Positions 1 through 64,000 of a stretch of 64,000 nucleotides of DNA are shown one piece after another. Made by a program: the position numbers and the translations under genes. The stretch's first letter is position 1. Every line of letters begins with the position of its first letter. The stretch is from positions 1,300,049 to 1,364,048 of the forward strand of contig NZ_DS022294.1 in the NCBI RefSeq assembly GCF_000153765.1, written 5' to 3'. The notes under the pieces were generated by a model. That model saw only the letters and a program-made list of their open reading frames with translations, did not search any database and was not told where the DNA came from. Source of the DNA: Mariprofundus ferrooxydans PV-1 (GTDB taxonomy: Bacteria; Pseudomonadota; Zetaproteobacteria; Mariprofundales; Mariprofundaceae).

Positions 1-2
1 TT

Positions 3-1943
3 ATTGTATGCCTGCTCAGTGACAGCCGCCTGCGCTCCACTGAATTTCACAAGGTCATTCAACATGAATTTTCCGACGAAGTGGTTCATATGGTTCAGGG
101 GCTGGAAAAGCTGCACGGGTTTAAAGCAAGTCAATCGGATGGTCAGGTACAGTCTGAGCGTCTGAGAAGAATGTTGTTAGCCATGGTTGATGACGTGCGC
201 GTGGTGCTCATCAAGCTTGCGTACAGGGTGCAGCGGCTCAGAGAGCTGTCCAAGGCAGATGAAGAGACACAAAAGCGCATTGCATCAGAATCACTTGAAA
301 TCTTTTCACCCATTGCCAACCGCTTAGGGATAGGACAACTGAAATGGGAACTCGAAGACCTGTCCTTCCGTTATCTGCAACCTGAGACCTATAAGCGCAT
401 TGCAAACATGCTTGAGGAAAAAAGAGGCGGACGTGAGACCTATATTAAACAGGTTGTCACAGAAATTAATACGTTGCTAAACAGCTCCGGGATTGATGCC
501 AGAGTTTATGGCAGGCCAAAGCATATCTATAGTATCTGGTCAAAGATGACGCATAAAGACAAACAGTTCTCGGAATTGTTTGATGTGCTGGCGTTAAGAA
601 TCACGGTCACCACCATTGCAGAGTGTTATACCGTACTGGGGCTGATACATGGTCGCTGGCATCATATCCCCAAAGAGTTTGATGATTATATTGCCAACAC
701 AAAGCCCAATGGCTATCAAAGCCTGCATACGGCCGTTTACGGGCCCGAAGGGAAGCCGGTCGAAATTCAGATCAGAACCAAAGCCATGCACGAGTTTGCA
801 GAATTTGGTGTGGCGGCACACTGGCGCTATAAAGAGCGAAGCAAACAGGACGATGTGCTGGAAAAAACGATTCATTCGATCCGGAAGTTATTGGAAACAC
901 CGGAAAATAGTGATGAGGAGTTTTTAGACAGTTTTAAAACAGAGCTCTTCTCTGACAGAGTATTTGTGTTAAGTCCTGAGGGCAAAATCATTGATTTGCC
1001 GCAAGGCGCAACCCCGCTTGATTTTGCCTACAGCATTCACACAGAAGTCGGGCATAAATGTCGGGGCGCAAAAGTGAACGGTCAGATCGTACCGCTAACC
1101 ACGCAACTGCAAAATGGTATGCAGGTCGAAATTTTAACTACGAACCATGCAGCACCCAGCAGAGACTGGCTCAATCCTCACTTAGGTTACATCGCCAGCA
1201 ACAAGGCACGCTCAAAAATCAAAATCTGGTTTCGGCAACAGGATTATGAGCAAAATGTGATGGATGGGAAAACGGCAATCGACCGCGAACTCAAGCGCAT
1301 GCACATTTTAAATCCTGATACGAATAAAGCCCTCACTCATTTTAAAGTGAATAGTGAAAAAGAGTGGTACGCGAAAGTTGGGCGTGGCGATATCACATCA
1401 GTTCAGTTAACGCAGGGCTTAAACCAGATTTATGCCCATGAGTCATTGAAAGCACTGCCCTTTAAACCCAAACCGAAAAAGAGGGGTGCAGATCCATCGA
1501 TCAATGTGTGTGGCGTAGGTAACCTGTTAACCTATATGGCCAACTGCTGTAAGCCTGTTCCCGGTGATGAGATTATTGGCTTTATCACCCAGGGCCAGGG
1601 GGTTTCGGTTCATCGCCCGGATTGCACAAACATCCTCAACCTGGAACATGATAAGCAAAAGCGACTCATTTCTGTTGAGTGGGCAGACCATGATCATCAG
1701 ACATTTGAGATCCATCTTGTTATCGAGGCCATTGATCGAACCGGCCTGTTAAAAGACATTACAAGCATACTGTCCGACCTGAAAGTAAACGTACTCAGTG
1801 TTCAGACCCTATCAAACAAAGATACGCAAACAGCAGATATGCAAATCATGATGGAAATAGAGGATCTTGAACAACTGCAAAAAGTCACTGACAAAATTAT
1901 GCAGCTACCCAATGTACTCAAGGTTTATCGGCAGAACGCATAA
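3..1943 (+). CDS. relA: RelA-type (p)ppGpp synthetase, 5' end cut off by the window
   Basis: Makes the stringent-response alarmone (p)ppGpp from ATP and GTP/GDP on stalled ribosomes. The frame is open from base 3 with no stop, so the N-terminus lies outside the window; the first in-window ATG (81) is internal. Order of domains: remnant of the HD hydrolase fold, then the synthetase with EFDDYIANTKPNGYQS, then TGS (DRVFVLSPEGKIIDLPQGAT), then a zinc-finger/ACT tail. The EFDD acidic loop and the loss of the hydrolase Asp (LIKLAYRVQRLREL, where hydrolase-competent Rel/SpoT has LADR) indicate a synthesis-only RelA and not a bifunctional Rel/SpoT. The gene is AT-richer than the sequence after 3.66 kb (bases 1321-1380 are 23/60 G+C), so acquisition by transfer is possible. 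The assignment to the RelA/SpoT family is secure; the RelA subtype is inferred from these motifs. Confidence 0.93.
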   Translation: MVCLLSDSRLRSTEFHKVIQHEFSDEVVHMVQGLEKLHGFKASQSDGQVQSERLRRMLLAMVDDVRVVLIKLAYRVQRLRELSKADEETQKRIASESLEIFSPIANRLGIGQLKWELEDLSFRYLQPETYKRIANMLEEKRGGRETYIKQVVTEINTLLNSSGIDARVYGRPKHIYSIWSKMTHKDKQFSELFDVLALRITVTTIAECYTVLGLIHGRWHHIPKEFDDYIANTKPNGYQSLHTAVYGPEGKPVEIQIRTKAMHEFAEFGVAAHWRYKERSKQDDVLEKTIHSIRKLLETPENSDEEFLDSFKTELFSDRVFVLSPEGKIIDLPQGATPLDFAYSIHTEVGHKCRGAKVNGQIVPLTTQLQNGMQVEILTTNHAAPSRDWLNPHLGYIASNKARSKIKIWFRQQDYEQNVMDGKTAIDRELKRMHILNPDTNKALTHFKVNSEKEWYAKVGRGDITSVQLTQGLNQIYAHESLKALPFKPKPKKRGADPSINVCGVGNLLTYMANCCKPVPGDEIIGFITQGQGVSVHRPDCTNILNLEHDKQKRLISVEWADHDHQTFEIHLVIEAIDRTGLLKDITSILSDLKVNVLSVQTLSNKDTQTADMQIMMEIEDLEQLQKVTDKIMQLPNVLKVYRQNA

Positions 1944-2178
1944 AAACGATAGCCTTAGCCTCGAGTTTCTAATATCCACAAAACAAGGCCTGACCCCGAA
2001 ACTTCTAAAAAAACCGAGCTCAAGAAATGCTTTACAATCAATCTGTTTGACTCTGGATATGCTTTAAGACCCTATAAATCCAAGAAATTCAGAGGGGGTT
2101 AAGTTTTCACACAGCCTAGACCAAGGATGGATATTCAATAGAGCTAATAAGACTCAATTCGGTATTGAATATAGTGTC

Positions 2179-3504
2179 CTACTCATTTTCCTCAACGGCA
2201 AATATTCGTTGCTTTGAAAGGACGAGTGTTTTCTTAGTCTCAGTATTTAAAAAGAAAAAATACTGACTGTTTGCCGCTAACAAAAGTAAACTTTTACTGG
2301 GAATCTTAATATTAGGGTCGATCAAAAATGTTTCTTCAACGCTTGAGGGGGTTGCTACTTTAGCCTCGTACACTTCTTTTCTTGCCGATGTATATAGGTA
2401 CAGAGAAAAAATAAGTGTAATACTTATAATTACATAAGCTTGTAGAGGTTGAGCGAAATAACGTATGTAAAATCTGGCTGGAATCCGAAAAATTAATAAA
2501 AGCGATGTGAGTTGTAGATAGGCGAACATCATCTCCTTCGAATAAAAATATCCATATGCTGTTGCAGCAATAGATGTGGCTAAGAGAAAATAATACATCT
2601 TATCATTTTGTTTGTTATTGTATTCTAGTTCTGAAGGTGACATACGACTGTCACCATTAACTCTAAAGATAAATCCAATTAACGCAAAAATAGCCCCTAC
2701 TAGTGAAAACCGAATGGCTTCCATACTTGAAGCTAAATAATCAGCTAGCGTGAAATACCGCGTTACATCAATCCCAAAAGCGCCAAGAAATGTGTATTCA
2801 TATAGAAATCCACTGGTAAGAAATAGCGCTGATAAAATTGAAAGAAATGCACCAATATTTATTTCATCAAATGAAATTTTTACAGCTGTTTTATCTGCAA
2901 TTTCATTACGTATGCTCTTATATTTCTTTTTTGTTTTTCTATCGATTTCCCAAAGGTGTTTTGCTTCAAGGGGTTCAGCAGAGGCATCTAGTTCTCTAGC
3001 TCGAGTTAAATGCTGCTGAGCAGTTTTAGTCTTTTTTTGAAGCGTCTCAGTGAAATTCATCACTAGAAAATACCTAACAACAAGAGACCGAATGTTTTCA
3101 TTATTAATGGCTTTTGAGGCGAGTTTGTCAATCACCTCTTTATTCGAAAAATAGTCCTGACGTAGGTCATGTATGGCTTTTTTTAGGTCTTCTGGGCGTT
3201 CGATTTCTTCAATACAACAATCTTCTTCAAATTCTTCCTGATGCGTTATTTTCCATGTTGCTAGATGGACCATCTTGTCGGTGTGTTCGTCATAACCATG
3301 AAGTCTTGAATCTGGGTCTAAAGCTCTAATCAGAATTTTTAACGCAAAGTGAATGGACAGTTGTGTTTTCAATGACTTTTTAAGTACCAAGAAGCGAATT
3401 TTGTATGCGAATTTAATAAGAGGGAGTCCAATATAATTGAAGCGAAACCTTTCAAGCTTAGTTTTCAAGCCAGCCTTAGACGAATCTCCAATATATTGAT
3501 TCAT
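2179..3504 (-). CDS. Unrecognised membrane protein, AT-rich
   Basis: I do not recognise this 441-residue family. The N-terminal half (about 1-215) is charged and probably cytoplasmic, with helical, Lys/Glu-rich stretches around 140-200. It is followed by four or five hydrophobic segments at roughly 218-245, 262-282, 303-322, 326-342 and 352-372, and a C-terminal soluble tail of about 65 residues. The first membrane pair is separated by a short loop with GAFGIDVTRYFTLADYL. The start is supported by GGAGAG about 8 bases upstream of the ATG. Base composition is very AT-rich (bases 2461-2520 are 20/60 G+C), unlike the downstream prmC-hemA cluster, which suggests horizontal origin. No operon partner: 235 bp separates it from relA (opposite strand) and 171 bp from prmC. 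Confidence 0.75.
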   Translation of the reverse strand: MNQYIGDSSKAGLKTKLERFRFNYIGLPLIKFAYKIRFLVLKKSLKTQLSIHFALKILIRALDPDSRLHGYDEHTDKMVHLATWKITHQEEFEEDCCIEEIERPEDLKKAIHDLRQDYFSNKEVIDKLASKAINNENIRSLVVRYFLVMNFTETLQKKTKTAQQHLTRARELDASAEPLEAKHLWEIDRKTKKKYKSIRNEIADKTAVKISFDEINIGAFLSILSALFLTSGFLYEYTFLGAFGIDVTRYFTLADYLASSMEAIRFSLVGAIFALIGFIFRVNGDSRMSPSELEYNNKQNDKMYYFLLATSIAATAYGYFYSKEMMFAYLQLTSLLLIFRIPARFYIRYFAQPLQAYVIISITLIFSLYLYTSARKEVYEAKVATPSSVEETFLIDPNIKIPSKSLLLLAANSQYFFFLNTETKKTLVLSKQRIFAVEENE

Positions 3505-3675
3505 AATTTTACTCTCCTAAATCACCCCTGATTTCACAGAAACTTCGAAACTCTTACTTTCCATTGAAGAGTACAATCTGAATGACTGGTTTTGGTCGGG
3601 ATCAGCTATTCCGATTTCTATGAATGAACAATATTACTTATAAAGATATGGCGGGAATGAAGTCTGAAGGCCTTA

Positions 3676-4515
3676 TTATGCCCGTTTGTAAACAGCGCCG
3701 CGGAGCAGGCCGGCGAGGTCGCGTATCTCCTCTTCCATGATCAGGCTCTCCGGTGTGTCGGGCAGGCCGCAGGTGCCGGTTTCGACGATGATATAACCAT
3801 GCGGCTTCAGGCATACAGGTGCATCATTAAGGATGGTGGCGAGCAACTGCAGGCCGTCGGCCTCATCGGTCAGTGCATGGCGCGGCTCCAGAGCCAGCTC
3901 CGGTTCCAGTCCATGCATCTCATCGCTGCTGACATAGGGCGGGTTGGAGATCACAACATCAAAAGGGCCGTCTTCTGGCTGCAGCGCTTGCAGCAGATCA
4001 CCGCTGCGCCATGCCAGACGAGATGCGACATTGAGTGCGGCGGCATTGGTCTGCGCCATCCTGAGCGAGGCTTCTGATATGTCGGTGGCAGTGACTGCGG
4101 CATGCGGGTATTCGGCGGCCAGCGTGACGGCGATGCAGCCGGAGCCGGTGCCGATGTCGCAGAATTGATAGGGCGCGCTTTGATCCGGAAAGCGGGCGAG
4201 AACAGCCTCGATCAGATGTTCGGTTTCCGGTCGCGGGATCAATACATCCGGGCTGACCCGGAACGGGCGCGACCAGAACTCTTTTTCACCGGTGATATAG
4301 GCCAGCGGCTCGCGTGCAAGCCGGCGTTGTAGCAGGGCTGCAAAATGGCGGCTCACCGTTGCGGGCGGCTCATCATGCGCGCGTATAATCAGATCGGTGC
4401 GACTGCATGGCCATACATGCATGAGCAGCAACTCGGCATCCAGGCGCGGGCTATCACAGCCGGCCTGTTGGAGGTCTGCGGCAGCAAGCCGTAGCAGTTC
4501 GCTGGTTGTCGTCAC
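3676..4515 (-). CDS. prmC: Release factor glutamine N5-methyltransferase PrmC/HemK
   Basis: Transfers a methyl group from S-adenosylmethionine to the glutamine of the GGQ motif of release factors 1 and 2, raising termination efficiency. The 279-residue protein has the expected N-terminal helical substrate domain (1-85), SAM-binding DIGTGSGC at 120-127 and the NPPY active-site motif at 191-194. The reading begins with GTG, 9 bp after the stop of the UPF0114 gene, and no clear ribosome site is visible, so it probably depends on translation of the upstream gene. Last gene of the hemA-prfA-UPF0114-prmC cluster; co-location with prfA is a common arrangement and places enzyme and substrate in one transcript. 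Confidence 0.95.
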   Translation of the reverse strand: MTTTSELLRLAAADLQQAGCDSPRLDAELLLMHVWPCSRTDLIIRAHDEPPATVSRHFAALLQRRLAREPLAYITGEKEFWSRPFRVSPDVLIPRPETEHLIEAVLARFPDQSAPYQFCDIGTGSGCIAVTLAAEYPHAAVTATDISEASLRMAQTNAAALNVASRLAWRSGDLLQALQPEDGPFDVVISNPPYVSSDEMHGLEPELALEPRHALTDEADGLQLLATILNDAPVCLKPHGYIIVETGTCGLPDTPESLIMEEEIRDLAGLLRGAVYKRA

Positions 4516-4524
4516 AGTGATGTT

Positions 4525-5073
4525 TCAGTGCCCGTCAGCGTCAGGCCCGTCATGAGATTTGTGGTCTCCGCCCTTGTGCAGGAAATAGAGTGCAACCGAC
4601 AGGGCGAGAATAGAAAACGCAAAATAGAGCATTTCCAGCGGGCCATTGTAGGTGGTATGCAGTACCGTTTTGAAAAAGCTGACTACCAGCACCATGACAA
4701 TGACCTTGGCGAGCTTGTCTTTGAGCTGATCAAGGTTACGGATTTCCAGCACATTGGATGATTCACTGGCCTGGGCGGCATCAATTTCGGAGATGAACAG
4801 CTCATACAGGCCAAAGCTGAACAGCAGCAGAACCACGGCAATCAGATAGAGGTCTACAGCGCCGATAATGGAGCCGACAATTGTTTCGTGGAATCCTGCC
4901 GGATGCTCATGATGTAGATAGCTGGAGACGGTGTCGGCAGCAACGGAGTAGATATCAACACTGCCGACAATAAACAGGATGACCGCGCCAATCATGCCGA
5001 AAATCACGGCCAGCAGAATAAACAGCCGGCTGTTCCATAGTAGTTTCTCAAAGTGTTTTTCGATGATATTCAT
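4525..5073 (-). CDS. UPF0114 (YqhA-like) inner-membrane protein
   Basis: Small membrane protein of the UPF0114/YqhA family, of unknown function. About 182 residues with hydrophobic segments near 16-40, 66-92, 128-148 and 150-168, the family stretch LYLIAVVLLLFSFGLYELFISEID being the clearest signature. The C-terminus is His/Asp-rich (GGDHKSHDGPDADGH), which could bind metal but need not. I place the start at the ATG at 5073 (GGGGA 8-9 bases upstream) and not at the TTG one codon earlier. It sits between prfA and prmC, an unusual insertion into a translation-termination cluster; nothing in the sequence ties it to that process. Confidence 0.8.
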   Translation of the reverse strand: MNIIEKHFEKLLWNSRLFILLAVIFGMIGAVILFIVGSVDIYSVAADTVSSYLHHEHPAGFHETIVGSIIGAVDLYLIAVVLLLFSFGLYELFISEIDAAQASESSNVLEIRNLDQLKDKLAKVIVMVLVVSFFKTVLHTTYNGPLEMLYFAFSILALSVALYFLHKGGDHKSHDGPDADGH

Positions 5074-5171
5074 CAATGTTATCCCCGGCCGCTAAGGCCT
5101 GCCCGTCTGAATGAGACTGATTCCATCACGCCTGCGCCAGTCAGGCAATCAGCCGCACTTATTGTGCCTGC

Positions 5172-6245
5172 TTATCCGTGTTGTGCTGCGAGCAGTTCAG
5201 CCTGATGATAGGTGATCAGCGCATCTAGCAGTTCACCCATATCGCCTCCCAGAATCTGTTCGAGCTTATACAGGGTCAGGCCGATACGGTGATCGGTAAT
5301 GCGTCCCTGCGGATAGTTATAGGTACGAATACGTTCCGAGCGGTCGCCGGAGCCGACCATGCCCTTGCGTGCCTGGGAACGTTCGGCATCCAGCTCAGAC
5401 TGCTCCTTGTCGAATAGTCTGGCCTGTAACACCTTCATGGCCTGAGCCTTGTTTTTATGCTGGCTGGCCTGATCCTGACAGGTGACGACAAGGCCGCTGG
5501 GTATGTGGGTGATACGCACTGCCGACTCGGTTTTATTGACATGCTGGCCGCCGGCGCCGGAAGCACGATAGACGTCTATGCGCAGATCTTCCGGGCGGAT
5601 GTTGATATCCACCTCTTCAGCGACAGGCAGGATGGCTACGGTGCAGGCCGATGTGTGAATGCGGCCGCCGGATTCGGTTTCCGGTACGCGCTGCACGCGA
5701 TGTGCGCCCGACTCGAACTTGAAGCGCGAGAAGACGCCGTTACCGCTGATCTGGGCGATGATCTCCTTGTAGCCGCCGATACCGGTGTCACTGGCGGAGA
5801 GGATCTCCACCTTGTAGCCCTGAGTTTCTGCATAGCGGCTGTACATGCGGAACAGGTCGGCTGCGAACAGGGCTGCTTCATCACCACCGGTGCCGGCACG
5901 GATCTCGAGAATAACATCGCGATTATCGTTCGGGTCTTTCGGCAGCAGCAGCATCGATAACGCGGCATCGCTGGCGCTGATGGCCTGCTTGATTTCACGC
6001 GCCTCGGCTTCCGCCATCTCTTTGAGTTCCGCATCGCAATCCGGATCGGCAATCAGCTCCAGATTGTCCGCCAGTTGTTGTTGCAGATCGAGGTAATGTT
6101 GTGCCTCTTCGGCGACGGGTTCGATTTCTGAGAATTCGCGGGATAGAGCCGTATAGCGTTTATTGTCGGAGGTGACGTCGGGATCGGCGAGCATAACGGC
6201 GATCTCTTCCCGCCTGTGCAGGATGTTATCCAGACGATTGTTCAT
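5172..6245 (-). CDS. prfA: Peptide chain release factor 1
   Basis: Recognises UAA and UAG stop codons and triggers peptidyl-tRNA hydrolysis. 357 residues, the normal length. The anticodon-like PxT motif reads PET at 188-190 ([15 protein letters not shown]), which separates RF1 from RF2 (SPF), and the catalytic GGQ lies at 232-234 ([16 protein letters not shown]). The open frame extends 26 codons upstream into hemA, but the start MNNRLDNIL at 6245 is preceded by GGGGAAG at good spacing and matches the family N-terminus. The gene therefore overlaps the 3' end of hemA by 20 bp. Third codon onward is typical of the high-GC chromosomal backbone here. Confidence 0.97.
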
Positions 6246-7554
6246 TCTTCCCCTTTGTTGCCGGTACGGAGTGTAGATGGCGGGACTGCGGCAGATCCAG
6301 GTCAAACAGGCGGGTGGCAGCACCCATCAGCAGATCACCCTCGATATCATCCGGCAGGGTCTTCAGTGTTCTCAGTGTAGGGTGCATATAGCGTTTCATC
6401 AGCGCCTTGCTGAATCGTTCGACGGCTTGTAACTGCTCCGGTTCAAAATCTTTCATGTAGCGCAGCGCTTTCTCAACTTCCTCAGCACGCTGCTGTTCCA
6501 TCTGCTGCTGAATGCTGCGGATCATGGGTACGGTCTCAAGCGATTTCAGCCAGACAAGAAATGCCAGCTCCTCTTCCTCAAGGATTTTGCGCGCCAGTTC
6601 GGCTTCTTCCTGACGTTGCTCAACATTGCCCTGTACAACCTGTTGCAGGTCATCGATGTCATAGAGGTATACGTCATCAATCTCGGCAATGCGGGGATCG
6701 ATATCGCGCGGTACGGCAATATCGACGAGGAACATCGGCCGGTTGCGGCGCTTTTTCATGGCGGCGGCAACAACATCGGGCAGCAGTACAAAGGTGGAAG
6801 CGCCGGTGCTGGAGAGTACAATGTCGGCTGCATCCAGATAGTCTGGCAGCTGCTCCATACTCAGGGCATGGCCCTCAAATTCGACAGCCAGCGCTTCGGC
6901 CCGCTTCAGGGTGCGGTTAGCCACCAGAATGTCGGAGCAGCCGTTGGCTCTGAGATGACGGGCGGCCAGCTCTGCCATTTCGCCTGCACCCATCAACAGT
7001 ACCGTCTTGCCGGCCAGATCGCCGAAGATGTGTCGGGCCAGCTCAACAGCGCAGGATGAGATGTTGACCGATTGTCTGCCGATATTCGTTTCGCTGCGGG
7101 CTCGTTTGGCTGCAGCGAACGTGGACTGGAACAGTCGGTGCAGTACATGTCCGGCTGTGCCGGCGGAGAGAGCGTGCTCGTAGGATGATTTAACCTGACC
7201 GAGAATTTGAGGTTCGCCGAGAACCAGTGAGTCCAGGCCGGAGGCAACAGCAAACAGATGACGAATGGCCTCTTCGGCCGTGTGCGAATAGAGGTGCTCG
7301 CTGACCAGCTCTATATCCATGCCCGCCTTATCGGCGAACCAGGTATGTACAGCGGCGATGGCGGCATCAGGGTCATGGGTCACCACGGTCATTTCCACGC
7401 GGTTACAGGTGGATAGCAACGATGCCTCGCGAATAGAGGGGTCGCTGACACAGTGTTGCAGAATATCGGCAATTTCACTTTCCGGTACGGCCAGGCGCTC
7501 ACGCAGCTCGACCGGTGCGGTTTTATGATTCAACCCTATATGACAGATGCGCAT
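6226..7554 (-). CDS. hemA: Glutamyl-tRNA reductase
   Basis: First committed enzyme of C5-pathway tetrapyrrole synthesis: NADPH-dependent reduction of glutamyl-tRNA(Glu) to glutamate-1-semialdehyde. 442 residues. The N-terminus [19 protein letters not shown] and the catalytic Cys50 in [10 protein letters not shown] are visible, followed by the Rossmann NADPH site ([17 protein letters not shown], about 185-201) and the C-terminal dimerisation helix region. Promoter-proximal gene of the hemA-prfA cluster, an association seen in many proteobacteria. Divergence from the next gene is not present: the JAMM-like gene upstream is on the same strand, 57 bp away. Confidence 0.97.
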
Positions 7555-7611
7555 GGGCGAAAGCTTAGCGTTTCAGTGCCACAGGGTACAGAGGGACATC
7601 TGTCATGCTAA

Positions 7612-8052
7612 TCAGGTTTCGTCTTCCACCATATTCAGCGTGATCTGCTGGTGATGGGTTGCATCGCGATAGAGGCGTGCATCGATGCGTCCGGGCTGGT
7701 CGGGGTCGAGCCTCAGATAGCACTCGGGACGCCGTCCCAATGCGGATTGATACAGTGTTGTCAGCCGGGCAAGCGTTGCCTGACTGACATGGCTGCTGTG
7801 ATAAATGCCGCAGATATCAAGCCCTCGGGTGTCGAGTTCGCGCTGCTGCTGCAGGATAAATTCAACGTTGTCAGGATCGGCGGAAATCAGGTTTTGCGTG
7901 ACAATTAAACGTGTTTCCACGATATTTCCCGCCTTTGCTAACAGGCCGCTGCAATCCTGGCGCTCGTTGACAAGGAGTTCATGCAGCAGGTTTTGCATGC
8001 AATGGCGGCGAATGGATATGGTCTGCGGGCTGTTTTCAGGGTGTGATTGCAT
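7612..8052 (-). CDS. JAMM/MPN-like protein with degenerate metal site
   Basis: 146 residues. The core resembles the small bacterial JAB1/MPN (Mov34, M67-type) fold: helix LLHELLVNERQDCSGLLA, where active members have PxExCGLL, and then CGIYHSSHVSQATL, where active members have the zinc-binding HSHP followed by S/D. The second histidine is displaced (HSSH) and the conserved glutamate is not evident, so zinc-dependent isopeptidase activity is doubtful. Start could be the ATG at 8052 or the one at 7998 (MQNLLHELL); neither has a strong ribosome site. Lies directly upstream of hemA on the same strand. The fold call is from motif memory and is moderate; the function is unknown. Confidence 0.6.
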   Translation of the reverse strand: MQSHPENSPQTISIRRHCMQNLLHELLVNERQDCSGLLAKAGNIVETRLIVTQNLISADPDNVEFILQQQRELDTRGLDICGIYHSSHVSQATLARLTTLYQSALGRRPECYLRLDPDQPGRIDARLYRDATHHQQITLNMVEDET

Positions 8053-8152
8053 GAGGCAAGAGTAGAGCCATGGCTCTGCCCGTCAATGGATTGTGCTTAT
8101 CATACGTGACGGATTGCTGGCGTAAATAAATGACCCGGGATAGGGGGTGTAA

Positions 8153-9085
8153 TTGAAACAACAGTTGATGATATCTACATCTTCATCGGGCCGCCTGATT
8201 GCGCTGGTGATGGGGCGAAATGTTCTGACCCTGTCGGTACTTGTCATCTCTGCACTCGTTGCTTTTGGCGTGTGGGGCGCATATGGGACATGGCAGAGTG
8301 GCCGGCTTGCACTGGAGCTGGAAAAGACCGCTGTGCTGCTGCAGCAAGCCAGGGCGCAGCAGGCTGCAACGGTTGCAAGCCTGCAGGGGCAGTTGCAGAC
8401 AGAGCAGCACAAATCACTGGTGTATACACGCGCATTGGGCGAATTGCAGGCAAAGATGACCCGGCTGGATGCGCTGGGTTCACGTCTGGTGGATGTGGCA
8501 TCGCTGGATAAATCCGAATTCGATTTTGGCATGGAGCCTGCGCTTGGCGGTCTGCGTCAGCCGGGAACGGTGGTGGATGCTCCTGTCGTGCAACAGGGTA
8601 TGGCACAGATTGATGCACGCCTGAAGCAGATGGACGCGCAGTTTACAGCTCTGGACTATATGTTGGAGAGCAAACGCACCCAGTTGGATGCCCGGCCGCA
8701 TACCTGGCCGACGAAGGGCGGCTGGATCAGCTCCGGCTTTGGTCCACGCATCGATCCGTTTACCGGTGGGCAGGCGATGCATTATGGCGTTGATATCGCC
8801 AACAGACCCGGCGCACCGGTGCTGGCAAGTAGTGCCGGCGTGGTCAGTTTTGCCGGCAAAATGCAGGATTTCGGTTATGTGGTCGATGTCGATCATGGTT
8901 ACGGTTATTCGACGCGCTATGCACATATGAGCAGCCTCAGTGTCAAAATCGGTGATGTCGTTGAGGACAGGCAGACGCTGGGAAAAGTCGGTTCCACCGG
9001 CCACTCAACCGGTCCGCATATTCATTATGAAGTACGTCACTACGGCAAGCTGGTTAACCCGAGGCAATTTCTGCCCAGAGGGTAA
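8153..9085 (+). CDS. M23-family peptidoglycan endopeptidase, membrane anchored
   Basis: Predicted murein-cleaving metalloprotease or LytM-like activator. 310 residues: short cytoplasmic N-terminus, one membrane anchor at about 22-42, coiled-coil stalk rich in Ala/Gln/Leu at about 50-105, a second helical stretch near 150-175, and a C-terminal M23 domain. The zinc ligands are present: HYGVD (H-x3-D) and HIHYE (HxH). The LytM signature STGHSTGPHIHYEVR is intact, so it should be catalytically active in the periplasm. Start is TTG at 8153 with AGGGGG about 7 bases upstream; no in-frame ATG precedes the membrane segment. Transcribed divergently from the JAMM-like/hemA cluster. Confidence 0.88.
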   Translation: MKQQLMISTSSSGRLIALVMGRNVLTLSVLVISALVAFGVWGAYGTWQSGRLALELEKTAVLLQQARAQQAATVASLQGQLQTEQHKSLVYTRALGELQAKMTRLDALGSRLVDVASLDKSEFDFGMEPALGGLRQPGTVVDAPVVQQGMAQIDARLKQMDAQFTALDYMLESKRTQLDARPHTWPTKGGWISSGFGPRIDPFTGGQAMHYGVDIANRPGAPVLASSAGVVSFAGKMQDFGYVVDVDHGYGYSTRYAHMSSLSVKIGDVVEDRQTLGKVGSTGHSTGPHIHYEVRHYGKLVNPRQFLPRG

Positions 9086-9249
9086 TCTTCCGTCCGGCAC
9101 AGGGTGATCCTGATGTCTGCACAGAGCCGCTATCTTCGAGCTGCTTCCATGATTATAATCCACAGGCTCGGATTCTGAGCTTATCTCAACTGACAGGCGC
9201 ACTGTTACCGGGCAACGTCAATAATTTTTTTGCATGAAAGGGAGTAGCG

Positions 9250-10365
9250 ATGATCATCGGCATACCTGCAGAGATCAAAAACAGGGAGCATAGGGTGGCT
9301 CTGATACCTGAAGGCGCCAGGGCGCTGGTGGAAGACGGGCATCAGGTGCTTGTCGAGCAGGGTGCCGGGGCAGGCAGTGGCTTTTCCGACAAGGAGTATA
9401 CCGATGCCGGAGCCATGATCGTAGCCTCTGCAGCTGATGCATGGGCTGCGGAGCTGGTCGTCAAGGTCAAGGAGCCGTTGCCCCGGGAGTATCAGTTCCT
9501 GCGGCCGGGGCTGGGCCTGTTTACCTTCCTGCATCTGGCTGCCTGCCCGGAGTTGTTGCAGGTGTTGCTGGAGAAGAAGGTGCTGGCCATCGGCTATGAG
9601 ACGGTGCAGACCGATGATGGCAGGCTGCCTCTGTTGGCTCCGATGAGTCAGGTTGCAGGCAGGCTTGCGACCCAGATCGGGGCGTCGTTGTTGCAGTCGG
9701 AGAATGGCACGCAGTGGCCGGGACGCGGTGTGCTGATGGGCGGCGTCGCGAATGTGAAGCCGGCGAACGTGTTGATTCTGGGCGGCGGCAACGTCGGGCG
9801 CAGTGCCGCCGAAGTTGCTATCGGTATGGGAGCAATAGTGCATATTCTGGAGGCGCGCGTGGAATCGGTAGCCGCTTTGCGCCAGCATTTCGGTCAGCGC
9901 TGTGAAGTGCGTTTCTTTGCTCAGCAAATGATGTTTGAGGCGCTGGATGAGTGCGATCTGCTAATTGGAGCCGCTCTGGTTCCCGGCGCACATGCGCCGC
10001 ACCTGTTGACCTCCAGCTTTCTCGAGCGCATGCCCGACGGCTCGGTATTCATGGATGTGGCGATTGATCAGGGAGGTATCTCGGAGACGAGTCGTCCGAC
10101 CAGTTATGAACAGCCGGTTTATGTTGAATCAGGTGTGCTGCACTGCTGCCTGCCTAATCTGCCGAGTGCCGTGCCGGTTAGCAGTACTCAGGCATTAACG
10201 GCTGAAACTTTCCCGTACATACGGTTGCTGGCGCAAGCCGGCATGGTGTCGGCGATACGCGAGCACAGGTCGTTAAGGCGGAGCGTCAATACATGGGACG
10301 GGCAGATTACCCATCCTGCCGTGGCTGAAGCTGCAGGCATGCCGTATGAGCCGCTGTCGCTGTAG
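9250..10365 (+). CDS. ald: Alanine dehydrogenase
   Basis: NAD-dependent, reversible deamination of L-alanine to pyruvate and ammonia. 371 residues, the usual length. The N-terminus MIIGIPAEIKNREHRVALIPEGA with the catalytic Lys/His region, and the Rossmann stretch VLILGGGNVGRSAAEVAIGMGA (about 173-194), identify the Ald/PNT family; the absence of a membrane-spanning extension favours alanine dehydrogenase over transhydrogenase alpha. GGGAG lies 6-7 bases before the ATG. Monocistronic: 164 bp upstream spacer, and an intrinsic terminator 77 bp downstream. Confidence 0.93.
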   Translation: MIIGIPAEIKNREHRVALIPEGARALVEDGHQVLVEQGAGAGSGFSDKEYTDAGAMIVASAADAWAAELVVKVKEPLPREYQFLRPGLGLFTFLHLAACPELLQVLLEKKVLAIGYETVQTDDGRLPLLAPMSQVAGRLATQIGASLLQSENGTQWPGRGVLMGGVANVKPANVLILGGGNVGRSAAEVAIGMGAIVHILEARVESVAALRQHFGQRCEVRFFAQQMMFEALDECDLLIGAALVPGAHAPHLLTSSFLERMPDGSVFMDVAIDQGGISETSRPTSYEQPVYVESGVLHCCLPNLPSAVPVSSTQALTAETFPYIRLLAQAGMVSAIREHRSLRRSVNTWDGQITHPAVAEAAGMPYEPLSL

Positions 10366-10441
10366 TTCTGCGAGGGGCCATCGACCACGGTTGATCGGGC
10401 AGGGGCAATTAGCCGGCTGAAGTGTAAGGTCTGTCAAGCGT

Positions 10442-10482
10442 AAAAAAGGGGGGTGAATAGTATTATTCAGCCCCTTTTTTTT
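10442..10482 (+). terminator. Intrinsic terminator of ald
   Basis: TGAATA-GTAT-TATTCA inner stem extended by GGGG/CCCC across one mismatch, flanked by a run of six A on the left and eight T on the right. It lies 77 bp after the ald stop and would work in either direction. Confidence 0.8.
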
Positions 10483-10540
10483 GTGCATCGCGCTAGCGGG
10501 AAATATGGCTGAAAGCTTTTTGATTCCCGGTATGCGATAG

Positions 10541-10800
10541 GTGCTTTTAAAGCTACATTCTACTCTGCTAAAGCAGAGCATCCCCCTTTCTTTTGCGGAA
10601 AAGAAAGGGGTGAAAGAAAGCCGCCCCCCGATATCTTTGCCCTGCGGGTTCCCTCATACGAGCCATTCACTACAGCCGCTGCATCCGCAGCTTGTTCCTG
10701 TAGTGAATAACTCTATTCGGCAAATCTATAAGGGGGAATCCAAATCACTCACTTTTCAACTATCGCGCGGCGGGACAGCGCCGCTTGCTTCCCGATAATG
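10541..10800. repeat. Hairpin-dense intergenic block between ald and maeB
   Basis: No convincing gene lies between 10366 and 10855. The block contains four or five inverted repeats: 10563-10578 (7-bp arms), 10583-10610 (perfect 12-bp arms CCCCTTTCTTTT / AAAAGAAAGGGG, loop GCGG), 10665-10708 (perfect 11-bp arms ATTCACTACAG / CTGTAGTGAAT enclosing a nested GCTGC-ATCC-GCAGC hairpin) and 10767-10784 (6-bp arms). The density of perfect stems suggests a structured RNA or a dispersed palindromic element, not random spacer; which of these cannot be told from one copy. Confidence 0.5.
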
Positions 10801-10817
10801 CGCTATGAACCTGAAAC

Positions 10818-10850
10818 AGAGGGGGATTGAACACTATTCAATCCCCTCTT
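10818..10850 (-). terminator. Hairpin terminator at the 3' end of maeB
   Basis: Arms of 13-14 bp (AAGAGGGGATTGAA on the minus strand against TTCAATCCCCCTCT, one bulged base) with a 5-base loop, beginning 5 bp past the maeB stop. The U-tract on the minus strand is weak (GTTTC), so efficiency is uncertain. Confidence 0.6.
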
Positions 10851-10855
10851 ATTTA

Positions 10856-13126
10856 TTACTTGTCAGCAGCAGCCCGTGCAGCGGCGATGGCGGCCATGTT
10901 GACGATGTCATCCACGCTGGCACCGGTGTGTAGCACATGCGCCTGCTGGGGCAGACCGAGCAGTATCGGGCCGATGGCTGTGCCACCGCCAAGCTCGCGC
11001 AGCAGTTTGTAAGCGATGTTGCCGGCCTGCATGGTCGGGAATATCAGTACGTTGGCCGGCTCCTGCAGTTTGCTGAACGGATACTGTTCCAGGATGGCGC
11101 CGTTGACCGCGGTATCGGCCTGCATCTCCCCGTCGACAGTCAGATCCGGCCTGCGTTGCTGCAGCAGGCGGGTGGCTTCGGCAACCTTGCGTGTTTCCGG
11201 GTGATCGACGCTGCCGAAGTTGGAAAAGGAGAGCATGGCCACGCGCGCATCACACCCCAGTGATGTGGCGGTATCAGCGGCCAGTTCGGCCAGTTCAGCC
11301 AGCTGCTCTGCATCCATCTCCACATTCACCGTACAGTCGGTCAGGAAATATGCGGCGTTTTCCATGACCATGATATACATGCCGTATACATGATGGTGGT
11401 TGCCGGTGTTATCATGACCAAGCACCTTCAGCAGCGGCCGTAGTACATTGGGATAATGGGCCGTACGGCCGGAAAGCATACCATCGGCAAAGCCCTGACG
11501 TACCAGCATGGCTCCGAGCAGGTTGATGTCACTGTGCAGCATTTTTGCCGCATCATCACGCAGCATGCCATGGCGCTTGCGATCAAAATAATAGGCATCG
11601 GCCAGGCTGGAAAAGCGCGAGTTTTCCACAGATGGATCAACGACCTCGATCCGGGAGATATCCAGTCTGTCACGATGACAGATCTGCTCAATCACACTCT
11701 TTCGGCCGATCAGAATAGGGTCGGCAATATTCATATCCTGCATGGATATGGCGGCGCGAATCACAGTTTCATCCTCGCCTTCCGGCAGGACCAGACGAGT
11801 CGGGTGAGCGCGGGCCTTGTCCGAAATCATGCGCATGAACAGGCGGGAATTATCGATGCGGCCGGCCAGCTCCTGCGCATAGGCCTTGGCATTTGTCAGT
11901 GGCTTGCGCGCCACGCCGGTGTCGGTAGCGGCTTTGGCGACAGCAACCGGTACCACTTCAATCAGGCGGGGATCGAACGGCTTGGGCAGGATATATTCAG
12001 GGCCGAAGCGCAGCTCTCTGGCGCCATAGGCTTTGAGTACGGAGTGCGGCACATCGGCGCGGGCCAGCTCCGCCAGCGCATGAACGGCTGCAACTTTCAT
12101 CTCTTCATTGAAGGTGGTGGCGCGCACATCCAGTGCGCCGCGGAAGAGGAAGGGGAAGCCCAGTACGTTATTGACCTGATTGGGGTGATCGGAGCGCCCG
12201 GTGGCCATAATCAGATCCTTGCGGGTGGACATGGCCAGCGCATAGTCAATTTCCGGGTCCGGGTTGGCCATGGCGAAGACAATCGGTTTTTCAGCCATCG
12301 ACAGCAGCATCTCCGCACTGACGATGTTGCCTTGTGACAGGCCGATAAATACATCGGCGTCTTTCATGGCTTCTGCCAGCGTACGCTCCGGCCTTTCGGT
12401 GGCAAAGTATGCCTTGTGCGGCGGCAGATCTTCACCGCTGTCTTTGTGGATGACGCCCTTGCGGTCGAGAAACAGAATATTCTCGTGCGTGGCGCCCAGC
12501 TGCTCAATCAGCTTCATGCAGGCAAAACCGGCAGCGCCGGCACCGAGACAGACGATTTTCACGTCCTCAATCTGTTTGTTCTGCAGTACCAGCGCATTGA
12601 TGAAGGCCGCAGCCATAATCACAGCCGTACCATGCTGGTCATCATGCAGCACCGGAATATTCATGCGCTTTTTCAGCTCTTCCTCGATAATAAAGCATTC
12701 GGGAGCTTTGATATCTTCCAGATTGATGCCGCCGAAGGTCGGTTCCATACGGGCAATGGTCTCTACGATGCTCATCGGATCGTTTTCATCGAGCTCAATA
12801 TCAAATACGTCAATGTCAGCAAAGCGTTTGAACAGTACGGCCTTACCTTCCATGACAGGCTTTCCGGCCAGCGCGCCGATATTACCCAGCCCGAGTACGG
12901 CCGTGCCGTTGGTGATGACGCCGACCAGATTGGCGCGTGAGGTGAATTCATCGGCCAGTTCCGGGTTTTCAGCAATAGCCAGACATGGTTCGGCGACGCC
13001 CGGAGTATAAGCCAGCGCCAGATCTCGCTGGGTCAGGCATGGTTTTGTCGGGCGGATGCTGATCTTTCCCGGTGTGGGTGAGCGATGATATTCGAATGCG
13101 TCCCTGCGTAGATCTTCTTTTGCCAT
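10856..13126 (-). CDS. maeB: NADP-dependent malic enzyme with C-terminal phosphotransacetylase-like domain
   Basis: Oxidative decarboxylation of malate to pyruvate and CO2 with NADP. 756 residues, the normal size for the MaeB fusion: malic enzyme N-terminal domain (about 1-150; YTPGVAEPCLAI, NLVGVITNGTAVLGLGNIGA), NAD(P)-binding domain (about 160-400; VCLGAGAAGFAC), then a phosphotransacetylase-like domain (about 430-756; LPEGEDETVIRA, DGMLSGRTAHY). In this family the second domain is usually regulatory (acetyl-CoA or acetyl-phosphate sensing) and not catalytic. The frame is open 19 codons further upstream, but MAKEDLRRDAFEYHRSP at 13126 has GGGGTG in front and matches homologues. Divergent from the panE-like gene with an 84-bp spacer. 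Confidence 0.95.
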   Translation of the reverse strand: MAKEDLRRDAFEYHRSPTPGKISIRPTKPCLTQRDLALAYTPGVAEPCLAIAENPELADEFTSRANLVGVITNGTAVLGLGNIGALAGKPVMEGKAVLFKRFADIDVFDIELDENDPMSIVETIARMEPTFGGINLEDIKAPECFIIEEELKKRMNIPVLHDDQHGTAVIMAAAFINALVLQNKQIEDVKIVCLGAGAAGFACMKLIEQLGATHENILFLDRKGVIHKDSGEDLPPHKAYFATERPERTLAEAMKDADVFIGLSQGNIVSAEMLLSMAEKPIVFAMANPDPEIDYALAMSTRKDLIMATGRSDHPNQVNNVLGFPFLFRGALDVRATTFNEEMKVAAVHALAELARADVPHSVLKAYGARELRFGPEYILPKPFDPRLIEVVPVAVAKAATDTGVARKPLTNAKAYAQELAGRIDNSRLFMRMISDKARAHPTRLVLPEGEDETVIRAAISMQDMNIADPILIGRKSVIEQICHRDRLDISRIEVVDPSVENSRFSSLADAYYFDRKRHGMLRDDAAKMLHSDINLLGAMLVRQGFADGMLSGRTAHYPNVLRPLLKVLGHDNTGNHHHVYGMYIMVMENAAYFLTDCTVNVEMDAEQLAELAELAADTATSLGCDARVAMLSFSNFGSVDHPETRKVAEATRLLQQRRPDLTVDGEMQADTAVNGAILEQYPFSKLQEPANVLIFPTMQAGNIAYKLLRELGGGTAIGPILLGLPQQAHVLHTGASVDDIVNMAAIAAARAAADK

Positions 13127-13210
13127 TATGCACCCCATTGTGTTCGCTTCATGTTTATCTACAGTTGTTCTCTGTATCCGCAAGCATAGCGCCGGATGGA
13201 GGTGTGGTCA

Positions 13211-14131
13211 TTGGGTAGATTGATGCGAATTGGATTTGTCGGCGCGGGTGCCGTCGGTTGTCATTATGGCAGCAAATTAATTCAGAGTGGTGAGGATGTG
13301 CTGTTGCTGGCTCGCGGTGCGCATTTGCAGGCGCTGCAGCAGGGTCTGATTCATGAATCGGAGGGAGAGCGGCTGCAACTGGCTGTGGATGCCACGGATG
13401 ATGTGGCGCGACTGGCCGATTGCAATGTGGTGGTGTTAAGCTGCAAGATGACCGGGCTGAAGGAGCTGCTCAGCGCGCTGCAGGGCTGTTTATCGGAGGA
13501 CGCCATGTTGGTGAGCCTGCAGAACGGCGTGCAGGCTCCGGATATGCTGGCGGAGGCCTTTCCCGACCATGCCGTGGTGGCGGGCACAGCCTTTATCGGC
13601 GTGCGCCTGGAATCACCCGGCCATATCATTCACTCGGCCGCTGGCGGGATCAGGCTCGGCCTGTGGCGTGAGGGCAGGGGCAGCGCGTTGCTGCCTGCGT
13701 TGAATGAGGCTCTGTGTGCGGCGGGTGTGGCAAGTGATATTGATGCTGATCCTGCCGCAATGTTGTGGCGCAAGCTGCTGTGGAATTGCGGCTTTAATGC
13801 CATCACTGCCATCACCCGCCGATATGCGCGTGAAGTGGCTGCCAATGATGAGACATTGCAGATGGTGAGGGCGGCGATGCAGGAGACGGTCGCGCTCGCA
13901 AATGAGCTGTCTGTCGCCATTGATGCCTCGGATATCGACAGACATATTGATGTGACGCTGGCGATGGGTCCGGTGAAAACCAGCATGTGGCAGGATGTCG
14001 AGGCAGGGCATGTCAGCGAGGTGGATTATATGAACGGTTATGTGGCTGAGCGGTCTGAGTCGCTGGGGCTGGCGGCACCGGTCAACCGGATGTTAACCAC
14101 GCTGATGCATGCACTGACTAAGGCCGGCTGA
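13211..14131 (+). CDS. panE: 2-dehydropantoate 2-reductase family protein
   Basis: NADPH-dependent ketopantoate reductase fold; the classical role is the second step of pantothenate synthesis. The Rossmann motif GFVGAGAVGCHYGSKL opens the protein, and the C-terminal helical domain carries KLLWNCGFNAITAITR and SMWQDVEAGHVSEVDYMNGYV (K-x4-N and the S-x3-D region of the family). The start is ambiguous: ATG at 13223 begins exactly at MRIGFVGAG but lacks a ribosome site, whereas TTG at 13211 sits 7 bases after GGAGGTG and adds four residues; I prefer the TTG. Families in this fold include other 2-ketoacid reductases, so substrate is inferred. Convergent with the downstream esterase, whose stop codon lies inside the 3' end (14-bp overlap). 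Confidence 0.85.
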   Translation: MGRLMRIGFVGAGAVGCHYGSKLIQSGEDVLLLARGAHLQALQQGLIHESEGERLQLAVDATDDVARLADCNVVVLSCKMTGLKELLSALQGCLSEDAMLVSLQNGVQAPDMLAEAFPDHAVVAGTAFIGVRLESPGHIIHSAAGGIRLGLWREGRGSALLPALNEALCAAGVASDIDADPAAMLWRKLLWNCGFNAITAITRRYAREVAANDETLQMVRAAMQETVALANELSVAIDASDIDRHIDVTLAMGPVKTSMWQDVEAGHVSEVDYMNGYVAERSESLGLAAPVNRMLTTLMHALTKAG

Positions 14132-14801
14132 TTGCCCTAAGCCGCTCGGCAATCCACTGGCCGATATGGTTGATCTCCTGCGGACAAACGGAGTGCTGCA
14201 TCGGGTAGCTGTGCCACTCCAGTTGATAACCGGCAGCTTTCAGCTGACGGGCGCAGCTGTCGCCGAGCGCAAAGGGTACAACAGGATCATCAATGCCGTG
14301 TGCCATGAACAGCGGCGTATTCAGCGATGCCTGGCTATATTCTGCAGCCGCTTCAGGCATGAGCAGGTAGCCGGAGAGAACAATGATGCCGGCCAGCGGA
14401 GACGGCTTGCGCAGACCGGTGTAGAGAGCCATCGCAGCGCCCTGCGAGAAGCCGGCCAGTATGATGCGATCAGCCGGAATGCCGCGCATGATCTCCTGTT
14501 CGATCAGCATATTGATACCGGCCGATGAGGCCTGAATACCCGCTTCATCGTGCTCGATGCCGAGGTCGTTCTGACGGATGTCATACCATGCCGGCATGAT
14601 ATAACCGCCGTTAAGTGTAACCGGTATGGATGGCGCATGCGGAAAGATAAAGCGCACCGCGATATCGGCGGGCAGCCCCAGCTGCGGAACGACAGGTTCA
14701 AAATCGTGACCATCTGCGCCCAGCCCGTGCAGCCAGATGACGCTGGCTGCAGGCTTTTCGCCTGTTTCGATGGTGATGTGGGGTAGTGGATGCAGTGTCA
14801 T
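14118..14801 (-). CDS. Alpha/beta-hydrolase, carboxylesterase/acyl-protein thioesterase type
   Basis: 227-residue serine hydrolase of the phospholipase/carboxylesterase (Abhydrolase_2) family. The oxyanion stretch VIWLHGLGADGHDF, nucleophile elbow GFSQGAAMA (Ser about 117), acid MAHGIDDPVVP and histidine near WHSYPMQHSV complete the catalytic triad. Members cleave short-chain esters and sometimes thioesters; substrate unknown here. No signal peptide, so cytoplasmic. Tail-to-tail overlap of 14 bp with the panE-like gene. Divergent from mpl. Confidence 0.9.
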   Translation of the reverse strand: MTLHPLPHITIETGEKPAASVIWLHGLGADGHDFEPVVPQLGLPADIAVRFIFPHAPSIPVTLNGGYIMPAWYDIRQNDLGIEHDEAGIQASSAGINMLIEQEIMRGIPADRIILAGFSQGAAMALYTGLRKPSPLAGIIVLSGYLLMPEAAAEYSQASLNTPLFMAHGIDDPVVPFALGDSCARQLKAAGYQLEWHSYPMQHSVCPQEINHIGQWIAERLRAISRP

Positions 14802-14823
14802 GGGCCAATCATGCCGTAATTAA

Positions 14824-14850
14824 TTCTTTGTGTCTTTGCGTCTTTGTGGT
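14824..14850. repeat. TCTTTG-type short tandem in the mpl leader
   Basis: Three consecutive units of the form TCTTTGTG / TCTTTGCG / TCTTTGTG lie immediately before the mpl start. The look is that of the TTTGTGTCTTTGCGTCTTTGTGG intergenic phrase I recall from many environmental genomes; that resemblance is from memory. Confidence 0.4.
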
Positions 14851-14861
14851 TCAATTTCGAA

Positions 14862-16250
14862 ATGAGTAAACATCTGCATATTCTCGGTATCTGTGGTACG
14901 GCCATGGCCGCCATTGCCGCACTGGCCAAAGAACAGGGGTGGCATGTGACCGGCTCGGATGCGGGCGTCTATCCGCCGATGTCCGATTACCTGGCGGGGC
15001 TGGGAATTGAAATTGCCCCGTTTGATGCATCCTGCCTGCAGTCGGCGCCGGATCTGTGCGTGATCGGCAATGCGATGTCACGTGGCAATGTCGAAGTGGA
15101 GGCCATCCTCGACGGCGGATTGCCGTACTGCTCAGGCCCTGCTTTTGTCGGCGACCATATTCTGCCCGGTCGCCATGCTGTGGTGGTGGCGGGGACACAT
15201 GGCAAAACGACGACATCCAGCCTGCTGGCCTGGGTGCTAGATCGGGCGGATCTCTCTCCCGGTTTTATGATCGGCGGTATTCCGGAAGATTTCGGGACGG
15301 GGGCGCGAACGGGTGGCGGGCCGCATTTTGTACTGGAGGGCGATGAGTACGACACCGCCTTTTTCGACAAGCGCAGCAAATTTCTGCACTACCATGCACG
15401 CACATTGATTCTGAATAATCTGGAATACGATCATGCCGATATCTTTCCGGATCTGGAAGCCATCCAGGCCCAGTTTCACCATCTGATCCGCACCGTGCCT
15501 GCTGCCGGCAGCATCGTGGTGAATGGCGATGATGATAATCTTGATTATGTGCTGGCACGCGGTTGCTGGACGCCGCTGGTACGTTTTGCCCGTTACGGTG
15601 GTCGCGATGCCGAGTGGCACTGGCAGCCGTTGAGTGATGATGGCAGCCGTTTCCGTCTCTACCAGCATGGTGATGAGGTGATGGAGGTGAGCTGGGGCAT
15701 GATCGGGCTGCATCAGGTTGCCAATGCCTGTGCGGTGGCGGCAACGGCAAGCAGGCTGGGTGTTTCAAGCGCGGATATTGCCGCGGCATTTGCCTCGTTC
15801 GGGGGGATTCGCAGACGCATGACGCTGGTCGGTGAGGTGGGCGGCATCCGTATATTTGATGATTTTGCGCATCACCCGACGGCCATCAGTGGCGTGGTGG
15901 CCGCTGCACGCGCGGCGATGAAAGGACGCGGCCGGTTATGGGTAGTGGTTGAGCCGCGCTCCAATACGATGCGCTCGCGCATTCATCAGCAGGCGCTGCC
16001 CGCCTGTTTTGCTGCCGCAGACCAGGTCGTGTTTGTGCCGGCATCGGATCGGAACCTGAACGCCTCCGATGTGCTGGATGTGGCAGAGGTCTGTCGCGCT
16101 ATTGGTCCGCATGCTGTGGTGCTGGCGGATGCCGAAGCGATTATCGCGCATATTCGCAGCCACGCATCAGAGGGTGATGATGTGCTGATTCTGTCCAACG
16201 GCGGATTTGATGGTATCCATCAGCGTTTGCTGACGGCGCTGTCGGTTTGA
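14862..16250 (+). CDS. mpl: UDP-MurNAc:L-Ala-gamma-D-Glu-mDAP ligase (murein recycling)
   Basis: ATP-dependent ligase that reattaches recycled murein tripeptide to UDP-N-acetylmuramate in the cytoplasm. 462 residues from MSKHLHILGICGTAMAAIA. The N-terminal UDP-binding GICGTAM motif (10-16), the P-loop AGTHGKTTTSSLLAW (110-124), the central DDFAHHPTA motif and the Mur ligase C-terminal domain are present. The short Gly motif ICGTAM and lack of a transmembrane region separate it from MurC, whose motif is GIGGxGM. The open frame runs to a TTG at 14844, but the ATG at 14862 gives the family N-terminus; neither has a clear ribosome site. Confidence 0.93.
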   Translation: MSKHLHILGICGTAMAAIAALAKEQGWHVTGSDAGVYPPMSDYLAGLGIEIAPFDASCLQSAPDLCVIGNAMSRGNVEVEAILDGGLPYCSGPAFVGDHILPGRHAVVVAGTHGKTTTSSLLAWVLDRADLSPGFMIGGIPEDFGTGARTGGGPHFVLEGDEYDTAFFDKRSKFLHYHARTLILNNLEYDHADIFPDLEAIQAQFHHLIRTVPAAGSIVVNGDDDNLDYVLARGCWTPLVRFARYGGRDAEWHWQPLSDDGSRFRLYQHGDEVMEVSWGMIGLHQVANACAVAATASRLGVSSADIAAAFASFGGIRRRMTLVGEVGGIRIFDDFAHHPTAISGVVAAARAAMKGRGRLWVVVEPRSNTMRSRIHQQALPACFAAADQVVFVPASDRNLNASDVLDVAEVCRAIGPHAVVLADAEAIIAHIRSHASEGDDVLILSNGGFDGIHQRLLTALSV

Positions 16251-16292
16251 TGTGAAGGAAAATGCGAGCGGATATATTACCCAGCTACGCTT

Positions 16293-16321
16293 TTGTATAT
16301 CGCAGGCTTTGTTGCTAGTAT
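16293..16321 (+). promoter_or_regulatory. Possible sigma-70 promoter for fbp
   Basis: TTGTAT, 17-base spacer, TAGTAT, in the AT-rich 119-bp gap between mpl and fbp. Consensus match is modest, and the call rests mainly on position and spacing. Confidence 0.35.
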
Positions 16322-16369
16322 GACGCCGCTTTTGATTTTTCCGCACGCGGATTTGGAAGGGAGAGGGAT

Positions 16370-17317
16370 ATGCCAACAACATTGAATAATATCGCTAAGC
16401 AGGGAGCAAATGGCGCAGCCATGATGCCTGTGATCCAGGGCGTGGGGCGTGCAGCGATTGAGATTGCAGCCGTACTGCGTGGCGCTGTGTTCCGGGGCGC
16501 GTTGGGCGGCGCCGGTAGCGAAAATGTTCAGGGCGAGCAGCAGCAGATGCTGGATGTGCTCTCCGATGAGATCTTTCTGGATGAGATGCGTTCCACCGGT
16601 TTTGTCTGTGCGGTCGGCTCCGAAGAGCAGGAAGAGCTGCTGGTGATTGAAGAGTACAGCCACGCCGATTATCTGGTGCTGGTTGATCCGCTGGATGGCT
16701 CATCCAATCTGGATGTGGACGGACCTGTCGGTACGATCTTCTCCGTTGTCAAACGCAAAACCCCTAACTCCGATACCCCGCATGTATCCGATACGCTGCA
16801 GTCCGGTAAGGAAGTGATCGCGGCTGGCTACGTGCTTTACGGCCCCTCCCTGATGATGGTCTGCTCTGTCGGTGACGGCGTTCACGGCTACACCTTTAAT
16901 CCCGGATCAGCCCGTTTTGAACTGAGCCATGGCGATATCCGTATTCCGGAGACCGGCGGCTACTACTCGGTCAATGAGTCCAATAAGGACAAATGGCTGG
17001 ACGGTATGGGCGATCATCTGGATCGCATGAAAGCGGATACCGGCCTTGGCATGCGCTATGTCGGCGCCATGGTAGCTGATATGCACCGCACACTGCTCAA
17101 GGGCGGCGTATTCCTCTATCCTGCGGATGAGAAAAACACGACCGGTAAGTTGCGTCTGCTGTATGAAGCCATTCCGATGGGCTTTATTATGGAACAGGCC
17201 GGTGGCAAGGCGATGAGTAGCGGTATTGCTGTGCTCGATATCGAGCCTGAAGCACTGCATCAGCGCGTACCTGTCTATCTGGGTTCCCACACCAACGTTG
17301 ATTCGCTGCTCGGATAA
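16370..17317 (+). CDS. fbp: Fructose-1,6-bisphosphatase, class I
   Basis: Hydrolyses fructose 1,6-bisphosphate to fructose 6-phosphate in gluconeogenesis or, in autotrophs, the Calvin cycle. 315 residues. The metal-binding motif VDPLDGSSNLDVD (105-117) preceded by EE at 94-95, the substrate loop and the C-terminal GKLRLLYEAIPMGFIMEQAGG motif are those of class I enzymes. Ribosome site GGGAGAGGG lies 6-7 bases before the ATG. The uracil-DNA glycosylase gene begins 3 bp after its stop, so the two are probably one transcript. No Calvin-cycle neighbours are in view to decide between the two pathways. Confidence 0.95.
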   Translation: MPTTLNNIAKQGANGAAMMPVIQGVGRAAIEIAAVLRGAVFRGALGGAGSENVQGEQQQMLDVLSDEIFLDEMRSTGFVCAVGSEEQEELLVIEEYSHADYLVLVDPLDGSSNLDVDGPVGTIFSVVKRKTPNSDTPHVSDTLQSGKEVIAAGYVLYGPSLMMVCSVGDGVHGYTFNPGSARFELSHGDIRIPETGGYYSVNESNKDKWLDGMGDHLDRMKADTGLGMRYVGAMVADMHRTLLKGGVFLYPADEKNTTGKLRLLYEAIPMGFIMEQAGGKAMSSGIAVLDIEPEALHQRVPVYLGSHTNVDSLLG

Positions 17318-17320
17318 GCA

Positions 17321-18079
17321 TTGCCTGAGAGCAACATCTTTGTAGAAACATATCTGAGGGAAATCGGCGTGCAGACGCCGGTTTCCCTTCTTTCTTTGGC
17401 GCAGGAAACTCAGCCGCCTGTGGCCCCCGCAGCGCAGCCGAGCCCGGTTGAGTCGGAGCCTGCGGCAGCGCTTGAGTCGCAGGTATCTACGCCTGCACCT
17501 GCTGCCGATACGGTTGTATTCAAATCGCTGGATGAGTTGTCGGCAACGGCATCAACCTGTCGCCTCTGCTCGCTGGCCGATACGCGCACGCAGGTGGTGT
17601 TCGGCGTTGGTAATCCGCAGGCGGATCTGGTGTTTATCGGTGAAGCGCCGGGGCGCGATGAGGATCTGCAGGGTGAGCCGTTTGTCGGCCGGGCCGGCCA
17701 GTTGCTCGATCGCATGATGGCAGCTATCGGCCTGGATCGGGATGCCGTCTATATCATGAATACCATCAAGTGCCGGCCGCCGAATAATCGCGACCCGCGA
17801 GCCGATGAAGTGAAGGCCTGTAACCTCTGGTTTGAGCAGCAGCTTGATGCGCTGCAACCGAAAATGATCTGCCTGCTGGGCCGCGTGGCGGCACAGACCG
17901 TGCTCGGAACCGACGCAACACTCGGCGCGCTGCGCGGAGCGTGGCATGAGTATCACGGCATCCCCGTATGGGTGACCTATCACCCGGCCTACCTGCTGCG
18001 CTCCCCGCAACAGAAACAGAAAGGCTGGCAGGATCTCTGCCTGCTCGCCGATCGCTACCGTGACCTGACTCAATCCTGA
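17321..18079 (+). CDS. Family 4 uracil-DNA glycosylase (Fe-S)
   Basis: Removes uracil from DNA. 252 residues: a Pro/Ala/Glu-rich flexible N-terminus (about 28-65) followed by the family 4 catalytic domain. The four [4Fe-4S] cysteines are C80 and C83 (TCRLC), C151 and C167; the catalytic motif is GEAPGRDED (107-115), with the C-terminal [12 protein letters not shown] motif. The long N-terminal linker resembles the fused DNA-polymerase-like N-termini seen in some proteobacterial homologues. Start is TTG, 3 bp after fbp. Gene end is followed by the spacer that leads into the integron cassette region. Confidence 0.93.
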
Positions 18080-18230
18080 TCTCTGGCGCCTGCTGCTGGA
18101 CGGGCTTTTTTTCTCCCCATGCGGAAACAACCTAGCGGCCACTCGTAATGCCCGACACCAAGATGCCTCGTTGACCCGCAGCCTGAATCGGGACATTGTG
18201 ACTCCTTTCAGTGTTTTCGGTGGAGGATTT

Positions 18231-18314
18231 ATGTTCGTATCTATGAAGAAAAAACAAGGAATTATTTCCTTGTATCAACACTGTTATACGAAAAATCAGG
18301 AATCTGAAGCATGA
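18231..18314 (+). CDS. 27-codon leader ORF coupled to the first cassette gene
   Basis: ATG at 18231 preceded by GGTGGAGG at ideal spacing; the product is MFVSMKKKQGIISLYQHCYTK plus six residues. Its TGA overlaps the ATG of the DUF4145 gene (ATGA at 18311-18314), and it runs across the cassette boundary GTTATAC at 18283-18289. Short attI ORFs that enhance translation of cassette genes lacking their own ribosome site are known from class 1 integrons, and this has the same geometry. No codon evidence beyond the start, ribosome site and overlap; a chance ORF is possible. Confidence 0.45.
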   Translation: MFVSMKKKQGIISLYQHCYTKNQESEA

Positions 18315-18949
18315 GCGGAGAGCCATTTAAGCCACCAGAACAAGGGAAGTCAGCTTTCCATTGCCCAAGCTGCAAAGCCTACGCCAATCAACTCTGGGGA
18401 GGCGCATACGCGCCATTTCATGGAGGAGGCTCCATTCAGGAGGTTAATGGTGTTACTTTTGCTTGGTGTACGCATTGCCACCATGAATCTATCTGGGTGA
18501 GTAATAAGTTGATTTACCCTGCATCAACACAAGCTCCCCCACCCAATGCCGATTTACCAGAAGAAATCCTCCTCGACTACGAAGAAGCGTCACGCATTGT
18601 TGGTGATTCACCAAGAGGTGCTGCGGCCTTATTGCGATTGTGTATACAAAAATTGTGCAAGCATCTTGGAGAGTCCGGAAAAAATATAAACAATGATATC
18701 GCGGCGCTTGTCAAAAAAGGCCTGAACCCCACACTCCAAAAAAGCCTTGATGTAGTTAGAGTTATAGGGAATGAGGCAGTCCATCCGGGAACGATAGACT
18801 TAAATGATGAACCTGAAACGGCAATCGCATTGTTCAACCTAGTTAATATTATTACTCAGGCAATGATCACTCAGCCGAAGATGATCGAGTCTCTTTACGA
18901 AAGCCTCCCCGACGAAAAGCGAAACCAAATTGAGCAAAGAGATAAATAA
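18311..18949 (+). CDS. Zinc-ribbon DUF4145-domain protein, integron cassette gene
   Basis: 212 residues. The N-terminus carries a two-knuckle zinc ribbon with C18-x2-C21 (HCPSC) and C53-x2-C56 (WCTHC). From about 80 it matches the DUF4145 pattern: EEASRIVGDSPRGAAALLRLCIQKLCKHLG, then LDVVRVIGNEAVHPG and a C-terminal helical stretch. DUF4145 occurs alone and fused to restriction or other defence proteins; its activity is not known, so a defence role is only a hypothesis. It has no strong ribosome site of its own but overlaps the upstream 27-codon ORF by ATGA. AT-richer than the backbone, in keeping with mobile origin. Confidence 0.8.
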   Translation: MSGEPFKPPEQGKSAFHCPSCKAYANQLWGGAYAPFHGGGSIQEVNGVTFAWCTHCHHESIWVSNKLIYPASTQAPPPNADLPEEILLDYEEASRIVGDSPRGAAALLRLCIQKLCKHLGESGKNINNDIAALVKKGLNPTLQKSLDVVRVIGNEAVHPGTIDLNDEPETAIALFNLVNIITQAMITQPKMIESLYESLPDEKRNQIEQRDK

Positions 18950-18951
18950 TC

Positions 18952-19027
18952 GTATAACAACCCATCAAGCCTATCCAAAAAAGCGCTTCGTGCTTTTTAG
19001 ATCGGCTGATGTGAGGCGTTGTTAGGC
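18952..19027 (+). other. attC recombination site
   Basis: 76 bp. R'' GTATAAC (18952-18958); L'' CATCAAGCC (18963-18971) pairing with L' GGCTGATG (19004-19011) except for one unpaired A, the extrahelical base used for strand choice; a central stem AAAAAGC / GCTTTTT (18978-18998); R' GTTAGGC (19021-19027), which fits GTTRRRY. All four boxes are in the right order and spacing. Confidence 0.85.
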
Positions 19028-19041
19028 ATCTGGAGGAATAT

Positions 19042-19458
19042 TTGTACTTTCACACAAACACCTGCGGCCCAAGCGTTGGTGCGTTCCGTACCATCTTGGT
19101 TGCTGCCATTGCCTATGCCGTTAAGAACAACTTCAGCCAAGTTGTTCTTGCCGTCCATGCCAAAGGCAATCTAGACAACGTTATTTCCGACTCAATTGGC
19201 AAGGATGTGGTTAAGAAAATTCAGAAAGGGCCAACTTCTGTTATTCAAGGAGTAAGACTTGGCCTTACTACAGAGCGCATTGCTGTTCCATTTCTGGGCG
19301 ATGCGGTATTTGTTGCCGCACACACTTCAACCAGTTACCTCAAGAAATTAGAAGCTGACCACAAATGCAAGGCATTGTTCTATGTCCCATGGCGAGACGA
19401 AGAGTTGGCTGAATTTCTTGTGCGCCATCAGTCACATGAGATCAAGGCTGATGCCTAA
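19042..19458 (+). CDS. Unrecognised 138-residue integron cassette protein
   Basis: I do not recognise the family. The protein is soluble, mixed alpha/beta by appearance, with an N-terminal stretch GPSVGAFRTILVAAIAYAV, a hydrophobic strand QVVLAVHA and later AVFVAAH and ALFYVPW strands ending in an acidic helix. There is no in-frame ATG; the TTG at 19042 follows GGAGGA by 4 bases and begins 15 bp after the attC crossover, a typical cassette layout. The TAA stop is embedded in the R'' box GCCTAAC, also typical. A function cannot be proposed from sequence. Confidence 0.7.
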   Translation: MYFHTNTCGPSVGAFRTILVAAIAYAVKNNFSQVVLAVHAKGNLDNVISDSIGKDVVKKIQKGPTSVIQGVRLGLTTERIAVPFLGDAVFVAAHTSTSYLKKLEADHKCKALFYVPWRDEELAEFLVRHQSHEIKADA

Positions 19459-19468
19459 CAGGTCATTC
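19453..19468 (+). other. Half attC site (R'' side) after cassette 2
   Basis: GCCTAAC at 19453-19459, complementary to GTTAGGC at 19021-19027, followed by AGGTCATTC. No matching L'/R' half with GTTRRRY was found within 150 bp. AACAGGTCATTC recurs at 19590-19601, and a perfect GCGGAC-AGA-GTCCGC hairpin lies at 19533-19547 between the copies. Otherwise 19459-19631 holds nothing I can name. Confidence 0.5.
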
Positions 19469-19631
19469 ACAGTGATCGGGGTCAGCCTTTGAATGGCGGA
19501 TTCGACCCTATTGATCCATGTTGACTATAGAGGCGGACAGAGTCCGCGAGCTTCCTGTTTCGCTCCGGTTTCAGCGCTTTTAGCAGAACAACAGGTCATT
19601 CTTCATGCGCAGAGTGTGCGCGTGAAGTGGT

Positions 19632-19700
19632 TTATATCAGTGCGTGCGCGATGAAGAAGCCGGCCAGTGATGTGACTGCAATAGCGATATCGAATTCCAT
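19632..19700 (-). CDS. 22-residue single-span membrane peptide
   Basis: ATG at 19700 with GGGAGACCAAC in front encodes MEFDIAIAVTSLAGFFIAHA plus LI and a TAA stop. After a short acidic N-terminus the peptide is entirely hydrophobic, enough for one membrane helix. A hairpin at 19601-19627 follows its stop. Good ribosome site and composition support it; at this size conservation would be needed to be sure. It lies between the cassette remnant and the nuclease gene, on the nuclease strand but downstream of it. Confidence 0.4.
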   Translation of the reverse strand: MEFDIAIAVTSLAGFFIAHALI

Positions 19701-19785
19701 GTTGGTCTCCCTCGGTTTTGATAGGTGAACTCTGTCACCGGAAGGGAATGGTGGATGTGGTCTGAGTCACACCGGGCGATAATCG

Positions 19786-20508
19786 TTATGAGGCCTTTGG
19801 TGCAGGTCGCATTTTGTGCGCAACAGGGCGTCCGGGCCTGCCGGTTTTTACCAGCTTACAATCGACGAGGTGGTCGCGCAGCTTGTCGCCTTTGATTTTC
19901 TCATGGCTGTCGTTCTTGTAATAGAAGCAGCGTTCAAAGCCGTGGTTATCATACAGCATCTTCCAGTAGGCCTCCGGATAGGCAATGCCGGACTTGTGCA
20001 TGCGTTTCGGGTTGCTGCCATAAATCACGCCGTTCATGACATTTACCGAACCGAGTTTGCGGGCGATTTGACGCTCATAGCGCTCGGCCTTGATCCAGGT
20101 TTTGCGGTTGATCCTGGAGTATTGCGGAATGATGTTCGCCATCGAATAGACCGAGTGCAGCGACCTCTTTGAGTAGTCGAATGAGGCATCCGGAGCCAGG
20201 TGGCCGCGATCGGCATGAAACTCGTTTTTGGTGTAGTCCGATGAGGTGGTTCTGTATCTGGCCGGGATATCTCTGTCGGGATAGAAGCGGGGACGCTTCT
20301 TGATGTTGCCGGCTTCCATATTGTTGCCGATGAGTGTGTAGCCGACGAACAGAGCGCCTTTGGCCTTGTAGTCATAACAGATCTGGTAGAATTTCTTGTC
20401 CAGAACCTGATCGCAATTGCGATTGTTGATGAAGTCGCTGATGCCGGCGGCTGAGGCGCTGGCGATGCCGGTAAGCAGGCTGAAGAGTATAAGACTAAAG
20501 CGAACCAT
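19786..20508 (-). CDS. Secreted DNA/RNA non-specific endonuclease (DRGH family)
   Basis: 240 residues. N-terminal signal peptide (about 1-20, MVRFSLILFSLLTGIASASA with an Ala-x-Ala cleavage site), so periplasmic or exported. The catalytic motif DRGHLAPDASF at 100-110 (His102 as general base) and the downstream Asn/metal region NIIPQYSRINRKTW are those of the NucA/NUC1 nucleases, which cut single- and double-stranded DNA and RNA with Mg2+. Open frame extends 32 codons upstream, but MVRF at 20508 has GGAGAGGAAAT directly before it and starts a proper signal peptide. Probably a nutrient or extracellular-DNA nuclease; proximity to the cassettes is likely incidental. Confidence 0.9.
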   Translation of the reverse strand: MVRFSLILFSLLTGIASASAAGISDFINNRNCDQVLDKKFYQICYDYKAKGALFVGYTLIGNNMEAGNIKKRPRFYPDRDIPARYRTTSSDYTKNEFHADRGHLAPDASFDYSKRSLHSVYSMANIIPQYSRINRKTWIKAERYERQIARKLGSVNVMNGVIYGSNPKRMHKSGIAYPEAYWKMLYDNHGFERCFYYKNDSHEKIKGDKLRDHLVDCKLVKTGRPGRPVAHKMRPAPKAS

Positions 20509-20619
20509 GATTTCCTCTCCGTGGATATCTGTTGCGCAACGGGTTGTGGCTGCGGGATGGCTGTTTTGCTGCAGGCGCTGATTAAAAGAGAGCCGCGTGA
20601 GCAAGTGACTGATTCATAC

Positions 20620-20695
20620 TGGAGCCGATGTCCGGAATCGAACCGGAGACCTTCTCATTACGAGTGAGATGCTCTACCAACTGAGCTACATCGGC
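20620..20695 (-). tRNA. tRNA-Thr (anticodon CGU), CCA encoded
   Basis: 76 nt on the minus strand. Acceptor arms GCCGATG / CATCGGC pair fully, the D arm contains AGCTCAGTTGGTAGAGC, the anticodon stem CTCAC/ATGAG presents CGT, the T arm has GGTTCGATTCC, and T plus CCA ends the gene. CGU reads the threonine codon ACG. Confidence 0.95.
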
Positions 20696-20781
20696 CAGTG
20701 TTCCAGCAGGCCGCGCATCTTAGCAATATTTATGCGGATGGGAACTGTCAATTATCGGGAGAGCAAAAGCCCGCCCACCTG

Positions 20782-21504
20782 TTACTGCTCCTGTACGGCC
20801 TGGATGGCGGCCAGTAGTGCAGGGGCGGCGGTTTCCGTGCGCAGGATGCGCGGGCCGAACGCGATGCTGCGAAAGCCCCGCTCGCCCAGTGTGGCGATGT
20901 CCGCATCGCTCCAGCCGCCCTCAGGTCCCACGGCCAGCGTGATTTCGCTGCTCTCTCTGATCTCTGTGCGGATCTGCTGCCATGATGCTGCCGTGTGCGG
21001 ATGCAGTGTCAGGCCAAGGCCATGACAGGGGATGTCGGAGAGGCGGGTGTGCCAGTGAACTGTCGGCACGATGGTGCGTCCGCACTGTTCTGCCGCCTCG
21101 GTGACAATTTTGCGCCAGCGATCCAGCCGGGCGTCCAGTTTGCTGCCGTCGAGCTTCAATGATGAGCGCTCGGAGCGGGTGATGTGGAAACCGGCGGCAC
21201 CGAGCTCTGTACCTTTCTGCAAAACCGTCTCGATTTTCTCGCTGCGACAGGCGCCCTGAACAATATGAACCCGACAGGCCATCTCGCGATCAATGTTTTC
21301 AAAGGCTGTAATCCGGCATGATGCAGCCTTTCTGGAGAGGCTGTCGATGACAGCATGGTATTCACCGCCATGGCCGTTAAACAGGATTACTGTGTCACCG
21401 ACGGCATGGCGCATCACGGTGTGCAGATAATGGGCGAGGTTGGCCGGCAGATCGACGGTTGTGCCGGCCTCAAGCGGCTGGTTCAGGTGTAGGCGACAGG
21501 ACAT
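20782..21504 (-). CDS. rsmE: 16S rRNA (uracil1498-N3)-methyltransferase
   Basis: SPOUT-class methyltransferase that methylates U1498 of 16S rRNA at the decoding site. 240 residues from MSCRLHLNQPLEAG; N-terminal PUA-like domain (about 1-70, HYLHTVMRHAVGDTVILFNGHGGEY) and C-terminal knot domain with LAVGPEGGWSDADIATLGERG and SIAFGPRILRTETAAPALLA, the SAM-binding knot of RsmE. Open frame continues 16 codons upstream without support. Convergent or separate from the tRNA gene (86 bp) and divergent from ubiC. Confidence 0.94.
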   Translation of the reverse strand: MSCRLHLNQPLEAGTTVDLPANLAHYLHTVMRHAVGDTVILFNGHGGEYHAVIDSLSRKAASCRITAFENIDREMACRVHIVQGACRSEKIETVLQKGTELGAAGFHITRSERSSLKLDGSKLDARLDRWRKIVTEAAEQCGRTIVPTVHWHTRLSDIPCHGLGLTLHPHTAASWQQIRTEIRESSEITLAVGPEGGWSDADIATLGERGFRSIAFGPRILRTETAAPALLAAIQAVQEQ

Positions 21505-21584
21505 GGGGCGGATTCGGCCTGATTTCCGAAAGGCATGCAAGCTGCGATACAAGAGAGGCGGTAGCTACTTGACCGGACAGGCTG

Positions 21585-22166
21585 TTGGCTCATGATGCGC
21601 GCATGTTTTTTGGCGATATTGAATCACAACCATGGCAGTCCGTACGCGTCTGGAAACCGGCCGATGCAGGCGTTGGCCGTGATGCGGCAGCCGTGCTGAC
21701 CGTTGCCGGCTCATTAACCCGCTTTCTGGAGCGGCATTTTGCCATCCGGCTGGATGTGCGTGTGCATGACCAGTTTGTCGATTCCATGAGTGCGGAAGAG
21801 GCGCAGCTGCTGGTTTGCGCTCCCGGCGCATCGGCCTTGCGTCGTCAGGTGTCGCTGCTGCACCGTGGCTCGGTGATGTTTGATGCTGAATCGGTGTTGC
21901 CGCTGGAGGATCTGCCTGCTGATCTGATGCTTGAACTGCAGGAGGGTGCTCGTCCGTTGGGTAATCTGTTGCTGGATCGGGGACTCTCCCTGTCGCGTTC
22001 GGATCTTGCCGTGGTGAAGCTCGATATGGAGGGTGCAAATAACGGGCGCTGGGCCAGGCGTTCGGTATTGCGCTCACCTTCTGGAACACGCGCGCTGGTG
22101 GTTGAGGTGTTTCATCCGGCGCTTTGGCAGCGTATAGAAAACGCTGCCCGCCGTTACCCCCAGTGA
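21585..22166 (+). CDS. ubiC: Chorismate lyase
   Basis: Splits chorismate to 4-hydroxybenzoate and pyruvate, the first step of ubiquinone synthesis. About 190 residues. Recognised by LTRFLERHF, the RRQVSLLHRG strand (substrate Arg), the PLGNLLLDRG motif and C-terminal GRWARRSVL...VVEVFHPALW. Start uncertain: TTG at 21585 or ATG at 21603; neither has a good ribosome site. The TGA stop overlaps the GTG start of ubiA, so the two are translationally coupled and supply and use 4-hydroxybenzoate in sequence. Confidence 0.88.
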   Translation: MAHDARMFFGDIESQPWQSVRVWKPADAGVGRDAAAVLTVAGSLTRFLERHFAIRLDVRVHDQFVDSMSAEEAQLLVCAPGASALRRQVSLLHRGSVMFDAESVLPLEDLPADLMLELQEGARPLGNLLLDRGLSLSRSDLAVVKLDMEGANNGRWARRSVLRSPSGTRALVVEVFHPALWQRIENAARRYPQ

Positions 22167-23041
22167 GGTTTTCTCCGGCAGGGTCTGCATCTGACTGGTA
22201 CAGGCTGCTGCGCATCGACAAACCTGCCGGTTACTGGTTGCTGCTGTGGCCGACCCTGTGGGGATTGCTGGCGGCATCGGGCGGTCGCCCCTCTTTAAAG
22301 AATATCATCATCTTTGTGGCCGGTGTGCTGTTGATGCGTTCGGCCGGCTGCGTGATTAACGATTTTGCCGATCGTAATTACGATCCGCATGTTGAGCGTA
22401 CGAAATCCCGCCCGATTGCCGCAGGTGCGATTGCGCCCGGGGCGGCGATGGTCGGTTTTATTGTGATGTTGCTGCTGGCGCTGCTGTTGGTATCCATGAC
22501 TTCTGCCTATGTGATGGCGCTGGCTGTGGCGGGTGCGCTGTTGGCATTCATTTACCCGTTTGTTAAACGCTATACCCATTTTCCGCAGGCCTGGCTGGGT
22601 ATGTCCTTTGGCTGGGGCGCGGTGATGGCGTGGGCTGCTGAAACGGGTTCGGTGTTTGACTCGCCGGTGCCGTGGTTGTTGTTTGCAGCCAATATCTGCT
22701 GGTCGATCTCCTATGATACGGCTTATGCGTTGGGTGATCGTGCGGATGATCTGAAGATCGGCGTCAAGTCCGCTGCGATCTGGTTCGGTGACAGATCTGT
22801 TGTGGCGATTGTGCTGCTGGGTATGGCCACCGTGTCGCTGCTCGGCGTGGCGACTTTTATGCTGGGCGGCTTCTGGGTAGGGCTCGGCTGGTGGCTGGCA
22901 CTGATGCTGCAGATGCTGTTGTGTGGCCGGTTGATGCGCTGCGGCGAGCGATGGGGCTTCGATTTCTTTCTGCAATCCCATTATGTCGGCGCACTGTTTG
23001 CCGCGGGTCTTGCACTGCAGGGCTTGTCCGCGACCTTATAA
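22163..23041 (+). CDS. ubiA: 4-hydroxybenzoate polyprenyltransferase
   Basis: Integral membrane prenyltransferase that attaches the polyprenyl tail to 4-hydroxybenzoate. 292 residues with about eight or nine membrane helices. Both Mg-diphosphate motifs are visible: NDFADRNYD at 66-74 followed by HVERTKSRPIA, and YDTAYALGDRADDLKIGVKS further on. I choose GTG at 22163, which overlaps the ubiC stop (GTGA); the frame is open to an ATG at 22124 inside ubiC, but that adds unconserved residues. The 3' end contains the likely ssrA promoter. Confidence 0.93.
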   Translation: MRFSPAGSASDWYRLLRIDKPAGYWLLLWPTLWGLLAASGGRPSLKNIIIFVAGVLLMRSAGCVINDFADRNYDPHVERTKSRPIAAGAIAPGAAMVGFIVMLLLALLLVSMTSAYVMALAVAGALLAFIYPFVKRYTHFPQAWLGMSFGWGAVMAWAAETGSVFDSPVPWLLFAANICWSISYDTAYALGDRADDLKIGVKSAAIWFGDRSVVAIVLLGMATVSLLGVATFMLGGFWVGLGWWLALMLQMLLCGRLMRCGERWGFDFFLQSHYVGALFAAGLALQGLSATL

Positions 23042-23051
23042 GGTATACAAT
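23024..23051 (+). promoter_or_regulatory. Probable ssrA promoter
   Basis: TTGTCC, 16-base spacer, TACAAT, ending 12 bp before the mature tmRNA 5' end and partly inside ubiA. A perfect 12-bp palindrome ACCTTATAAGGT (23033-23044) occupies the spacer. Confidence 0.5.
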
Positions 23052-23063
23052 ACGCCGCTTCAC

Positions 23064-23415
23064 GGGGGCGACTTGGTATCGACGGAGATGCTGAACCCTG
23101 TGGGGCATGTCGGGTTGTTGGTCCCGTAAAAAGCTGGCACTTGCATATAATTGCAAACGACGACGTAGAACTAGCTTACGCTGCGTAAGTTACCCCGCTC
23201 TTGAGGTGTCCATCCATTGAGAATCCGGGGCCATTTAGATGGAATCGCCACTACAGAACGGAGACTCGTGGTCTGTAGGGTTAAATAGCTACGAATCGAC
23301 CCCTTGGGCATCTTGTCCGTTTGGTTCTCAAGGGGTGCTACTCGAACGGACTAAACATGTAGAACCACAGGCTGATGATTTTCGGACGCGGGTTCGAAAC
23401 CCGCCGCCTCCACCA
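23064..23415 (+). ncRNA. ssrA: tmRNA (one-piece)
   Basis: About 352 nt. The 5' GGGGGCGAC and the 3' GGGTTCGAAACCC...CCACCA form the tRNA-like domain with a G-U-type acceptor end for alanine. The tag reading frame resumes at GCA 23153 and stops at TAA 23188, encoding ANDDVELAYAA, somewhat different from the ANDENYALAA of E. coli but keeping the AND start and AA end. Rescues stalled ribosomes and marks products for proteolysis together with SmpB, which is not in the window. Confidence 0.97.
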
Positions 23416-23459
23416 AACACAAATGGCCTCCCATCAGGGAGGCCATTTGTGTTTGGTGG
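23410..23459 (+). terminator. Perfect 23-bp inverted repeat overlapping the ssrA 3' end
   Basis: Left arm 23410-23432 (its first six bases are the CCACCA of tmRNA), loop ATCA, right arm 23437-23459, with no mismatch. The GGCCTCCC core followed by ATTTGTGTTT could act as a terminator in both directions. Confidence 0.65.
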
Positions 23460-23512
23460 TGTGCGTCCGGGATGAGTAGCTTGTTCGACAGTTCGGCAGG
23501 ATAGCCGAACTG

Positions 23513-23571
23513 AACGTCGCTATAAGCGACGGCCCGAAGGGCGAGGGGCAGGAGCCCCGAGTAAACCCGCC
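23513..23571. repeat. REP-like unit, copy 1
   Basis: AACGTCGC, then GCCC-GAA-GGGC (23532-23542), then GGGGC-AGGA-GCCCC (23545-23558), then AAACCCGCC (23563-23571). The final nonamer equals the T-arm end of tmRNA. Confidence 0.55.
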
Positions 23572-23792
23572 TGTTTGGATGTGCCAATCACAGATCACTG
23601 GCATCAGGGAGGCCATTTGTGTTTGGTGGCTGTGCGTTAGTGCTGAGTGCCCATGGTTCATGGCGCACGTCCATGTGCGCCACCCTTACAGGGCGCTAAC
23701 GCGTGCAATGATGCGATCCTGCATCATTGTCGACCAATCGGCAGGAGCAAGTAGCGGTGCTCCCGCTACGCGATAGGGGTTGTCGCTGAATC

Positions 23793-23850
23793 AACGTCGC
23801 GCAACGCGCGCCCGCAGGGCAAGGGCAGGATGCCCGCAGTCAAACCCGCC
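23793..23850. repeat. REP-like unit, copy 2
   Basis: Same order as copy 1: AACGTCGC, GCCC-GCA-GGGC (23810-23820), GGGCA-GGA-TGCCC (23823-23835), AAACCCGCC (23842-23850). The second stem differs from copy 1 by a compensatory change (A-T pair for a G-C pair position), which argues that the hairpin is maintained. Confidence 0.55.
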
Positions 23851-24076
23851 ACCGGAGCAGGGACTGCACTCGAGGTGCCTGCTACGGCCCTCCGAATACA
23901 TATCATACCTTCACGCTCAGAACTCCCGCTCACCTCTTTCGACAATGGCTCAATGTTGATTTTCAACCGGTTCAGGTGGTTGAGAAGCCATCTCTTGTTG
24001 CCCTATGTGCGTTTGCGCTTTAGTCTGACCACTGTTCAAGAAGGGGAAAGACCGCGCAGATTATATGGTTGAAGTT

Positions 24077-24123
24077 ACATGGCGCCATGTTATTTTCCCC
24101 TAGTTATTAAACAGTTAAATAAC
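24077..24123. promoter_or_regulatory. Two dyads upstream of the nuo promoter
   Basis: A perfect 14-bp palindrome ACATGGCGCCATGT (24077-24090) and a 21-bp dyad with arms GTTATT.AAC / GTT.AATAAC (24103-24123) end 10 bp before the -35 box. Position suggests an activator or repressor site; no regulator is identified. Confidence 0.4.
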
Positions 24124-24133
24124 GGGCGAAATC

Positions 24134-24162
24134 TTGACCAAATTGTGCTTCGGTGTTAGCAA
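24134..24162 (+). promoter_or_regulatory. Probable promoter of the nuo operon
   Basis: TTGACC, 17-base spacer, TAGCAA, 59 bp before the nuoA start. The same -10 hexamer and spacing occur before rho. Confidence 0.5.
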
Positions 24163-24221
24163 GCGTGCCCATTTTTTTGGGGGGCTGGCTCAGGGAGTAG
24201 TGAATTCAGGAGGGGGTTTCA

Positions 24222-24593
24222 ATGGGCGCGGAATATCTCGCCAATGAGTATGCACCAATTTTTATCTTTATAATTATTGCTTTTGTTATGGGGGCGGCAC
24301 CGCTTGCACTGACCTATTTGCTGGCAGAGCAGCGGCCGAATGCTGAAAAGCGCTCGGCTTACGAGTGTGGCTTTGAGGCATTTGAAGATGCGCGCATGCA
24401 ATTTGACGTTCGTTTCTATCTGGTGGCTATCCTGTTTGTTGTGTTTGATCTGGAAAGTGCCTTCCTGTTTCCATGGGCTGTCGTGCTCAATAAGATCGGT
24501 CTGTTCGGCTTTGTTGAGATGATGATGTTCCTGGTGATTCTGCTGGTGGGCTATATCTACGCTTGGAAGAAGGGGGCCTTGCAATGGGAATAG
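24222..24593 (+). CDS. nuoA: NADH-quinone oxidoreductase subunit A
   Basis: Membrane subunit of complex I at the quinone-pocket junction. 123 residues, three membrane helices (about 12-34, 64-86, 94-114), with the conserved loop [25 protein letters not shown] between the first two. Ribosome site AGGAGGGGG precedes the ATG by 6-7 bases, suggesting strong translation. First gene of a complete nuoA-N operon; nuoB starts 10 bases before its stop. Confidence 0.96.
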
Positions 24594-25060
24594 AAGGCGT
24601 TCTTGAAAAAGGTTTTATTACCACGACCGCAGACAAACTGATTAACGGCGCAAGAGCCGGCTCTTTGTGGCCGATGACCTTTGGCCTGGCCTGCTGTGCA
24701 GTTGAAATGATGCATGCCGGCGCATCGCGCTACGATCTGGATCGTTTTGGTATTGTGTTTCGCCCCTCTCCGCGTCAGTCGGATGTGATGGTGGTGGCCG
24801 GCACGCTGTGCAATAAAATGGCACCGGCGCTGCGCAAGGTGTACGACCAGATGTCTGAGCCCCGCTGGGTGATTTCGATGGGCAGCTGCGCTAATGGCGG
24901 CGGTTACTATCACTACTCTTATTCGGTAACGCGCGGGTGCGACCGGATCGTGCCGGTTGATATCTATGTGCCGGGCTGCCCGCCAACTGCGGAGGCGCTG
25001 CTGTACGGTTTTATTCAGCTGCAGGAAAAAATAAAACGTACCAACACGATTGCCCGGTAG
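24584..25060 (+). CDS. nuoB: NADH-quinone oxidoreductase subunit B
   Basis: Carries the terminal N2 [4Fe-4S] cluster that reduces quinone. 158 residues from [10 protein letters not shown]. Cluster ligands are the tandem C37-C38 ([10 protein letters not shown]), C102 ([10 protein letters not shown]) and C132 ([11 protein letters not shown]). The open frame begins at 24563, but AAGGGGG before the ATG at 24584 fixes the start. Overlaps nuoA by 10 bp. Confidence 0.97.
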
Positions 25061-25069
25061 GCATACGAT

Positions 25070-25702
25070 ATGACGGAAAAAAACATGACGGAAGAAAAGT
25101 TGCAGGATGATATCGGCGTCACTGCGGAGACTGCCTTGCCACCGGAAGTGGATGGTTTGCGCAAGCGGTTTGGAGATCAGGTGCTGGATGTGGAGGCGGG
25201 GCTCGACTGTCCGAGCGTCACGCTGGCGCGTGAGTGTATTGCCGAGGCTTGTCACTACCTGAAAGGCGAGCACAGTTTTGAGCAGGTGATGGATATCTGC
25301 GGTGTCGATCGCAGTGATTACCGGGGCTGGCCGGCGGATGCTCCGCGTTTTCAGGTGGTCTATCAGTTGCTTTCCGTGTCACGCAACTGCCGGATACGCC
25401 TGAAGGTGGGCGCTAATGAGCGTGATCTGGTTGATTCGGTTACGGAAGTGTGGCCGACGGCAAACTGGTTTGAGCGCGAAGCCTTTGATATGTACGGCAT
25501 TATATTTAATCACCATCCGGACTTGCGTCGTCTGCTGACGGATTATGGCTTTGAAGGCTATCCGCTGCGTAAGGATTTCCCTGTGACCGGACGGGTGGAG
25601 ATGTTCTTTGATGAGGCACAGTGGCGCTGTGTTTATCGTCCGAACAAACTGGAGGCCAGACAGCTGATCCAGAAATCGTGGCCGGGGGTCGATCGTGGCT
25701 GA
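25070..25702 (+). CDS. nuoC: NADH-quinone oxidoreductase subunit C
   Basis: Peripheral-arm 30-kDa subunit that packs against NuoD. 210 residues with the family signature ERxxFDMYGI as [37 protein letters not shown]. NuoC and NuoD are separate genes here, not fused as in enterobacteria. A second ATG five codons downstream could also be used. nuoD starts 8 bp before its stop. Confidence 0.96.
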
Positions 25703-26873
25703 GATCAAGAATTATACCCTGAACTTCGGCCCGCAGCATCCGGCTGCGCACGGTGTGTTGCGTCTGGTGCTGGAGCTGGACGGTGAAGTTGTCGAGCGCG
25801 CCGATCCGCATATCGGCCTGCTGCACCGCGGAACCGAGAAGCTGTTTGAAGAAAAAACCTATCTGCAGAACCTGCCGTACTTTGATCGCTTTGATTACGT
25901 ATCGATGATGGCCAATGAGCATGCTTATACACTGGCCGTGGAGAAGTTGCTCGGTATCGAGGCGCCTGAGCGGGCCCAGTATATCCGGGTGATGTTTGCC
26001 GAGTTGACCCGTATTCTCAACCATTGCATGTGGTTGGGCGCTGTGGCGCTGGATATCGGCGCGATGACGGTGTTTCTGTTCTGTTTCCGTGAGCGCGAGG
26101 ATATCTTCGATTATTATGAGGCGGTATCCGGTGCGCGTATGCATGCATCCTATTTCCGTCCGGGTGGCGTGGCCAAAGATCTGCCGGAAGGCCTGCTGGA
26201 GCGCATCAAGGGCTTCACCGAGCGCTTTCCCGGCTTTGTCGATGAATATGAGACCCTGCTGACGGAAAACCGTATCTGGAAACAGCGCAATGTCGATATT
26301 GCCGTTGTGGATGAGGAGTCGGCGCTGGAATGGGGCTTTAGCGGTCCGATGATTCGCGGTTCCGGTGTGGCTTGGGATCTGCGTAAAACCCAGCCGTATG
26401 ATGTCTATGACAAGATGGATTTTGATATTCCGGTAGGCGTTACGGGCGACTGTTACGACCGTTATCTGGTGCGTGTGGAAGAGATGCGTCAGTCCAACCG
26501 CATTATTGAACAGTGTGTTGAATGGTTGAGCAATAATCCCGGCCCGGTCAAGGTGGATGATTACAAGCTGACCAGTCCGCCGCGTGCTGAAATGAAGTCG
26601 GATATGGAGTCCCTGATCCATCACTTTAAATATTTCTCGGAAGGGTATCACGTGCCTGAAGGTGAGGTGTATCAGGTGGTTGAGCACCCGAAGGGTGAAT
26701 TCGGCGTATATCTGGTTTCCGATGGCTCCAACAAGCCATACCGCATGAAGGTGCGGGCGCCCGGTTTTGCCCATATTGAAGCACTCGATTATATGTGTCG
26801 CGGTCACATGATTGCCGACGTGGTGGCGATTCTCGGTACGCAGGATATTGTTTTCGGAGAGGTTGACCGATGA
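25695..26873 (+). CDS. nuoD: NADH-quinone oxidoreductase subunit D
   Basis: 49-kDa subunit forming the quinone-binding cavity together with NuoB. 392 residues starting from GTG. Signatures: [22 protein letters not shown] at the N-terminus, [14 protein letters not shown], and the C-terminal [34 protein letters not shown]. The conserved His and Tyr of the quinone site are within these regions. The stop overlaps the nuoE ATG (ATGA). Confidence 0.97.
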
Positions 26874-27382
26874 GTGCTGCAGTAAGCATAAACTCCCATC
26901 GTTTCAGTGAGGCGCGTCTGGCTGAAATTGCCGAGTTGGTGAAGCGTTATCCCGGTGCACAATCGGCGTTGATGCCTGTATTATATATGGCGCAGGAAGA
27001 TTTCGGATATCTGTCGATGGATGTGCAGCAGCATGTTGCCGATGTGCTGGGGCTCAGGCTGATGCAGGTGCGGGAAGTCGTGACCTTTTACACCATGTTC
27101 CGTGAGAAACCCTGTGGCACCTATTTGCTGGAAGTATGTACCAATGCCGGTTGCATGCTTAATGGTGCCAATGAGTTGGTGGCGCATATGTGCGAAACGC
27201 TGGGTATCAAGGTGGGTGAAACAACGGATGACGGCCTGTTTACAGTGGCTGAAGTGGAGTGCGCGGGTGCCTGTGGCGGTGCGCCGGTGGTGCAGGTGAA
27301 TCATACATACCATGAAAAAGTGACGCCTGAGACCATGGATGCATTGATTACGCAGATGCGTGCGGACGGAGGTGCAGTATGA
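26870..27382 (+). CDS. nuoE: NADH-quinone oxidoreductase subunit E
   Basis: 24-kDa thioredoxin-like subunit of the NADH-dehydrogenase module with the N1a [2Fe-2S] cluster. 170 residues; ligands C90, C95 (EVCTNAGC), C131 and C135 ([11 protein letters not shown]). ATGA overlaps at both ends with nuoD and nuoF indicate translational coupling through the module. Confidence 0.96.
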
Positions 27383-28656
27383 TTCCTTCTGATCCCAAAC
27401 AGGTGAAGCAGATCTGCTTCGATCGTATCGATATTCCGGATGTAAACACGCTGGCCGTTGCGCGCAAACACGGTGCATATGCTTTTCTGCCGACAGTGCT
27501 CAAGGAGTTTACGGCGGCAAAAATTGTTGATGAGATGAAGCTTTCCGGCCTGCGTGGCCGCGGTGGCGCAGGTTTTCCAACAGGTTTGAAGTGGTCATTT
27601 GTGCCGCGTAATACGGGTAAGCCGACCTATTTGTTGTGCAATGCCGATGAGGGTGAACCGGGTACATTCAAGGATCGCGATATCATGCGCTTTGATCCGC
27701 ACTTGCTGATTGAAGGGATGATCATGGCGGGCTTTGCGCTGAATGTGCGCGATGCCTATATCTATGTGCGCGGCGAATTTCTGCATGAAGCGAACGTGAT
27801 GAATGAGGCGATTCGTGAAGCCTATGCGGCCAACCTGCTGGGTGAGAATATCCTTGGCAGCGGTTACAGCATGCATCTGACCGTACATCGCGGTGCAGGG
27901 GCCTATATCTGCGGTGAGGAGACAGCGCTGATCGAGTCTCTGGAGGGCAAGCCCGGACGTCCGCGTTTCAAGCCGCCTTTCCCTGCTGTAGAGGGTTTCT
28001 ATCGTTGTCCGACGGTGGTCAATAATGTGGAAACGCTGGCAACCGTTCCGGCTATTCTGGAGCATGGCGGCGCCTGGCATGCGGCAATCGGCGTGCCGAA
28101 TAATACCGGCTGCAAGATTTTTTCCGTATCCGGCCATGTGAACAAGCCTGGCAACTATGAAGTGCCGATGGGTACGTCGCTGAAGACGTTGATCGAAGAG
28201 TACTGTGGCGGCCTGCAGCATGGCTCCGTGCCGAAAGTGGTGATTCCCGGCGGTTCATCCACCCCCTGGCTGACGGCTGAACATTATGAGGCTCCGCTGA
28301 CCTATGACGGGATGATTAAAGCCGGTTCCATGCTGGGTTCGGGCGCGATTATTGTTATGGATGAAACCGCTGACTTGATCGCAGTGACGCGTCGTCTGGC
28401 GCATTTCTATGCGCATGAATCCTGTGGCCAATGTACGCCATGTCGTGAAGGCACCGGTTGGCTGGAGCGCATTATGATCCGTGTTGAAAACGGACAGGCT
28501 TGTGCGGAAGATATACAGGTGCTCAGTGATGCGGCGACGCATATGGCAGGGCGTACGATTTGCGCGCTGGCTGATGGTGCTGCGGCTCCCATTTTGTCGA
28601 TGCTCAAACATTTCCCGGACGAAGTGCGAGCGCGAGCGCTGGGGAAAGCTGCATGA
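27379..28656 (+). CDS. nuoF: NADH-quinone oxidoreductase subunit F
   Basis: NADH- and FMN-binding 51-kDa subunit with the N3 [4Fe-4S] cluster. 425 residues. NADH site GRGGAGFPTGLKWSF, FMN-contacting NADEGEPGTFKDRDIM, and the cluster motif SCGQCTPCREGTGWLERI followed by a distal Cys in RTICALADGA. A 61-bp gap separates it from nuoG; I see no gene there. Confidence 0.97.
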   Translation: MIPSDPKQVKQICFDRIDIPDVNTLAVARKHGAYAFLPTVLKEFTAAKIVDEMKLSGLRGRGGAGFPTGLKWSFVPRNTGKPTYLLCNADEGEPGTFKDRDIMRFDPHLLIEGMIMAGFALNVRDAYIYVRGEFLHEANVMNEAIREAYAANLLGENILGSGYSMHLTVHRGAGAYICGEETALIESLEGKPGRPRFKPPFPAVEGFYRCPTVVNNVETLATVPAILEHGGAWHAAIGVPNNTGCKIFSVSGHVNKPGNYEVPMGTSLKTLIEEYCGGLQHGSVPKVVIPGGSSTPWLTAEHYEAPLTYDGMIKAGSMLGSGAIIVMDETADLIAVTRRLAHFYAHESCGQCTPCREGTGWLERIMIRVENGQACAEDIQVLSDAATHMAGRTICALADGAAAPILSMLKHFPDEVRARALGKAA

Positions 28657-28717
28657 GTGTTCGTATGTTCTCTAAAACGGCCGCGGGCCAGCTGTGTGAT
28701 ACCGATGGAGGTGTGGC

Positions 28718-31075
28718 GTGACGAGTCTGTTTATCAATGATCAGGAGGTCGAGGTCACGCCCGGCACCAGTATTCTGGAGGCTTGCCGCCAGAACGATTT
28801 TGATGTGCCCTATTTTTGTTATCACCCCGAGCTGTCGGTCGCGGCCAACTGCCGTATGTGCCTGGTGGAAGTGGAAGGCTGGCCGAAGCCTGCTGCATCG
28901 TGCTGTACACCTGTTTCCGAAGGCATGAAGGTAAAAACCCAAACCGAATCACTGAAAAAAGACCGTCAGATGGTGATGGAGTATCTGCTGATACACCATC
29001 CGCTGGATTGCCCTGTCTGTGATCAGGGCGGTAGCTGCAAACTGCAGGATTATGCACTGGATCATGGTGCCTCCAAGGGGCGTTATGCCGAACCCAAGCG
29101 TGCGGTGGTGAATTACGAGCTGGGGCCTTTCGTTAATACCTGCATGACCCGTTGTATCCATTGTACCCGTTGCGTGCGTTTTGCCGATGAAGTGGCCGGA
29201 ACCGGTGATATCGGCATCCTGAACCGCTCAGACCATATGAGTATTGCCGGCATCGTTGAAGAGGCGCTGGAATCGGAGTTGTCGGGCAATTTGCCGGATA
29301 TCTGCCCGGTTGGCGCACTGCTGGACAAGCCGTCGCATGACGTATCGCGCCCATGGGAGATGTCCCACCACAAGAGCACCTGCACGCAATGCCCGAACGG
29401 TTGCGACATTCATATTGAATCGCGCGGTGATGAAGTGATGCGTATTCGTCCGATTGCAGGTTCCCCTGAACCATGGATCTGTGATCGCGGCCGTTATGTT
29501 TATGATGCCTTCCGCTCCGATGCCCGTATTCTGGAGCCTGCTGTGCGCCGTGATGGCGAGTTGCAGAGTGTCGGCTGGGATGAGGCGTTTGATCGCGTTG
29601 TTTCACTGCTCAAGGATAAACGTGTAGGTATTCTGTTCTCACCCGACTGGAGCGTGGAGGGTCATACCGCGATCCGCATGATGCGTGACACGCTCTTCCC
29701 GGATGCGAAGGTGGCTTTTGATCTGCATCGCAGAGATATGCGGCCGTTTGCCTTTGAAGAGGGCTTGTCGATGACGACGGCCCAGATTGAAGCGGCCGAC
29801 CAGGTCGTGGTACTGGGTTCCGATCTGCGCCAACGTCTGCCGCTGTTAATGCAGCGCCTGCGTAAACGTGGTCATGCAGGCAAGCCTGTTTCACGTATCG
29901 GTGCAATGAACTACCGCACCAATATGGAGATCAGCAATGATGCGATCATCCGTCCGCGTGACTGGCCTGCAGTGATTGCCAGGGCTATGGAGCAGGTGCG
30001 TGATCTGGGCAAAACGGCTGCCGGCTTTGATGCATGGCTGGCTGCTGTGCCAGCTCGCCATGAAGCAGGCAAGATCCTTGCCGATGCGCTGATGGCGGAG
30101 AGTTGCGCCTTGCTGGTTGGTGAGGAGATTCGTTCCGATAATGATGCAGCGGCATTGATTTCCGGTCTGGATCTGCTGATGCGTGCCTGCGGCCATGCCG
30201 AGACCGGCAGTGACGGACGTAATCTGATTCCTGAAGGGATGAGTGCACAAATATTGTCGTCTGTCTTTGCTGATGTACGCGTCAGTGCCGGTGATCTGTT
30301 TGCTGCAGCCGGAGCAGGTGAGCTGGATGCGATTGTGGTGGTGGGCAGCGACCCGCTGGGTGATGGTCTGTTTCCAACTGCAGCCACTGCTGCTCTGGAC
30401 AAGGTGCCGCTGATTCAGATCGGTTCTATTGCCGGTCGCATCGGCGAGCGTGCCGAAGTGCAGCTGCCGGCTGCTGCCTACTCCGAAACGGAAGGCACAT
30501 TTGTGAATATGGAGGGTCGTGTCCGGGTGGCAACCAATCCGATTCGATCCCTTGGTCAGGAGCGTCCGCTGTGGAAGGTGATGATGCGCCTTGTGCAGGT
30601 GATGGGCGGCGAAGTGCCGGTAGTCAGTCTGGATGAGTTGCGTGCTGCAATTGTCGCGCGTGTGCCGGAGTTGGCCGGAGCCTGGTCTGCAACAGAGCAG
30701 GATAAGCTGTTGCTCGCTCCCCGGCGTAACCGGACCTCGAGCTTTACGCCGAGCAAGCAGAAACATGCATTTGACCTGGATGTGGTCAGTCGCTACTCCA
30801 TGTACCGCGAGGGTATGTGGGTCAGGGCCTCCAAGTTACTCAGTGAGGCTGCGATGCTTCACTGCCTGGATGATCTGCTGGTGCATCCGGATACGCTGGC
30901 GGAAGCCGGTTTGCAGCCGGGCGAGATGGTGGTGCGCTCATTTTTGGGTGAAACAGCGTGTCATGTCGGCGTGCGTGAAGATGTCAGCCCCGGCGTGTTG
31001 TTTGTATCCAGACGCGGTGTAGCAGGCGCACTGTCTGATCTTGACGTGGCAAGTCTGGCGGGAGGACAATCATGA
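28718..31075 (+). CDS. nuoG: NADH-quinone oxidoreductase subunit G
   Basis: Iron-sulfur relay subunit of the peripheral arm. 785 residues from GTG, with GGAGGTG 6 bases upstream. Order: N-terminal [2Fe-2S] ferredoxin (CYHPELSVAANCRMC and a distal Cys), the His-Cys3 cluster region (HHPLDCPVCDQGGSCKLQ), the two-[4Fe-4S] region (RCIHCTRCVRFADEVAG), then the molybdopterin-oxidoreductase-like domain with CTQCPNGCDIHIESRGDE, an N7-type cysteine set at about 222-230. The catalytic-like domain binds no cofactor in complex I. Stop overlaps nuoH ATG. Confidence 0.96.
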   Translation: MTSLFINDQEVEVTPGTSILEACRQNDFDVPYFCYHPELSVAANCRMCLVEVEGWPKPAASCCTPVSEGMKVKTQTESLKKDRQMVMEYLLIHHPLDCPVCDQGGSCKLQDYALDHGASKGRYAEPKRAVVNYELGPFVNTCMTRCIHCTRCVRFADEVAGTGDIGILNRSDHMSIAGIVEEALESELSGNLPDICPVGALLDKPSHDVSRPWEMSHHKSTCTQCPNGCDIHIESRGDEVMRIRPIAGSPEPWICDRGRYVYDAFRSDARILEPAVRRDGELQSVGWDEAFDRVVSLLKDKRVGILFSPDWSVEGHTAIRMMRDTLFPDAKVAFDLHRRDMRPFAFEEGLSMTTAQIEAADQVVVLGSDLRQRLPLLMQRLRKRGHAGKPVSRIGAMNYRTNMEISNDAIIRPRDWPAVIARAMEQVRDLGKTAAGFDAWLAAVPARHEAGKILADALMAESCALLVGEEIRSDNDAAALISGLDLLMRACGHAETGSDGRNLIPEGMSAQILSSVFADVRVSAGDLFAAAGAGELDAIVVVGSDPLGDGLFPTAATAALDKVPLIQIGSIAGRIGERAEVQLPAAAYSETEGTFVNMEGRVRVATNPIRSLGQERPLWKVMMRLVQVMGGEVPVVSLDELRAAIVARVPELAGAWSATEQDKLLLAPRRNRTSSFTPSKQKHAFDLDVVSRYSMYREGMWVRASKLLSEAAMLHCLDDLLVHPDTLAEAGLQPGEMVVRSFLGETACHVGVREDVSPGVLFVSRRGVAGALSDLDVASLAGGQS

Positions 31076-32133
31076 GTGGTTGGGATATGGCCGCCCAGGC
31101 GGGCATCTGGGCGCTGGAGATACTGGCGATTACTGTGCCTGTGGCGCTCGGTGTTGCTTATATCACTTACTTTGAACGTCGTGTGATTGGCTGGGTTCAG
31201 GTCCGTAAGGGGTGCAACCGTGTCGGTTGGGCAGGTTTGCTGCAGCCGCTCGCCGATGGTCTGAAGCTGGTGCTGAAAGAGACGATTATCCCGACAACCG
31301 CGAACAAATATCTGTTTATCGCGGCTCCTATCATTTCGTTAATGCCGGCACTGGTCGCGTTTGCCGTCGTACCATTCGGTGAAACAACGTTGTTTGGTTT
31401 GTGGGATGTCATGCATGTCATGAATATTTCCAACCTGAATGTCGGTCTGCTATATATTATGGCTATCTCCAGTCTATCCATCTACGGCGTGCTGATGGCG
31501 GGCTGGGCGTCCAACTCTAAATATCCGTTTATCGGTGCCATGCGCGCTACCTGTCAGATGATCTCCTATGAGGTTTCGATGGGCTTCGGACTGGTGACCG
31601 TCATGATGCTGGCAGGGTCACTGAATCTGGCCGATATCGTTCATGCCCAGCAGGGTGGCTTGCTGCACTGGTATATGATTCCGCTGTTTCCGATGCTGAT
31701 CGTCTACTTTATCTCCGGTTGTGCCGAGACTGCGCGTACACCGTTCGATCTGGTGGAGACTGAGGAGCTGGTGTCCGGTTATTATACCGAATATTCAGGC
31801 ATGTGGTTTGCCACCTTCTCACTGGCTGAATATGCCGCGATGATTCTGATCAGCCTGATGACATCCATCCTGTTTCTTGGCGGCTGGTATGCGCCGATTC
31901 CTGCACTGGACTTTATTCCCGGTACGGTCTGGCTGCTGGGCAAGACAGCCTTCCTGATCTTTGTATTTATCTGGTTCCGGGCCACATTCCCGCGTTATCG
32001 TTATGACCAGATGATGCGTCTGGGCTGGAAAGTGTTCCTGCCGTGGACGCTGGCATGGATTGCCGTGGTCGGCATCTTTATCTACACGCCGGGGCTGGAT
32101 TCGATCATTAACTTCTGGATGCCGTGGAGGTAA
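31072..32133 (+). CDS. nuoH: NADH-quinone oxidoreductase subunit H
   Basis: Eight-helix membrane subunit at the base of the quinone tunnel. 353 residues. The family stretch [38 protein letters not shown] lies near the N-terminus, and [21 protein letters not shown] in the middle provides the acidic E-channel residues. 'RKGCNRVG' replaces the commoner 'RxGPNxVG'. nuoI follows after 7 bp. Confidence 0.97.
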
Positions 32134-32140
32134 TGCAAAT

Positions 32141-32623
32141 ATGATTAAAAAAGCATTGAAAACATGGCTGCTGTGGGAGCTGGTGCTGGGGCTGGCCCTG
32201 ACCGGTCGCTATATGTTCCAGAAAAAGATTACCGTGGAATATCCGGAAGAGAAAACGCCGTTATCTCCGCGCTTCCGCGGCCTGCATGCACTGCGCCGCT
32301 ATGAGTCCGGTGAAGAGCGTTGTATCGCCTGCAAACTATGCGAGGTGATCTGTCCTGCGGTAGCGATTCTGATTGAGTCGGCTGAGCGCGATGACGGCAG
32401 TCGTCGCACCACGCGTTACGACATCGATTTCAGCAAGTGCATTTACTGCGGCCTGTGCCAGGAGGCATGCCCGGTGGATGCGATTGTGGAAACTCAGGAA
32501 TTCGAATATGCCACGGAAACACGCGATGGCTTGTATTACACCAAGGATATGTTGCTGGCCGTTGGTGACAGGAATGAGAAGCAGATTGCCGCCAATTTGG
32601 CTGCAGATGCACGCTACAGCTGA
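32141..32623 (+). CDS. nuoI: NADH-quinone oxidoreductase subunit I
   Basis: TYKY subunit with clusters N6a and N6b. 160 residues from [14 protein letters not shown]. Two complete C-x2-C-x2-C-x3-C sets: C61, C64, C67, C71 and C100, C103, C106, C110. The open frame runs back into nuoH in another phase, but the family N-terminus and spacing fix ATG 32141. 18 bp before nuoJ. Confidence 0.97.
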
Positions 32624-32641
32624 CGAAAGTCTGGAGGGGTG

Positions 32642-33226
32642 ATGCTGGAAACCGTATTTTTTAACCTGTTTGCAGGACTGTCTGTGCTCTCCGGCATGGG
32701 CGTCGTGCTGGCGCGCAACACGATGCATTCGGTCATGTTTCTGATCTTCTGCTTCTTTAATGCAGCCGGTCTGTTCTTCCTGCTCGATGCAGAGTTTATC
32801 GGCATCATCATGATCCTGATTTATGTCGGAGCGGTCATGGTGCTGTTCACCTTCGTGGTGATGATGCTGGAGATCAATACAGCCCGCATGCGTGAAGGCT
32901 TTCTGCAGTATCTGCCTCTGGGTGGTCTGGTTGCGATTGTCCTGCTGGTCGAGTTTATCAGTGCCGCGGTCTCCGGTGTATTCAGCAGCGGCGCGATGGC
33001 CACGGCTGATCACTTGCCGCAAAGCGTCAATAATACGGTTGAGATCGGCCAGGTTCTTTATACGAAGTATCTGCTGGGCTTTGAAATCGCGGCCCTGATT
33101 CTGCTGGTCGCGCTGATCGGCGCTATCGTTCTGACACTCAGAACCCGCAAGGATGCGAAGTACCAGAAGATTGCTGCTCAGGTGGGCGTGCGCAAGGAAG
33201 ATCGTATGCGTAAGGTAAGGATGTAA
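32642..33226 (+). CDS. nuoJ: NADH-quinone oxidoreductase subunit J
   Basis: Membrane subunit with five helices. 194 residues; the typical N-terminal helices ([71 protein letters not shown]) include the pi-bulge helix 3 region. GGAGGGG is close to the ATG at 32642; a GTG one codon upstream is the less likely start. nuoK ATG follows one base after its stop. Confidence 0.95.
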
Positions 33227-33227
33227 G

Positions 33228-33533
33228 ATGATTGAATTATCACAATACCTGATCGTGGCCGCGGCGCTGTTTACACTGGGCGTTATCGGTCTGTTTCTCA
33301 ATCGCAAGAATGTGATTAATATCCTGATGTGTATTGAGTTGATGCTACTGGCTGTCAATATCAATCTGGTAGCCTTTTCTCACTACCAGCATGATCTGGC
33401 CGGTCAGATATTTGTCTTTTTCGTGTTGACTGTGGCCGCTTCGGAAGTGGCCGTCGGCCTGGCCATTCTGGTGGCCTACTACAGAACGCGCCGTTCTGTT
33501 GAAACTGAAGACATCAACTCGCTGCAGGGTTAA
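33228..33533 (+). CDS. nuoK: NADH-quinone oxidoreductase subunit K
   Basis: Antiporter-like three-helix subunit (MrpC homologue). 101 residues; helix 2 carries the conserved glutamate in [23 protein letters not shown] and helix 3 the second one in [17 protein letters not shown], both needed for proton transfer. Confidence 0.97.
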
Positions 33534-33547
33534 GGGGAGGGGTTTAA

Positions 33548-35539
33548 GTGCAAGAAACTGCAACTATGCTGAGCACAACCGAATTACTGGCCATCCCGGG
33601 GTTGCCCCTGCTGGCGGCGCTGACAGTGGGCCTGTTCGGTTGGGCGCTGAAAGAGAAGCTCTCCCATACAATCACATCCGGCTGTGTGATTATCTCCGCA
33701 TTTCTGTCGATCCACGTATTTATGCAGGTGCTCGCCGGTGCCAGCTTCTATGGTAATTTCTGGAGCTGGATCGTTTCGGGCGACTTTGTCGTCAATGTAG
33801 GCATGATGATTGATCGCCTGACGGTCATGATGATGGTGGTTGTGACCGTGGTTTCAGCCTGCGTGCATATCTATACCATCGGTTATATGCATGGCGATCC
33901 GGGCTACAGTCGCTTCTTCTCCTATATCTCCGGCTTCACCTTCTCGATGCTGGTGCTGGTCATGGGTAACAACTTCTTTACGCTCTTCTTCGGCTGGGAA
34001 GCAGTGGGCCTGGTCTCCTATCTGTTGATCGGTTTCTGGTTCAAGCGCGAATCCGCCACCTTTGCCGCAATGAAAGCCTTTATTGTTAACCGCGTAGGCG
34101 ATCTCGGCTTTGCCGTGGGCATTCTGGCTATCTGGTACTATTTCGGCAGTGTCGACTACAGAACGGTTTTTGACATGGTGCCGGCCTTTGTTGACCAGCA
34201 TCTGACGCTGGGTTTTATGGGTTGGCAGATGAGTGCACTGACCTTTATCTGTCTGGCACTGTTTGTCGGCGCAATGGGTAAATCCGGTCAGGTGCCGCTG
34301 CATGTCTGGCTGCCTGATTCGATGGAAGGCCCGACGCCGATTTCGGCGCTGATTCATGCCGCCACAATGGTGACCGCCGGCGTCTTCATGGTAGCCCGTT
34401 GCTCGCCGATGTTCGAGTACTCCGATACTGCACTGGCGGCGGTGACGCTGGTCGGTGCCATTACCGCCTGGATGTGCGCTACCATCGGTCTGGTACAGAA
34501 TGACATCAAGCGGGTGATCGCCTATTCGACCTGTTCGCAGCTGGGTTATATGTTTGTGGCCTGCGGCGTATCGGCCTATTCGGTCGGCATTTTTCACCTG
34601 ATGACTCACGCCTTCTTCAAGGCGCTGCTGTTCCTGGCAGCAGGCTCCGTCATTCATGCTGTCATGGCCGAACAGGATATTCGCAAAATGGGCCGCCTGC
34701 GCAAGTATATGCCTATCACCTATATTACCATGCTGATTGCAGCGCTGGCGCTCTCCGGCGTGCCGCCGTTTGCAGGCTTCTGGTCCAAGGATCTGATTAT
34801 TGAGGCAACGATGATCCGTGAGATGGGCTGGGTCGGTAATTTCGCCTCTTTCGCGGTGCTGTCGGCCGTGTTTATGACGGCGTTCTATACCTTCCGCATG
34901 TTCTTCCTGACCTTTCATAACTCCGATCGTGTGCCGGCCAATATCAAGTCGCATGTGCATGAGTCGCCGAAGGTGATAACCATACCATTGATGATTCTGG
35001 CTTTCGGAGCATTTGCTGCCGGTGCATGGGGCGTGCTGGTGCTGGATATTGCCAATCCGGACGTGGCCAGCGGCTATTTCGGCACATCCCTGTTCGTACT
35101 GGATGCGCATAACCCGTTGATGATGATTGCCGAAGAGGGGCATCACCCCTGGTATCACTTCATCTTCAGCGCACCGTTCTGGCTGGCTATGGGTGGCATT
35201 GGTCTGGCTTATGCGATGTATTTCCGCGAGACAGCCATGCCGAAACAGCTGGCTGCAGCAACCGGCCCGCTTCATACCTTCCTGCTCAATAAATGGTACT
35301 GGGATGAGTTTTATGAGCGCTTTGTTGTCAAGCCGGCCCAGTGTGCGGGCACGCTGCTCTGGCAGAAGGCTGACCTGGCTGTGATTGATAAAGGGATAAT
35401 TCACGGCGGCATTGTCGATACGATCAAGGCCGGTGCCGCGGGCATGCGCAGGGCGCAGACCGGATTTGTTTACCATTATGCCTTTGCCATGGTAACCGGT
35501 GTCTTCGGTCTGCTGACCTATCTGTTGTTGAAGGCATAA
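33548..35539 (+). CDS. nuoL: NADH-quinone oxidoreductase subunit L
   Basis: Distal proton-pumping subunit with the lateral amphipathic helix. 663 residues from GTG (GGGGAGGGG upstream). Signatures: FFGWEAVGLVSYLLIGFW with the key Glu, HVWLPDSMEGPTPISALIHAATMVTAGVFM with the Lys/His helix 7-8 region, and NDIKRVIAYSTCSQLGYM. The C-terminal 120 residues form the long lateral helix and the last membrane span. Length matches the family. Confidence 0.96.
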   Translation: MQETATMLSTTELLAIPGLPLLAALTVGLFGWALKEKLSHTITSGCVIISAFLSIHVFMQVLAGASFYGNFWSWIVSGDFVVNVGMMIDRLTVMMMVVVTVVSACVHIYTIGYMHGDPGYSRFFSYISGFTFSMLVLVMGNNFFTLFFGWEAVGLVSYLLIGFWFKRESATFAAMKAFIVNRVGDLGFAVGILAIWYYFGSVDYRTVFDMVPAFVDQHLTLGFMGWQMSALTFICLALFVGAMGKSGQVPLHVWLPDSMEGPTPISALIHAATMVTAGVFMVARCSPMFEYSDTALAAVTLVGAITAWMCATIGLVQNDIKRVIAYSTCSQLGYMFVACGVSAYSVGIFHLMTHAFFKALLFLAAGSVIHAVMAEQDIRKMGRLRKYMPITYITMLIAALALSGVPPFAGFWSKDLIIEATMIREMGWVGNFASFAVLSAVFMTAFYTFRMFFLTFHNSDRVPANIKSHVHESPKVITIPLMILAFGAFAAGAWGVLVLDIANPDVASGYFGTSLFVLDAHNPLMMIAEEGHHPWYHFIFSAPFWLAMGGIGLAYAMYFRETAMPKQLAAATGPLHTFLLNKWYWDEFYERFVVKPAQCAGTLLWQKADLAVIDKGIIHGGIVDTIKAGAAGMRRAQTGFVYHYAFAMVTGVFGLLTYLLLKA

Positions 35540-35553
35540 GGGAGATACTGAGA

Positions 35554-36816
35554 ATGGACTTAAACAACGTTCTGGGCTTTCCGATTCTGTCCCTGAGTAT
35601 ATTCCTGCCGATGTTTGGTGCGTTGGTGATATGGCTGTTTGTGCGCGGTGATCGGGCTGTGCGCTGGGCTGCGCTGGCTGTGTCGGTTGCAACCTTTATT
35701 GTAACCCTGCCGCTGGCCTTCATGTTCGATAAGAATACGGCACACATGCAGTTTGAAGAGCTGCATCCGTGGATATCCACTTTCCATGTGAATTATCAGC
35801 TGGGCGTTGATGGCATCTCCATGCCGTTTATCATCCTGACCAGTCTGCTGACCATTATCTGTATTATTTCCGCATGGGAGTGCATCCAGACACGTGTGAA
35901 AGAGTACATGCTGGCGTTTCTGGTGCTGGAAACCACGCTGATTGGCGTCTTCTGCGCCCTTGATGCGATCCTGTTCTACTTCTTCTGGGAAGCGATGCTG
36001 ATTCCGATGTATCTGATTATCGGTGTCTGGGGCGGCAAGAACCGCGTCTATGCAACGTTGAAATTCTTCCTTTATACACTGGCCGGTTCCGTACTGATGC
36101 TGATTGCCGTGCTGGCCATGTACTTTAAGGCGGGTCATACATTCAGTCTTCTGGCCTATATGGACTATCCGTTTGATTTCACCTGGCAGTTCTGGATCTG
36201 GATTGCGTTCTTTATTGCCTTTGCCGTGAAGGTGCCGATGTGGCCGGTGCATACCTGGCTACCGGATGCGCATACCGAGGCGCCGACTGCCGGTTCAGTC
36301 ATTCTGGCGGGCATTCTGCTGAAGATGGGTGCATACGGTTTTCTGCGCTTTTCGCTCCCGATTCTGCCGGATGCATCGCAGTATTTTGTACCGTTTATGG
36401 TTATTCTGAGTCTGGTTGCCATCGTCTATATCTCGCTGGTTGCCATGATGCAGACGGATATGAAGCGATTGATTGCCTACTCTTCAATCGCCCATATGGG
36501 CTTTGTCACGCTGGGTACGTTTATGTTCACCCAGGTCGCCCTTGAAGGCGCGCTGTTCGGCATGATCTCACACGGCTTTGTCGCTGCTGCACTCTTCCTC
36601 TGCGTGGGTGTGATGTATGACCGGTTGCATACGCGTGAAATTGCCGCCTACGGAGGCGTGGCGAATGTCATGCCGATTTTTGCAGCTGTCATTATCCTGT
36701 TTGCCATGGCGAATGTGGCACTGCCCGGCGCATCCTCCTTCGTGGCTGAGATTATGGTACTGATCGGCACTTTTGATGCATCGGCAATCACGCAGCGAAT
36801 CTGCCTGTATCGGTGA
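35554..36816 (+). CDS. nuoM: NuoM, N-terminal 420 codons (frameshifted)
   Basis: Proton-pumping antiporter-like subunit of complex I. The frame covers helices 1 to about 12: FFWEAMLIPMYLIIGVWGG with its Glu, HTWLPDAHTEAPTAGSVILAGILLKMGAYGFLRF, and TDMKRLIAYSSIAHMGFVTLG. After IGTFDASAIT the frame turns into QRICLYR and stops at 36816, about 100 residues short of normal NuoM. The missing end lies in another frame directly downstream (next entry). The two frames join by restoring one base near 36795 (for example CAGGCGAAT for CAGCGAAT, giving ITQANLPVSVKW). All upstream motifs are intact, so the lesion is recent or a sequence error. Confidence 0.9.
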   Translation: MDLNNVLGFPILSLSIFLPMFGALVIWLFVRGDRAVRWAALAVSVATFIVTLPLAFMFDKNTAHMQFEELHPWISTFHVNYQLGVDGISMPFIILTSLLTIICIISAWECIQTRVKEYMLAFLVLETTLIGVFCALDAILFYFFWEAMLIPMYLIIGVWGGKNRVYATLKFFLYTLAGSVLMLIAVLAMYFKAGHTFSLLAYMDYPFDFTWQFWIWIAFFIAFAVKVPMWPVHTWLPDAHTEAPTAGSVILAGILLKMGAYGFLRFSLPILPDASQYFVPFMVILSLVAIVYISLVAMMQTDMKRLIAYSSIAHMGFVTLGTFMFTQVALEGALFGMISHGFVAAALFLCVGVMYDRLHTREIAAYGGVANVMPIFAAVIILFAMANVALPGASSFVAEIMVLIGTFDASAITQRICLYR

Positions 36817-37130
36817 AGTGGGTAGCGATTATTGCTACGACCAGCGTGGTGCTCTCGGCATGCTATACCCTGTGGATGTGCAAGCGGGTGGTGTTTGGCG
36901 ATGTGACGAAGGAGTCGGTTGGATCGATGAAGGATATGAGTGTGCGAGAGTTCGGTTACTTCGTGCCGCTTATCATTCTGGTTGCCTGGCTGGGTTTCTA
37001 TCCGACGCCGGTGCTGGATCTGATGCATGAATCGGTGATCCATCTGGTGGCACAGGCATCAACGAGCAAACTGGATGCAGCGGCAGCGCTGGCGCAGACC
37101 GCGCCAATGCTTGATGTTGCACACCACTAA
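36813..37130 (+). CDS. nuoM: NuoM, C-terminal fragment in a shifted frame
   Basis: Encodes the last two membrane helices of NuoM: ATTSVVLSACYTLWMCKRVVFGDV followed by FGYFVPLIILVAWLGFYPTPVLDLMHESV. The frame has no strong ribosome site; the nominal GTG at 36813 sits four bases before the stop of the first part (GTGA), a geometry that would allow re-initiation, but the homologous segment also continues upstream of it (NLPVS). I read it as the broken end of one nuoM gene and not a separate gene. Confidence 0.8.
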   Translation: MKWVAIIATTSVVLSACYTLWMCKRVVFGDVTKESVGSMKDMSVREFGYFVPLIILVAWLGFYPTPVLDLMHESVIHLVAQASTSKLDAAAALAQTAPMLDVAHH

Positions 37131-37155
37131 AGGTTGAAGGAGCAGGATAACTAAG

Positions 37156-38619
37156 ATGGCTAATGTAACCTTTCCATACCCCTTCCCTGAGCATTTGTTT
37201 GCTCTGATGCCGGAGATGTTCGTGGCGGTAATTGCCATGGCGCTGCTATTGCTGGACCTGTTTATTGCCCGTGATAAAAAGGCTGTTACAGCCTATATCG
37301 CCATTGCCACTTCTCTGACGGCCGCGGTGCTTACGGTGCAGGCGATGATGCCTGAGTCTGTTACGGCGTTTTATGGATTTTTTGTTCTCGACCATTTTGC
37401 CGTACTGGCCAAGGTGTTGATCTGTCTGGGTACCGCGTTCGGTATGGTATTGTCGGTCAGCTATATGAAAGAGGAAGAGAATGTCGGCGAATTTTATGTA
37501 CTGATGCTGTTTTCAATGTTGGGCATGATGCTGATGGTGTCGGCGACCAACTTTATTACCATGTATCTGGGGCTGGAGCTGATGGCCTTGTGTATCTATG
37601 TGCTGGTCGGCTACCAACGGGATGTGCTGCGCTCCAATGAGGCTGCGCTGAAATACTTTATCCTCGGTGCGCTGTCATCATGCATGCTGCTCTATGGCGT
37701 TACGTTCTTTTACGGTGTGACCGGCAGCTTCGACTTTATTGCCATCGGTAAGGGACTTGCCGCAGCCGGTAGCGGCTCCCATACAGCAGTGATGCTGGGT
37801 CTGGTGTTTATTGTGGCCGGTCTGGCGTTCAAGGTCTCTATGGCGCCATTCCACATGTGGACGCCGGATGCGTATGAAGGAGCTCCGACATCCATTACCG
37901 CGTTTATGTCGGTTGCGCCGAAGGTGGCCGGCTTTGTTGTCTTTATCCGCATACTGGTCGATGCGATGCCGGCATTGCAGCATGAGTACACCATGATCCT
38001 GACTGCGATGGCGGTGCTGACGATGGCTGTCGGTAATCTCGGCGCGATTGCCCAGCGTAATATCAAACGAATGCTGGCATATTCAACCATCGGCCATGTC
38101 GGTTTTGTCATGCTCGGTCTGATTGCTGCCAATAGCGAAGGCTATGCAGGCATTATGGTCTACCTGACGATTTACCTGTTCATGACCATGGGAGCATTCG
38201 CAGTCATCATTCTGATGCGCCGGGAAGGCATCCAGGGAGAGCTGCTGGACGATTTTGCCGGCCTCTCCAGGGTTCGTCCGGGTTATGCGCTGGCGATGGG
38301 ACTGCTGCTCTTCTCGCTGGCAGGCATTCCGTTTCTGGGCGGCTTCTGGGCCAAATATGTTGTGTTTATGGCTGCCGTTCAGGCAGGGCACCTCTATCTG
38401 GTGCTGTATGCACTGCTGTTTTCGGCCGTGGGCGCGTTTTATTATATTCGTGTGATCAAATACATCTATTTTGACGAAGAGAAGGTGGCCTTCAACTTCG
38501 ATGAAAGCAGATTGATGCAGGCAACCGTGGTCGTCATGACGATTGCGGTAGTTGCGCTGGGCTTCTATCCCGACCCGCTGATGGATCTGTGCAGGCAGGC
38601 TGTGGCAGGCCTGATCTGA
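37156..38619 (+). CDS. nuoN: NADH-quinone oxidoreductase subunit N
   Basis: Third antiporter-like pump subunit and last gene of the operon. 487 residues, about 14 helices. YLGLELMALCIYVLVGYQR (with the key Glu), MAPFHMWTPDAYEGAPTSITAFMSVAPKVAGFV, and NIKRMLAYSTIGHVGFVMLG identify NuoN. No intrinsic terminator follows clearly; the atp promoter starts 46 bp after its stop, so read-through into atp is possible. Confidence 0.96.
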   Translation: MANVTFPYPFPEHLFALMPEMFVAVIAMALLLLDLFIARDKKAVTAYIAIATSLTAAVLTVQAMMPESVTAFYGFFVLDHFAVLAKVLICLGTAFGMVLSVSYMKEEENVGEFYVLMLFSMLGMMLMVSATNFITMYLGLELMALCIYVLVGYQRDVLRSNEAALKYFILGALSSCMLLYGVTFFYGVTGSFDFIAIGKGLAAAGSGSHTAVMLGLVFIVAGLAFKVSMAPFHMWTPDAYEGAPTSITAFMSVAPKVAGFVVFIRILVDAMPALQHEYTMILTAMAVLTMAVGNLGAIAQRNIKRMLAYSTIGHVGFVMLGLIAANSEGYAGIMVYLTIYLFMTMGAFAVIILMRREGIQGELLDDFAGLSRVRPGYALAMGLLLFSLAGIPFLGGFWAKYVVFMAAVQAGHLYLVLYALLFSAVGAFYYIRVIKYIYFDEEKVAFNFDESRLMQATVVVMTIAVVALGFYPDPLMDLCRQAVAGLI

Positions 38620-38665
38620 CGTGCCGGTCTGCTTTGTTAAAATATAGTGAATGCGCAATTGACGC

Positions 38666-38694
38666 TTGAAAGTGACGCCGCACATTGCTACAAT
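38666..38694 (+). promoter_or_regulatory. Promoter of the atp operon
   Basis: TTGAAA, exactly 17 bases, TACAAT, 72 bp before the atpI start. Good match to the sigma-70 consensus in the only sizeable gap between nuoN and atpI. Confidence 0.65.
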
Positions 38695-38766
38695 GCGCCA
38701 CGCTGTAAAAGAGGGGATTCACTTCGACCTTATTGAACATCCCGGGCAGGTAATGGTGGTGGTTCA

Positions 38767-39129
38767 ATGAGTGAGTATAGCAGCATCGTCCGATATCAGG
38801 TTGGTGCGGGCATCGTTCTGATGGCGGTGTTCATATTGCTGGGTAAATACACTCTGGGTGCTTCATGTTTGTTTGGTGCATTGCTGATGGCAGCCGGTTC
38901 CTGGGAGCTGGCCAGAAGAGTGGTAGCGTCCGGCGGACTTGATGCTGATGGTTTACAGGTCTCACTGTACAAAGGTGCGGCTATAAGGTTTGTGCTGATC
39001 CTCATCGGATTGGCGGCAGGCTTTCTGCTGGGGCTTAATTTACCGGCGATTGCTGGCGGCATGTTTGCCGCTCAGGTATTATTTTACGTAGTGTCGCTGA
39101 GGCGGTTTGGCTCAGAGGCGAGGGACTAA
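38767..39129 (+). CDS. atpI: ATP synthase-associated protein I
   Basis: Small membrane protein of the AtpI/UncI type, thought to help assemble the c-ring. 120 residues, four hydrophobic segments (about 12-30, 33-50, 70-88, 92-110). Sequence conservation of this family is low; the call rests on size, topology and its place 11 bp before atpB. First gene of the atp operon. Confidence 0.8.
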   Translation: MSEYSSIVRYQVGAGIVLMAVFILLGKYTLGASCLFGALLMAAGSWELARRVVASGGLDADGLQVSLYKGAAIRFVLILIGLAAGFLLGLNLPAIAGGMFAAQVLFYVVSLRRFGSEARD

Positions 39130-39140
39130 GGGAGATCACC

Positions 39141-40010
39141 TTGGCTGGACAAGAACATAGCGGCGGAATCGCAGAGCATCTGCAGTATTGGTCATACTCT
39201 TTTGATGACAGTAATCCGTTTATGCAGATTCATCTGGACACCATGCTGCTGACGACGCTTATTGCGGTTGGCCTGATCTCGTTTTCACTGTGGTTGCGCG
39301 GCAAGTTGGTTGAAGGCGCTCCAACAGGTATTCAGAACTTCATGGAGTCGGTGATTGAGTTTATCAACCAGACCGTGAAGGATAACTTCTCGGTGAATAA
39401 CCCGCTGATTGCACCGCTGGCCATGACCATCTTCGTGTTTATCCTGCTGTGTAACTCGCTGGATATTCTGCCTGCATATCTGATGCATCATGTTGCCGGC
39501 CTGTTTGGTCTGCATACATTCCGTCAGGTGCCGACCAACGATCTGAATTTGCCTGCAGCCATGGCTGTGTCCGTGTTCCTGCTGGTGCTCTATTACGAAT
39601 TCAAGCTCAAGCCCGGCCACTTCCTCAAGGAGCTGTTGCTGCAGCCATTTGCGGCGCTTCTGCTTGATTCGAAGAATCCGATTGTTAAGTTGCTCGGCGT
39701 AATTCTGATTCCGCTGAATCTCACATTGAAGCTGATTGAGGAGTTTGCCAAGCCACTCTCCCTCTCCTTCCGACTGTTCGGCAACATGTTTGCCGGTGAA
39801 GTTATTTTTCTGCTCATTGCCTCGCTGCTGCTGGTCGGCAGCGTTGATGACCTGTCCTCTGTGGGTGGTGTTGTCTCCGGGGCTATGGGGCTACTCGTAG
39901 GTCTAGGCTGGTCGTTGTTTCATATGTTTATCGGTCTGCTGCAGGCGTTTATCTTTATGATTCTATCGGTTGTGTATCTGTCTATCGCACATCAGCCGGT
40001 TGAGCATTAA
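39141..40010 (+). CDS. atpB: ATP synthase subunit a
   Basis: Fo stator subunit forming the proton half-channels. 289 residues from TTG, with GGGAG 7 bases upstream. The hallmark helix AKPLSLSFRLFGNMFAGEVIF contains the essential Arg, and the last helix GWSLFHMFIGLLQAFIFMILSVVYLSIAH the Gln/His residues facing the c-ring. Length is typical. Confidence 0.96.
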   Translation: MAGQEHSGGIAEHLQYWSYSFDDSNPFMQIHLDTMLLTTLIAVGLISFSLWLRGKLVEGAPTGIQNFMESVIEFINQTVKDNFSVNNPLIAPLAMTIFVFILLCNSLDILPAYLMHHVAGLFGLHTFRQVPTNDLNLPAAMAVSVFLLVLYYEFKLKPGHFLKELLLQPFAALLLDSKNPIVKLLGVILIPLNLTLKLIEEFAKPLSLSFRLFGNMFAGEVIFLLIASLLLVGSVDDLSSVGGVVSGAMGLLVGLGWSLFHMFIGLLQAFIFMILSVVYLSIAHQPVEH

Positions 40011-40044
40011 AATCTTTATCACAATAGCATAGGAGTACAAAAAA

Positions 40045-40299
40045 ATGGATCCACATACAATCATCATCGCGGCTTCGGCCATCTCAGTTGGCGTCATTCT
40101 GGCGGCAGCAGGACTCGGTTCAGCTATCGGCTGGGGCCTGATCTGCTCCAAGACACTGGAAGGCATTGCACGTCAGCCGGAAATGCGTCCTCAGCTGATG
40201 TTTAACATGTTCATCTTCGCTGGTCTGATGGAATCTTTCCCGTTCATCATCATGGCATTTGCCCTGTGGTTCCTGTTCGCCAATCCGTTCATTGCCTAA
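40045..40299 (+). CDS. atpE: ATP synthase subunit c
   Basis: Proteolipid of the rotor ring. 84 residues, two helices joined by the polar loop ARQPEMRPQ. The ion-binding carboxylate is Glu63 (GLMESFPFI). Position 30, where sodium-type rings keep Gln, is Trp (AIGWG), and the residues after Glu63 lack the Ser-Thr pattern of sodium rings beyond one Ser, so protons are the likely coupling ion. Confidence 0.97.
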   Translation: MDPHTIIIAASAISVGVILAAAGLGSAIGWGLICSKTLEGIARQPEMRPQLMFNMFIFAGLMESFPFIIMAFALWFLFANPFIA

Positions 40300-40337
40300 G
40301 GATCGATTGCGTCGAATAAAATTAGTGGGGAATTTTC

Positions 40338-40820
40338 ATGAGTATTGATCTTACATTTATAGCCCAGATTATCGTCTTCATTCTGATGGTTGTCGTTCTG
40401 TGGAAGCTGCTTTATGCACCGCTGAACGAAGCCATGGAGGCTCGCACCAAAAAGATTGAAAGCGGGCTGGCTGCAGCGGAGGCCGGAGTCGCGGCTCAGG
40501 CTAATGCCGAAGCTTTGATCACTGCTCAGCTGAATGAGGCCAAGAGCAAGGCGCATGAAATCATAGCTGCGGCAGAGAAACGTGCTGTCGAGGTTAATGA
40601 AGAGGCGCTGAACAAGTCTCGTCGTGAAGCCGAGCAGATTCTGGACAATGCCCGCGAAGAGGTTGGTGCCGAGCTGGAACGTGCACGTCAATCACTGCGT
40701 CAGGAAATTGCAGGGATTGCCATGCAGGCTGCCGAGAAGGTGGTTGAGGCTGAGCTGGATGCCAAGCGTCATGCCAAGATGATCGAGGCAATTATTGAAG
40801 AAGGCCTGGGCGCAGCATGA
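40338..40820 (+). CDS. atpF: ATP synthase subunit b
   Basis: Peripheral stalk. 160 residues: one N-terminal membrane helix (about 6-26) and a long charged coiled coil with heptad Ala/Glu/Arg pattern. Only one b gene is present (no b'), as in non-photosynthetic proteobacteria. Stop overlaps the atpH ATG. Confidence 0.95.
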   Translation: MSIDLTFIAQIIVFILMVVVLWKLLYAPLNEAMEARTKKIESGLAAAEAGVAAQANAEALITAQLNEAKSKAHEIIAAAEKRAVEVNEEALNKSRREAEQILDNAREEVGAELERARQSLRQEIAGIAMQAAEKVVEAELDAKRHAKMIEAIIEEGLGAA

Positions 40821-41338
40821 GCACACTGGCCATATCCCGCCGTTATGCGCAGGCATTGTTCGAGCTGATTCAGGAAGGATCGGATCTGGCCGAGGGTTTG
40901 TCTAAGCTGGCGGCTGTTGCCTCTGTAGAAGAGGTGCGTCAGACGCTGGTTACGCCAAGCATTGCTGCTGAGGTCAAGATTGCCATACTTGATAAAGTGT
41001 GTGGCGGTCTCTCCGCAGAGCTTGGTCGCCTGCTGACGCTGCTCGGAAGCAAAAATAAATTAGAGCTGCTGCCTGAAATCAACGCCATGGTTGAGCAGCT
41101 GATTCGTGATAGCGAAAGTGAAATCAGTGCGGTAGTGACATCTGCGGTCAAGCTTACAGCCAAGACACAGAGTGACATTACAGCTGCGCTGACCAAGCAG
41201 TCGGGCCGCAAGGTCAGGCTCGAGACAGCACTCGATGCATCACTGCTGGGCGGCATTGTCGTGCATATTGGTGATCGACAGATTGACTACTCAGTGCGTA
41301 GTCGACTCGAATCCATGCGCAAGACGATGGCCGGCTAA
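40817..41338 (+). CDS. atpH: ATP synthase subunit delta
   Basis: Connects the b-stalk to the top of F1. 173 residues with the N-terminal helical domain ([16 protein letters not shown]) and the C-terminal motif [33 protein letters not shown] overlap with atpF. Confidence 0.95.
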
Positions 41339-41382
41339 AGCCGTTTACAGTACATCAAGTACACAGAATACAGAGGTTGAAT

Positions 41383-42924
41383 ATGAAACTGGACACAACA
41401 GAAATCAGTTCGATTATCAAGGAACAGATCAAGGGCTTTGAAAGCGCTGCGGCAGATGCAAATGTCGGTACGATTGTATCCGTTGGTGACGGCGTAGCTT
41501 TGATCCACGGCCTTTCCGGCGCGATGGCCGGCGAGCTTCTTGATTTTCCGGGCGACACACGCGGTATTGTGCTGAACCTGGAAGAGGACAGCGTGGGTGC
41601 GGTCATTTTCGGTGAATATACGCATCTCTCCGAAGGCGATCAGGTTAAGTGCACAGGTCGCATCTTCGAGGTTCCTGTCGGTCCTGAGCTGAAAGGTCGC
41701 GTAGTCAATGCACTGGGCGAGCCTATTGACGGTAAAGGTCCGGTTAACGCTACGGCCACAGATATGGTTGAGAAAGTGGCACCTGGCGTGATCTGGCGTA
41801 AGAGTGTTGATCAGCCGATGGCTACAGGCATCAAGGCTGTTGATGCCATGATCCCGGTCGGTCGCGGACAGCGCGAGCTGATTATTGGTGATCGCCAGAC
41901 CGGCAAAACAGCGATTGCGCTGGATACGATTATTAACCAGAAGGATACCGGCGTTACCTGTATCTACGTTGCGATCGGCCAGAAGGCATCCAGCGTTGCT
42001 ACTGTTGTACGTACACTCAAAGAGCATGGCGCACTGGATCATACCATTATCGTCTCTGCTTCTGCCTCCGAGTCTGCAGCACTGCAGTATCTGGCACCTT
42101 ATGCCGGCTGCACCATGGGTGAGTATTTCCGCGATCGCGGCGAAGATGCGCTGATTGTATATGATGATCTGACCAAGCAGGCATGGGCCTATCGTCAGGT
42201 GTCACTGATTCTGCGCCGTCCTCCGGGCCGTGAAGCTTATCCGGGCGATGTATTCTATCTGCACTCGCGTCTGTTGGAGCGTGCTTCCCGCGTAAACGAA
42301 GAGTTCGTCAAGGAATTCACCAAGGGTGAAGTGGAAGGCAAGACCGGTTCTCTGACCGCACTGCCTATCATTGAGACTCAGGAAGGCGATGTTTCCGCAT
42401 TCGTTCCTACCAACGTGATTTCCATTACCGATGGTCAGATCTTCCTGGAAACCGGCCTGTTTAACTCCGGCCAGCGTCCTGCAGTTAACGTGGGTCTCTC
42501 CGTATCCCGTGTGGGTGGTGCGGCACAGACCAAGGCTGTGAAGAAGGTCGGCGGCGGTCTGCGTCTGGATCTGGCACAGTATCGTGAGCTGGCAGCATTT
42601 GCGCAGTTTGCTTCTGATCTGGATGCGGCTACTCGTGGCCAGATTGAACGCGGCAAGCGCGGTATGGAAGCTCTGAAACAGTCTGAGAACAATCCGATGA
42701 GTGTTGCTGAAATCACAGCTGTTCTGCATGCGTTGAACAATGGCGATCTGGATGATGTTGATGTTGCACGTGTTACAGCTTTTGAAAAAGCATATATCGC
42801 ACACCTGAAATCCGGGCATGCTGATCTGATTAACGAGCTGAACGAGAAAGCTGCTTTGAGTGATCAGATTGTGGAGTCACTAAATAACGCCATGGCCGAG
42901 TTCAAGGCCACCGGCACATACTAA
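41383..42924 (+). CDS. atpA: ATP synthase subunit alpha
   Basis: Non-catalytic nucleotide-binding F1 subunit. 513 residues from [15 protein letters not shown] (GAGG upstream); a TTG two codons earlier is not needed. Walker [14 protein letters not shown] at 169-181, the alpha signature [27 protein letters not shown], and intact C-terminal helical domain. Confidence 0.98.
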
Positions 42925-42934
42925 GGAGTCTGAC

Positions 42935-43789
42935 GTGGCTTCTGCCAAGGAAATTAGGGGTCAAATCAAAGCGATCCAAAACACGGCCAAGATCACCAAG
43001 GCCATGGAAATGGTTGCTGCGAGCAAGATGCGCAAGGCTCAGGATCGTGTGACTGCCGGGCGTGCATATGCCGAAGGCATCAAGCGCGTAGTTGCCAACC
43101 TGATGCAGGCGCATCCTGAATATAAGCACCCCTTCGTTGTTCAGCGGGAGCAGGTTAAGCGCGTTGGGCTTATTCTGATTAATACGGATAAGGGCCTTTG
43201 CGGCGGTCTGAATACAAATGCTCAGCGACTTGCGCTGAACATCGTCAAGGACTCCGAGGTTGAGGTTGAGGCGTACACTATCGGTCGTCGTGCCGGTCAG
43301 TTTATGCGCAAGATTGTTGATGATCTGCGTGCTTCAGAGGATGAGGTCGCTGACGCGGTAGAACTCGGTGATATCCTTGGTGTGGTGTCCGTCGCGATGG
43401 ATCGCTATGTCAAGGGTGAAGTGGATGAGGTCTCGCTGGTATTTACCGAGTTTGTGAACACCATGACACAGACACCGGTCAAGATTCAGTTGCTGCCCTG
43501 CGCTTCTTCGATAGAGCCGAGCCATCCGGGTTATTGGGACTATATCTATGAGCCTGAGAGCAAGGATGTGCTCGATGGTTTGCTGCGCCGTTATGTTGAG
43601 TCGCTGGTCTACCATGGTGTACTGGAAAACAAGGCTTGCGAACATTCGGCCCGAATGATTGCCATGAAGAGTGCTACCGACAATGCCAAGGGCATTGCTC
43701 AGGATTTGAAGATTACATATAACAAGGCTCGCCAGGCCGGCATCACGCAGGAAATCGCAGAGATTTGCTCCGGTGCCGCGGCAGCCTGA
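42935..43789 (+). CDS. atpG: ATP synthase subunit gamma
   Basis: Central rotor shaft of F1. 284 residues from GTG with AAGGAG upstream. N-terminal AKEIRGQIKAIQNTAKITKAMEMVAASKMRKAQ and C-terminal EHSARMIAMKSATDNAKGIAQDLKITYNKARQAGITQEIAEI are the coiled-coil signatures. Confidence 0.97.
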   Translation: MASAKEIRGQIKAIQNTAKITKAMEMVAASKMRKAQDRVTAGRAYAEGIKRVVANLMQAHPEYKHPFVVQREQVKRVGLILINTDKGLCGGLNTNAQRLALNIVKDSEVEVEAYTIGRRAGQFMRKIVDDLRASEDEVADAVELGDILGVVSVAMDRYVKGEVDEVSLVFTEFVNTMTQTPVKIQLLPCASSIEPSHPGYWDYIYEPESKDVLDGLLRRYVESLVYHGVLENKACEHSARMIAMKSATDNAKGIAQDLKITYNKARQAGITQEIAEICSGAAAA

Positions 43790-43792
43790 TAG

Positions 43793-45207
<1,415 letters not shown>

Positions 45208-45208
<1 letters not shown>

Positions 45209-45621
45209 TGTCTGCTAAGATGAGCGTACTGGTCGCGACAGCTGAACGGGAAGTCTATCGCGGTGAATGCAGCTTCCTGGTTGCTCCGGGCGCTGCCGGT
45301 GAATTGGGTATTATGCCCAAGCATACGCCGTTAATTGCACAGCTCTGTGCCGGTGAGCTGCGTATTACCAAGGGCGTGGACGAAATTGATGAGGTCTTCG
45401 TGTCCGGCGGGTTTGTTGAAGTGCAGCCGGATATGGTGACTGTGCTGGCTGATTCAGCTGAACGCGCTATCGATATCGATGAAGCACAGGCACTGGAAGC
45501 AGAGCGCAAGGCCAAGGAAGTGCTGGAAGGCCGGGAAGGCGATGCAGATGTTGCTCTCGCTCAGTCTCAACTGGCTATTACTGTTGCCAGACTCGAGTGG
45601 CTTAAGAAAAAGAAACGCTGA
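45208..45621 (+). CDS. atpC: ATP synthase subunit epsilon
   Basis: Rotor subunit and intrinsic inhibitor of F1. 137 residues: N-terminal beta sandwich (VLVATAEREVYRGECSFLVAPGAAGELGIMPKHTPLIA) and C-terminal two-helix domain. Last gene of atpIBEFHAGDC, followed by a terminator 20 bp on. Confidence 0.95.
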
Positions 45622-45640
45622 TTTATCAGGGTTTAACGTC

Positions 45641-45670
45641 AAAGGGCTGCACATTGTGCGGCCCTTTTTC
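45641..45670 (+). terminator. Intrinsic terminator of the atp operon
   Basis: AAAGGGCTGCAC-ATT-GTGCGGCCCTTT, a 12-bp stem with one G-U pair, followed by TTC; ends a nine-gene operon. Confidence 0.9.
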
Positions 45671-45840
45671 ATTTTGCCTTCAGATAATGCACACGCTTTG
45701 CGACAATCATTGCCTCAAAACGCGATTGCATTATCGTGCCAGCTTAGAGGCGTGCTGTGGCCACTTCAACATAACCACTTCACCGGTTTCGGTGGACACG
45801 ATGATTGAAAACGTCAGGCTGCAATCGTCGGAGATTAATC

Positions 45841-45846
45841 TATAAT
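45841..45846 (+). promoter_or_regulatory. Possible -10 box for glmU-glmS
   Basis: Perfect TATAAT 39 bp before the glmU ATG in a 264-bp gap that otherwise contains only the atp terminator. The -35 at 17 bases (GCTGCA) is poor, so an activator may be needed or the call may be wrong. Confidence 0.35.
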
Positions 45847-45885
45847 CGCCACCATTATTCTGAGTTTGCATCACTGGGAGATCAC

Positions 45886-47283
45886 ATGAGTCACAATCAT
45901 TATCCGGATTTGCAGGTTTGCGTTCTTGCCGCAGGCAAAGGAAAGCGCATGCGCTCCAACTTGCCCAAAGTGCTGCATAAGGTGCTGGGGCGGGCCATGA
46001 TCGACTACGTACTGCACACGGTTGAGTCCCTGCGACCCAAGGGTATTGCAGTGGTGACCGGGCACGCTTCCGAGATGGTACGGGAGCATGTAGGGCAGCC
46101 TGCAAACCTGGATTGGGTGATTCAGGATCAGCAGTTGGGTACAGGCCATGCAGTCAAGCAGTGCGAAACAGTTATTCGCGCTGTGCGTGATGTGTTGATT
46201 GTCTGCGGTGATACGCCACTGCTCAGTGCCGCGACACTGGCGCATCTGGTGGACGAGCACCGTAACTGTAACGCCGATGTGACGGTGTTGACGGCTTTGC
46301 AGGCGAGCCCGTTCGGTTATGGTCGTATTGTACGCGATGATGATCAGCGTGTATCCGCCATTGTTGAAGAAAAGGATGCCACGGACGCACAGCGACAGAT
46401 AACCGAAGTAAGCAGTGGAATCTATTGTGTGCGCAATGAAGTGCTGTTCGATCTGTTGCGTGCTATCGGTAATCGCAATGCCCAGAACGAGTACTATCTG
46501 CCTGATATTGTGCCGCTGGCACTGGCTGCCGGACAGCGGGTGGATGCAGTGTTGATGGAGCAGTCTGATGAGATGACCGGTGTGAATGATCGGGTCGATC
46601 TGGCGAGAGTCGAGGATATGATGCAGAAACGTATCATCCGTGACTGGCAGCTGCGCGGGGTAACTATCGAGAAACCGGAGACGGTACGTATTGAGGCGGG
46701 CGTAAGTATTGGCATTGATACGGTTATTCAGGCCGGTTGCTATCTGATCGGAAGTACGCATATCGGTGATGAGTGTCGTGTCGGCCCCAATGCCGTGCTG
46801 GTGGATGCATGGCTGGATGATCGCGTGAATGTATTTGCATTCTCTCATATCCAGGGCGCCAGCGTTGGTTCGAATACCTCGGTCGGCCCGTACGGGCGAC
46901 TGCGTCCTGGTGCGCAGCTGGATGAGCATGTGCATATTGGTAATTTTGTCGAGATCAAAAAATCGGTCATCGGGCGCGGTAGCAAGGTGAATCATCTCTC
47001 CTATATCGGGGATGCAACCATGGGCAGTGATTGCAATATCGGAGCAGGCACGATTACCTGTAATTACGACGGGGCCAACAAGTTCCGCACGGAAATCGGT
47101 GATAATGTGTTTGTCGGTTCCGATACCCAACTGGTAGCACCTGTCAGTGTCGGTGACGGCGCTACGATTGGCGCCGGTGGTACGATCACCCGCGATGTGC
47201 CTGCAGGTGGTCTGACACTCTCCGAGCGTACGGAACAACGTTATATCGCAGGCTGGAAGAGACCGGAAAAGGATATACGTTAA
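45886..47283 (+). CDS. glmU: Bifunctional GlmU (GlcNAc-1-P uridyltransferase / GlcN-1-P acetyltransferase)
   Basis: Makes UDP-N-acetylglucosamine from glucosamine 1-phosphate. 465 residues from MSHNHYPDLQVCVLAAGKGKRM. N-terminal nucleotidyltransferase with LAAGKGKRM (14-22) and the QLGTGHAV substrate loop; C-terminal left-handed beta helix with hexapeptide repeats (about 255-440), including GNFVEIKKSVIGRGSKVNHLSYIGDA and the acetyl-CoA-site TITCNYDGANK. Ribosome site GGGAG 6-7 bases upstream. Stop and the glmS ATG share one base (TAATG). Confidence 0.97.
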   Translation: MSHNHYPDLQVCVLAAGKGKRMRSNLPKVLHKVLGRAMIDYVLHTVESLRPKGIAVVTGHASEMVREHVGQPANLDWVIQDQQLGTGHAVKQCETVIRAVRDVLIVCGDTPLLSAATLAHLVDEHRNCNADVTVLTALQASPFGYGRIVRDDDQRVSAIVEEKDATDAQRQITEVSSGIYCVRNEVLFDLLRAIGNRNAQNEYYLPDIVPLALAAGQRVDAVLMEQSDEMTGVNDRVDLARVEDMMQKRIIRDWQLRGVTIEKPETVRIEAGVSIGIDTVIQAGCYLIGSTHIGDECRVGPNAVLVDAWLDDRVNVFAFSHIQGASVGSNTSVGPYGRLRPGAQLDEHVHIGNFVEIKKSVIGRGSKVNHLSYIGDATMGSDCNIGAGTITCNYDGANKFRTEIGDNVFVGSDTQLVAPVSVGDGATIGAGGTITRDVPAGGLTLSERTEQRYIAGWKRPEKDIR

Positions 47284-49109
47284 TGTGCGGTATTGTTGGA
47301 GCCATTGCCGGTAGAAATGTACTGCCCATCCTGATGGATGGATTGCAGCGGCTGGAGTACAGGGGCTACGACTCGGCCGGTGTGGCCATCAGGGATGCCG
47401 CAGGAGAGCTGCTTCGATTCAGGGCGCTGGGCAAGGTCTCTGTGCTCAAAGAGCTGGTGGATCGTTCGGATATTGCCGGTGATCTCGGCATTGCACATAC
47501 CCGCTGGGCAACGCACGGAGCTCCGTCGGAGCGTAATGCGCATCCGCATATGAGCGGGGTGCGGGTGGCAGTGGTACACAACGGCATTATTGAAAATCAT
47601 CGGGAGCTGCGGGATCGCCTGCTGGCTCTTGGTTATACCTTCACCTCCGAGACCGATACCGAAGTGATTGCCCATTTGTTGGCACACAAGCTGGAGGGTG
47701 GCAGGGATCTGTATGCTGCCGTTGTTGAGGCGGCGGCGGAGCTGGATGGTGCCTACGCACTGGCTGCGGCGAGCCCGGAGGACCCTGATCGAATTGTTGT
47801 CACCCGCGAAGGCAGTCCTCTGGTGATCGGGCTGGGTGAGGGGGAGAATTTTATTGCCTCTGATGTGGCCGCGCTGCTGCCGGTTACCCGTCGCTTTATT
47901 TTTCTCGAAGAGGGTGATGTGGCCGAGGTTCGTCGCGATGGCGTTACCGTTTGCGATGGCGATGGCATTGAGGTTGTGCGGGAGATCAAGACGTCCGAGC
48001 TCTCCAGTGCCAGTATCGATAAGGGGCTGTATGCGCATTACATGCTCAAGGAGATCTATGAGCAGCCGGCTGTGATCGCGGAGACACTGGAGGGGCGTAT
48101 CCATAAGGGACGCCTGCTGGAGGCCAGTTTCGGCCATGAAACAACGGCACTGTTGGATAAGGCGCGCCATATCCAGATTGTTGCCTGCGGCACGAGCTAC
48201 CACGCTGGCATGGTGGCCAGATACTGGATGGAAGAGTTCGGCATCCCGTGCAGTGTTGAAGTGGCATCCGAGTACCGTTACCGCAAGGTGGTGGTGCCGG
48301 AAGGATCGCTGCTGATAACAATTTCCCAGTCGGGCGAGACGGCCGATACGCTGGCCGCCCTGCGCGGCAGTCGTGCCAACGGCTATATCGGCAGTCTGAC
48401 GGTTTGCAATGTGCCGGAGAGTTCGCTGGTGCGTGAATCCGATGTCTGTTTTATGACACGTGCAGGTACCGAGATCGGCGTGGCCTCAACCAAGGCATTT
48501 ACCACGCAGCTGGTGGCCTTGCGTTTGCTGGCCATCGCGCTTGCCCGCCGCAAGGAATTGAGCACTGCGCAGGAAGAGGCGATGGTAAACGAGTTGCATG
48601 CGCTTCCACGCCAGATCGAAGTGGTACTGCAGCTGGCCGATGCTATCAAGACGATGGCTGAGGGGTTTGTAGACAAGCATAACGCACTGTTTCTCGGCCG
48701 AGGTGCTTTTTACCCTGTAGCTTTAGAGGGAGCGCTGAAGCTGAAGGAGATCTCCTATATCCATGCAGAGGCCTATCCGGCCGGAGAGTTGAAGCATGGT
48801 CCGCTGGCACTGGTGGATGAGAGCATGCCTGTGGTCTGCGCCCTGCCGGATGATCCGTTGCTTGAAAAAGTGCTTTCGAATTTGCAGGAGGTGCGGGCGC
48901 GCGGCGGTGAGCTGTTTCTGTTCAGTGATCATAAGGTGAATGTCGGCCTGGATCACTATCAGAACCTGACGCTGTCAGACATCTATCCGGGAACGGCTCC
49001 GATTGTGTACAGCATTCCGCTGCAGTTGCTGGCCTATCATGTGGCAGTGCTCAAGGGCACGGACGTGGATCAGCCGCGTAATCTGGCCAAGTCGGTGACG
49101 GTGGAGTAA
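47283..49109 (+). CDS. glmS: Glutamine-fructose-6-phosphate aminotransferase
   Basis: Glutamine-dependent synthesis of glucosamine 6-phosphate, the entry to amino-sugar synthesis. 608 residues. Class II glutaminase domain begins MCGIVGA with nucleophile Cys2 and contains HTRWATHG; two SIS isomerase domains follow (ACGTSYHAGMVARYW...SQSGETADT, and the C-terminal EGALKLKEISYIHAEAYPAGELKHGP), ending in LAKSVTVE. Translationally coupled to glmU, so two of the three GlmSMU activities are co-expressed; glmM is elsewhere. No ribozyme leader is possible here because of the overlap. Confidence 0.97.
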   Translation: MCGIVGAIAGRNVLPILMDGLQRLEYRGYDSAGVAIRDAAGELLRFRALGKVSVLKELVDRSDIAGDLGIAHTRWATHGAPSERNAHPHMSGVRVAVVHNGIIENHRELRDRLLALGYTFTSETDTEVIAHLLAHKLEGGRDLYAAVVEAAAELDGAYALAAASPEDPDRIVVTREGSPLVIGLGEGENFIASDVAALLPVTRRFIFLEEGDVAEVRRDGVTVCDGDGIEVVREIKTSELSSASIDKGLYAHYMLKEIYEQPAVIAETLEGRIHKGRLLEASFGHETTALLDKARHIQIVACGTSYHAGMVARYWMEEFGIPCSVEVASEYRYRKVVVPEGSLLITISQSGETADTLAALRGSRANGYIGSLTVCNVPESSLVRESDVCFMTRAGTEIGVASTKAFTTQLVALRLLAIALARRKELSTAQEEAMVNELHALPRQIEVVLQLADAIKTMAEGFVDKHNALFLGRGAFYPVALEGALKLKEISYIHAEAYPAGELKHGPLALVDESMPVVCALPDDPLLEKVLSNLQEVRARGGELFLFSDHKVNVGLDHYQNLTLSDIYPGTAPIVYSIPLQLLAYHVAVLKGTDVDQPRNLAKSVTVE

Positions 49110-49274
49110 CTGCAAGGGAAGAGTCTGTGGAAAGGCTGGCGGTAGAGCAGGCCGCAGGAAGCGGGCTATAAAGCGTTTAGGGTGTTATCATTGGTATGAA
49201 TGAGTTGATCGCTCAGGGGTGCAGGGTTCATGGCACAGCAGATACATTATGGTTCATCCGGGGTTTTTACTTCA

Positions 49275-50462
49275 ATGATTCTGATCATCAATAGCGGAAG
49301 CTCGTCTATCAAGATGGCGGTGATAGATATGCCATCGGAAAGTCTGCTGGCCGAAGGTATGGCTGAGCGGCTGGGTGAGCCGGGGACATCGCTGAGCTGG
49401 CATGTTGCGGGTGATACAGAGCGACTCTCCCTGCCCGGGGCAGATCACCATGTCGCTATGGAGCAGATGCTGGCCTCGCTTTTTGGCCGCATAGATAAAA
49501 CCAATATCCTCGCGGTGGGCCACCGGGTTGTGCATGGCGCTGAACGTTTTATTGCGCCGACGCCGTTGAATGATGCAGTTATTGCCGAAATTGAAGCGTT
49601 GTCGCATCTGGCGCCGCTGCATAATCCGGCGAATGTGCTCGGCATACGCGCTGCGCGCGAGCATCTGCCGGGCATTGCACACGTCGCGGTATTTGATACC
49701 GCTTTTCACCATGCCATGCCGCGTCGTGCCAGCCTCTATGCCGTGCCGTATCACTGGTACATCGAATACGGAGTGCGCCGTTACGGCTTTCACGGCACCA
49801 GTCATCACTATGTAGCACGCGAAGCGGCCTCTCTGCTGGGACGGGAGTTTGCCGATTGCAGGCTGCTCACAGCGCATCTGGGAAACGGTTGTAGTGCGGC
49901 GGCGATAGCCGATGGCGTCAGCGTGGATACCACGATGGGCATGACGCCGCTTGAGGGGCTGGTCATGGGTACACGCAGCGGTGATGTTGATCCCGGCCTG
50001 CATGATTTCATTGCTCGGGCGAGCGGAAAATCTCTGGCAGAGATTACCGATGTGCTGAACAGGCAGTCGGGGCTGTTGGGTTTATCCGGGCGCAGCAATG
50101 ATATGCGTACCCTGCTGGAGGCGGCTGAGGCGGGCGATGAGATGGCTGCACTGGCCGTGGATATCTTCTGTTATCGGCTGGCAAAGTCGCTGGCGGGCCT
50201 TGCTGTTGCCCTCGGACGTGTGGATGCTATCGTATTTACCGGCGGCATAGGTGAGCATGCGAGCGAGATACGTGCCAAAACAGTGCAGCAGCTGACGATG
50301 TTCGGTGTTGCGCTGGATACAGAGCGGAATGAGCTGCATGGCCGACAGTCAAATGGATTTATCACCATGTCCGGTGCGACCCTGCCTGTGCTGGTGATTG
50401 CGACGAATGAGGAAGCGATGATTGCCCGTTATGTGTATGGCGTGATCTGTCCGGAGGAATAA
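49275..50462 (+). CDS. ackA: Acetate kinase
   Basis: Interconverts acetate + ATP and acetyl phosphate + ADP. About 396 residues from MILIINSGSSSIKMAV. Family motifs VGHRVVHGAERF, VAVFDTAFHHAMP, RRYGFHGTSHHYV, LTAHLGNGCSAAAI and VFTGGIGEHA are complete. The open frame extends 15 codons to an ATG at 49230; the shorter start fits the family, though its ribosome site is weak. Followed by pta after 4 bp, forming the classical Ack-Pta acetate switch. Confidence 0.95.
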   Translation: MILIINSGSSSIKMAVIDMPSESLLAEGMAERLGEPGTSLSWHVAGDTERLSLPGADHHVAMEQMLASLFGRIDKTNILAVGHRVVHGAERFIAPTPLNDAVIAEIEALSHLAPLHNPANVLGIRAAREHLPGIAHVAVFDTAFHHAMPRRASLYAVPYHWYIEYGVRRYGFHGTSHHYVAREAASLLGREFADCRLLTAHLGNGCSAAAIADGVSVDTTMGMTPLEGLVMGTRSGDVDPGLHDFIARASGKSLAEITDVLNRQSGLLGLSGRSNDMRTLLEAAEAGDEMAALAVDIFCYRLAKSLAGLAVALGRVDAIVFTGGIGEHASEIRAKTVQQLTMFGVALDTERNELHGRQSNGFITMSGATLPVLVIATNEEAMIARYVYGVICPEE

Positions 50463-50466
50463 TCTG

Positions 50467-52602
50467 ATGAGCCACGCATTTCTGCTTGTTTCCACCGGCG
50501 CGGGAGCCGGCCTGACTACCGTGAGTCTGGGGCTTGTGCGGGCGCTGGACCGATTGGGCATCCATACCGGTTTTTGCAAACCGATCGCCCAGCTTCACGA
50601 TGGTGATCATGGGCCGGAGCGCTCCACGCAACTGATTGAACATGTGATGAATATCAGCCCGCCCCACCCGATCAGTCTCAGGCGGGCGACTGCCCTGCTT
50701 GGAACCGATCAGGAGGGGTTATTGATGGAGGAGGTGATTGCACTCTACCGGCAGAGCACCCGGCACGCTGATGTGGTGATCGTTGAGGGGCTGGTGGCGG
50801 ATGGTCATGCCGGTTATGCCACTCGCCTGAATGCCGACGTGGCGCGTGCGCTGGATGCAGAGGTGATTCTGGTCGGCAAGCCGGAACCCGATCTGGACGA
50901 GTATATTGATATTGCGGCCAGTGCCTTTGGCGATAGCAATGGCACGGCATTGATCGGTATTATCCTGAATAAGGTGGGGATGACCGATGCAGGGCATGCT
51001 GTACTGCAGGCGGATAAACTACAGACAGCTGATGCAGATGCCGATCGTGAGGGAGGGCGCTTATCCGCGGAGCACCCCGACATGATCGGGAAGCCCTTCC
51101 ATTTTATCGGCGCTATCCCGTGGCAGGCTACGTTGATTTCCCCTCGGATGAGCGATGTGGCCGATTACATGTCTGCCAAAATTCTTTATTCCGGTGAAAT
51201 TGCCCAGAGGCGGGTGGAGCGTATGGAGGTCTGCGCCCGTACGGTGGCCAACACGCTCAGTGTTTATCAGCCCCATACGCTGCTGATCTTTCCGGGTGAT
51301 CGCGATGATGTGTTTATTGCCGCATGTATGTCCGCCATGAACGGCGTGCCGCTTGCCGGTATCCTGCTAACCGGGGGGCTGCAGCCGCATCCGCGCGTGC
51401 TGGCTCTGTGTGCGCAGTCTATTGAGACCGGCATTCCGATACTGCTGGTAGAAACCAGTTCCTATCAGACGGCCGCGCAACTGGTGCAAATGCCCGCAGA
51501 AGTAGCGGTCAATGACTATCATCTGATTGACCGGGCGATGGACCATGTGGCGAATCATCTGGATGCAGACTGGCTGAAAGCGCGTTGCGCGATTGAACGT
51601 CAGCCGCGTCTGTCACCGGCAGCATTCCGTTATCAACTGATTCAGCAGGCCAGCGAGGCAAACCGGCGGATTGTCTTGCCCGAAGGTGAGGAGCCGCGCA
51701 CGGTCATGGCGGCTTACCAGTGCCGGAAGCGGCAGATCGCGCAATGCATACTGCTCGGTAATCCGGCCAAGATTCATCAGGTCGCCAGCTCACAGGGCAT
51801 CGTGCTGGATGAAGGCATTACTATTATTGACCCCGCTACAGTACGGGAGCGCTATATCGATCCGATGGTGGTCTTGCGACAACACAAGGGGATGAACCGT
51901 CAGATGGCCGAGGATCAATTGCAGGCCCGCATTGTGCTGGGCACGATGATGCTGGCGATGGGCGAAGTGGACGGGCTTGTCGCCGGCGCTCTGCATTCGA
52001 CCGCCAATACAGTGCGACCAGCCTTTCAGTTGATCGGTACCAGCGCATCGGCCAAGCTGGTCTCTTCCATCTTCTTTATGTGCCTGCCCGACCAGGTTGT
52101 GGTCTATGGCGACTGTGCGATTAATCCGGACCCGGATGCCGAGCAGCTGGCTGATATTGCTATTCAGAGTGCCGATTCGGCTCGGCGCTTCGGGCTGGAG
52201 CCGAGGGTGGCGATGATCAGTTACAGTACCGGTGAATCAGGTGCGGGACTTGAGGTAGACAAGGTGAGAGAGGCAACCCGCATCGTCAGGGAGCGTCGTC
52301 CGGACCTGCTGGTGGACGGTCCATTGCAGTATGATGCTGCGGCGATTGTTTCGGTTGGACAAAGCAAGGCACCGGAGAGTCGTGTGGCAGGTAAGGCGAA
52401 TGTGTTCATATTCCCCGATCTGAATACAGGCAATACCACATACAAAGCTGTGCAGCGCAATGCTCATGTCGTTAGCATCGGGCCGATGCTGCAGGGGTTG
52501 TGCAAGCCGGTAAATGATCTGTCTCGCGGCGCATCGGTTGAAGATATTGTCTATACCATTGCGCTGACCGCGATTCAGGCCGGGGCAGCCGACACGGCCT
52601 GA
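50467..52602 (+). CDS. pta: Phosphate acetyltransferase, long form
   Basis: Converts acetyl-CoA + phosphate to acetyl phosphate. 711 residues: N-terminal P-loop-like AAA_26 domain (STGAGAGLTTVSLGLVRAL, no P-loop Lys, as usual in Pta), central DRTGG domain (about 225-340), and C-terminal catalytic PTA_PTB domain (about 385-705) with LPEGEEPRTVMAAYQ, DGLVAGALHSTANTVRPAFQLIG and FPDLNTGNTTYKAVQR. GGAGGAAT precedes the ATG. Distinct from the PTA-like tail of MaeB in the same window. Confidence 0.95.
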   Translation: MSHAFLLVSTGAGAGLTTVSLGLVRALDRLGIHTGFCKPIAQLHDGDHGPERSTQLIEHVMNISPPHPISLRRATALLGTDQEGLLMEEVIALYRQSTRHADVVIVEGLVADGHAGYATRLNADVARALDAEVILVGKPEPDLDEYIDIAASAFGDSNGTALIGIILNKVGMTDAGHAVLQADKLQTADADADREGGRLSAEHPDMIGKPFHFIGAIPWQATLISPRMSDVADYMSAKILYSGEIAQRRVERMEVCARTVANTLSVYQPHTLLIFPGDRDDVFIAACMSAMNGVPLAGILLTGGLQPHPRVLALCAQSIETGIPILLVETSSYQTAAQLVQMPAEVAVNDYHLIDRAMDHVANHLDADWLKARCAIERQPRLSPAAFRYQLIQQASEANRRIVLPEGEEPRTVMAAYQCRKRQIAQCILLGNPAKIHQVASSQGIVLDEGITIIDPATVRERYIDPMVVLRQHKGMNRQMAEDQLQARIVLGTMMLAMGEVDGLVAGALHSTANTVRPAFQLIGTSASAKLVSSIFFMCLPDQVVVYGDCAINPDPDAEQLADIAIQSADSARRFGLEPRVAMISYSTGESGAGLEVDKVREATRIVRERRPDLLVDGPLQYDAAAIVSVGQSKAPESRVAGKANVFIFPDLNTGNTTYKAVQRNAHVVSIGPMLQGLCKPVNDLSRGASVEDIVYTIALTAIQAGAADTA

Positions 52603-52698
52603 ACAGTTTGCTTCCGGCATGCCGGTTGATATGTGGTCGGTGCCTTTTGTATGACAGCCTTTGACACTGTGGCTTCACCTTTCTAAGCTCACGGGAGC

Positions 52699-53579
52699 AT
52701 GGAAATTAATGGAATGACAAAGCTTTATGGGATCATCGGCTGGCCGGTCACACATTCGCTGTCACCGCTGTTTCAGAATGATTTTATCAAGGATGCAGGC
52801 ATGAATGCCGCCTACCTGCCCTTTGCAGTGGAGCCGGAGCAACTGGTTGTTGCACTGAGCGGACTGCAGTCTCTTGGTGTAGAGGGGGTCAATGTTACCG
52901 TGCCTCACAAAGAGCAGGTGTTGCGCATGGTGGATGCCGATGCCGATGCGCGCCATATCGGGGCGGTTAATACCTTGCGCCGAAGCGATGCCGGCTGGCA
53001 GGCAACCAATACCGACTGGCGCGGATTCAGCGCTGTGGTCGAGGGACTGGAGCTGGACCTTAAGGGCAAAGATGTGCTGCTGTTTGGTGCCGGCGGCACC
53101 GCGCGTGCCGTTTTACATGCGCTGGATGCATTGCAGGTTGGCCGTCTGTTTATATGCAATCGGAACCCTCAGCGCCTGGCTACGTTGATGGAGCATGCGA
53201 CAAATACCTATCCGAAGCTGACCTGCCTGCCGCTGAAGTGGGAGGCTGCGGCGGTTGCGGAGGCCACTGCCTCATCGGCCTTGTTGGTTAATACCACCAC
53301 CGTTGGTTTAAAGGATGGCGAGTCATTTCCCTTTCCACTCTGCGGTGATGGCGCGGCTATTGATGCCGTCTATCGACCGGACGGTGTCACTGCATTCTGC
53401 CTGGCTGCCGGAGAGGCAGGCCGGAAAGCCGTAGACGGACTACCGATGTTGATTGCCCAGGGGGCTGTTGCCTTTGCATGGTGGCACGGTTGCATGTTGC
53501 CGGATTGTCGTACCACACTGAGCCGTGTAGAGGCTCATCTCGGGCGCACTGCAACGCACCTGCCCGGTTGGTCGCCCCG

Positions 53580-53583
<4 letters not shown>
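52699..53583 (+). CDS. aroE: Shikimate dehydrogenase
   Basis: NADPH-dependent reduction of 3-dehydroshikimate. About 290 residues. Shikimate site GWPVTHSLSPLFQN and NVTVPHKEQVLRM (catalytic Lys), NADP site LFGAGGTARAVLHAL, and C-terminal MLIAQGAVAFAWWHG. Start either ATG 52699 or ATG 52714 (MTKLYGIIGWPV); the second is closer to the family N-terminus. The stop overlaps the pilB ATG (ATGA), joining a biosynthetic gene to the pilus cluster. Confidence 0.95.
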
Positions 53584-55276
<1,693 letters not shown>

Positions 55277-55277
<1 letters not shown>

Positions 55278-56470
55278 TGCCTCTGTACCTCTGGCAGGCG
55301 AAAAACAAACAGGGCGTAGCCCAGGATGGCGAACTGGAGGCTGCAAATGCGGGCGTGGCCACGGTTATTCTGCGCCGTCGCGGGTTGGTCGGCATCAAGG
55401 TGAAAAAGAAGCCGATTGAAATCCACCTGTTTCCTGAAACGGTGGATGACAAGGATATTTCTATTTTTTTCCGCCAGCTTTCAACCATGATCAATGCGGG
55501 GCTGCCACTGGTTCAGTGCTTTGAGCTGGCTGAGCGGGGCACGGAAAAGAAGGCCATGGTCAAGCTGCTCGCCGATGTGCGGCAAAACCTGGAAGGCGGT
55601 AACCCGTTGGGCGAAACCATGCGTAAATATCCCAAGGAGTTTGATCGGCTGACCTGTGCTCTGGTCGAGGCAGGTGAACAGGGCGGTATACTCGATACGA
55701 TTCTGCTGCGCCTGTGTGTCTACAAGGAAAAGGCGCTGGCTTTGAAGGCGAAAATCAAGTCCGCCATGGTCTACCCGATCGCCATTCTGACGGTATCCTT
55801 TATTGTGACGGCTATTCTGATGATTTTTGTGATTCCGGTGTTCGGCGAAATGTTCGCTGATGTCGGAGCACAGTTGCCTGCGCCGACACGGATCACCATG
55901 GCGGTATCGGACATTTTTGTTGCGTACTGGTATCTGGTGGTTGGTGTACCCATTGCACTGGTGGTGGCGATACGGAGTCTCTATCAGACGCCGAAAGGAC
56001 GTTATCAACTGGATAAACTGTTGCTGGCGCTGCCGGTAATGGGGGATGTGCTGCGCAAGGCATCTGTGGCCCGTTTTTGCCGCACATTCTCCACGCTGAG
56101 TGCTGCCGGTGTGCCGATTCTTGAGGCGCTGGATACGGTGGCGGAAACATCAGGCAACGTAGTGATAGAAGAGGTGATCCTGTCATCCAAGGAGTCGATT
56201 TCTCAGGGGCAGACGCTGACCGCGCCGCTTGAGGCGAGCAAGATTTTTCCGGTGATGGTGACCCAGATGATCTCCATCGGAGAGCAGACCGGCAGCATGG
56301 AAGAGATGCTTGCGAAGATTGCCGATTTTTATGAGGAAGAAGTGGATACAGCGGTTGATAATATGCAGCAGTTGATGGAGCCTGTTATTATGGTCTTTCT
56401 CGGCGGCGTCATCGGCGGTTTGGTGATTTCGATGTACCTGCCTATTTTCCAGATGGCGTCACTGGTCTGA
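55277..56470 (+). CDS. pilC: Type IV pilus inner-membrane platform protein PilC
   Basis: Inner-membrane protein through which PilB acts on pilin insertion. 397 residues with two T2SF domains (about 65-188 and 268-390), each ahead of membrane helices; FFRQLSTMINAGLPLVQCFEL and FCRTFSTLSAAGVPILEALDTVA are the repeated domain starts. Shares one base with the pilB stop. Confidence 0.96.
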
Positions 56471-56522
56471 TTCCGGGCTGCAGGCAGAGCGCAGTGATTC
56501 GACGAACCGGTTCACTCTGCTG

Positions 56523-58043
56523 ATGCGACTGATTCTTTATCGTACCCTTGGCGGCAGTACTATTGCGCTGGCACTGGTTGTATGGGTCTACCAGAACGCG
56601 CCATATCAGCATTTGATTGTACTCATCGGCGGCTTGTTCATGTTGTTGCTGCTGTTGCAGGCCGGGCTGACATTCACTGCTTTTAGTGAGCGCAACCAGT
56701 GGGTGTTTCAGTTTGCATCCGATACCCTGCTCTCCTCCGGCCTGATCTTTGCCACCGGTGGCATCGACAGTCCGTTCTCTATTTTGCTCGGTTTACTGAT
56801 TATCTCTGCCGGCGCCTTTGCATGGTTTATGCTGCCGCTGGCAATCACGATGGTGGCCTGTGCGGGTTATTTGACGGCGGTCTATAGCGAGATGTGGATG
56901 AGCAGAGAGCCGCTACCGGATACAGCGCAGGCTTTGCAGATTCTGCTGCAGGTTTCTGCGTTGATGCTGGTCGGCGGCATTATGGCGGCGATTGCCAGGC
57001 GCCATGCCGGTCTGCGCGACCGTAGTGACCGGGTGCTACGTCAGCATCGGAAATTACGCGATTTACACGACAAGCTGATGGAAGCGATGTGTGAGGGTGT
57101 GATTGTACTGGATGACCGGCTTGAACTGAGCGATATGAACAGTGCGGCAGCCGCACTGCTCGCGGGCAGGCCTGTTTCCGTATTAACGGCCATTCCCGAG
57201 GTTTACCATTGCCTGCATCAGCAGGGCAGGCATGCCTGTCAGTGTGAATACCGGCATGGTGAGCAGGTGTTACTGGTGGCCGTTACCCACCTGAGTAATG
57301 ATGCGGATGCACGCTGGTTGCTGACGCTGGTTGATATCAGTGACTTGCGTCAGATGGAGTGGCAGATGCATCAGCAGGAAAAAATGGCGGCGCTGGGACA
57401 GATGGCGGCAATGCTGGCGCATGAAGTGCGCAATCCGGTCCAGATCATGGTGCAGGGGCTGGAGATGTTGCCGGGTGGAGAAGTGAAAGGAGTTAACATC
57501 CGTGATATTCTGCACGATGAAATGCTGCGCCTGAACAGGCTGGTTACGACAATGCTGGATTATTCACAGCCACTGAAGCGAGTGCCGAGTCTCAGTTATA
57601 TGCCGGCCGTAATCAGGGCGTCCATGCAACAGCTGGATATGGCAAAACAGTGCGATATCGACATGCATTGTACGCTGGAGCAGTTACTGCTGGATAGCGA
57701 TCACTTTCGGCTGGTTCTGGATAACCTGCTGGCCAATGCTGTAGCGAATAGCCCGCCGGGGAGTCCTGTCGGTATCAATCTGGATGCTGTTGGCGATCAG
57801 TGGTGTTTGCGTGTATGCAATCAGGGCCATATCAGTGAAGAGATGCAGGAGAAACTCTTCGAGCCGTTTGTCAGCGGTCGCGCTACCGGGATCGGTCTGG
57901 GGTTGGCAACAGTTAAGCAGGTATGCGATGTGAATGGGTGGAGTGTGAGTGTGAGGCAGGAGGATGGGCTGGTCTGCTTTTGTGTGAGTGCAGTGATTGA
58001 GACTGCTGCAGATGAAACGGCTCGGGGGTTACTACATGGCTGA
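56523..58043 (+). CDS. pilS: PilS-type sensor histidine kinase
   Basis: Membrane sensor kinase expected to control pilin transcription with PilR. 506 residues: six hydrophobic segments within about 1-158, a PAS-like region (about 180-275), then HisKA with His300 (MLAHEVRNPVQIM) and HATPase_c with N-box LDNLLANAVANSP and G-box GIGLGLATVKQV. The region HCLHQQGRHACQCEYRHGE (229-247) is Cys/His-rich, unusual for PilS PAS domains. Sits 52 bp after pilC; pilR starts 8 bases before its stop. Confidence 0.9.
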   Translation: MRLILYRTLGGSTIALALVVWVYQNAPYQHLIVLIGGLFMLLLLLQAGLTFTAFSERNQWVFQFASDTLLSSGLIFATGGIDSPFSILLGLLIISAGAFAWFMLPLAITMVACAGYLTAVYSEMWMSREPLPDTAQALQILLQVSALMLVGGIMAAIARRHAGLRDRSDRVLRQHRKLRDLHDKLMEAMCEGVIVLDDRLELSDMNSAAAALLAGRPVSVLTAIPEVYHCLHQQGRHACQCEYRHGEQVLLVAVTHLSNDADARWLLTLVDISDLRQMEWQMHQQEKMAALGQMAAMLAHEVRNPVQIMVQGLEMLPGGEVKGVNIRDILHDEMLRLNRLVTTMLDYSQPLKRVPSLSYMPAVIRASMQQLDMAKQCDIDMHCTLEQLLLDSDHFRLVLDNLLANAVANSPPGSPVGINLDAVGDQWCLRVCNQGHISEEMQEKLFEPFVSGRATGIGLGLATVKQVCDVNGWSVSVRQEDGLVCFCVSAVIETAADETARGLLHG

Positions 58044-59421
58044 CTTGCTTCTTGTTGAGGATGAAGCCAATGCCCGTCGTATTCTGGCGCTGGGGCTGGA
58101 GTTGCAGGGACACAGGGTTACAACATGCGCGTCGCCTGAAGAGGCTGAAGCATGCATGAAGTCGGCCACTTTTGATGTGGTGCTGACCGATTTGCGCATG
58201 GACGGACGCGATGCCGGGCTTGAAGTGATTCGTATGAGCCGGATCCTGCAGCCGGATGCGCGGGTACTGTTGCTGACAGCCTATGCCAGCGCGGAAACGG
58301 CGGTGTTGGCGATGAAGCAGGGGGCTTTCGATTATCTTACCAAACCGGTATCGGGTGAAGCTTTGGCGGCAGCGGTAGAGCGGGCGCTGTTTGATGCGGT
58401 GGATGATCGTGATGATACGGCTTTGGTTGCAACGCAGGCAGTACCTGTCGCAGATGGAGTTGATGACGACGGCATATTGATTGGCGAGTCCGAGGTGATG
58501 CAGCGCGTGCGTCAGCGGCTGCAGCGGGCGGGCCAGTCCCAGTTTACCGTGCTGGTAAGCGGTGAGTCGGGAACAGGCAAGGAGTTGGCCGCTCGTTATG
58601 TGCATGCTTGCTCGACACGCAGCACGGGCCCATTTACGCCCGTACACTGCGGCGCTATACCCGAAGGGCTGTTTGAATCCGAATTGTTCGGATATCGCAA
58701 GGGTGCGTTTACCGGCGCCGAAGCTGACCGGGTCGGACTGGTTGAGGGGACCAATGGCGGCACCCTGTTCCTGGATGAGATTGGAGACATGCCGTTATCG
58801 GCGCAGGTCAAGCTACTCAGGGTGCTGCAGGAACGTCGCATTCGCCGGGTGGGCGACGACCGTGAACGTGATGTCGATATTCGTGTGATTGCCGCGACCA
58901 ATCGCGACCTGGAAGAGGATGTCAGGCAGGGGCATTTCCGCGAAGATCTGTTTTTCAGACTCAATGTGGTGCCTGTACACATGCCTGCACTGAGGCAGCG
59001 GCGAGAAGATATTCCGGCATTGGCCCGGGCGATTGTACGGCGTTGGAGCGAAGGGCGGGGACGCCTTAGTGACAGCTGCCTGAAGAGACTGATGACACTG
59101 CCGTTTATGGGCAATGTGCGCGAACTGGAAAATCTGTTGCAACGCATGCTGGCGCTGTCGGACGATTATGAGCTGGACGTACCCCTGCTCGATGAGATGT
59201 ATTCCGGCCTGCAGGATAATCCCCAGATATCCCTGCAGGCAATGCATGACGCGGACTTGAATCTGGATACGTGGCTGGAGATAAATGAACGCCAGTTGAT
59301 CGATCAGGCGCTGTTGAAAACCGGCGGCAATATTACGCGTGCGGCGGAAGAGCTGGGCATCAGCTTTCGCTCGCTGCGTTATCGCCTGAAAAAAACCGGA
59401 CAGGGAGAAGATCAGGAGTGA
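58036..59421 (+). CDS. pilR: PilR-type sigma-54 response regulator
   Basis: NtrC-family activator. 461 residues: receiver domain with phospho-acceptor Asp52 (VVLTDLRMDG), AAA+ domain with Walker A GESGTGKE (176-183) and sigma-54-contacting GAFTGA (223-228), and a C-terminal Fis-type helix-turn-helix (GGNITRAAEELGISFRSLRYRLKK). Start at ATG 58036, within the pilS stop region. The likely target, the pilA promoter, is not in this window. GTGA overlap with pilD. Confidence 0.94.
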   Translation: MADLLLVEDEANARRILALGLELQGHRVTTCASPEEAEACMKSATFDVVLTDLRMDGRDAGLEVIRMSRILQPDARVLLLTAYASAETAVLAMKQGAFDYLTKPVSGEALAAAVERALFDAVDDRDDTALVATQAVPVADGVDDDGILIGESEVMQRVRQRLQRAGQSQFTVLVSGESGTGKELAARYVHACSTRSTGPFTPVHCGAIPEGLFESELFGYRKGAFTGAEADRVGLVEGTNGGTLFLDEIGDMPLSAQVKLLRVLQERRIRRVGDDRERDVDIRVIAATNRDLEEDVRQGHFREDLFFRLNVVPVHMPALRQRREDIPALARAIVRRWSEGRGRLSDSCLKRLMTLPFMGNVRELENLLQRMLALSDDYELDVPLLDEMYSGLQDNPQISLQAMHDADLNLDTWLEINERQLIDQALLKTGGNITRAAEELGISFRSLRYRLKKTGQGEDQE

Positions 59422-60188
59422 TAGCCCTGATACTGTTATCAGGATTTCTGGGGTTTCTGGTCGGCAGCTTTGCCAATGTGTGCGTCTATCGCATTCCGCG
59501 CCGCGAATCGATTGTGCTGCCGGCCAGCCACTGTCCGGCTTGCAATCATGCGATTGCTCCGCTCGATAATATTCCGATATTTTCATGGCTGATGCTGCGT
59601 GGTCGCTGCCGCTACTGTCACAGCCGGATATCATGGCGCTATCCTCTGCTGGAGGCGTTGATGGGACTGAGCTGGGCGGGGCTGGCATGGCATTTCGGCC
59701 CTGAGCCGCAGCTGGCTATGGCGCTGGTGCTGTTATTTTTGTTGTGGGTGCTAAGCTTTATAGACTTGGAAACAGGCCTGCTTCCGGATGTATTGACCCT
59801 GCCGGGCATTGCGCTGGGGCTGCTGTTTTCCTGGTGGCTGGAGCATGGCCTGGATGCGCTAATCGGAGCGATCGCCGGTTACGCTATTCTCTGGTCGGTG
59901 AACAGGCTATTTTTGTTGTTTACCGGTCGCGAAGGGATGGGCTATGGTGATTTCAAGTTGCTGGCCATGCTCGGTGCATTTCTTGGCTGGCAGGCATTAC
60001 CGTTTATCATTCTACTCTCATCTGTCATCGGTGTCGTAATCGGTAGTCTGTTTTTATGGGCCTCCCGTCGCGGCTTGCGTGCGGAAATTCCGTTCGGGCC
60101 GTATCTGGCTGCTGCCGGTATGATCTGGTTGCTGTGGGGGGATGCTATTCTGGGTTGGTATATGACGACTGCCGGCATGCAAGGGTGA
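59418..60188 (+). CDS. pilD: Prepilin peptidase / N-methyltransferase PilD
   Basis: Cleaves and N-methylates type IV prepilins in the inner membrane. 256 residues from GTG. Two C-x2-C pairs C39/C42 and C64/C67 of the methyltransferase half, and the two catalytic aspartates Asp116 (FIDLETGLLPD) and Asp178 (GMGYGDFKL) of the A24 peptidase. About seven membrane helices. Stop overlaps the coaE GTG. Confidence 0.96.
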   Translation: MIALILLSGFLGFLVGSFANVCVYRIPRRESIVLPASHCPACNHAIAPLDNIPIFSWLMLRGRCRYCHSRISWRYPLLEALMGLSWAGLAWHFGPEPQLAMALVLLFLLWVLSFIDLETGLLPDVLTLPGIALGLLFSWWLEHGLDALIGAIAGYAILWSVNRLFLLFTGREGMGYGDFKLLAMLGAFLGWQALPFIILLSSVIGVVIGSLFLWASRRGLRAEIPFGPYLAAAGMIWLLWGDAILGWYMTTAGMQG

Positions 60189-60781
60189 GCCGTTTGCGTC
60201 GTATAGGACTGACAGGGGGCATCGGCAGTGGTAAATCGACGGCGGCATCCATGTTCAGGGAACTGGGGGTGCCGGTACTGGATCTGGATCGGGTAGGTCA
60301 TGCGGTGACCATGCCCGACAGTGAGGGCCTGAAGGCTCTGGTGCAGGCATTCGGAGAGCGCATATGTCATACAGACGGGTCGCTCAACCGCCGGGCTCTG
60401 GCCGACTACTGCTTTGCCGATGCCGAGCGTACAGCGCAGCTTAACAGCATCATTCATCCGCTGATATGGCAACAGGAAGAGCTGTGGCTGGCCCGTCAGC
60501 AGGCGGACTATGCCCTGATTGAAGCATCGGTGTTGCTCGAATCGGGTGGAGCCTCGCGCATGGATCAGGTGGTGGTACTGCTGGCCGATGAATCACTCAG
60601 ATTGCAGCGGGTACTCAGCCGTGGCAGGCACGATAAGACGGCATTCAGGGCGATCGTAGCCCGTCAGTGCGATGATGCGATGCGTCGCAGGTTGGCCAGC
60701 TATATCATAGATAATAACGGGGATCTCGCTGCCTTGCGTGATCAGGTAGGGCGTGTGCACACGCAACTGCTACTCTGTTGA
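60185..60781 (+). CDS. coaE: Dephospho-CoA kinase
   Basis: Last step of coenzyme A synthesis. 198 residues from GTG 60185, overlapping the pilD stop (GTGA). P-loop LTGGIGSGKST (9-19), the DLDRVGHAV substrate motif and IHPLIWQQEE lid region are present. The pilB-C-D-coaE linkage is common in proteobacteria; the yacG gene that often follows is absent. Confidence 0.94.
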   Translation: MSRLRRIGLTGGIGSGKSTAASMFRELGVPVLDLDRVGHAVTMPDSEGLKALVQAFGERICHTDGSLNRRALADYCFADAERTAQLNSIIHPLIWQQEELWLARQQADYALIEASVLLESGGASRMDQVVVLLADESLRLQRVLSRGRHDKTAFRAIVARQCDDAMRRRLASYIIDNNGDLAALRDQVGRVHTQLLLC

Positions 60782-60815
60782 GCTATGCAGAACAGGTGTG
60801 AATAGATTTATAGTG

Positions 60816-60844
60816 TTGACATGGTTTGCCAACCTATTTAGCAA
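60816..60844 (+). promoter_or_regulatory. Probable rho promoter
   Basis: TTGACA (perfect), 17-base spacer, TAGCAA, 125 bp before the rho ATG. The leader of more than 110 nt contains a GC-rich CCGGCG...CGCCGG-like hairpin and could be the site of rho autoregulation. Confidence 0.5.
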
Positions 60845-60968
60845 TGCAAACTGTTGCCGGCGCTTTCCTCCGGCGTTCCGGTTATCCATCAGGATTACTC
60901 AGCTATCGACCCTTTCAACACAATGATCAGGCAGCATGTTAACCTGTCAGGTTTTTTTGGAGTTTTCA

Positions 60969-62855
60969 ATGTCTCAAGAGATCGAAACACCCGTGGCGGT
61001 GAAAGAAGCAACCCCTTCCGTTGATGCAGGTCAGGCTGATGCCCAGCCGCGTAAACGGGGGCGTCCCCGTAAGGTGGTGGCTGAGAAAAACGTTGATGTT
61101 GCCCAGGCGGCGCCAGACACAGAAGCTCCTGCAGTGAAGCCGCGCAAGCCAGCGAAACCACGCAAGAAGGCGGCGGAAGCTGCGACTGAAACAACTGAAA
61201 AGGTAGCGGACAAACCTGTCAGCCGTCGGCGTCCGGCCAAGGCAGATCAGCAGGGCCAGACATCAGGCACTGAAGCCGAAGTGAAGCAACTGGAACGTAA
61301 CGAACTCCCGGCTAAATCGGGGAAGAAGAACGATGCTCCAGCCTCTGGGTCACAGGGGGCAAAACCTGTCCGTCAGGCGTCTGCCGGCAAGACGGAGAAT
61401 GGCGAAAACAATCATTCTGATACGCGTCAGGAAGCCCGAAACGCAGATGATAAAGGCAGGCAACAGTCTGAGTCGTCAGAATCCGGTCGTCGTGGCCGCT
61501 GGCGTAACAAGGGTGAGCAGCAACAGCGCCCTGAAAAACCACGCCGCAAACGCGACGATGCAGAAGAGAAGATTTCCGACGAGATGGAAGGTGTGACGCT
61601 GAACCTGAAAGAGGTCTCGGCAAGAACACCGACAGAACTGCTGGAGCTGGCCGACTCCTATGGTATCGAAAATGCTGCAGGTATGCGCAAGCAGGAGCAG
61701 GTATCGGCAATCCTGCGCGCCCACGGACTGCGCAGTGGTACTATTTACAGCGAAGGTGTGCTGGAAATCCTGCCTGATGGATTCGGATTCCTGCGCTCGC
61801 CCGATGCAAACTACCTCTCCGGTTCGGATGATGTGTATGTCTCCACCCACCAGATTCGCCGCTTCTATCTGCGCAAGGGTGATACTGTTGCAGGAGAAAT
61901 TCGTTCTCCCCGTCGCGGTGAGAAATATTTCGCTCTGAAAACCGTGGATACTACCAACGGCGAACCGCCGGAGGTGGCGCGCACCAAGGTACTGTTTGAT
62001 AATCTTACGCCACTCTACCCGAACGAACGGCTGAAAATGGAGATCGATGATCCGACGCATAAGGATATAACGGGCCGGATCATTGATATTGTATCACCGA
62101 TCGGCAAGGGACAGCGAGCTCTGCTGGTTGCCCCTCCGCGTACCGGTAAAACAGTGATGATGCAGTCCATTGCCCACTCGATTGCCGCCAATCATCCGGA
62201 AGTTGTGCTGATGGTGTTGCTGATTGATGAACGTCCTGAAGAAGTGACCGATATGAAACGCTCGGTGAAGGGCGAGGTGGTCTCATCGACCTTTGATGAG
62301 CCGGCGCAGCGCCATGTTCAGGTCTCCGAGATGGTGATTGAGAAGGCCAAACGACTGGTAGAGCATGGCCGTGATGTGGTGATCCTGCTTGATTCGATCA
62401 CCCGTTTGGCGCGTGCCTATAACACGGTAGTTCCATCTTCGGGTAAAATTCTGACCGGTGGTGTGGATGCCAATGCGTTGCATCGGCCAAAGCGTTTTTT
62501 CGGTGCGGCGCGTAATATCGAAGGTGGCGGCAGTTTAACCATTATTGCCACGGCTCTGGTGGAAACAGGCTCCAAGATGGATGAGGTTATTTTCGAAGAG
62601 TTCAAGGGTACGGGCAATATGGAGATCAAGCTTGATCGCAAGCTGACAGACAAGCGCGTGTTCCCGTCTATCGATATTGCTCCCTCCGGCACACGTAAGG
62701 AAGAGCTGCTGACACCGCGTGAAGATCTGCAAAAAGTATGGATTCTGCGCAAGATACTCTCCCCGATGGGTACGATTGATGCGATGGAGTTTCTGATCGA
62801 CAAGCTGGGACCAACAAAAAATAATGCCGAATTCTTTGATCGGATGAATCAGTAA
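60969..62855 (+). CDS. rho: Transcription termination factor Rho with long disordered N-terminus
   Basis: Hexameric RNA-dependent helicase ending transcription. 628 residues, about 200 longer than the E. coli protein. Residues 1-205 are low-complexity, Lys/Arg/Glu/Ala-rich, with an AT-hook-like RKRGRPRK at 28-35 and RGRW/RRKR patches. Then the Rho N-terminal domain (about 220-255), the RNA-binding cold-shock-like domain with [15 protein letters not shown], and the ATPase with Walker A APPRTGKT (388-395), [15 protein letters not shown] and the Q/R-loop [35 protein letters not shown]. Start at ATG 60969 with GGAG 8 bases upstream; the frame is open 11 codons more. Confidence 0.96.
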
Positions 62856-62881
62856 CAGCTGATTTGGCACCCGAACAGGTG

Positions 62882-62911
62882 GGGCGAAAGCCCTGAGGGC
62901 TACGATAGCCC
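62882..62911 (+). other. Two adjacent hairpins after rho
   Basis: GGGC-GAAA-GCCC (62882-62893, GNRA loop) followed by GGGCT-ACGAT-AGCCC (62897-62911). They lie in the 3' untranslated region of rho, before the terminator. Confidence 0.4.
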
Positions 62912-62976
62912 GAATCAAAGCGCCTCCAGCGCGCCGTTCTTCTCTACTCAAATATGGATGAGGCCGGAAGATCTGG

Positions 62977-63010
62977 AAGGAGGGATCAACAACCAGAACC
63001 CTCCTTTTTT
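62977..63010 (+). terminator. Intrinsic terminator of rho
   Basis: AAGGAGGG / CCCTCCTT stem (8 bp) around a 14-base loop, followed by T4. It sits between rho and the convergent HAD gene. Confidence 0.8.
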
Positions 63011-63018
63011 CGACATGA

Positions 63019-63645
63019 CTAGATGCCGAGAGAGTCGGGCAGGTGATGGAATGTCGGGATATGATAATCCCATTCACCACTAGCCTCATGGCATATATGC
63101 ACCGTCTTGCAGCCGAGTTCGCGCGCAGCTTGCAGATTATCTGCCATATCATCCACAACCAGCGTGCGTGCAGGCAGCGCACCTTCGAGTGAAATCAGCC
63201 TGGCCAGTGTTTCTGATGACGGTTTCGGGATATAGTGATTGAATCGTATATCGTAGATACGCTGAAAGTGGTGGGCAATGCCGAGAGCTGCGAGAATACG
63301 CTCTGCATGCTCGCGGATGCCGTTGGTATGAATGACCTTGTGATAAGGCAGGCGTGAGAGCGCATCATCCAGCGCATAATCGACGGTCAATATCTGATGG
63401 GCATCCACATCGTGAACATCATGCAGAAAAGCTTCCGGCTCCATATCGTGATGCAGCATCATACCGCGCAGGGTGGTGCCGTACTCTTTCCAGTATTTCA
63501 CTCGCAGGCGATCAGCCTCTTCCCTCTCTACGCCCAGCTCTCTGGCGACAAATGCGGTCATGCGCTTGTCCATACGCGCAAATACACCGCTGTCGGCGGC
63601 ATAGAGGGTGTTATCCAGATCAATGACGGCTAAATCAAATGGCAT
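63019..63645 (-). CDS. HAD-superfamily pyrimidine 5'-nucleotidase-like phosphatase
   Basis: 208-residue HAD hydrolase of the Sdt1/Phm8-like group of UMP/CMP 5'-nucleotidases. Motif I DLDNTLY (9-15, nucleophile Asp9 and acid Asp11), cap helices about 16-95, motif II as IHTNG, motif III Lys in HYIPKPSSE and motif IV VVDDMADN. The DLDNTLY start and the 'YGTTLRGMM' cap are typical of this subgroup. The nucleotide substrate is inferred from subgroup and not shown. Convergent with rho. Confidence 0.88.
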   Translation of the reverse strand: MPFDLAVIDLDNTLYAADSGVFARMDKRMTAFVARELGVEREEADRLRVKYWKEYGTTLRGMMLHHDMEPEAFLHDVHDVDAHQILTVDYALDDALSRLPYHKVIHTNGIREHAERILAALGIAHHFQRIYDIRFNHYIPKPSSETLARLISLEGALPARTLVVDDMADNLQAARELGCKTVHICHEASGEWDYHIPTFHHLPDSLGI

Positions 63646-63825
63646 GTGCTCATGCTAGCAGGGGTAGCGTAGTACAAATAGTGCGCATCTGGGGGGAAAA
63701 ACGACGCTTGTGAGTATCTGGCGCTGATCACTATCCTCAAAATGGCTTGATAATTTCACCGGTGTTTACCTTTGCCTGTTGCCAGGGGCACTGTGTGAAA
63801 TGATGCTGATGACAGGAGTAATATT

Positions 63826-64000
63826 ATGGATGCCAAGATCAACCGTTCACATATCGGAAAGGAAATATTAACTACGATTGCTGCCAGCAATATTGAAACC
63901 CGGGTTTATGACGGACGCTTTGTAGAAGGTCCGCATGCGCAGGAATATGGTGCGGTGCTGCATGAACATACAGACATTTACCGCCTCTATTACAGCTTTC
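63826..64000 (+). CDS. Unrecognised protein, N-terminal 58 codons only
   Basis: ATG at 63826 with AGGAGT 8 bases upstream; frame open to the window end. Reads MDAKINRSHIGKEILTTIAA followed by SNIETRVYDGRFVEGPHAQE and YGAVLHEHTDIYRLYYSF. Soluble, mixed composition; I do not recognise the family. The 180-bp gap in front of it, after the HAD gene, contains no other gene. Confidence 0.6.
   Translation, partial: MDAKINRSHIGKEILTTIAASNIETRVYDGRFVEGPHAQEYGAVLHEHTDIYRLYYSF

Follow-up and report, generated by a model that had tools for sequence, protein, structure and literature searches.

CALINs, which are attC clusters without an integrase, are called by IntegronFinder 2 from two or more attC sites by default, and the program searches for attI of class 1 only, attI sites outside class 1 being poorly described (PMC9024848). 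In the class 1 site attI1, the stop codon of the reading frame ORF-11 is the TAG of the core (PMC8876359). Antiphage integron cassettes have been documented in the chromosomal integrons of V. cholerae and V. parahaemolyticus as well as in mobile integrons (reviewed in PMC12409362). PD-T7-4 emerged from a functional selection in E. coli for defence against phages (PMC9519451), and DUF4145 has been assigned to the HEPN superfamily, whose members are mostly RNases (PMC3710099).

The locus analysed here lies in a 64,000-nucleotide stretch of the Mariprofundus ferrooxydans PV-1 genome (the window, to which positions without a prefix refer). Its parts are of known kinds and its configuration is a variant. 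As in chromosomal integrons and CALINs (PMC9024848), there are an attI, an attC, single-gene cassettes in one direction and matched R boxes, and, as in CALINs, no integrase; unlike either, the locus keeps attI without intI and holds one complete attC plus a half site. It resembles known antiphage cassettes (PMC12409362) in that small defence genes are carried as cassettes, with the first position favoured for expression, but the array is tiny, such arrays are spread over several loci of the genome, no integrase is available for reshuffling and the cargo belongs to the PD-T7-4/RAZR family. In delta-attI-type cassettes (PMC12901181), attI material likewise travels away from its integrase; there, however, the cassettes are those of mobile integrons and end in attI in place of attC, whereas here attI heads the array at scattered chromosomal sites. 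We know of no earlier account of this native attI or of its ORF-11-like leader ORF, which overlaps the gene of the first cassette, nor of attI arrays scattered without an integrase through a bacterial family or of a PD-T7-4/RAZR gene that serves as an integron cassette in two lineages.

Two integron cassettes with one complete attC

The segment 18284-19459 consists of two integron cassettes, with one complete but atypical attC and one R'' half site (Table 1). The boxes that define them are GTTATAC at 18283-18289, matched by GTATAAC at 18952-18958, and GTTAGGC at 19021-19027, matched by GCCTAAC at 19453-19459. On the cassettes, the full and half attC sites, the matched R boxes and the housekeeping character of the surroundings, the preliminary description of this DNA proved correct. 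Its argument from the improbability of matched heptamers needs to be narrowed, since the window holds 36 pairs of a GTTR heptamer and its complement, 250-1500 bp apart, per strand, and we rejected such pairs alone as proof of cassettes; the pair considered here is significant nonetheless because one heptamer lies exactly at the attI crossover and its partner within a few bases of the ORF stop. The pattern recurs in 7 of the 12 attI copies that could be checked, where the complement of the first heptamer lies at the first ORF's end.

Table 1. Features of the array, in positions of the window
Feature	Position	Strand	Evidence or details
attI and intI-side intergenic DNA	about 18168-18283	+	recurrence in the order, linkage to intI, homology
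Candidate promoter TTGACC-N17-CATTGT (Pc or other intI-attI promoter)	18171-18199	+	weak
Leader ORF MFVSMKKKQGIISLYQHCYTKNQESEA, then stop; 27 codons	18231-18314	+	ATG at 18231, GGAGG 18222-18226
Crossover	between G18283 and T18284		attI/cassette 1 border
Cassette 1 (TTATAC... to G of R' box)	18284-19021	+	attI crossover, attC, boxes GTTATAC/GTATAAC
PD-T7-4/RAZR family gene, 212 aa	18311-18949	+	PADLOC, Pfam, PDB, Foldseek
attC	18952-19027	+	R'' 18952-18958, L'' about 18963-18971, L' about 19004-19011, R' 19021-19027
Cassette 2, ending in R'' half site 19453-19459, remainder of attC absent	19022-19459	+	GTTAGGC/GCCTAAC match
Cassette 2 gene, 138 aa, TTG start	19042-19458	+	GGAGG 19032-19036; R'' overlaps stop codon
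Array end/chromosome junction	19458-19600	.	GGGGTC...GACCC palindrome; AACAGGTCATTC repeated on both sides

The complete attC had been proposed earlier with R'', L'', L' and R' boxes, an extrahelical A and a central stem, and each of these elements was recovered: TAACAAC pairs with GTTGTTA on the outside and CATCA(A)GCC with GGCTGATG on the inside, leaving the A extrahelical, and a central stem closes the hairpin. The bottom strand folds with -16.2 kcal/mol (z = -4.2), a value equalled by none of 200 shuffles, and when both strands of the whole window were scanned for hairpins with R/L boxes, this site ranked first. We trained a covariance model on attCs from related genomes (20 sites in alignment A1, with compensated changes at nine pairs). 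Its best match in 16000-22000 lies at exactly 18952-19027, but the score is weak (11.4 bits; E = 0.24 with filters off in a 6-kb search). The likely reason is the long L'-R' spacer (9 nt, TGAGGCGTT), which makes this attC atypical; canonical spacing would place the R' box at GTTGTTA. In Rfam, only tmRNA and tRNA matched and no attC-type family was found.

A recurrent attI site at the head of the array

Searches with 18180-18300 and with a 66-bp consensus retrieved the attI 23 times from 15 of 78 genomes of the order, representing seven genera and with up to three copies per genome, including a second copy in the same genome at C3:351436-351500. In nearly all copies, homology ends at G^TT and the DNA beyond differs. 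Two copies (G082:C33 and G143:C137) have an intact divergent intI directly behind them and a third (G021:C35) adjoins a pseudo-intI that contains a stop and lacks an internal part; 16 of the 19 copies inspected are without intI. This recurrence and the linkage to intI show that the window contains attI, cassette 1 and cassette 2, with the integrase absent; the attI at the head of the array had been overlooked in the preliminary description. More generally, the point at which homology stops locates attI, which offers a simple way of finding such sites.

Several minor features accompany the attI copies. A palindrome, ACAAGGAATTATTTCCTTGT, is located at 18254-18273, 10 bp before the crossover, and is kept in most copies, that of G205 having a compensated form (ACAGGG..CCCTGT); it is possibly an integrase or regulator site. 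The copies at orphan loci tend to sit downstream of a gene in the same direction, and at several of these loci (G027:C65, G059:C37 and G108:C54) the attI segment is immediately preceded at its 5' edge by a terminator-like hairpin.

The leader ORF starts within attI and runs through the crossover into cassette 1, where its TGA stop and the ATG start of the first cassette gene share bases (ATGA, 18311-18314), an arrangement suggesting that leader and gene are translationally coupled. Several other attI copies, and the intI-linked attIs of G012 and G010, also have a leader ORF in this phase; that of G027:C65 stops at the TAG of its GTTAGAC core, as ORF-11 does. With ORF-11 and ORF-18 of class 1 attI1 (PMC8876359) the leader ORF shares a GGAG-type Shine-Dalgarno sequence, its short length and location in attI, the same-phase crossing and a stop supplied by the first cassette; it differs in that the sequence is unrelated, the attI is chromosomal and the stop overlaps the start of the cassette gene. 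The spacing of the candidate promoter is, by eye, the same in G021, G012 and G010, but this candidate is weak because its -10 element is poor and a consensus scan found no promoter at 18171-18199.

Predicted defence cargo of the cassettes

The first cassette gene had been described as encoding a zinc-ribbon DUF4145 protein, which the Pfam match (DUF4145, 5.9e-15) and the zinc-ribbon cysteine pairs CPSC and CTHC bear out. It had also been put forward, together with its neighbour, as undescribed cargo, a label that fits the uncharacterised second gene but not the first, because the latter's product matches PADLOC PD-T7-4 over residues 6-212 of 212 (4.3e-87) and the RAZR chain of PDB 9y9c. This entry, the RAZR:Gp77 complex, is nearest both by sequence (6.1e-55) and by fold (Foldseek 1.1e-9, 43% identity to the chain in the fold alignment, with a predicted model of pLDDT 79). 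Across 15 homologues, C53 and C56 are invariant, as are R150, N154 and H158, with R150 and H158 forming R-x7-H and not the canonical HEPN R-x4-6-H. Cassette 1 is thus predicted to encode an antiphage protein of the PD-T7-4/RAZR type, combining a zinc ribbon with a HEPN-like DUF4145 domain. The full-length family match and this domain pair are those of PD-T7-4 (PMC9519451) and RAZR (PDB 9y9c); what sets it apart from known members is that it is carried as an integron cassette and that its antiphage role is predicted from sequence.

A homologue with 68% identity in a Sedimenticola MAG (L085) is cassette-borne too; the boxes around it are the same (GTTATAC/GTATAAC) and its attC is regular. This attC is clear by eye and in the box scan, and the covariance model with default filters gave no attC beside PD-T7-4 homologues, so the model leans to the clades on which it was trained. 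A Y1-type transposase gene adjoins the Sedimenticola cassette.

The cassette 2 protein has no match in Pfam, NCBIfam or PADLOC, and its AlphaFold prediction is poor (pLDDT 45). Distant homologues of 135-145 aa exist, one of them in a cassette array (L082); scans of genome contigs, viral contigs and phages found no relatives. Neither cassette gene was found in 40 related genomes, except for a second PD-T7-4 copy in the same genome, and the alternative raised earlier, that relatives might hold both genes in the same order without the boxes, thus found no example among these 40.

A search of the genome for more attC sites, another suggestion of the preliminary description, was productive: the covariance model returned eight further candidates, with the C4:879003-881439 cluster and the second attI array (C3:351500) among them. 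Genes next to these sites include those for a second PD-T7-4, Shedu SduA (2e-172), Uzume UzuA (1.1e-50), Abi-alpha/PDC-S47 and TIR-Mrr proteins. A PADLOC match over most of the length at E < 1e-20 was obtained for 5 of about 12 cassette genes versus 0 of 20 other genes of the window, one of which has a partial methylase match, in a comparison that relies on a hand-made list of cassette genes and a small sample. By these matches, the orphan cassettes of the genome are rich in predicted defence genes.

These loci differ in layout. The minus-strand cluster at about 879-882 kb of C4 (L076:4004-7203), in which no attI was detected, contains three attCs recognized by the model and one weaker site, with genes for a PD-T7-4-like protein, a 175-aa membrane protein, Uzume UzuA (GIY-YIG) and Abi-alpha/PDC-S47. 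The second attI array, at about 351.4-353.6 kb of C3 (L018:4424-6640), comprises attI and two cassettes: one encodes a 271-aa ORFan and has an attC of 57 bp, the other carries Shedu SduA and its attC breaks off after R''. At about 1318 kb of C3 (L077:4812-6272), TIR-Mrr and Mrr-like genes are followed by a single attC.

Probable loss of the integrase and alternative origins

The earlier remark that no integrase is nearby holds for the entire genome, in which no intI was found, the best TIGR02249 matches being Xer-like (74 bits versus a cut-off of 265). Nor did tblastn find an intI remnant near the window locus. IntI is present in several congeners. We consider it probable (about 85%) that the locus is what remains of a chromosomal integron, namely attI and two captured cassettes, and that intI was lost from the locus and from the genome.

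The preliminary description saw the locus as CALIN-type, that is, as cassettes without attI, in line with the lack of intI in the genome and with the existence, in the same genome, of the C4:879003-881439 attC cluster without a detected attI. This reading we regard as practically untenable, because a genuine attI heads the window array and because the single complete attC falls short of the IntegronFinder 2 default of two (PMC9024848). As that program makes no attI search outside class 1, arrays of this kind would be missed or filed as single-attC CALINs. It is hardly more credible that there are no integron cassettes at all and that chance boxes and a chance hairpin lie between two unrelated acquired genes: heptamer pairs are common and the covariance model scores the attC weakly, but the places where the boxes lie, the z-score of the fold, the divergence of the attI family at the crossover and the homologous cassettes elsewhere all speak against coincidence, which the linkage of attI to intI refutes in practice.

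A more serious competitor, improbable though we judge it, is that attI and its cassettes arrived as one unit, an attI-headed segment excised from an integron at another place and put into a chromosomal site by an integrase acting in trans, intI never having been at the locus. The frequency of orphan attI copies within single genomes and among the copies inspected fits such movement, as does the point at which most of them lose homology to the intI-linked copies, about -91: the interval -91 to -62 is matched by 10 of 16 copies and -122 to -92 by only 2 of 16. The window copy, however, extends past this point, with gapped homology to the intI-side DNA of G082 reaching about -115, so that loss of intI in place is favoured; some copies, moreover, share a locus by descent (G205 and G227), and we know of no mechanism for cutting at -91.

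For the family as a whole, the shared 5' edge at about -91 among most orphan copies hints at a defined moving unit. That attI has been dispersed as such a unit, with a fixed edge near -91 and one or two, often defence-type, cassettes, to many chromosomal sites and without an integrase, is a tentative proposal that we would not favour at present. If true, it would mean that integrons seed fixed, leader-ORF-coupled immunity genes across the genome, beyond stockpiling them in one array.

Under the preferred reading, the remnant of a chromosomal integron, the cassettes would have been inserted at attI by the IntI of this family before intI was lost. The first gene would be expressed from attI-borne or upstream transcription, with the leader ORF delivering ribosomes to it through the overlap of its stop with the gene start. 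RAZR is a zinc-ribbon/HEPN-like RNase that is triggered by a phage protein, and the cassette 1 protein may act in the same way. With IntI absent and the second attC cut after R'', shuffling of the array by the host itself would no longer be possible, which would leave the immunity gene fixed in first position. The capture system thus seems to have left behind a fixed and possibly still expressed immunity gene. Orphan arrays headed by an attI with an ORF-11-like leader can, by these predictions, carry antiphage genes, and whether an integron that has lost its integrase can fix defence genes at new sites in the chromosome can now be tested.

Chromosomal surroundings of the array

Beyond the array, native homology with a relative (G009) restarts at about 19579. 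The relatives inspected have other DNA between the uracil-DNA glycosylase gene and the tRNA, and an exact empty site was not found among them. Each of the genome's two attI arrays is followed, just past its end, by palindromic repeats of the GGGGTCAG type (window 19477-19510; L054:3620-3690 and 4590-4640). A tiny conserved ORF, MEFDIAIAVTSLAGFFIAHALI, probably encoding a small membrane peptide, is located on the minus strand at about 19632-19700 of the window and recurs in this intergenic region, sometimes in several copies, in every relative inspected.
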